Positions 1 to 20,772 of a DNA stretch of 20,772 bases are shown piece after piece. The translations under genes and the position numbers were made by a program. The DNA comes from a virus, in IMG/VR virus record IMGVR_UViG_3300022689_000038, positions 1-20,772 of that record. One strand, given 5' to 3'. Within the stretch, counting starts at the first letter, position 1, and every line of letters begins with the position of its first letter. The notes under the pieces are model-generated. The model was not told the origin of the DNA, did no database searches, and was given only the letters and a program-made list of their open reading frames with translations.

Positions 1-31
1 AACAATCTAATATGTGTAACTATATACGTAA

Positions 32-292
32 ATGATAGTGAAATACAAATACGGCTTTGAGCACAAGGGCAAGTTGTACGCTTGGAAGAACAAAGATCTG
101 TACCGACTCCCTCAAATGATCGGTAAACGATTCTACTCACTCAAGAAATGCGGTAAATGGATAGATAAAAAAGATGTGTTTAGGGGGTATTATCTTGGGG
201 ATGATAGAAAGTCCCACGATCAACTTGAATCAATGACTCACTTTATCAACCATGAGGAGGAAGTTATAAAGGATAGTGATTGCCCTTTTTAA
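32..292 (+). CDS. hypothetical protein, 86 aa
   Basis: I do not recognise this protein. It is small and basic, rich in Lys, Tyr and Asp, with no membrane segment or signal peptide. The ATG follows an A/T-rich leader as usual for Bacteroidota genes. It is on the plus strand, against the rest of the left arm, and converges on the amidase gene with the two stop codons overlapping by 4 bp (TTTTTAAAAA at the junction). No clear hairpin terminator separates the two genes. Its promoter would lie left of the window or in the first 31 bases, where I see no TAnnTTTG element. Codon use and sequence complexity look genuine. The plus orientation suggests it opens a different transcription unit, perhaps early genes or a single accessory gene. 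Confidence 0.7.
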   Translation: MIVKYKYGFEHKGKLYAWKNKDLYRLPQMIGKRFYSLKKCGKWIDKKDVFRGYYLGDDRKSHDQLESMTHFINHEEEVIKDSDCPF

Positions 293-693
293 AAATCAAA
301 TTCCTTTTTCGCGTCAAATCTTGGACAATCTTTCCACCCTTTTTTTCCTTTTTTTAAAAAGTCACGATGCCCTTGTATGATAGCATCAGGATATTTCCGT
401 CTGAGCCCCTTAATCAAGTCTAACATCATAGCCTTTTGCATTGGCGTTCTGTCATCCTTGTACTTTCCTCCTATGTAACATAGGTGAATAGAATTAGCGT
501 TATACCCCCTCACCCCGTTTGTGGGTTTACTTTCGTCTTGTAGTTGCGTCATCTTGCCATGCTTGTCAAAGATATAGTGATATCCGGGGTTCTTCCATCC
601 AAGTATTCCCCTCCAATACTGCTGAATAGATTCAACCTTAGCATCTTGATCGGTGGCTGTGCAGTGAACGACTATCCAATGAATATCCCTCAT
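289..693 (-). CDS. N-acetylmuramoyl-L-alanine amidase (endolysin, T7-lysozyme type)
   Basis: Phage endolysin that would cut the amide bond between N-acetylmuramic acid and L-alanine in peptidoglycan. The 134-aa length equals a single amidase_2 domain. Seen directly: the first strand IVVHCTAT with zinc-ligand candidate H10, the YHYIFD segment (Y38/Y40) where the catalytic Tyr lies in this family, GHRDF with H109, and KDCPRFD with C123. This gives an H-H-C zinc set, with K121 two residues before C123, as for Lys128/Cys130 in T7 lysozyme. There is no signal peptide, so release should depend on a holin. The start ATG overlaps the stop of the upstream 58-aa ORF (ATGA), and AGAGGAG lies upstream, a rare Shine-Dalgarno-like site here. 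It is the last gene of the minus-strand unit. Confidence 0.93.
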   Translation of the reverse strand: MRDIHWIVVHCTATDQDAKVESIQQYWRGILGWKNPGYHYIFDKHGKMTQLQDESKPTNGVRGYNANSIHLCYIGGKYKDDRTPMQKAMMLDLIKGLRRKYPDAIIQGHRDFLKKGKKGWKDCPRFDAKKEFDF

Positions 694-866
694 GATGCAA
701 GCTCCTCTTTGTGTGAGTTAAGATACTTCTTCAAACACTCCACCGTATATTCGTGGTGTGCTTTATAAAAACGCTCATGGTGCTCGTTAAGTATTTTCTT
801 CTCATGTTGTATGTGCTCAATTAAGTTTTTTCTTGATATGATCCGTAAGGCTCTTAATATTCTCAT
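690..866 (-). CDS. small lysis-cassette ORF, 58 aa, overlapping holin-like gene
   Basis: An open frame starts with ATG at 866-864, inside the last 50 bases of the holin-like gene, and ends at TGA 692-690, which overlaps the amidase ATG in an ATGA junction. It fills an otherwise empty 120-bp gap in a tightly packed operon. The peptide begins MRILRALRIISRKN and continues as a highly charged amphipathic helix rich in His, Glu, Lys and Tyr (HEKKILNEHHERFYKAHHEY), ending KEELAS. The composition looks like a real soluble helical protein. The N-terminus encoded within the overlap is less certain, and no Shine-Dalgarno is seen. Function unknown; the position suggests a lysis accessory factor, but no transmembrane or lipobox supports a spanin. 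Confidence 0.6.
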   Translation of the reverse strand: MRILRALRIISRKNLIEHIQHEKKILNEHHERFYKAHHEYTVECLKKYLNSHKEELAS

Positions 867-1089
867 TGATAAGTGTATTTATTTCTATGTTATTTGATAC
901 TAATTCTTCTATTTTGTCTGAATGTTTCTTGTTTAGTTCTTCGATAAGCTGGTCTTTTTGGTTGATGACTTTTTTTAGTTCGTCTACTTCTTTAGTGAAA
1001 TAGTTTTTCATTTGATACATACCATACCCTAACACCCCCGCAACTCCTACGGGTGTGCCAATGTATTCAAGTGCTGTCTCAATGGTCAT
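817..1089 (-). CDS. holin-like small membrane protein (BhlA/UviB-like layout)
   Basis: A 90-aa protein with one weakly hydrophobic, Gly-rich N-terminal segment (about residues 10-28, GTPVGVAGVLGYGMY) followed by a long charged coiled coil (residues 32-88, heptad-like Lys/Glu/Ile/Leu). This one-TM-plus-coiled-coil layout and length resemble the BhlA/UviB holin-like family, and the gene lies two ORFs upstream of the amidase, where a holin is expected. The likely role is permeabilising the inner membrane so that the endolysin reaches the wall. Its start overlaps the stop of the preceding 66-aa gene by 4 bp, and its 3' end contains the start of the 58-aa ORF. The assignment rests on topology and context; an Rz-like or tail-accessory role is an alternative. 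Confidence 0.6.
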   Translation of the reverse strand: MTIETALEYIGTPVGVAGVLGYGMYQMKNYFTKEVDELKKVINQKDQLIEELNKKHSDKIEELVSNNIEINTLINENIKSLTDHIKKKLN

Positions 1090-1286
1090 AAAATATCTTC
1101 TTTAAAAAGTTCGGGATAGTTTTCTTTAATCCAATCTTGCACCTCTTTGTTGGTTAGTCCGTTTGCGTTTGGGTGTTCTTTTAGATTTGCCTTTGCTATC
1201 TGCTTACCGTCAGGCATAACTCGACCAACCGCAAAACCTTTACTTGGCTTTTTTCCTTTATCTAATATTTCAAATACTTCTATCAT
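1086..1286 (-). CDS. hypothetical protein, 66 aa
   Basis: A small soluble protein of no family I recognise. It begins MIEVFEILDKGKKPSKGFAVG and ends with an amphipathic helix containing EVQDWIKENYPELFKE. It is joined by 4-bp ATGA overlaps to the LamG-like gene upstream and to the holin-like gene downstream, so it is translated as part of the same message. Its place between a candidate receptor-binding protein and the lysis genes suggests either a small tail accessory protein or a chaperone for the LamG-like protein; that is inference from position only. Confidence 0.75.
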   Translation of the reverse strand: MIEVFEILDKGKKPSKGFAVGRVMPDGKQIAKANLKEHPNANGLTNKEVQDWIKENYPELFKEDIL

Positions 1287-2086
1287 ATTGGGAATGTTCC
1301 GTATTTATTTTGTAAATATAAATCCATTTGACTGTCTTGTGTTGGCGTGGTTATAGTATCAGCAATTATTATTTCTGCCACTTCCATCTCTGCCAAACCC
1401 GCACCAGTATTTGTTGATCCTATTATTAAATTACCTGTTGCATTTAATAATGATGGGCTTCCTGATTGGGTGTTTGTTTTTATTTCTGATCCTCCATTTA
1501 TAATACTTATACACCTATCTAATGGTGTCGGGTTTCCTACGTCTAATTTGTGCGTCATACTATCAAATTGTCCTGACGACCAAAAATTATTTGATTCCTG
1601 AAATGAAATACTTGAGCTTCCATTTCTCACTCCTGATTGAATTGCGTTTGTCTTTGTTGTTCTACTATCATTATATAATGTAATACCAACTCCTGATGCG
1701 CTTGTAAGATTTTGAAATAATACATAAACCTCACCATTCAATAGATTATTAAATCTTAAAATAGCATATATAGTTCCTCCACTTCCATCGTGCATAAAGT
1801 TATACATTCCCGTAGATGCTAACACCTGACCATAGTCTGTCGTGCCATTAAATGAAGCAGCTTTATATCCGTTAATGGCAGCACCTAAAACAGTAGGGCG
1901 TTGACCAACACCAAATGTAAACGTAGCAGCGTTCAACCCATCACTTAACCATGTCAATATAGGGTCTCCATTTACCCCCGTCAATCCTGATGGTTGCCAA
2001 TGGTCGTAATAATTTGCTCCTAATATTTGAGCAGGAGTCAATATACTCGCAAATGAATAACCGCTATATCTTATTTTCCTACTCAT
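1283..2086 (-). CDS. LamG/concanavalin A-like domain protein, candidate tail fibre or receptor-binding protein
   Basis: A 267-aa protein that looks like a single jelly-roll lectin-type domain. Supporting signs are the NGYKAASFNGTTDY segment (the entry strand of LamG-like domains, about residues 72-85), alternating hydrophobic/polar beta strands rich in Ser, Thr, Asn and Gly, and the ending VAEIIIADTITTPTQDSQMDLYLQNKYG, which is typical of such domains in Bacteroidota phage and surface proteins. There is no signal peptide. The likely role is carbohydrate or receptor binding at the tail tip. It starts at a TAATG junction with the preceding gene. It lies far from the large tail genes and close to lysis genes, a common place for adsorption proteins. 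A capsid decoration protein is an alternative. Confidence 0.65.
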   Translation of the reverse strand: MSRKIRYSGYSFASILTPAQILGANYYDHWQPSGLTGVNGDPILTWLSDGLNAATFTFGVGQRPTVLGAAINGYKAASFNGTTDYGQVLASTGMYNFMHDGSGGTIYAILRFNNLLNGEVYVLFQNLTSASGVGITLYNDSRTTKTNAIQSGVRNGSSSISFQESNNFWSSGQFDSMTHKLDVGNPTPLDRCISIINGGSEIKTNTQSGSPSLLNATGNLIIGSTNTGAGLAEMEVAEIIIADTITTPTQDSQMDLYLQNKYGTFPI

Positions 2087-2895
2087 TAGTACGTCCCCGT
2101 TAAAATGATTTGACCGTCTGCCGCTGCTGCATCGAAGGTAATCTCCAAAGTATCTGTATTAGCTATCGTAAACGGTAGCGTCTGAACAACTGCATTAACC
2201 TCATATACAACCGATGTTAAGCCCGTTGTGTTGGCTGTTGTTATAGTACCTGCTGAATTAGCGTCAATAGTGATCGTGATAGTGTCGTCACCCGTTTCAT
2301 AGTCGAGGTATAGGAATAAATCCTCAACAGGATTAGGCACTTGTATAGTCTCACTCCACCCACTTGGGATTGTACCGCTTTGGATGAGCGTTCCGTTGAC
2401 GTACTCAACCGTGTAGGAGGCGGGTAAACACTCAACCACGATGGGGGGCAAATCAGCCATAGGAATAGAGCAAATAGAGTAACTATCAGCCACTATCTCA
2501 ATCTCTACATACCTACCAATACAATAGTCAGGCAGGTAATTGTTAAGGGGGTTACTCGTAGCAACGTCCTCAAAGTAAAATGGAGCATCACCATCCTTAT
2601 CATAGTATCTCAGAAAGTCATTGACAAGAAGCTCAACTAAGTTGTTAAGGTTGCTGACGTTTGATCTATCCTTCTGTATGATGTCGAAAAACGATACTCG
2701 AAAGCCCAACCTATTTATACCTTGGTCATGCTCGCTATCTAATGGGATGACGTACATGATAGGGTAAGAATCATCTTCTCCTGCATAGTTGCTCAACTGC
2801 TCCTCATAGTCGAAGTGTATGCGCTCTATCTGCTGATGCGCTTCTGCAAACGCCCTAAAATGATTCTCTATATATAATCTCGTCTGTGCGCTCAT
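2086..2895 (-). CDS. tail terminator/completion-like protein with C-terminal beta-rich domain
   Basis: A 269-aa protein in two parts. Residues 1 to about 150 have the pattern of small tail-terminator proteins: an N-terminal helix, a YPIMYVIPLD strand, a variable loop, a long beta strand (GFRVSFFDII), and a helix that counts off subunits (NLNNLVELLVNDFLRYY). Residues from about 160 to 269 are Thr/Asp-rich, nearly Lys-free and beta-like, with a shape suggestive of an immunoglobulin-like fold. Ig-like add-ons on phage structural proteins commonly bind host-surface or environmental glycans; that part is inference. It overlaps the 118-aa gene upstream by 4 bp and gives way to the LamG-like gene by TAATG. 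Position after the portal and connector genes fits head-tail joining. Confidence 0.55.
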   Translation of the reverse strand: MSAQTRLYIENHFRAFAEAHQQIERIHFDYEEQLSNYAGEDDSYPIMYVIPLDSEHDQGINRLGFRVSFFDIIQKDRSNVSNLNNLVELLVNDFLRYYDKDGDAPFYFEDVATSNPLNNYLPDYCIGRYVEIEIVADSYSICSIPMADLPPIVVECLPASYTVEYVNGTLIQSGTIPSGWSETIQVPNPVEDLFLYLDYETGDDTITITIDANSAGTITTANTTGLTSVVYEVNAVVQTLPFTIANTDTLEITFDAAAADGQIILTGTY

Positions 2896-3248
2896 AGTTG
2901 TATTGCTTTAAGTGTTTGCCACTTTGACCACGCTGTCATCACCCTCTTCATCTCTCGCTTCCACTCCTTTGTTCCTCTCATGTGCTTTGTTATCTCACGA
3001 GGGCTGATATACCTTGTTCCTTGGTCTACAAACTTGTAATAAAACGTAGTATCTATCTCCATATACTTAGGCATCTTGTCTGTCTTATCTGTTACTATCT
3101 TAACGATTGATACGTTTTTCATCCTACCCGTGTCAATAGCGTCCTTGAATTTTATCGACTTCTTAATGCTTGCGCTCATCGACCTTGTGGCTGTTCCTAA
3201 TGCCCTCACATATTCATTGTATGCCTCACGCTCTGCACTCATATCCAA
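2892..3248 (-). CDS. head-tail joining/tail completion protein (HK97 gp10-like)
   Basis: A small basic protein of up to 118 aa. It has an N-terminal helix, a stretch SIKKSIKFKDAIDTGRMKNV, a beta strand pair (IVKIVTDKTDK, YMEIDTTFYYKFVDQGTRY), and a C-terminal Arg/Lys/Trp helix. A helix, a 'DTGRMKNS'-like turn, and a strand ending in 'YYxFVxxGT' are typical of gp10-type tail completion proteins. ATG codons at 3248 and 3242 are both possible; the first overlaps the preceding gene by 10 bp, the second by 4 bp (ATGA), so the second (116 aa) fits the operon's habit better. It sits between a connector and a terminator-like protein, as expected. Confidence 0.55.
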   Translation of the reverse strand: MDMSAEREAYNEYVRALGTATRSMSASIKKSIKFKDAIDTGRMKNVSIVKIVTDKTDKMPKYMEIDTTFYYKFVDQGTRYISPREITKHMRGTKEWKREMKRVMTAWSKWQTLKAIQL

Positions 3249-3739
3249 TCCATCCCAACCGAAGTCTCAGGGTCTTCAGGTGGTAAAATTTCCTTATTAG
3301 CATCCGAAGTGTAAAGTGGGTAGTCGTCCTTATTCAACTTTAAGAACTCCTTAAGCTGATCTTCATACGTTGCTGCATGGCCTTTCAGTTGATTTCTAAT
3401 GTAGTTTACAACCTCTATACCCTCACTTGCTGAATACTCACCCGATTGACTCTGTATTCCTTTATTCTTAATTGAAAAAGATACAAATGGCACAGTAATA
3501 TCAGCAGCCCTAAAAGCTACTATCTTCTGAACTATCTCCACTACCAGCTCCTCAGTAGGTGTCAACGTCTGTGCGTTGTACTTAGTCAGTAGGTCGTCAA
3601 AAAATGTTAACCCTAATATTGGTCGAACATAGTCAATCGCTGCCACCTCTACATTGGGAGCGATGTCTGCCACGTCCATGTTTTGACTAATCTGTGTTCT
3701 CGTCTTTATGTAGTTCTCTGTTACAAAGTAAGTAATCAT
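3239..3739 (-). CDS. head-tail connector/adaptor protein (DUF6712-like)
   Basis: A 166-aa, mostly helical, acidic protein directly after the portal gene. Features are an early helix followed by PILGLTFFDDLL, a central helix-rich region (EELVVEIVQKIVAFRAADI), a PFVSFSIKNKGIQ loop, and a C-terminal helix with YPLY. This helical scheme (a segment that docks on the portal, then FRAA and a long helix) matches the gp6-like adaptor proteins of Bacteroidota phages often labelled DUF6712. Role: extends the portal ring and closes the packaged capsid. Start codon overlaps the portal stop by 4 bp. Confidence 0.55.
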   Translation of the reverse strand: MITYFVTENYIKTRTQISQNMDVADIAPNVEVAAIDYVRPILGLTFFDDLLTKYNAQTLTPTEELVVEIVQKIVAFRAADITVPFVSFSIKNKGIQSQSGEYSASEGIEVVNYIRNQLKGHAATYEDQLKEFLKLNKDDYPLYTSDANKEILPPEDPETSVGMDWI

Positions 3740-4935
3740 TCTTCTTCAATTTTTGTTTCAACTATTTCCTCATCAATAATATTAAAAGTGTTAAACTGAA
3801 ACTCAAGCTCACAATGAAAAACGCCCAACACATCATTGATGAACTCCTCTATCGTGTCTCTGTTCTCCATGACCCAGTTCTTCTCAAATAGTTGGTACTG
3901 CATCTTGAGCTCAGCGGCGTTGCCCAACTTCCCCGTAGTCTTTATCCCTATCACCGCAGGGTCAATCTGATGACTTATGGCGATGTTGTCCTTAATCTCT
4001 TGCGACACCTGAGCATAGAGCTTATCGTTCTGAGTCGTCTTGACCGTCTCAATCTCCGGCTGTTGGTCAGCAGGCTTGTAGAACGTCAATATCCTACCCA
4101 TGTTTCTCGCTCCCTTACCTACTGTCTCAAGCATCCTTCTTATCTTCTGCTTCTGCCCTGGTGTCGTCTCAAAGGGAAACTTAAATATCATTGAAGGATT
4201 AATCGAGTTGACTATCCCCTGCTTATACAAGTAGCTTATCTCACCATCTAAGTACGTCCAGTTACCGTTGCTCACATAGTCAGGAAGTGGATAGGTCTTT
4301 AGTCCTGCCGTGTTTGTCCTCAGCTCTAACATCTGATACTTATCCTTGCATCCTAAGTGATGACATGGCACTATCTTGTTAATGCCATACCTTCTCCAGT
4401 CCTCCGATAGGAAGTAGTGTGAGGGCTTATCTTCATATATGCTCACCCTCGTATTTCTGACGTTCTCAGGGTCAATAAGTCGAGCTTTAACAAAGGTCTT
4501 TTTTTCTTCAGAATAAGTAAGTAGCACACACGCCCTCCCATGCTTGATGAAGTCTTGGGATATACCCCTTGTCAACTCCTTTAACTTTAGTCTGATCTCA
4601 AGCTTCTTAATGTCTTTCTTCTTGTCAAGTGTCGCCTCATCATATCCCTTGAACTCGTAGCCCCCACCTACAATAGCGTTTGTCTTAAAGTTTACACAAG
4701 TGGCGTGTATAGGGCTTGACCTATACAAGTTGTTCAGTAGGTTAGGGTAGAGGTTTTCCTCACCGAAGTAGACCATTCCATTGCCCCCCACATAGCTGTC
4801 GTCTACATAGGGCTTAGATAGGTCTCTGTCTCCTACAGGAATGTTGCCGATAGCTCCGAAGTCTTCGTTTACCATTCCATCAGAAGCATCTTTAACCACC
4901 TCCTCTTTCCCAAATTTATAACCTAATATCTTCAT
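3736..4935 (-). CDS. portal protein
   Basis: A 399-aa protein with the layout of Bacteroidota phage portals. A Gly/Asp-rich N-terminus leads to VYFGEENLYPNLLNNLYRSSPIHATCVNFKTNAIVG, where a stretch about choosing a start ring and 'SP.H..C...K.' is characteristic. A central beta region (KARLIDPENVRNTRV, YFLSEDWRRYGI) follows, then a stem-helix segment near TPGQKQKIRRMLETVGKG, and a C-terminal helical crown (AELKMQYQLFEKNWVMENRDTIEEFIN). The portal forms the dodecameric vertex through which terminase pumps DNA and to which the tail attaches. It overlaps the preceding small gene by ATGA and the next connector by 4 bp. Lying downstream of the capsid gene is not the common order (terminase, portal, protease, capsid). 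Confidence 0.85.
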   Translation of the reverse strand: MKILGYKFGKEEVVKDASDGMVNEDFGAIGNIPVGDRDLSKPYVDDSYVGGNGMVYFGEENLYPNLLNNLYRSSPIHATCVNFKTNAIVGGGYEFKGYDEATLDKKKDIKKLEIRLKLKELTRGISQDFIKHGRACVLLTYSEEKKTFVKARLIDPENVRNTRVSIYEDKPSHYFLSEDWRRYGINKIVPCHHLGCKDKYQMLELRTNTAGLKTYPLPDYVSNGNWTYLDGEISYLYKQGIVNSINPSMIFKFPFETTPGQKQKIRRMLETVGKGARNMGRILTFYKPADQQPEIETVKTTQNDKLYAQVSQEIKDNIAISHQIDPAVIGIKTTGKLGNAAELKMQYQLFEKNWVMENRDTIEEFINDVLGVFHCELEFQFNTFNIIDEEIVETKIEEE

Positions 4936-5309
4936 GCGTATATGTTTGTTGTCGTGTAATTGTTCTTAGGCTCAAGGTCAACCACCACTTTTCCCGTCTC
5001 CAAGACCTCGCCCTCTGCTCCATTCTCATCAATAGCACCGCCATTGTATTTGTAAATATCATAAGTATATTGCCCCCTATTTAGATGTATCTGAGCGTTA
5101 GAGGTGTCAACACTACCAGTGTCAACCAACTCAATGTTGTATCTGTCGTAACGCTCCTTAGATGTGCTTGTATTCGTTCCAATGAACCATACAACACTCT
5201 CGCCTTGTACGTTCTTGATGTTGAAAATATAGTCATCACCAAAAGTCTTATTAACCTGAGACACTTGGAAACATTCTACATTTACACTATCTGGTATCAA
5301 AAACATCAT
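4932..5309 (-). CDS. small virion-associated-type protein next to portal
   Basis: I place the start at the tandem ATG codons at 5309/5306, giving about 125 aa beginning M(M)FLIPDSVNVEC. The longer frame to ATG 5348 would begin inside a terminator-like hairpin, and its extra LFTLFLI would be no more than the translated U-tract, so the apparent signal peptide is not credible. The protein is beta-rich: DDYIFNIKNVQGESVVWFIG, an RYDRYNIEL strand, then HLNRGQYTYDIYKYNGG and VLETGKVVVDL. It resembles a family of short proteins frequent beside structural genes in Bacteroidota phages, of unknown function (pattern: NxTxxYxxxF...RYNxFxI...GxYxYxIY...xxETGKxxV). A role in the virion or assembly is inferred from context. 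Confidence 0.72.
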   Translation of the reverse strand: MMFLIPDSVNVECFQVSQVNKTFGDDYIFNIKNVQGESVVWFIGTNTSTSKERYDRYNIELVDTGSVDTSNAQIHLNRGQYTYDIYKYNGGAIDENGAEGEVLETGKVVVDLEPKNNYTTTNIYA

Positions 5310-5322
5310 AACTTCTACAATT

Positions 5323-5350
5323 AAAAAAAGGGTGAACAATCTGCCCACCC
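5323..5350 (-). terminator. rho-independent terminator-like hairpin after the 181-aa gene
   Basis: Read on the minus strand: GGGTG, an 11-nt loop, CACCC, then seven T residues (plus-strand A-run 5323-5329). The 5-bp stem is short but GC-rich. It lies 30 bases past the stop of the 181-aa gene and just before the start of the portal-side gene, so it could limit transcription from the capsid pair into the portal genes. Confidence 0.6.
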
Positions 5351-5380
5351 CCTCCTATTAGATATATGAACAATCTACTT

Positions 5381-5926
5381 TTAAGGCGTTAATAAAGCCG
5401 CAATGATTGAGCTGTCTACCGGGTAAGGTCTCTCAGGTAGTTGATTACTCAACTCTACAACGTAGCCGTTCATGTCAGCCTTCGCTGTACCCGTTGAACT
5501 TTCCCCTCCAGTCAACTGCAAACCTTGCGTTAGGTCAGGTGAATAACCTGCTAACCACCATTGCCCATTGTTGTCTTTAACCAATGCTACAAGGTCTCTC
5601 TGTCCTGCCGCCATTAACATAACGCTGTTTCTTTTTGCCAACTCCTGACGTTTGAATTGTAGCGTTAATGTCTGTGTGTATAGCGTTGATCCTGCTGTCG
5701 TGTCTGCCTCTATCGTGTGATTTAAAACACTTGAATCTCTTGTGATAGCGTAGGACTGGAAGTAAACGGGTGATGAACCGTCTAAGGCTATCGCTGTAAC
5801 TTCCCCAGATGTTATAGTCACGCTATCTATGTCTGCTAAATCATTCAACAGAACCTCGTCTATCCCTCCAATGGAGTTAAGACAGTCCTTAGTGATTGAT
5901 GTTAGCGCGTCGCATAATGATGCCAT
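5381..5926 (-). CDS. putative major tail tube (or other abundant virion) protein
   Basis: A 181-aa protein directly after the major capsid gene. It has an N-terminal GGIDEVLLNDLADIDSV segment, then VTAIALDGSSPVYFQSYAI, a strand-rich centre with TLYTQTLTLQFKRQEL, WWLAGYSPDLTQGLQ, and NGYVVELSNQLPERPYPVDSS. A 'GGI..' opening, repeated beta strands, and a Gly-rich late strand with conserved W are features I associate with tail-tube-type structural proteins in Bacteroidota phages. Terminator-like hairpins flank it on both sides (5945-5964 and 5330-5350), suggesting that this gene and the capsid gene are expressed at their own levels, as fits an abundant structural protein. A capsid decoration protein is the main alternative. 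Confidence 0.5.
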   Translation of the reverse strand: MASLCDALTSITKDCLNSIGGIDEVLLNDLADIDSVTITSGEVTAIALDGSSPVYFQSYAITRDSSVLNHTIEADTTAGSTLYTQTLTLQFKRQELAKRNSVMLMAAGQRDLVALVKDNNGQWWLAGYSPDLTQGLQLTGGESSTGTAKADMNGYVVELSNQLPERPYPVDSSIIAALLTP

Positions 5927-5940
5927 AATTATTAAATGTT

Positions 5941-5964
5941 AAAAGGGGAGTATCTCAACTCCCC
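5941..5964 (-). terminator. hairpin between major capsid gene and 181-aa gene
   Basis: GGGGAG at 5945-5950 pairs with CTCCCC at 5959-5964 around an 8-nt loop. On the minus strand the stem is followed by only four T residues (TTTTAACATT), so it may be a weak terminator, a partial attenuator or a 3'-end stabiliser of capsid mRNA rather than a full stop. Confidence 0.5.
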
Positions 5965-5973
5965 GTTATTTTC

Positions 5974-6984
5974 TTATGTGATGTCAGTTGAGTAATATAC
6001 GATCTCAGTCTCGTTAGAAAGATAGAATCCCATCTTCAAGTTGGCACGAGTTCTAAGCGTAGGCTCTGCAACTGTGTCTGTCAAGTTCACCGCCTTAAGG
6101 TCTGAACCATCACCTAACGCATCGAAAGCGTAGATTAAGTTCTGATGTCTTGTTAACACCATAGTGTTGTCTGACATTCCCTCTTGAACAACAATCTTGA
6201 TTCTACCCAAGTATGTTAATTCTGGGTTCATGGTAGTGTACAGAACGGTGTTGTTCTCTGCAACCGCTTCAAGATAAGCTGATGCTACGTTAGCAGAAAC
6301 ATACATTCTTAAGTCTCCAGTCTTGTGCTTCAACGTATTTGGTAGTCCGTTGTAAACTTTAGAAATCTCTGCGATAACATTAGCCTTAGTGATTGCTGAA
6401 CCAGCAATACCCACAACGTCTCCTGATCCACCGTTATAACCTGCAAGCAACTTCTTCTCGTAACCGTCACACTCTGCTAAGAATGTAGTCGCAGCGTTAA
6501 GTGAAGTATCTCCCTGCCATCTGATTAATGCAGTCTCCTCTTGAATCAAGTTACCAAGCTCTTCCCAATACTGAGATAAGAACATCTGAGGTGCAATCTC
6601 GTTAGAGTTAGCTCCAGGTCTCATCATAGTAGAGAAGAAAGCTTGCTCAGCGTCAAACTGACAAATCTCTCCAAGTGCAGATACTCCACATACATCGATG
6701 TCGATAGCGTCAAGTGATCCTGCTGCCTCCTTAGCGTCATCCCATGAGCAATCAGAAGCGTATAACGCTCTGTCGAATGATTGGTTAGCCAGCTTAGTTT
6801 TGTACTTCACGTTAGGAAGTAGTCTAAAGTTTCCAGTCACGTCATCTGTTAAGTATGCACGTGAGTAAAATTCTTGTGGGTTAGGACAAAGCAAAGCGTT
6901 TGTCTCAACCGTTAGGTCAAATTTAGCTTCGATCTCTTTTGAAGCTTCTTTGATGTCCTTGAAATCAAAGTGTAATTCTCTCAT
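5974..6984 (-). CDS. major capsid protein (HK97-fold)
   Basis: A 336-aa protein starting one base after the protease-scaffold stop codon (TAAAATG), and followed by a strong hairpin. Size and position after a prohead protease fit an HK97-fold shell protein. Visible elements: an N-terminal region with an E/K-rich helix (FKDIKEASKEIEAKFDL), a long spine-helix-like segment (IAPQMFLSQYWEELGNLIQEETALIRWQGD), an AITKANVIAEISKVYNGLPNTL helix, DLRMYVSANVASAYLEAV (P-domain-like strand and helix), YLGRIKIVVQEGMSDNTMVLTRHQNLIYAFD and a late A-domain strand near TEIVYYS. It forms the icosahedral shell. No delta domain is obvious, consistent with the scaffold being provided by the upstream gene. Confidence 0.85.
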   Translation of the reverse strand: MRELHFDFKDIKEASKEIEAKFDLTVETNALLCPNPQEFYSRAYLTDDVTGNFRLLPNVKYKTKLANQSFDRALYASDCSWDDAKEAAGSLDAIDIDVCGVSALGEICQFDAEQAFFSTMMRPGANSNEIAPQMFLSQYWEELGNLIQEETALIRWQGDTSLNAATTFLAECDGYEKKLLAGYNGGSGDVVGIAGSAITKANVIAEISKVYNGLPNTLKHKTGDLRMYVSANVASAYLEAVAENNTVLYTTMNPELTYLGRIKIVVQEGMSDNTMVLTRHQNLIYAFDALGDGSDLKAVNLTDTVAEPTLRTRANLKMGFYLSNETEIVYYSTDIT

Positions 6985-6985
6985 T

Positions 6986-7426
6986 TTATTTCTTTTTTAA
7001 TTTTGCCAAGGCTCTGAACTTAGCCCCGAATGATTGGTTGTCTTCTTTTTGTTCAGCAATTTCTTTCTTTTTGAAGTCCTCTTTCTCTTCTACTACTTCC
7101 TCTTTCTCTTCCTCTCTACCGCCTTCAAGCTTTGCGATCATCTCTACAATAGTCTCAAGCTTCTCGTCAAGCTCTTCCTTAGTGTAATATTTTTTCTCCT
7201 CCTCAGTCTCCTCTACCATTTCCTCTTTCTTCTCTTCTTCTTGAGGCTTCTCTTCTTCCATCTTTTCACGAACTTCATCTCTTCGCTCTTCTTCTTTCTC
7301 TTCGGTTTTTTCTTCCATCAGCTCCACGAGTTTACCGTTCTCATCAGCCTTGTAGAATTTACCGTCAAGCTCAAACTTTTGAACTTCCTGAGTTTCCTCT
7401 TTATTCTCTTTTGTTTCTTCTGCCAT
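6986..7426 (-). other. possible internally started scaffold protein, 146 aa
   Basis: In-frame ATG codons at 7435 (M357) and 7426 (M360, MAEETKENKEE) fall exactly at the border between the protease domain and the Glu/Lys-rich tail. Translation from either would yield a free scaffold of about 146-149 aa. This mirrors the known lambda C/Nu3 arrangement. It is inference from domain layout; no ribosome-binding site decides it. Confidence 0.3.
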
Positions 7427-8503
7427 TGCTTTCATTTTTAAATCTATGTCAAAGAAGCCTTCGACACTATATCCATATTGTTCTTTTTCCACTATTTCTT
7501 CCATGAAGAAGTCGAAGTCTGTAAACTGACTAACTACTATTAGAGAGCCTATTGGTACTTCGTCTTTATCAAATCTATACTTGCTATATGCTTTATCTTC
7601 TTCCGTCTCTATGATCCAGCCCTCTAATAAGTAGGCTGGTGCTTCTCTATCAGTATGGTCAATATTGAATTTTGAATCAACATTTTTGCTTTGGAAATTT
7701 GACCACATTTTATCTATCTGTTCAGTAGAGAATTGAACGGTAAAGACATCACCGCTGTCGGGGTCAATCCTTGGTATCTTTTTATCAGGGATAAGTGCTG
7801 GTGCTGCCACCCTCATCTTGTAAGTGTCGCTCGATAGTTTGGCGTTGACCGTTGTAGCCATCTCGTCAACCGATGAAGCTGACTGTCTGCTTATTGGGTT
7901 AGCCCCCGTCTTTCTGATTTGGTCGTCGTCAAAGTCTGCAAAGTAATATTCTCTTATCCATACGTGTCTGCAACCATAAGAGCCCTTGTAGTCGAATATT
8001 GAGTAGTTCCCAAACTCAGGATTATTTAATTGTTGGCTTATCTCTTCATAGGTGTATATTCTGTTTAGTCCTATGACCTCTCGGCAGAATGATCGAGACG
8101 TGTCTTTTATCCTTTCTTCTCCTGATCCTTTAGGTACATCGTAACGATACCTAACCATGTAGACACCTTTACCATCTGGTGAGAATCTATCTAGGGAACT
8201 ATCAAGCTGCCACTCTGCAAACTTTCCGAGGTCTTGACCTTCCCCCGTTAGGTATTCGTCAACCGTTACCTCTTTCCATTGCTCTTGACGTTCTACTCCA
8301 CATTGCTTAAGGTATTCATAAGCTTCAGCCTTTTGGTCATCATTTAATACCTTTCGCTTGTCGAGTGCCTCCTTATTGAAGAAGAAACCTTTAACCTCTA
8401 TTGCAGGGTCATCGGTCAGGGCAATCATGTTGATGCCATGCTTTTTATTCTTCTTAGCTTTAAGGGGATCAATTTTTATGTCGTACTCTTCTGCTGTCGC
8501 CAT
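6986..8503 (-). CDS. prohead protease (XkdF/S78-like) fused to gp7/MuF-like element and scaffold tail
   Basis: A 505-aa protein in several parts. Residues 20-42 (MIALTDDPAIEVKGFFF) match the start of XkdF-like proteins. Residues 105-190 carry FC140, then GC178-R-H180-VW and YY, a Cys/Cys/His pattern like the C-terminal element of SPP1 gp7/MuF head proteins. Residues 232-352 resemble the Peptidase_S78_2 fold: ALIPDKKIPRID, FNIDHTDRE (H283, candidate catalytic His), LLEGWIIE and YGYSVEGFF (S346, candidate nucleophile). Residues 360-505 are extremely Glu/Lys-rich coiled coil, as in internal scaffolds, ending KFRALAKLKKK. The expected role is to nucleate capsid assembly and mature it by cleavage. 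The gene begins the head operon and lies 83 bases past a terminator. The family call for the protease is solid; the gp7-like part is inference. Confidence 0.8.
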   Translation of the reverse strand: MATAEEYDIKIDPLKAKKNKKHGINMIALTDDPAIEVKGFFFNKEALDKRKVLNDDQKAEAYEYLKQCGVERQEQWKEVTVDEYLTGEGQDLGKFAEWQLDSSLDRFSPDGKGVYMVRYRYDVPKGSGEERIKDTSRSFCREVIGLNRIYTYEEISQQLNNPEFGNYSIFDYKGSYGCRHVWIREYYFADFDDDQIRKTGANPISRQSASSVDEMATTVNAKLSSDTYKMRVAAPALIPDKKIPRIDPDSGDVFTVQFSTEQIDKMWSNFQSKNVDSKFNIDHTDREAPAYLLEGWIIETEEDKAYSKYRFDKDEVPIGSLIVVSQFTDFDFFMEEIVEKEQYGYSVEGFFDIDLKMKAMAEETKENKEETQEVQKFELDGKFYKADENGKLVELMEEKTEEKEEERRDEVREKMEEEKPQEEEKKEEMVEETEEEKKYYTKEELDEKLETIVEMIAKLEGGREEEKEEVVEEKEDFKKKEIAEQKEDNQSFGAKFRALAKLKKK

Positions 8504-8588
8504 CTACTTATATTGTAGAAATGGCTGATTATTTCCAAGAAGGCATACCAACCCTTTTTACTGCATATCTATATTAGAGACAAGCAAT

Positions 8589-8620
8589 AAAAAAAGAGAG
8601 GCAATTTGGACAACCTCTCT
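8589..8620 (-). terminator. rho-independent terminator upstream of head operon
   Basis: On the minus strand AGAGAGG (complement of 8614-8620) and CCTCTCT (complement of 8595-8601) form a 7-bp stem with a 12-nt loop, followed by seven T residues (A-run 8589-8595). It follows the structured-RNA closing stem by only five bases and precedes the protease start at 8503 on the same strand. Confidence 0.82.
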
Positions 8621-8623
8621 CTT

Positions 8624-8742
8624 CAGTGCGAATGCGTTTTCGGGTCTGCACCCTATGGATTTACGCCTTCATAAAAATCATGCAGTCGGCTTCCGAGTTG
8701 ACGGTGGTGGGTCATTGCTCGATATCCAAACTTATTCGCACA
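8624..8742 (-). ncRNA. candidate structured RNA with closing stem and two possible pseudoknots
   Basis: On the minus strand, GTGCGAAT (complement of 8734-8741) closes with ATTCGCAC (complement of 8626-8633), an 8-bp stem spanning about 116 nt. Inside are hairpins TGAC/GTCA (8699-8714), TCGG/CCGA with a 3-nt loop (8686-8696) and GGG/CCC (8642-8653). The loop TGCAG of the last is fully complementary to CTGCA at 8681-8685, a candidate pseudoknot. TGGAT (complement of 8724-8728) can pair with ATCCA (complement of 8656-8660) while GCGT (8663-8666) pairs with ACGC (8634-8637), a second crossing pair. A terminator follows five bases later with correct minus polarity. Either a standalone small RNA of about 230 nt from the 8822 promoter, or a 5' leader controlling the head operon. 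I do not recognise a known riboswitch or ribozyme class. Confidence 0.5.
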
Positions 8743-8821
8743 TTTAAAAAGGTTTTTTATTTTAGGTCTTATTGTCCTTTCGACCTACATCAGTAACCTA
8801 TATGCAACTGACTATATTTAA

Positions 8822-8829
8822 CAAATGTA
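8822..8829 (-). promoter_or_regulatory. candidate -7 element for the structured RNA
   Basis: The minus strand reads TACATTTG, matching the Bacteroidota TAnnTTTG consensus. No clear TTG exists 17-23 bases upstream, only a T-run, so the match is partial. A start near 8815 would give an RNA of about 225 nt ending at the terminator. Confidence 0.4.
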
Positions 8830-8856
8830 ATAATTAAAAATAAATTGAAAAAACTA

Positions 8857-8886
8857 TTGTAGGTTAAATAATTTTATTTATATTTG
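8857..8886 (+). promoter_or_regulatory. Bacteroidota-type promoter for the plus-strand island
   Basis: TTG at 8857-8859, 19 bases, then TATATTTG at 8879-8886. This fits the known Bacteroidota primary sigma consensus (TTG, 17-23 nt, TAnnTTTG). Transcription should begin near 8893, leaving an A-rich leader of about 30 bases before the lipoprotein ATG at 8924. Confidence 0.75.
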
Positions 8887-8923
8887 TATATAACAAAACG
8901 ATAAAACAATTAAATAAATAGAT

Positions 8924-9205
8924 ATGAAAAAGATAATAATAGTATTATTTATTATTCTTGGATCTTGCAATCCATATAAAAGAGAGGAAATAAAAGTTAA
9001 ATTGTTTTATGAAGATGGAACTACTGAAATATTAAAATACAAACAAACGACTTATGCACGTAATAAATATGGGCCCTTTCTCTATAACGGATGTGTCTAT
9101 AAAACAAGAGATAAAAGTAGCACGTCTAGAATTGTTGCATATTTAGATGCCATGAGGTGTGGTGTTGTTAAATTTATTTTACTAGAAAGAAATCAAATAA
9201 ATTAG
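8924..9205 (+). CDS. small putative lipoprotein, 93 aa
   Basis: The N-terminus MKKIIIVLFIILGSCNPYK is a short signal peptide with lipobox LGSC (lipidated Cys at residue 15), a form usual in Bacteroidota. The mature part of about 78 aa is basic, starts with charged KREE (the position of Bacteroidota lipoprotein export signals), and contains two further Cys residues (NGCVYK, MRCGV), which could form a disulfide in the periplasm or at the surface. No known domain is recognised. It is the first gene of a plus-strand cluster directly behind its own host-type promoter, and its stop overlaps the next start (TAGTG). A host-envelope role such as superinfection exclusion is plausible by analogy with phage-encoded lipoproteins, but unproven. 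Confidence 0.75.
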   Translation: MKKIIIVLFIILGSCNPYKREEIKVKLFYEDGTTEILKYKQTTYARNKYGPFLYNGCVYKTRDKSSTSRIVAYLDAMRCGVVKFILLERNQIN

Positions 9206-9363
9206 TGAACTACGCAATACAGATACTTAAGAAAGAAAAAGATCTTTTACAAAGGTGCTTAGAAGATGGTAACTGGGAAGGTTATACAGAAGCTAAGAAG
9301 GACAGAGATAAAAAACTTGAAGATATTAATGAAGCTTTAAGTAAATTAATACAGAAATTATGA
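9205..9363 (+). CDS. small helical protein, 52 aa, GTG start
   Basis: The frame starts at GTG 9205-9207, overlapping the previous TAG by one base (TAGTG), and ends at TGA 9361-9363, overlapping the next ATG by four (ATGA). Overlaps on both sides strongly support it. The peptide (V/M)NYAIQILKKEKDLLQRCLED...EAKKDRDKKLEDINEALSKLIQKL is two amphipathic helices, a pattern shared by many short phage proteins of unknown function that begin 'YAI..L..E...L' and continue 'EA...R..KL..I..AL..L'. It may form a coiled-coil dimer. No ATG in frame explains the same reading, so the GTG start is preferred. Confidence 0.8.
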   Translation: MNYAIQILKKEKDLLQRCLEDGNWEGYTEAKKDRDKKLEDINEALSKLIQKL

Positions 9364-9596
9364 TAGAAGAAATAACAATGACTAAAGGTGATGATAAAGG
9401 AACTATTGAAAGCCTTATTAATTACTTAGAAGGAGCAAAAAAGAAAGGTGCAACACACTATAAAATGAGGTGGAGTCGTGATCCTATGTGGGCTTTCAAG
9501 TGGTTTGAAACTTACAGAATTAAAAGTGAACAAGAAATTAAGCAAGAAAAGATAGACGCTTTAGAAAAAGAACTAAACTCTTTAAAAGCTGAATAA
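9360..9596 (+). CDS. hypothetical protein, 78 aa
   Basis: A charged small protein: an N-terminal helix (DDKGTIESLINYLEGAKKKGATHYKMRW), a short beta/aromatic section (SRDPMWAFKWFETYRIKS), then a C-terminal coiled coil (EIKQEKIDALEKELNSLKAE). The phrase 'GATHYKMRWS.D..W.F.W...YR' looks like a conserved core of small phage proteins, but I cannot name a function. Translationally coupled to the 52-aa gene by ATGA. Confidence 0.78.
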   Translation: MIEEITMTKGDDKGTIESLINYLEGAKKKGATHYKMRWSRDPMWAFKWFETYRIKSEQEIKQEKIDALEKELNSLKAE

Positions 9597-9630
9597 CTCG
9601 CTCCCTTTTTTTTAATTAAAATTAATAGTT

Positions 9631-9873
9631 ATGGATATTACAGAAGAAGAAAGAAAAGAATATAGAGACAAAGTTATTGAAGCCATTGAAAAGTCTTTAA
9701 AAGAAAATAAAAAAAGGATAACCGATTTGGGCGATATAGGAAATGAAATAGGTATAGCTGTTGGTTCTATAACCTGTAAGGATGGGAATGATTTGAATAT
9801 ATGGTCATTTGAAAAGGATGATTTTGAACATGGTTTTAATCATGGATATTCTTTGTTTGATGGTAGCCACTAA
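9631..9873 (+). CDS. hypothetical protein, 80 aa
   Basis: Acidic helical N-terminus (ITEEERKEYRDKVIEAIEKSLKENKKRI), followed by a Gly/Ile-rich strand region (DLGDIGNEIGIAVGSITCKDGNDLNIWSF) and an aromatic/His end (DDFEHGFNHGYSLFDGSH). Not recognised. It starts 34 bases after the previous gene, behind a T-rich spacer, and ends 4 bases before the convergent stop of the 969-aa tail gene, with no terminator between them. Confidence 0.72.
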   Translation: MDITEEERKEYRDKVIEAIEKSLKENKKRITDLGDIGNEIGIAVGSITCKDGNDLNIWSFEKDDFEHGFNHGYSLFDGSH

Positions 9874-9877
9874 TAGC

Positions 9878-12787
9878 TTACTCCTTATAATCAATCTTGA
9901 TAAAGCCTCTATTGATTGTCGAGTCGTCAAAGTTAGTGCTATCAAAGAAACCACCACCCTTTCGATTTATCCTAACCACAGCAGTAGATAGGTTGTACTC
10001 AACATCACTAGAATAGCTATTAGTTGAAGAGGCATCGTACACTTCTGCTAAGGTGTCATTTCTTAATATAACACTCACCGCTATAATGTTCTCATACTCC
10101 GTACTGGTCAAGCCATGATTGATATTTACCGCTCCTACGGTGTCCATGTCCCAACCACCTATGTCCAACACCTTTGTCTTGATGAATGGCTGACCCTCTA
10201 TCCTTATCTTCTCAACGGTCAATGTTTCTACCTTACCATTCCTAACGATCATGTCGTTAAAGACATCAGAGAAAAGACCATCCCCTACTATCAATTTACC
10301 TCCATACTCATCCGTATTTCCATCGCCGACTATTATAGTTTTGGAACGGTTAACGATATTGTCATTTCCATATACTGCTCCACCTTGCGACCCCCTTTGA
10401 AGGGTGTTGTTTTGACCTCTAACAGCCATGCCTCCGTTGTTACCTCCAAAGGTATTCATAGCAGTAGTCTCGCTGTTGTAGTCGTCGGTGTGTGGGTCTG
10501 CTATTATAGGGTTGCCTGGGCTGGGTCTGAATGGTGGCTGCTGTGGTGTTGTGAATGACATTTCCACGCCTTCATCAACTGTGATAAGTTCTACCTTTGT
10601 CAGCTTCGGACTATTTGCATCGTAGTCAATTATCTTATTGACATTGTAGAAAGCATCCTTCACCCATATTTTATCAGAAAGCCTAAAGCTCATTATGTCC
10701 GTAGGAGTCAGGCGGAAGTAAGCCGTTAAGATTTTCCCCTTAGTCAACTGACCGACATACCGCTGATGGTGGAGAGTGTATAGGTTGTTGAATGTTATTG
10801 TATAATTCTCGTAGAAGTAGAATCTGCAAACCCCAAAGTTAATGTCTATTGATGGTTGGTTAGGGTCATCCCAGTGTGCTGCAAATGGGTAATCTGTCTC
10901 AGCGCTGAATCCTTGACCATCATCGTTAAGGAAGTTGAAATTTCCATCTGTCCTCACACCATTGTCAAGAAGTATTCTTATGTTTATCTTCTTGGCCTCG
11001 GTGGTCATTGAGCCAATTGCAGGAACATATAGATTTCTATTGTCCTCTGAAAATAGAATAGGTGTAGGAGAAAATACTATATTTAAATCTTCCTGACCTT
11101 TATTGTATTCATTCTCGAACGTATATCTGTAACGCCCGTATGTTTCCTTGATAGCCTTTTGGTAGCTCTCATTGAATGGATCTCCATCCTCTTTGTACGT
11201 CAGGTTAAGATTCTTTTTCTGCTTATCTTGCACCCACTCCAGTACTGCCTGCTTATCCTTGGCCATCTTGTCAGTCCAGTCCTTTTGCTCCCCGTCATCG
11301 TAGAATTTATCTCTTGTCTTGTAGATGATCTTCTGTGGGTCTGATGGGTCAGGATATGCTACCATCTTATACATATCAAGAACCCCTTTGATGAAGTCTC
11401 TTTGCTTCACTCCCTTCGGAATAAAGTCATTCATATATATTGGCGTTCCAACGTTGTACTCAAACTGAGGCTGAATATTAAATGTTGTTTTATTTGTATT
11501 AATATAAAAGCCTATTGTTGCAGGGTTGCCCGTTGTTAGGTTTCTGAATTTATTGTCTATATTTAAATCGCTTGATTCAGTTATCAATACAAATTCAAAA
11601 TGAGCATCCTCAGAAGCGTAAAATTGAGCGTCGACAATAAACTCAAAAACTCCAGTTGCTATATTCGTTAGTCCAGGCGAATACAATTGTCCCTCAGGTA
11701 TAGTGATTGTCAGTTGATTGCTATCGTAGAATAGACCCCCTTTAACACACCTAATAAATATCTTGAATGTTAATGTATTTCCAGCTCCGCCGTTCCATAG
11801 CTGCACATCATCAGAAGCAAAGAAATTTTCAACCTCTATATCTAAATCTAATAATATTGAACACTTGTATTGACTTGTGAAGTTAGCTGTTAATTCGTTA
11901 GCCACTGCGTCCCATTGAGAAAAAACGTCTTCTGTGATGTTGTTATTTTCAATTCTAGTAGGATCAAATGTAAACCAGTTCTGAGCAGTGCCATTAGGAG
12001 GTGGTGCTGTATATCCTTGGAAACCGAATGACGGCGGATCCAAAGTATACTGGTAAAATGAAGTATCCTCACCATATACTCTTGACCTCCTCTTTGTGTC
12101 CTCCGATGGTTCATATGTATCTGTATAAGGAATGACCAACCTATTGAATAGTATGTCTGCTTCCTCATCCATCTCCCAACGATAGCCAGCCTCGTTGTGT
12201 ATGGCATCCCAATATGTTCTCGCAAAGATGGAAGGTCTGAACTGCTTAACCGTAATGTCAGATCCCTTCTGACCAAATCCCGTCAGGTGATACTTCCATA
12301 GGCTTGTATAGTCATCGCTATACCTTGCCTTGACATTCGCTTTATTTAAGACCTCATATTCGTCAGGATTGAAAAGCTGCAAGTCGTCAAGATCGTTGTT
12401 CTTTATCTCGTCGAATAGGTTAGATATTGATTCCCTGACCACGCCAATATACTCTACCTTGTCATCGGCATTTGGAGTGGTGGGTGCATACTTATTAACC
12501 TTTAATAATTGAAAAAATGCTCCCGAGGGAAACACGTCAACTTCATCCTGCAAGACTACCGCCTCCACCCTTCTATTGACATTAAAGGAGCTGTTGGATA
12601 GGTTAACCTCAAAGGCATTACCTAGCGTCTTGCTACTCTCCTTGTCGCCTACAATAGTTATTTGCTTAGAGTAGGCTGAGTTAGTCTTAGTGATGTCGGT
12701 AACGTCCTGCACGCTATAATTAATCGGGAAGGTTGTGCCCTCCTTAACGTTGATCCATCCATGCTCTTGTAAGTAAATTCTTGTCAT
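9878..12787 (-). CDS. large tail tip/tail-associated protein with beta-roll-like segment
   Basis: At 969 aa, the largest protein here. The N-terminal region (YLQEHGWINVKEGTTFPINYSVQDVTDI, SAYSKQITIVGDKESSKTLGNAFEVNL) has the pattern of large tail proteins of Bacteroidota phages and prophages, where a 'YSK.I.I.G....' strand follows an N-terminal loop. Long beta-rich middle regions contain many aromatic and Asp/Asn residues. From residue 777 (MNTFGGNNGGMAVRGQNN) to about 860 comes a Gly/Asn/Asp-rich stretch with VGDGN and VYGNDN-type repeats like the beta-roll heads of trimeric adhesins, followed by a short KVETLTVEKIRIEG linker and a C-terminal beta domain. Likely a tail-tip or baseplate component contacting the host. 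It overlaps the upstream gene by ATGA. Confidence 0.65.
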   Translation of the reverse strand: MTRIYLQEHGWINVKEGTTFPINYSVQDVTDITKTNSAYSKQITIVGDKESSKTLGNAFEVNLSNSSFNVNRRVEAVVLQDEVDVFPSGAFFQLLKVNKYAPTTPNADDKVEYIGVVRESISNLFDEIKNNDLDDLQLFNPDEYEVLNKANVKARYSDDYTSLWKYHLTGFGQKGSDITVKQFRPSIFARTYWDAIHNEAGYRWEMDEEADILFNRLVIPYTDTYEPSEDTKRRSRVYGEDTSFYQYTLDPPSFGFQGYTAPPPNGTAQNWFTFDPTRIENNNITEDVFSQWDAVANELTANFTSQYKCSILLDLDIEVENFFASDDVQLWNGGAGNTLTFKIFIRCVKGGLFYDSNQLTITIPEGQLYSPGLTNIATGVFEFIVDAQFYASEDAHFEFVLITESSDLNIDNKFRNLTTGNPATIGFYINTNKTTFNIQPQFEYNVGTPIYMNDFIPKGVKQRDFIKGVLDMYKMVAYPDPSDPQKIIYKTRDKFYDDGEQKDWTDKMAKDKQAVLEWVQDKQKKNLNLTYKEDGDPFNESYQKAIKETYGRYRYTFENEYNKGQEDLNIVFSPTPILFSEDNRNLYVPAIGSMTTEAKKINIRILLDNGVRTDGNFNFLNDDGQGFSAETDYPFAAHWDDPNQPSIDINFGVCRFYFYENYTITFNNLYTLHHQRYVGQLTKGKILTAYFRLTPTDIMSFRLSDKIWVKDAFYNVNKIIDYDANSPKLTKVELITVDEGVEMSFTTPQQPPFRPSPGNPIIADPHTDDYNSETTAMNTFGGNNGGMAVRGQNNTLQRGSQGGAVYGNDNIVNRSKTIIVGDGNTDEYGGKLIVGDGLFSDVFNDMIVRNGKVETLTVEKIRIEGQPFIKTKVLDIGGWDMDTVGAVNINHGLTSTEYENIIAVSVILRNDTLAEVYDASSTNSYSSDVEYNLSTAVVRINRKGGGFFDSTNFDDSTINRGFIKIDYKE

Positions 12788-14331
12788 ATGTTAACCTTGT
12801 TTCTATTTGATAGCATCACTTCAATAGTGTACCTCTTTAACTCATACCATCGTTCCTTCTTCACCTCATAGCTCGATGTCGTTATAATGCATCTGTGAAA
12901 CTCACCGTCTATCTTTATGTTGGTGACGGGAGACTCTAATACCTCTGTGAAGTATCTCGAATATTCATCGTTCAAAAAGTCAGTCCTTAGCGTATACATT
13001 CTGACAAATGACTCATCGTAAGTAACCTTCCCACCATCGTTAAGATTGTAGCCATAGTATTCTGGTCCTTCTTGGTATTGAATACCTCCCAAAAATTTAG
13101 TATAGTTAGACTTGTCTATTTTCCTCTTCTCAATATTTCTAAGCGTGAAGTTGAACGGCATAAATGAGCCTAACTTATCCATGAATTGCATCTCAATGTC
13201 TTCATATTCCGTCGTGCACTCTCTGTCTATGTTGAATCTAAACGTTTCAGATACAGCCTCAGCTGCATTGTCTTCCGCGAGTATTTCAAACCACTCTGTT
13301 GTTGGCTTGACTATCGGGAATGTGCCGGTAATAATAGTCCCCCATGTTCCCGTCCTGCTTGGTGATGCGTCAAGCTGTCGTATGGCTTGCGCTAATTGCC
13401 ATGATGATATAACAGCACTATCACCTAGGTCATTAATTATTCGCCAAAAGTATGGCCCTTCTGTGATTGGTGTGTCTTTCTTCTTTAAGGCGTTTATAAG
13501 GATAGTATTGTCCTCCCTAATCGTATAAGGGTTGGGTGCTGTCGTGAGCCACTTAGCCACATTTACATCGTCCATAGCATAGTCGTTCTCATCCCAGTCA
13601 AGCCAATCTTGAGGCGAGAATGTTCCGTTAAATACCACTTGATCTTCTACTGCAAGCTCATTCAAAAACCTTGTCTTTCTATTATCGGCATACTTTGCCG
13701 TTCCCGATGTTGTTCCTCCACCTTGATAGGTTAAGTCTAACACCACCGTCCAATAGAATCCCGATGAACCACCAGCGTTAAACACGTCTAGCACTCTATG
13801 GAAGCCTGATACCGCAGGTAATATAGTTGGGTCAAGTTGGTCTACAAATATCCAATCACCCGGTGAATAAGGTGGTGCAGTTCCTAACGATGTAGTCGTC
13901 AATGCCTGCTTATTTAAGAACGGGTTAGGGGGGTTGTACTGAGGGTTTCCTGCGTTTGGCCAATAGGGTGTTGTGTCGCTTAAAAAGATAAGACCATCGA
14001 AAGCCCACTCGCTTTGATACTCTTCACCTATCTCAATATCAAAACGTTTGTAACTATTGGCAGCATGCTGAGGTGAACTCGTGGATGGTAGAATGTCGAA
14101 TGACACATAGTCTTGAAGCTCCCTATTTATATGTAGGTTGCAATATCCAGTATCAGGATCAGGGCTGATAGTCTTTTCAAACATCAACGCTCCTGCCTCG
14201 TCTTTAATCTGAGCAATGTATCTAAAGCCCGGCTCGTTATTGTTGGTCGAGTCAAAGTAATACACTACGGGGTTGTAAACGGGGTTAATCTCATCCCCAC
14301 CCTTTGGTCTGCCTACTAATGTTACACTCAT
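12784..14331 (-). CDS. distal tail/baseplate-type structural protein
   Basis: 515 aa, beta-rich, with Asp/Pro/Asn-rich loops and no signal peptide. It opens with MSVTLVGRPKGGDEINPVYNPVVYYFDSTN, and contains Pro/Gly-rich surface loops (NAGNPQYNPPNPFLN) and a long C-terminal strand region with KIDKSNYTKFLGG, YTLRTDFLNDEYSRYFTEVLESP and WYELKRYTIEVMLSN. The 'NP..Y.F.S....PGF.Y...' opening and the 'L.D.....L.EL..SP' segment are common in tail proteins next to tail-tip genes of Bacteroidota phages. I infer a distal-tail or baseplate role. ATGA overlaps link it to both neighbours. Confidence 0.6.
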   Translation of the reverse strand: MSVTLVGRPKGGDEINPVYNPVVYYFDSTNNNEPGFRYIAQIKDEAGALMFEKTISPDPDTGYCNLHINRELQDYVSFDILPSTSSPQHAANSYKRFDIEIGEEYQSEWAFDGLIFLSDTTPYWPNAGNPQYNPPNPFLNKQALTTTSLGTAPPYSPGDWIFVDQLDPTILPAVSGFHRVLDVFNAGGSSGFYWTVVLDLTYQGGGTTSGTAKYADNRKTRFLNELAVEDQVVFNGTFSPQDWLDWDENDYAMDDVNVAKWLTTAPNPYTIREDNTILINALKKKDTPITEGPYFWRIINDLGDSAVISSWQLAQAIRQLDASPSRTGTWGTIITGTFPIVKPTTEWFEILAEDNAAEAVSETFRFNIDRECTTEYEDIEMQFMDKLGSFMPFNFTLRNIEKRKIDKSNYTKFLGGIQYQEGPEYYGYNLNDGGKVTYDESFVRMYTLRTDFLNDEYSRYFTEVLESPVTNIKIDGEFHRCIITTSSYEVKKERWYELKRYTIEVMLSNRNKVNI

Positions 14332-15023
14332 ATATTCAATGTTTTTTTCATGTTTACTATGTTGAAGACAAGCACGACATTCATATCAAGAATCTGCTCG
14401 AATTTTGTTATGTCTCCATTGGCTAATTGGTAGAGCATCTGCTCCCACATATACTGCTTCTTCACCTCTTCCTTCTTCTCTTCCTCCTCTACTATCTTAC
14501 GCTCCTCAGGGGTCAGCCCTTTGTAGATGTCCTCCTCTTCGTGATTCTCGTAATACTCTTTTAAGATTTGATCTTTGAATTTGTAGAATGACTCCACGTG
14601 CTTCTTCACCTCAAACCAATCTACGTCCTCAAAGAACTTTCTACGTTTGTGAGTGAAGCCTCCCCAGTCCTCCCATTCGTCTCTACCTATCTCTGATGAC
14701 TTTATCCTTAGCCTATAAAGTAACGCCACTATGCCAACAACGTCCTTATTTATAGCCATGTGATAGCCGTCAATGAACTCCGCAAGGGTCATAGTGTTTA
14801 ATGGCTTAGGGTAGAACGATTCTTCGTAGGCATAGATATAATCGCAAGGGGTAGCGTCTGCCGTCTCCTTAAGTAGTGGCTCAGCCTCTTCCTTTATCTC
14901 CTTCAACTCGTTCAAAGCCATCCCCTCCAATGTGTGAAGGGAATGACCTGAGACAATGGATAGCTTCTTAAAGGTGTCCTTAACTCCTATTAACTGACCA
15001 TATTTCTTAACTGATAAATACAT
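14328..15023 (-). CDS. putative tail assembly chaperone-like protein, 231 aa
   Basis: An acidic, helical soluble protein. The C-terminal segment MWEQMLYQLANGDITKFEQILDMNV resembles the ending of tail-assembly chaperones ('W...L..LA.GDITK...I'). An earlier section LAEFIDGYHMAINKDVVGIVALLYRLR fits the helix bundle of these proteins, and a Glu/Lys-rich linker lies between. Its 5' end overlaps the 172-aa gene by 17 bases in a different (+1) frame, a relationship often seen for paired chaperones, though no classical slippery heptamer is visible. The sequence AAAGGAGGT just before its ATG is an unusually good Shine-Dalgarno match for this genome, if the spacing of 2-4 bases is functional. An alternative is a neck or tail accessory protein. 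Confidence 0.5.
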   Translation of the reverse strand: MYLSVKKYGQLIGVKDTFKKLSIVSGHSLHTLEGMALNELKEIKEEAEPLLKETADATPCDYIYAYEESFYPKPLNTMTLAEFIDGYHMAINKDVVGIVALLYRLRIKSSEIGRDEWEDWGGFTHKRRKFFEDVDWFEVKKHVESFYKFKDQILKEYYENHEEEDIYKGLTPEERKIVEEEEKKEEVKKQYMWEQMLYQLANGDITKFEQILDMNVVLVFNIVNMKKTLNI

Positions 15024-15525
15024 TGACCTCCTTTATAGCCTCCTTAATAACGGGTACTATGTCCGCTGCTGTTAGATGCTCCTCAATCTTTTTCGTTCTG
15101 TCCTTGGTCGTGGAGATGTGCTCGCTCATGTCCTGACCTTTCAGCTTGTACTTGTAAGCTGCCACCTTATTATAGTTTGGCTTCTCGCTGGTCATCTCAT
15201 TTTCGATGAATCGGTAAATCTTCCCGATGAATGGTTGATACTCATATACACCATCTCCGATAGTTATTTCTTTCTTTAGCTCGATGTCGTCAGCCTTGAA
15301 CTTCACTTTGAGAAATATTTTCTTCATCTCCTGTTGATCTGTGATCTGATCGAGTAGTTCCTCCTCCACTCCAAACTCACCAAGAATCTTGTAGAACTTG
15401 TTGGCAAATCCATTAGTCTTATCGCTTAAGATGTTGCTCACTTTAAGCCATTGGTCGATTGACATCTCTGTTAACTCATTGGGAATCTCTCTTATTTCCC
15501 CTCCTTTAAATTCTAATTTTAACAT
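15007..15525 (-). CDS. putative tail assembly chaperone-like protein, 172 aa
   Basis: The N-terminus (MLKLEFKGGEIREIPNELTEMSIDQWLKVSNIL) resembles the start of tail-assembly chaperones, where a short strand is followed by 'IP..LTE.TI.Q...'. A 5-bp A/T-rich leader and the ATG at 15525 fit Bacteroidota starts. The rest is a mixed alpha/beta acidic protein (KIFLKVKFKADDIELKKEITI, YEYQPFIGKIYRFIENEMTS). Chaperones normally coat the tape measure during tail growth; here the gene lies after the tape measure gene rather than before it, which is unusual and lowers certainty. Confidence 0.45.
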   Translation of the reverse strand: MLKLEFKGGEIREIPNELTEMSIDQWLKVSNILSDKTNGFANKFYKILGEFGVEEELLDQITDQQEMKKIFLKVKFKADDIELKKEITIGDGVYEYQPFIGKIYRFIENEMTSEKPNYNKVAAYKYKLKGQDMSEHISTTKDRTKKIEEHLTAADIVPVIKEAIKEVNVFIS

Positions 15526-15543
15526 ATATCTATTTTTAATTAA

Positions 15544-17649
15544 TTACATCTGTGATTCACTAAGTAGTGCTGTGTTGCTTTCGTCAACTGCTTGTATCTC
15601 CGACTGTACTACATAAGCCTTAAACGCTCCCCCTCCTTGGTTGGGTGTGCCTGCCGTGAACTGATCACCCCCTCCTTCACTACCTTCATTGCCTTGTCCG
15701 AATAGGTTAACGCTTGGCTCTTCTGATCTGCTTTGAATGTTACTTCCTACTTGTGGGGTTGATACTGTACCTCCTCCACCTCCCGATGCAGGTCCAGGTG
15801 CAGAGCTTAACACTTGCTTAGCATTTGCCGCTGCACCTACTACCGTTCCAATGATACCCGCCAATGTTCCACCAAACACAAATGGTGCTGCTGGTCCTGT
15901 TTCTTTAGATGCTTCAAGGGCTACGGGTACTGCCTTCATTAATGCCTCTGCTGTATCTGCTATAATTGAGGCAAGAGCAAATGACTTTTGTGTTGCGCTG
16001 CCTTGTTCAAATGCTGAGGCGATAGTGCCGAACATAGATGCTGTCTGTGATATTGCAAACTGGGCTGCCTCTTGGTCAAACCCCATCTTCTCGTCTGCTG
16101 CCTTCTTCTTCACACCCACCACTTCCTTAGATGCGCTTATCTCCGCCTCCTTAGTTTGCATTATAGCATCCTGCGTAACATCCTCAGTCTTAAGCTTAAG
16201 GTTCTGCATCACCAACTGCTTAGCCTTTTCCTTCTCGATTTCTGATAGGTTAGTCTCATCAATGAAAGCTAATCGCTCCTGAGCCTGCTCTCTTATCTGC
16301 ATAAGCTCAAGCTCCATGTCTTGACCGTTAAGCTCCATTGACTCCTCTCTTAACTTCTTCATGAAATCTTGAAAGCCTTCCTCCATCTTCTTACGTTCAT
16401 CAATAGCCTTCTGAGCATTTTCATTCCTTTGGGTGGCTTGCTTGATCTCCATGACCTCAATATCCTCTAAGGTCTTTTGGAGGTCGTCCTCCATCTTCTT
16501 GTACTCCTCATCTACTTTACCGAGGTTATCTATTATTTGATCGGTGGTGATGCCATGTGTTTTAGCAAAGTTTAAGAGGTGGTTGTTCTGCATTTCAAGC
16601 TGCTGCACAAATGCATCTGCTGCTTGTTTACGAAGCTCCATCTCTCTCTTGGTAGCCTCAACCATTACCTTTAACTTCTCTATCTCTATCTCACCCGTTG
16701 CCTTTCCTGCTGCCTGACGTTTACGTATCTCGAAGTCTATGGCGTGTATCTTCTGATCGTTAAGCTCTTTCTCTTTTTCATAAGCATCAAGTAACGCTGC
16801 CACCTTACGCTTCTGTGCTTCGATAAGCTCCTCTTGTTTTCTCCTCTCCGCTTCTGCTTGTGCCTCTGCCTCCTCTTGGGCTTCTATCATTTCTGCGTAG
16901 CCAGGCACTAAAAAACCGATGACCGCATTAGCAAAATCTTTAACCCACTCAACAGACGCTTTAATGACTCCCACAAATGACTCCCAATTTGCGACGAGTA
17001 ATCCTATACCAACAATTATAGCACCTATACCAGTCGCCACCATGGCGATTCTAAACGCCTTTAATGCTCCCGTAGATGTTCCTACTACCGCTGTGTACAT
17101 TCCTTGTGCTACACTTTGAGCCCTCGTTAAAGCAAGTTGATTCTGTTGAAGTGTATATCTGACCGTCTGAATAGATTGAAGAGCTCCCTCAGCAGCTTGT
17201 AGCTTGACCATCGTCTCCATCAGCTCCTCATTCTCATCACCCACTAAGGCAGTAACAGAAGCAAAGCCCTGATATCCTGCAACGACTGACGATGATAATG
17301 CAAGGGCTGTGTTAAGATTCCTACCACCCTCAGCAGCAGAATCAACCGCCATGTCAACCTGCTTGATAGTCTTACGAAACTTTGTTGCCTCTTTCTGTAA
17401 TAGTTGAAATTCCTTAGTATTGGCTTGTCCTGCATTGGCAAGTTCGTACATCCTATCTTCCATCTCACCTAGTCGAGTGGTCATCGGTTGGAGGTCGCCA
17501 TAGACATCTTCAAAGCGTGAGTCTAAGGACTTCATCTCACCTGATAAATCCTTCGTTGCCTTGGAGGCTTTCTTTGACTCATTGGTTAAATCCTTGAGCC
17601 CGTCAGCCCCATCTATCTCTATGCCTATTTTTATCTTCTCGTCTGCCAT
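15544..17649 (-). CDS. tail tape measure protein
   Basis: 701 aa with the typical layout. There is an N-terminal helical coiled region (residues 15-105, Lys/Glu/Asp-rich), a Gly/Ala stretch, two hydrophobic segments (about 200-222 TGIGAIIVGIGLLVA and 226-249), then a very long coiled coil (253-530, EEAEAQAEAERRKQEELIEAQ), and a second hydrophobic region (about 560-625, FVFGGTLAGIIGTVVGAAANAKQV) and a Gly/Ser/Gln-rich tail. Sets siphophage tail length; a single helix of about 700 residues would span roughly 100 nm. It starts with TAATG at the large terminase stop, so terminase and tape measure are coupled, which is unusual. Confidence 0.88.
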   Translation of the reverse strand: MADEKIKIGIEIDGADGLKDLTNESKKASKATKDLSGEMKSLDSRFEDVYGDLQPMTTRLGEMEDRMYELANAGQANTKEFQLLQKEATKFRKTIKQVDMAVDSAAEGGRNLNTALALSSSVVAGYQGFASVTALVGDENEELMETMVKLQAAEGALQSIQTVRYTLQQNQLALTRAQSVAQGMYTAVVGTSTGALKAFRIAMVATGIGAIIVGIGLLVANWESFVGVIKASVEWVKDFANAVIGFLVPGYAEMIEAQEEAEAQAEAERRKQEELIEAQKRKVAALLDAYEKEKELNDQKIHAIDFEIRKRQAAGKATGEIEIEKLKVMVEATKREMELRKQAADAFVQQLEMQNNHLLNFAKTHGITTDQIIDNLGKVDEEYKKMEDDLQKTLEDIEVMEIKQATQRNENAQKAIDERKKMEEGFQDFMKKLREESMELNGQDMELELMQIREQAQERLAFIDETNLSEIEKEKAKQLVMQNLKLKTEDVTQDAIMQTKEAEISASKEVVGVKKKAADEKMGFDQEAAQFAISQTASMFGTIASAFEQGSATQKSFALASIIADTAEALMKAVPVALEASKETGPAAPFVFGGTLAGIIGTVVGAAANAKQVLSSAPGPASGGGGGTVSTPQVGSNIQSRSEEPSVNLFGQGNEGSEGGGDQFTAGTPNQGGGAFKAYVVQSEIQAVDESNTALLSESQM

Positions 17650-18998
17650 TATACTATCACGTCTATTTCAAAATCATCTGCAAATGTCTTTATTAAGAAG
17701 TGGCTCATTAGGTATGCCAGGGCATCGCCATAGTCAGGTGATCGACCTAACGCCTTCTTCACGTCCTCCTTCTTTGTATACTTCACCTTACCATCCTTAT
17801 CTACGTCCACTCTATTAACCACCATTAGCTCCTGCTGTATCTTCTGCTCCGTTGAGATGTCAAACTCTACATTATTTGTCAGCTCCTTAGCGTTGACCTT
17901 CATTGATAGTTGAGCGTATAGCTGTGTCTTGTAGTTGTCATAGTTCTCACCGTTGATGGCTTTGCTATTGTTTACTATTGACCGACACCCCAGAAGGTAA
18001 TCAACCACACCCCCACCTACTCCGTCAGCGTCAACTGCTATCTGATGGTTGCTAACTATATTGTATTTTTCCTTAATTTCTTCCACGAGTGCCACTACCT
18101 CGTTCACCTTTGACTTCTTCATCTCATAGAAGTCTACTATGGTCATGTCGTCTCGCATGACAAATGCCACGGTGCTATCCTTACCTAATCTGGCAACGTC
18201 TAATGAAACAAAATACTTGTACTTCTTATCTTCTACCGTTTCCTTTTTGGTGTTTAAAAAGTGTATGATAGCGTCATAGTCAAATAGTGCATACTCGTCT
18301 GCATACTCCCATTCACCATGTAGCAACCTCGCCTTAGACACCTTGTCAAGCTTCTTGAGGTTCTCGATGTAGTGTTTTGAAATATGAGGGTTGTCGGTTG
18401 GTAGTGCCTGGATAAAGACCTTATAATCCTCCAGCGTTCCATCCCTTGAGGGCTTGTAATACTTTGAGTATAGCCATCCCTTTGAAGGGTTGCAGGACAT
18501 AAATAGCTTAGGCTCTAAATCATTCTCATCAAGCTTAAATCTGATACGTGAGTAGACTATGTTCTTTGCTTTCTCTGTTACTTGCGCTACCTCGTCTATG
18601 AAGGCTGATGTTATCTCGAGCGATCCTAACGAGTCAAAGTCGGGATCTGATGGGTACGCGAATAAATCTTTGAGTAGTATCTCTGAATCGTTCCAGAGTG
18701 TCATCTCTCCTTTCTGGTCATTGTACTTCCAATGTTTGTCCTCTTGTAGCTGAAATGTTTTTAAGACCTCAAATAGTGTCCTGAGTGTTGTCTGTTTGAG
18801 GTGCTTTAATTTAGACCGTCCTATTAGGTAGCGAGTACCTTCATACTTCATCGCCATTACTAAGATGAACACACACCCCATCCATGACTTCCCTGCTCCT
18901 GCTGCTCCACCGTAAAGGACTTCATTCACTCCATTCGTGCTAAATAGATTCTTAACCGCCTCCTTTTGCTTAGGGTGAAACTTAGGCTTAATGGTCAT
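17649..18998 (-). CDS. terL: terminase large subunit
   Basis: The packaging motor ATPase and nuclease, 449 aa, full length. Walker A is GGAAGAGKS (residues 30-38); Walker B ends SAFIDE (D135/E136); motif III-like LFMSCNP lies near 166-171. The C-terminal RNase H-like nuclease has SLDVAR (D267), IAVDADG (D323/D325) and SPDYGDA (D422/D425), the expected acidic metal ligands. It acts at the portal to pump and cut DNA. Its start overlaps the small subunit stop by 4 bp, and its stop overlaps the tape measure start. Terminases of this group are often headful packaging enzymes, though that cannot be proven from this sequence. Confidence 0.95.
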   Translation of the reverse strand: MTIKPKFHPKQKEAVKNLFSTNGVNEVLYGGAAGAGKSWMGCVFILVMAMKYEGTRYLIGRSKLKHLKQTTLRTLFEVLKTFQLQEDKHWKYNDQKGEMTLWNDSEILLKDLFAYPSDPDFDSLGSLEITSAFIDEVAQVTEKAKNIVYSRIRFKLDENDLEPKLFMSCNPSKGWLYSKYYKPSRDGTLEDYKVFIQALPTDNPHISKHYIENLKKLDKVSKARLLHGEWEYADEYALFDYDAIIHFLNTKKETVEDKKYKYFVSLDVARLGKDSTVAFVMRDDMTIVDFYEMKKSKVNEVVALVEEIKEKYNIVSNHQIAVDADGVGGGVVDYLLGCRSIVNNSKAINGENYDNYKTQLYAQLSMKVNAKELTNNVEFDISTEQKIQQELMVVNRVDVDKDGKVKYTKKEDVKKALGRSPDYGDALAYLMSHFLIKTFADDFEIDVIV

Positions 18999-19384
18999 AC
19001 ATTAATTACTATGTTTGGCTGTTCGTTTTTGTTTAGGTGTTCGCTATTAGACAACTTCTCTTTGAGCTTAAATGTTGCATCTAAACCTAACAACTCAGTC
19101 AACTGTTTCAAGGCTTTAAGTTTTGCGTGTAAATCTTTATTCTGATTAATCACTAATTGTAACTCCTCAATGATATAATCTACCTCAATGCCATGCTGTT
19201 TTTGTTTCTTTTCTTGGTGTTTGTTGATTTGTAGCTCAATGTCAACATTTGTCAACAATCTTTGACCTTGTGATCTTGCTGTCTTTTTTGAGTAACCAGC
19301 GGATATAGCAGCTTGTGTAGCATTGAACCCATTTTTTAGGTAATTGCTAACAAATATTTTTTGCTTATCCGTTAATTTACTCAC
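18995..19384 (-). CDS. terS: terminase small subunit
   Basis: 129 aa. Residues 1-60 match the Terminase_2 family: LTDKQKIFVSNYLKNGFNATQAAISAGYSKKTARSQGQRLLTN is the typical helix-turn-helix with 'NATQAAI.AGYS'. A coiled C-terminal section (EEKLQLVINQNKDLHAKLKALKQL) would form the oligomer ring. It recognises the packaging site and brings DNA to the large subunit. It overlaps the upstream Lys-rich gene by 8 bp and the large subunit by 4 bp. Confidence 0.93.
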   Translation of the reverse strand: MSKLTDKQKIFVSNYLKNGFNATQAAISAGYSKKTARSQGQRLLTNVDIELQINKHQEKKQKQHGIEVDYIIEELQLVINQNKDLHAKLKALKQLTELLGLDATFKLKEKLSNSEHLNKNEQPNIVINV

Positions 19385-19595
19385 TATCTTTCTTTGGTGT
19401 TGTTTTCTTCTTTGGAGTAGGTTTTTTCTTTGGTGCTTCTTCCTTGTAATCGATTAACTCAGGGAAGTGTTTACGGTATGCTCTAAGCTGGTCTTGGGTG
19501 TGCTCTGTCGTGCCATCAAACTTGATTCTTATTGATCCGTTTACCTTGTTGTGGATCTTTCCTTTTGCTTCGCTCTTAACTGTGTACTTTTTCAT
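19377..19595 (-). CDS. hypothetical protein with Lys/Pro tail, 72 aa
   Basis: A small basic protein: beta-like N-terminus (YTVKSEAKGKIHNKVNGSIRIKFDG), a short helix (QDQLRAYRKHFPELIDYKEE), then a low-complexity PKKKPTPKKKTTPKK tail that would bind nucleic acid or acidic protein. Starts near A-rich sequence (AATTTAAAAATG). It overlaps the terminase small subunit by 8 bp and the sigma-like gene by 20 bp. I do not recognise it; a DNA-packaging accessory role is possible from its place and charge. Confidence 0.7.
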   Translation of the reverse strand: MKKYTVKSEAKGKIHNKVNGSIRIKFDGTTEHTQDQLRAYRKHFPELIDYKEEAPKKKPTPKKKTTPKKDSE

Positions 19596-20076
19596 TTTTA
19601 AATTGTTTTATGTTTTGCTTTAATTTCTTTAACATTAGGTAGGCAGTTGATTTAGGTATGCCCGTTATTCTTTCAAGCTTGAGGCAGTTGTCGTGCCCTT
19701 GGCTGATGAGTCCGAGCAGCATCTTATCATCTCTGCTACATACCTTCAGATAGTCTCCAATGATATCCTCATGCCTTTCATTCTCCCATAGGTCAAATAT
19801 CTTATGCTCCAGGTTGTCTGATGATTTCTCTCGAGGCTTCCTGTTGTGATAAGATGAGTTGCTCCATATGGTTGACATCTTTACATTTTGGATGAACATC
19901 TGCCTTAATTGTTTTTTAGTGCCTATTTTTTCCACGGACTTCAGTGTCTCCTCGTATGCCCATCCTATTACATCGTCCTCAACATTGTTGTTATCCTTTG
20001 AGGTGTAGTATCTTACACGCTTCTTAAGGTATTTGAAGTCGTCTTTAATGATTTGGTCAAATTCCTCACGAGTCAT
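19576..20076 (-). CDS. sigma-70-like / HTH transcription regulator
   Basis: 166 aa. The N-terminal half (YLKKRVRYYTSKDNNNVEDDVIGWAYEETLKS) looks like the sigma region 2 pattern around a 'DDVI..A.....' helix; the C-terminal part (CLKLERITGIPKSTAYLMLKKLKQNIKQF, about 128-157) is a region 4-like helix-turn-helix. Likely a phage regulator that redirects host RNA polymerase to structural genes, since it precedes the terminase and structural genes. Weakness: region 2 is short and key promoter-melting aromatic residues cannot be verified. A non-sigma HTH regulator is the alternative. Confidence 0.6.
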   Translation of the reverse strand: MTREEFDQIIKDDFKYLKKRVRYYTSKDNNNVEDDVIGWAYEETLKSVEKIGTKKQLRQMFIQNVKMSTIWSNSSYHNRKPREKSSDNLEHKIFDLWENERHEDIIGDYLKVCSRDDKMLLGLISQGHDNCLKLERITGIPKSTAYLMLKKLKQNIKQFKNEKVHS

Positions 20077-20251
20077 ATTTTTCTAATAGGTGATTGTAAA
20101 ACTCTTTTATGTGTCTTGTGGAGCAAAAGCAATGATTCCACTTCCCTCCTAATTGTTGGTAGTGATACTTGACGGTGTTGGCGTTCTGCTTAGTCTTAGG
20201 TCTGTTCTTTACCATGTCTAAAATGAACTCTATGTCTTTCTCGTTATTCAT
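20066..20251 (-). CDS. hypothetical protein, 61 aa
   Basis: Helical basic protein (NNEKDIEFILDMVKNRPKTKQNANTVKYHYQQLGG) with a short motif WNHCFCSTRHIKEFYNHLLEKY; the Cys-x-Cys followed by basic residues and a helix suggests a small metal site or an nucleic-acid contact, but it is too short for a zinc finger. Overlaps the sigma-like gene by 11 bp and the membrane-protein gene by 8 bp. Confidence 0.72.
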   Translation of the reverse strand: MNNEKDIEFILDMVKNRPKTKQNANTVKYHYQQLGGKWNHCFCSTRHIKEFYNHLLEKYDS

Positions 20252-20462
20252 GGTGTGCTGCTATATATGCTGATATTGATGCTGCTCCAATAGATACTAC
20301 TGGGTCAAATGATATTAGGGCTACCCCTGCCATGACGCTCCAAAAGGTCACACACTTACGGCATAGTGATATAGACGTAAAAAGGGCGACCCATTCAAGG
20401 ATCACCCATGTTGTGAAATAGACTATGGCTGTGTAGAATATTAAAGAGTCCAATAATACCAT
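20244..20462 (-). CDS. small membrane protein, 72 aa
   Basis: Two to three hydrophobic segments (about residues 5-27 and 39-68) flank a short loop CRKCVTFW, a 'CxxCxxFW' motif found in several unrelated small phage and bacterial membrane proteins of unknown function. No signal peptide or export motif beyond this. The start ATG lies in the middle of the 29-aa gene's 3' end (22-bp overlap). A promoter-like element overlaps the start, so a transcript starting there would be nearly leaderless for this gene. A holin role is possible but distant from the lysis genes. Confidence 0.7.
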   Translation of the reverse strand: MVLLDSLIFYTAIVYFTTWVILEWVALFTSISLCRKCVTFWSVMAGVALISFDPVVSIGAASISAYIAAHHE

Positions 20463-20530
20463 GCTCCAAATATAATGAAAAATATTATAAATGCAATAAG
20501 TATGTCGGGGATGGGGTTACGGAGCTTCAT
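20441..20530 (-). CDS. single-pass membrane peptide, 29 aa
   Basis: The frame starts at ATG 20530-20528, sharing one base with the SSB stop (TGATG), and ends at TAA 20443-20441. The peptide is MKLRNPIPDILIAFIIFFII then FGAWYYWTL: a positively charged start, one transmembrane helix (about residues 8-24) and an aromatic end. It fills the otherwise empty gap between SSB and the 72-aa membrane protein. The TGATG coupling and textbook topology support it; its small size keeps confidence moderate. An upstream in-frame ATG at 20536 is also possible. Confidence 0.6.
   Translation of the reverse strand: MKLRNPIPDILIAFIIFFIIFGAWYYWTL
20467..20496 (-). promoter_or_regulatory. candidate Bacteroidota promoter inside the 29-aa gene
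   Basis: On the minus strand TTG (complement of 20494-20496), 19 bases, then TATATTTG (complement of 20467-20474), the same arrangement as at 8857-8886. The start would be near 20460, at or just past the ATG of the 72-aa gene, so it may mainly serve the regulator and terminase genes downstream. It lies in A/T-rich coding sequence, so chance is possible. Confidence 0.4.
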
Positions 20531-20772
20531 CACCATGGTAAATCATCTTCTTCAAAATGCACACCTTTAGCCTCCTCAGGCTTCTGCTCTGGCTTACTCA
20601 ATAAGTCAATCTTATGTGCCTTTACGGTTGTGTAGTACTTATCTTCATGCTTACGGTGTTCTGTCTTACCTTGTACGCTTACCTTTGTTCCTCTCTTAAG
20701 GTACTGAGCAATCTTGTCTGACTTACTCCAATACCTGATGTTATGCCATTGGGTGTCCTCTACCATCTGACC
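20530..20772 (-). CDS. ssb: single-stranded DNA-binding protein, C-terminal part (5' end outside window)
   Basis: The frame is open to the window edge and begins upstream of it (visible residues GQMVEDTQWHNIRYW...). TQWHNIRYWSKSDKIAQYLKRGTKVSVQGKTEHRKHEDKYYTTVKAHKI matches OB-fold SSB strands 3-5 ('TEWHRVVLFGKLAE.A.QYLKKGSKV.VEG.L..R....G...Y.TE'). The end, FEEDDLPW, is the SSB acidic tail, here closing with Trp instead of the usual Phe. It binds ssDNA during phage replication and recruits partners through the tail. Annotating from the internal Met would miss the true start. Confidence 0.9.
   Translation of the reverse strand, partial: GQMVEDTQWHNIRYWSKSDKIAQYLKRGTKVSVQGKTEHRKHEDKYYTTVKAHKIDLLSKPEQKPEEAKGVHFEEDDLPW

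Follow-up and report, generated by a model that had tools for sequence, protein, structure and literature searches.

A compact, strongly folding stretch on the minus strand of a viral contig raises the question of whether it encodes a small RNA in its own right, serves as a leader to the head genes downstream, or folds as it does by chance. The window analyzed here is the whole of a 20,772-base virus record from IMG/VR. The minus strand holds nearly all of its genes, in the order terminase, tape measure, two tail-chaperone-like genes, tail genes down to position 9878 and, from position 8503, the head operon (genes are named by position, save for terminase, portal and capsid). Judged by its terminase, which shares 45% identity with its counterpart in Cellulophaga phage phi10:1 and 44% with the one in Flavobacterium phage 11b, the phage appears to be of the Flavobacteriia type. 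The first gene of the head operon (6986-8503, minus strand), a prohead protease by position, is homologous to the gene preceding the capsid gene in relatives; the capsid protein gene (5974-6984, minus strand) comes second. A sequence-only reading had placed an unassigned structured RNA between the tail and head operons. The location is correct, with the qualification that three small plus-strand ORFs from the ORF list (8924-9205, lipoprotein-like, MKKIIIVLFIILGSC...; 9360-9596; and 9631-9873) occupy the same interval, 8924-9873, and that the RNA is divergent from them.

Rereading and folding the sequence bore out the architecture initially described, namely an 8-bp stem enclosing about 116 nt with three hairpins. 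The structured core covers 116 nt (8626-8741, minus strand). Its closing stem pairs GTGCGAAT (8741-8734) with ATTCGCAC (8633-8626) over 8 bp, at pair probabilities of 0.91-1.0. The enclosed hairpins lie at 8721-8694 (CGAG/CTCG with TGAC/GTCA), at 8690-8665 (CATGA/TTATG within GCC/GGC) and at 8642-8653 (GGGTGCAGACCC, minus strand, GGGT/ACCC with loop TGCAG). Folding firmly predicts the closing stem together with two hairpins, CGAG/TGAC and GGGT/ACCC; the middle of the core is uncertain. Five nucleotides past the closing stem begins the 7-bp stem of an intrinsic terminator (8589-8620, minus strand), in which AGAGAGG (8620-8614) pairs with CCTCTCT (8601-8595) across a 12-nt loop, and which ends in a run of seven T (8595-8589); this part of the earlier description likewise stands. 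The core has a G+C content of 0.49, against 0.13-0.25 in the adjoining intergenic DNA. A G+C-richer island in an A/T-rich genome is a usual sign of structured RNA.

The minimum free energy of the core is -33.1 kcal/mol, a value reached by none of 200 dinucleotide shuffles (z = -2.8). When set against the 1034 windows of the same size (116 nt) on both strands of the contig, the core falls in the lowest 1.6% by z and the lowest 0.9% by energy; the significance of the fold is moderate, good without being unique in the contig. Taken together, an 8-bp closing stem and, no more than 12 nt after it, a perfect 7-bp T-rich terminator are found at a single place in the window; 400 dinucleotide shuffles contain no such pair. 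This test overstates the significance somewhat, since the descriptor was picked after seeing the site. The terminator alone arises 0.12 times per window in shuffles.

The element is intergenic and is preceded by the TAnnTTTG motif that the sequence-only reading had noticed: TACATTTG (8822-8829, minus strand), found 80 nt before the closing stem. As a match to the sigma A consensus of Bacteroidetes, TAnnTTTG at -12 to -5 (PMC9723704), this -7 box is a candidate promoter of the RNA. The -33 box is poor, however, with TTTT in place of TTG 19 nt upstream of TACATTTG, which makes it a weaker candidate. Transcription would start near 8815-8818, and the predicted transcript begins with an A/U-rich leader (8742-8818, minus strand) for which folding gives a weak hairpin, TAGGTC..GACCTA, and no significant structure (z = -0.59 for 8742-8930). 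A strong promoter, TTG-N19-TATATTTG (8857-8886, plus strand), serves the divergent small ORFs; a second Bacteroidetes-type TTG-N19-TATATTTG is found at 20496 on the minus strand. The first of the divergent ORFs (8924-9205), small and near-consensus in its promoter, yielded no homologue in phage records; it may act in superinfection exclusion or be an accessory gene of another kind.

No known family accounts for the element. A scan with 4227 Rfam families gave nothing at the gathering threshold and, up to an E-value of 10, just matches to miRNAs and McaS that are unrelated and score far below the cut-off, in agreement with the initial statement that the RNA matches no known class. A search for tRNA and tmRNA found none. 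Self-cleaving ribozymes, as far as Rfam models them (hammerhead, HDV, twister, hatchet, pistol and others, hence known classes alone), were likewise not recognised at E-values up to 10. By inspection, neither the sequence nor the ORF list shows a reverse transcriptase, a CRISPR array or a repeated type III antitoxin there. A hatchet ribozyme, considered on account of GGCGUAA..GUGCAGAC, which we take to resemble this class, was abandoned as Rfam gives it no support.

Searches for homologues gave a similar picture. BLAST against phage and plasmid records returned low-complexity or short chance matches only. Exact and gapped core patterns run on IMG/VR produced, among the matches listed, none with the structure, and a core pattern scan of GTDB produced chance matches only, again without it. 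With a single-sequence covariance model, a tool that is weak for distant relatives, the best chance matches in the fetched loci and in 53 whole related records scored 12-13 bits, compared to 148 for the window itself. A 20-base match, GTGCGAATAAGTTTtCATAT, in locus L199 was attributed to chance as it falls inside an opposite-strand ORF (5717-6448). Scans with the capsid protein identified hundreds of related contigs, the best of them only 57% identical, and neither the covariance model nor BLAST nor visual inspection finds the RNA in the nearest phages examined. Thus, no homologue came from any search made (Rfam, BLAST, IMG/VR and GTDB patterns, covariance model), and since the RNA was found neither in relatives nor in the pattern scans, the element is an orphan. 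In the relatives examined, the protease gene mostly has a gap of about 60-140 nt before it and, in most, a divergent gene pair upstream. The RNA and the three plus-strand ORFs stand where relatives have the tail-chaperone-like pair.

On balance, these data argue for a small RNA gene that stands on its own, about 220 nt long and part of an accessory insertion separating the tail operon from the head operon, an explanation that we hold to be somewhat probable. Transcription would begin near 8815 on the minus strand, proceed through the A/U-rich leader into the tightly folded 116-nt core closed by the 8-bp stem, and stop at the intrinsic terminator at about 8590, leaving a stable RNA of about 220 nt. 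Together with the three small divergent genes, the RNA would make up a lineage-specific insertion at a place where related phages have other genes, and the head operon would keep its own start element past the terminator. Several points favor this interpretation: a fold below that of shuffles, the G+C content of the core beside that of the surrounding intergenic DNA, a terminator directly after the closing stem (an arrangement missing from all 400 shuffles), a Bacteroidetes-type promoter box upstream in a Flavobacteriia-type phage, the lack of antiterminator pairing, and a head start element that this phage shares with relatives that have no such RNA. Counted against it are the lack of a homologue in the searches, the 1.6% of contig windows that fold as well by z, the poor -33 box (TTTT), and a 20-codon ORF (8715-8653) through the core, from which a peptide might be made.

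Two of these same points would be expected if there were no functional RNA at all and the fold were a chance product of foreign or decayed coding DNA that survives as a G+C-richer remnant, next to a common type of terminator that ends upstream transcription ahead of the head operon. Besides the frequency of equally good folds in the contig and the want of a homologue, this explanation can claim that, within the core, three reading frames stay open through 38-56 codons; however, the corresponding peptides have no Pfam match even at E 10. It also leaves the terminator with no gene to serve, as the nearest minus-strand gene end, at 9878, is more than 1 kb off, and it does not fit with the stem-plus-terminator combination being missing from shuffles. 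We consider a chance fold unlikely.

The position of the element suggests another scheme, in which the RNA is a cis-acting leader (riboswitch-like, or an attenuator bound by a protein). Transcripts from 8829 would enter the head operon only if the terminator at 8590 were overridden, and capsid production would thereby be tied to a signal. The RNA and its terminator are indeed placed after a promoter-like box and ahead of the head operon, all on one strand, and a complex fold ahead of a terminator is the classic arrangement for such control. Nonetheless, the terminator arms have no alternative pairing to speak of: the best upstream complement to either arm consists of 6 weak pairs (CTTTTT with AGAGAG). 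Furthermore, relatives do without any leader RNA, and a conserved start element of the head operon, CAATATAAG (8507-8515, minus strand), lies downstream of the terminator, 3 nt before the ATG, and agrees in kind and position with the element of relatives without the RNA. This makes a leader a rather doubtful proposition.

The start element was defined by a matrix learnt from 15 relatives, all of them without the RNA. Its consensus is about YAWTATARK, 9 bases long, with its end 1-7 nt (1-4 in most) before the protease ATG. In the window, CAATATAAG was the top-ranking minus-strand site under the first matrix; the rebuilt one placed it fifth when both strands were scored. In these relatives the starts of the capsid genes carry an A-rich pattern in its place, indicating that the element is not a general translation signal. 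It may be the promoter of a nearly leaderless mRNA, or something else; leaderless mRNAs make up only 5.5% in F. psychrophilum (PMC9723704). As CAATATAAG follows the terminator, head expression does not appear to need read-through of the RNA. It is this conserved element past the terminator, in conjunction with the lack of antiterminator pairing, that points to a separate gene. Among the functions that the sequence-only reading had left open, a head-operon attenuator or riboswitch loses ground on both counts, and a discrete terminated RNA emerges as the best reading.

Pseudoknots had been proposed as well. The complementarities exist: loop TGCAG of the hairpin at 8642-8653 is complementary to CTGCA at 8685-8681, so that a kissing interaction or a pseudoknot is possible, and TGGAT/ATCCA is able to cross GCGT/ACGC. 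Their significance did not hold up. As much as 5 nt of upstream complementarity to the loop is present in 10.9% of shuffles and an H-type crossing of 5+4 bp in 22%, and the minimum free energy structure uses the crossing bases in nested form (GTTT/AAAC and GGAT/ATCC), with pair probabilities that reach only 0.4-0.7. It seems improbable that the element represents a new class of compact phage RNA with two pseudoknots and its own task, such as controlling capsid assembly or acting against a host defence; in such a molecule the closing stem would be stacked on GCGU/ACGC, with UGGAU/AUCCA crossing and UGCAG kissing CUGCA.

Still less probable is a short leader peptide or small protein. The 20-codon frame MTHHRQLGSRLHDFYEGVNP is open on the transcript strand from the ATG at 8715 to the stop at 8655-8653, within the structure, but a frame of this length is expected by chance in such DNA, has no family match in Pfam and lacks the residue bias of leader peptides. 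It also sits in strong stems, and start-codon structure lowers initiation in Flavobacterium (PMC6847099). Finally, a DNA element (miniature insertion element, packaging or recombination site) would account for the 8-bp inverted ends flanking a G+C-richer 116-bp body, but it is highly improbable: the window contains a single copy, the ends show no target-site duplication, the terminase genes are far away and the terminator fits an RNA only.

Among known systems, the packaging RNA of phi29-type phages measures about 117-120 nt. The candidate resembles it in size, in having a closing helix with a junction and in a loop that could kiss; it differs in having no Rfam match and in its site between the tail and head operons. 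Identity with this RNA was rejected for want of a family-model match and because the phage has a TerL-type terminase, of the Terminase_6N family, rather than a gp16-type ATPase motor. Phage trans-acting small RNAs (reviewed in PMC12197685) are likewise small, structured and phage-encoded and, as predicted here, intergenic with a promoter and an intrinsic terminator of their own; they are unrelated in sequence, and the present candidate is a predicted RNA whose host would be in the Bacteroidota. Rfp18 and other intergenic small RNAs of the flavobacterium F. psychrophilum (PMC9723704) are similarly independent units with strong predicted structure in a genome with TAnnTTTG promoters, but are bacterial, conserved and partly tested, whereas the candidate is a viral orphan. 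Terminator-type riboswitches and attenuators share with it a structured RNA directly before an intrinsic terminator; unlike them, it shows no antiterminator pairing, fits no known ligand class and is followed by an operon with a start element of its own.

To our knowledge, small RNAs of Bacteroidota phages are little described. The element is a plausible orphan gene for a regulatory or small RNA, ordinary in kind: a good candidate and no discovery. As a free-standing small RNA, it would most likely act in trans, either through base-pairing of its exposed loops (CCACCACC and TGCAG) or through binding of a host or phage protein. If real and trans-acting, it would give a Flavobacteriia-type phage an accessory regulatory RNA within its late region, and the locus offers exact predicted ends as well as a comparison of the start element with relatives devoid of the RNA. 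When the translation starts of the phage itself were searched for targets, no credible one emerged. The one strong complement of the CCACCACC loop, near 5350, was discarded as it is the stem of another terminator. This terminator-like hairpin, GGGTG-(11 nt)-CACCC-T7 (5325-5352, minus strand), lies within the head operon, past ORF 5381-5926 and ahead of the gene that follows; as the listed GTG start at 5348 falls within its stem, ORF 4932-5348 probably starts at an ATG near 5310.

Other peculiarities of the region became apparent. A hairpin, GCCATTTCTAC-AATATAA-GTAGATGGC (8499-8525, minus strand), folds around the ATG with which the head operon begins and resembles a lone Cas12a (type V-A) repeat (TTTCTAC..GTAGAT). 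The window has one copy; about 1.07 Mb of other loci, most of them from related phages, have none. Solitary V-A repeats serve as RNA anti-CRISPRs in other phages (PMC10651486); here the loop, at 7 nt, is long, and the likeness is likely due to chance. A hairpin at the start codon would, in addition, lower translation in Flavobacterium (PMC6847099). The product of that gene (6986-8503) has 505 aa, compared to about 305-345 in most relatives, and its match to most of them starts at residue 187-226, which places an extra ~150 residues in its N-terminal half. Homologues of the divergent gene pair found next to the protease gene in most relatives occur here at 14328-15525 (minus strand), inside the tail operon and on the same strand, a lineage-specific rearrangement.
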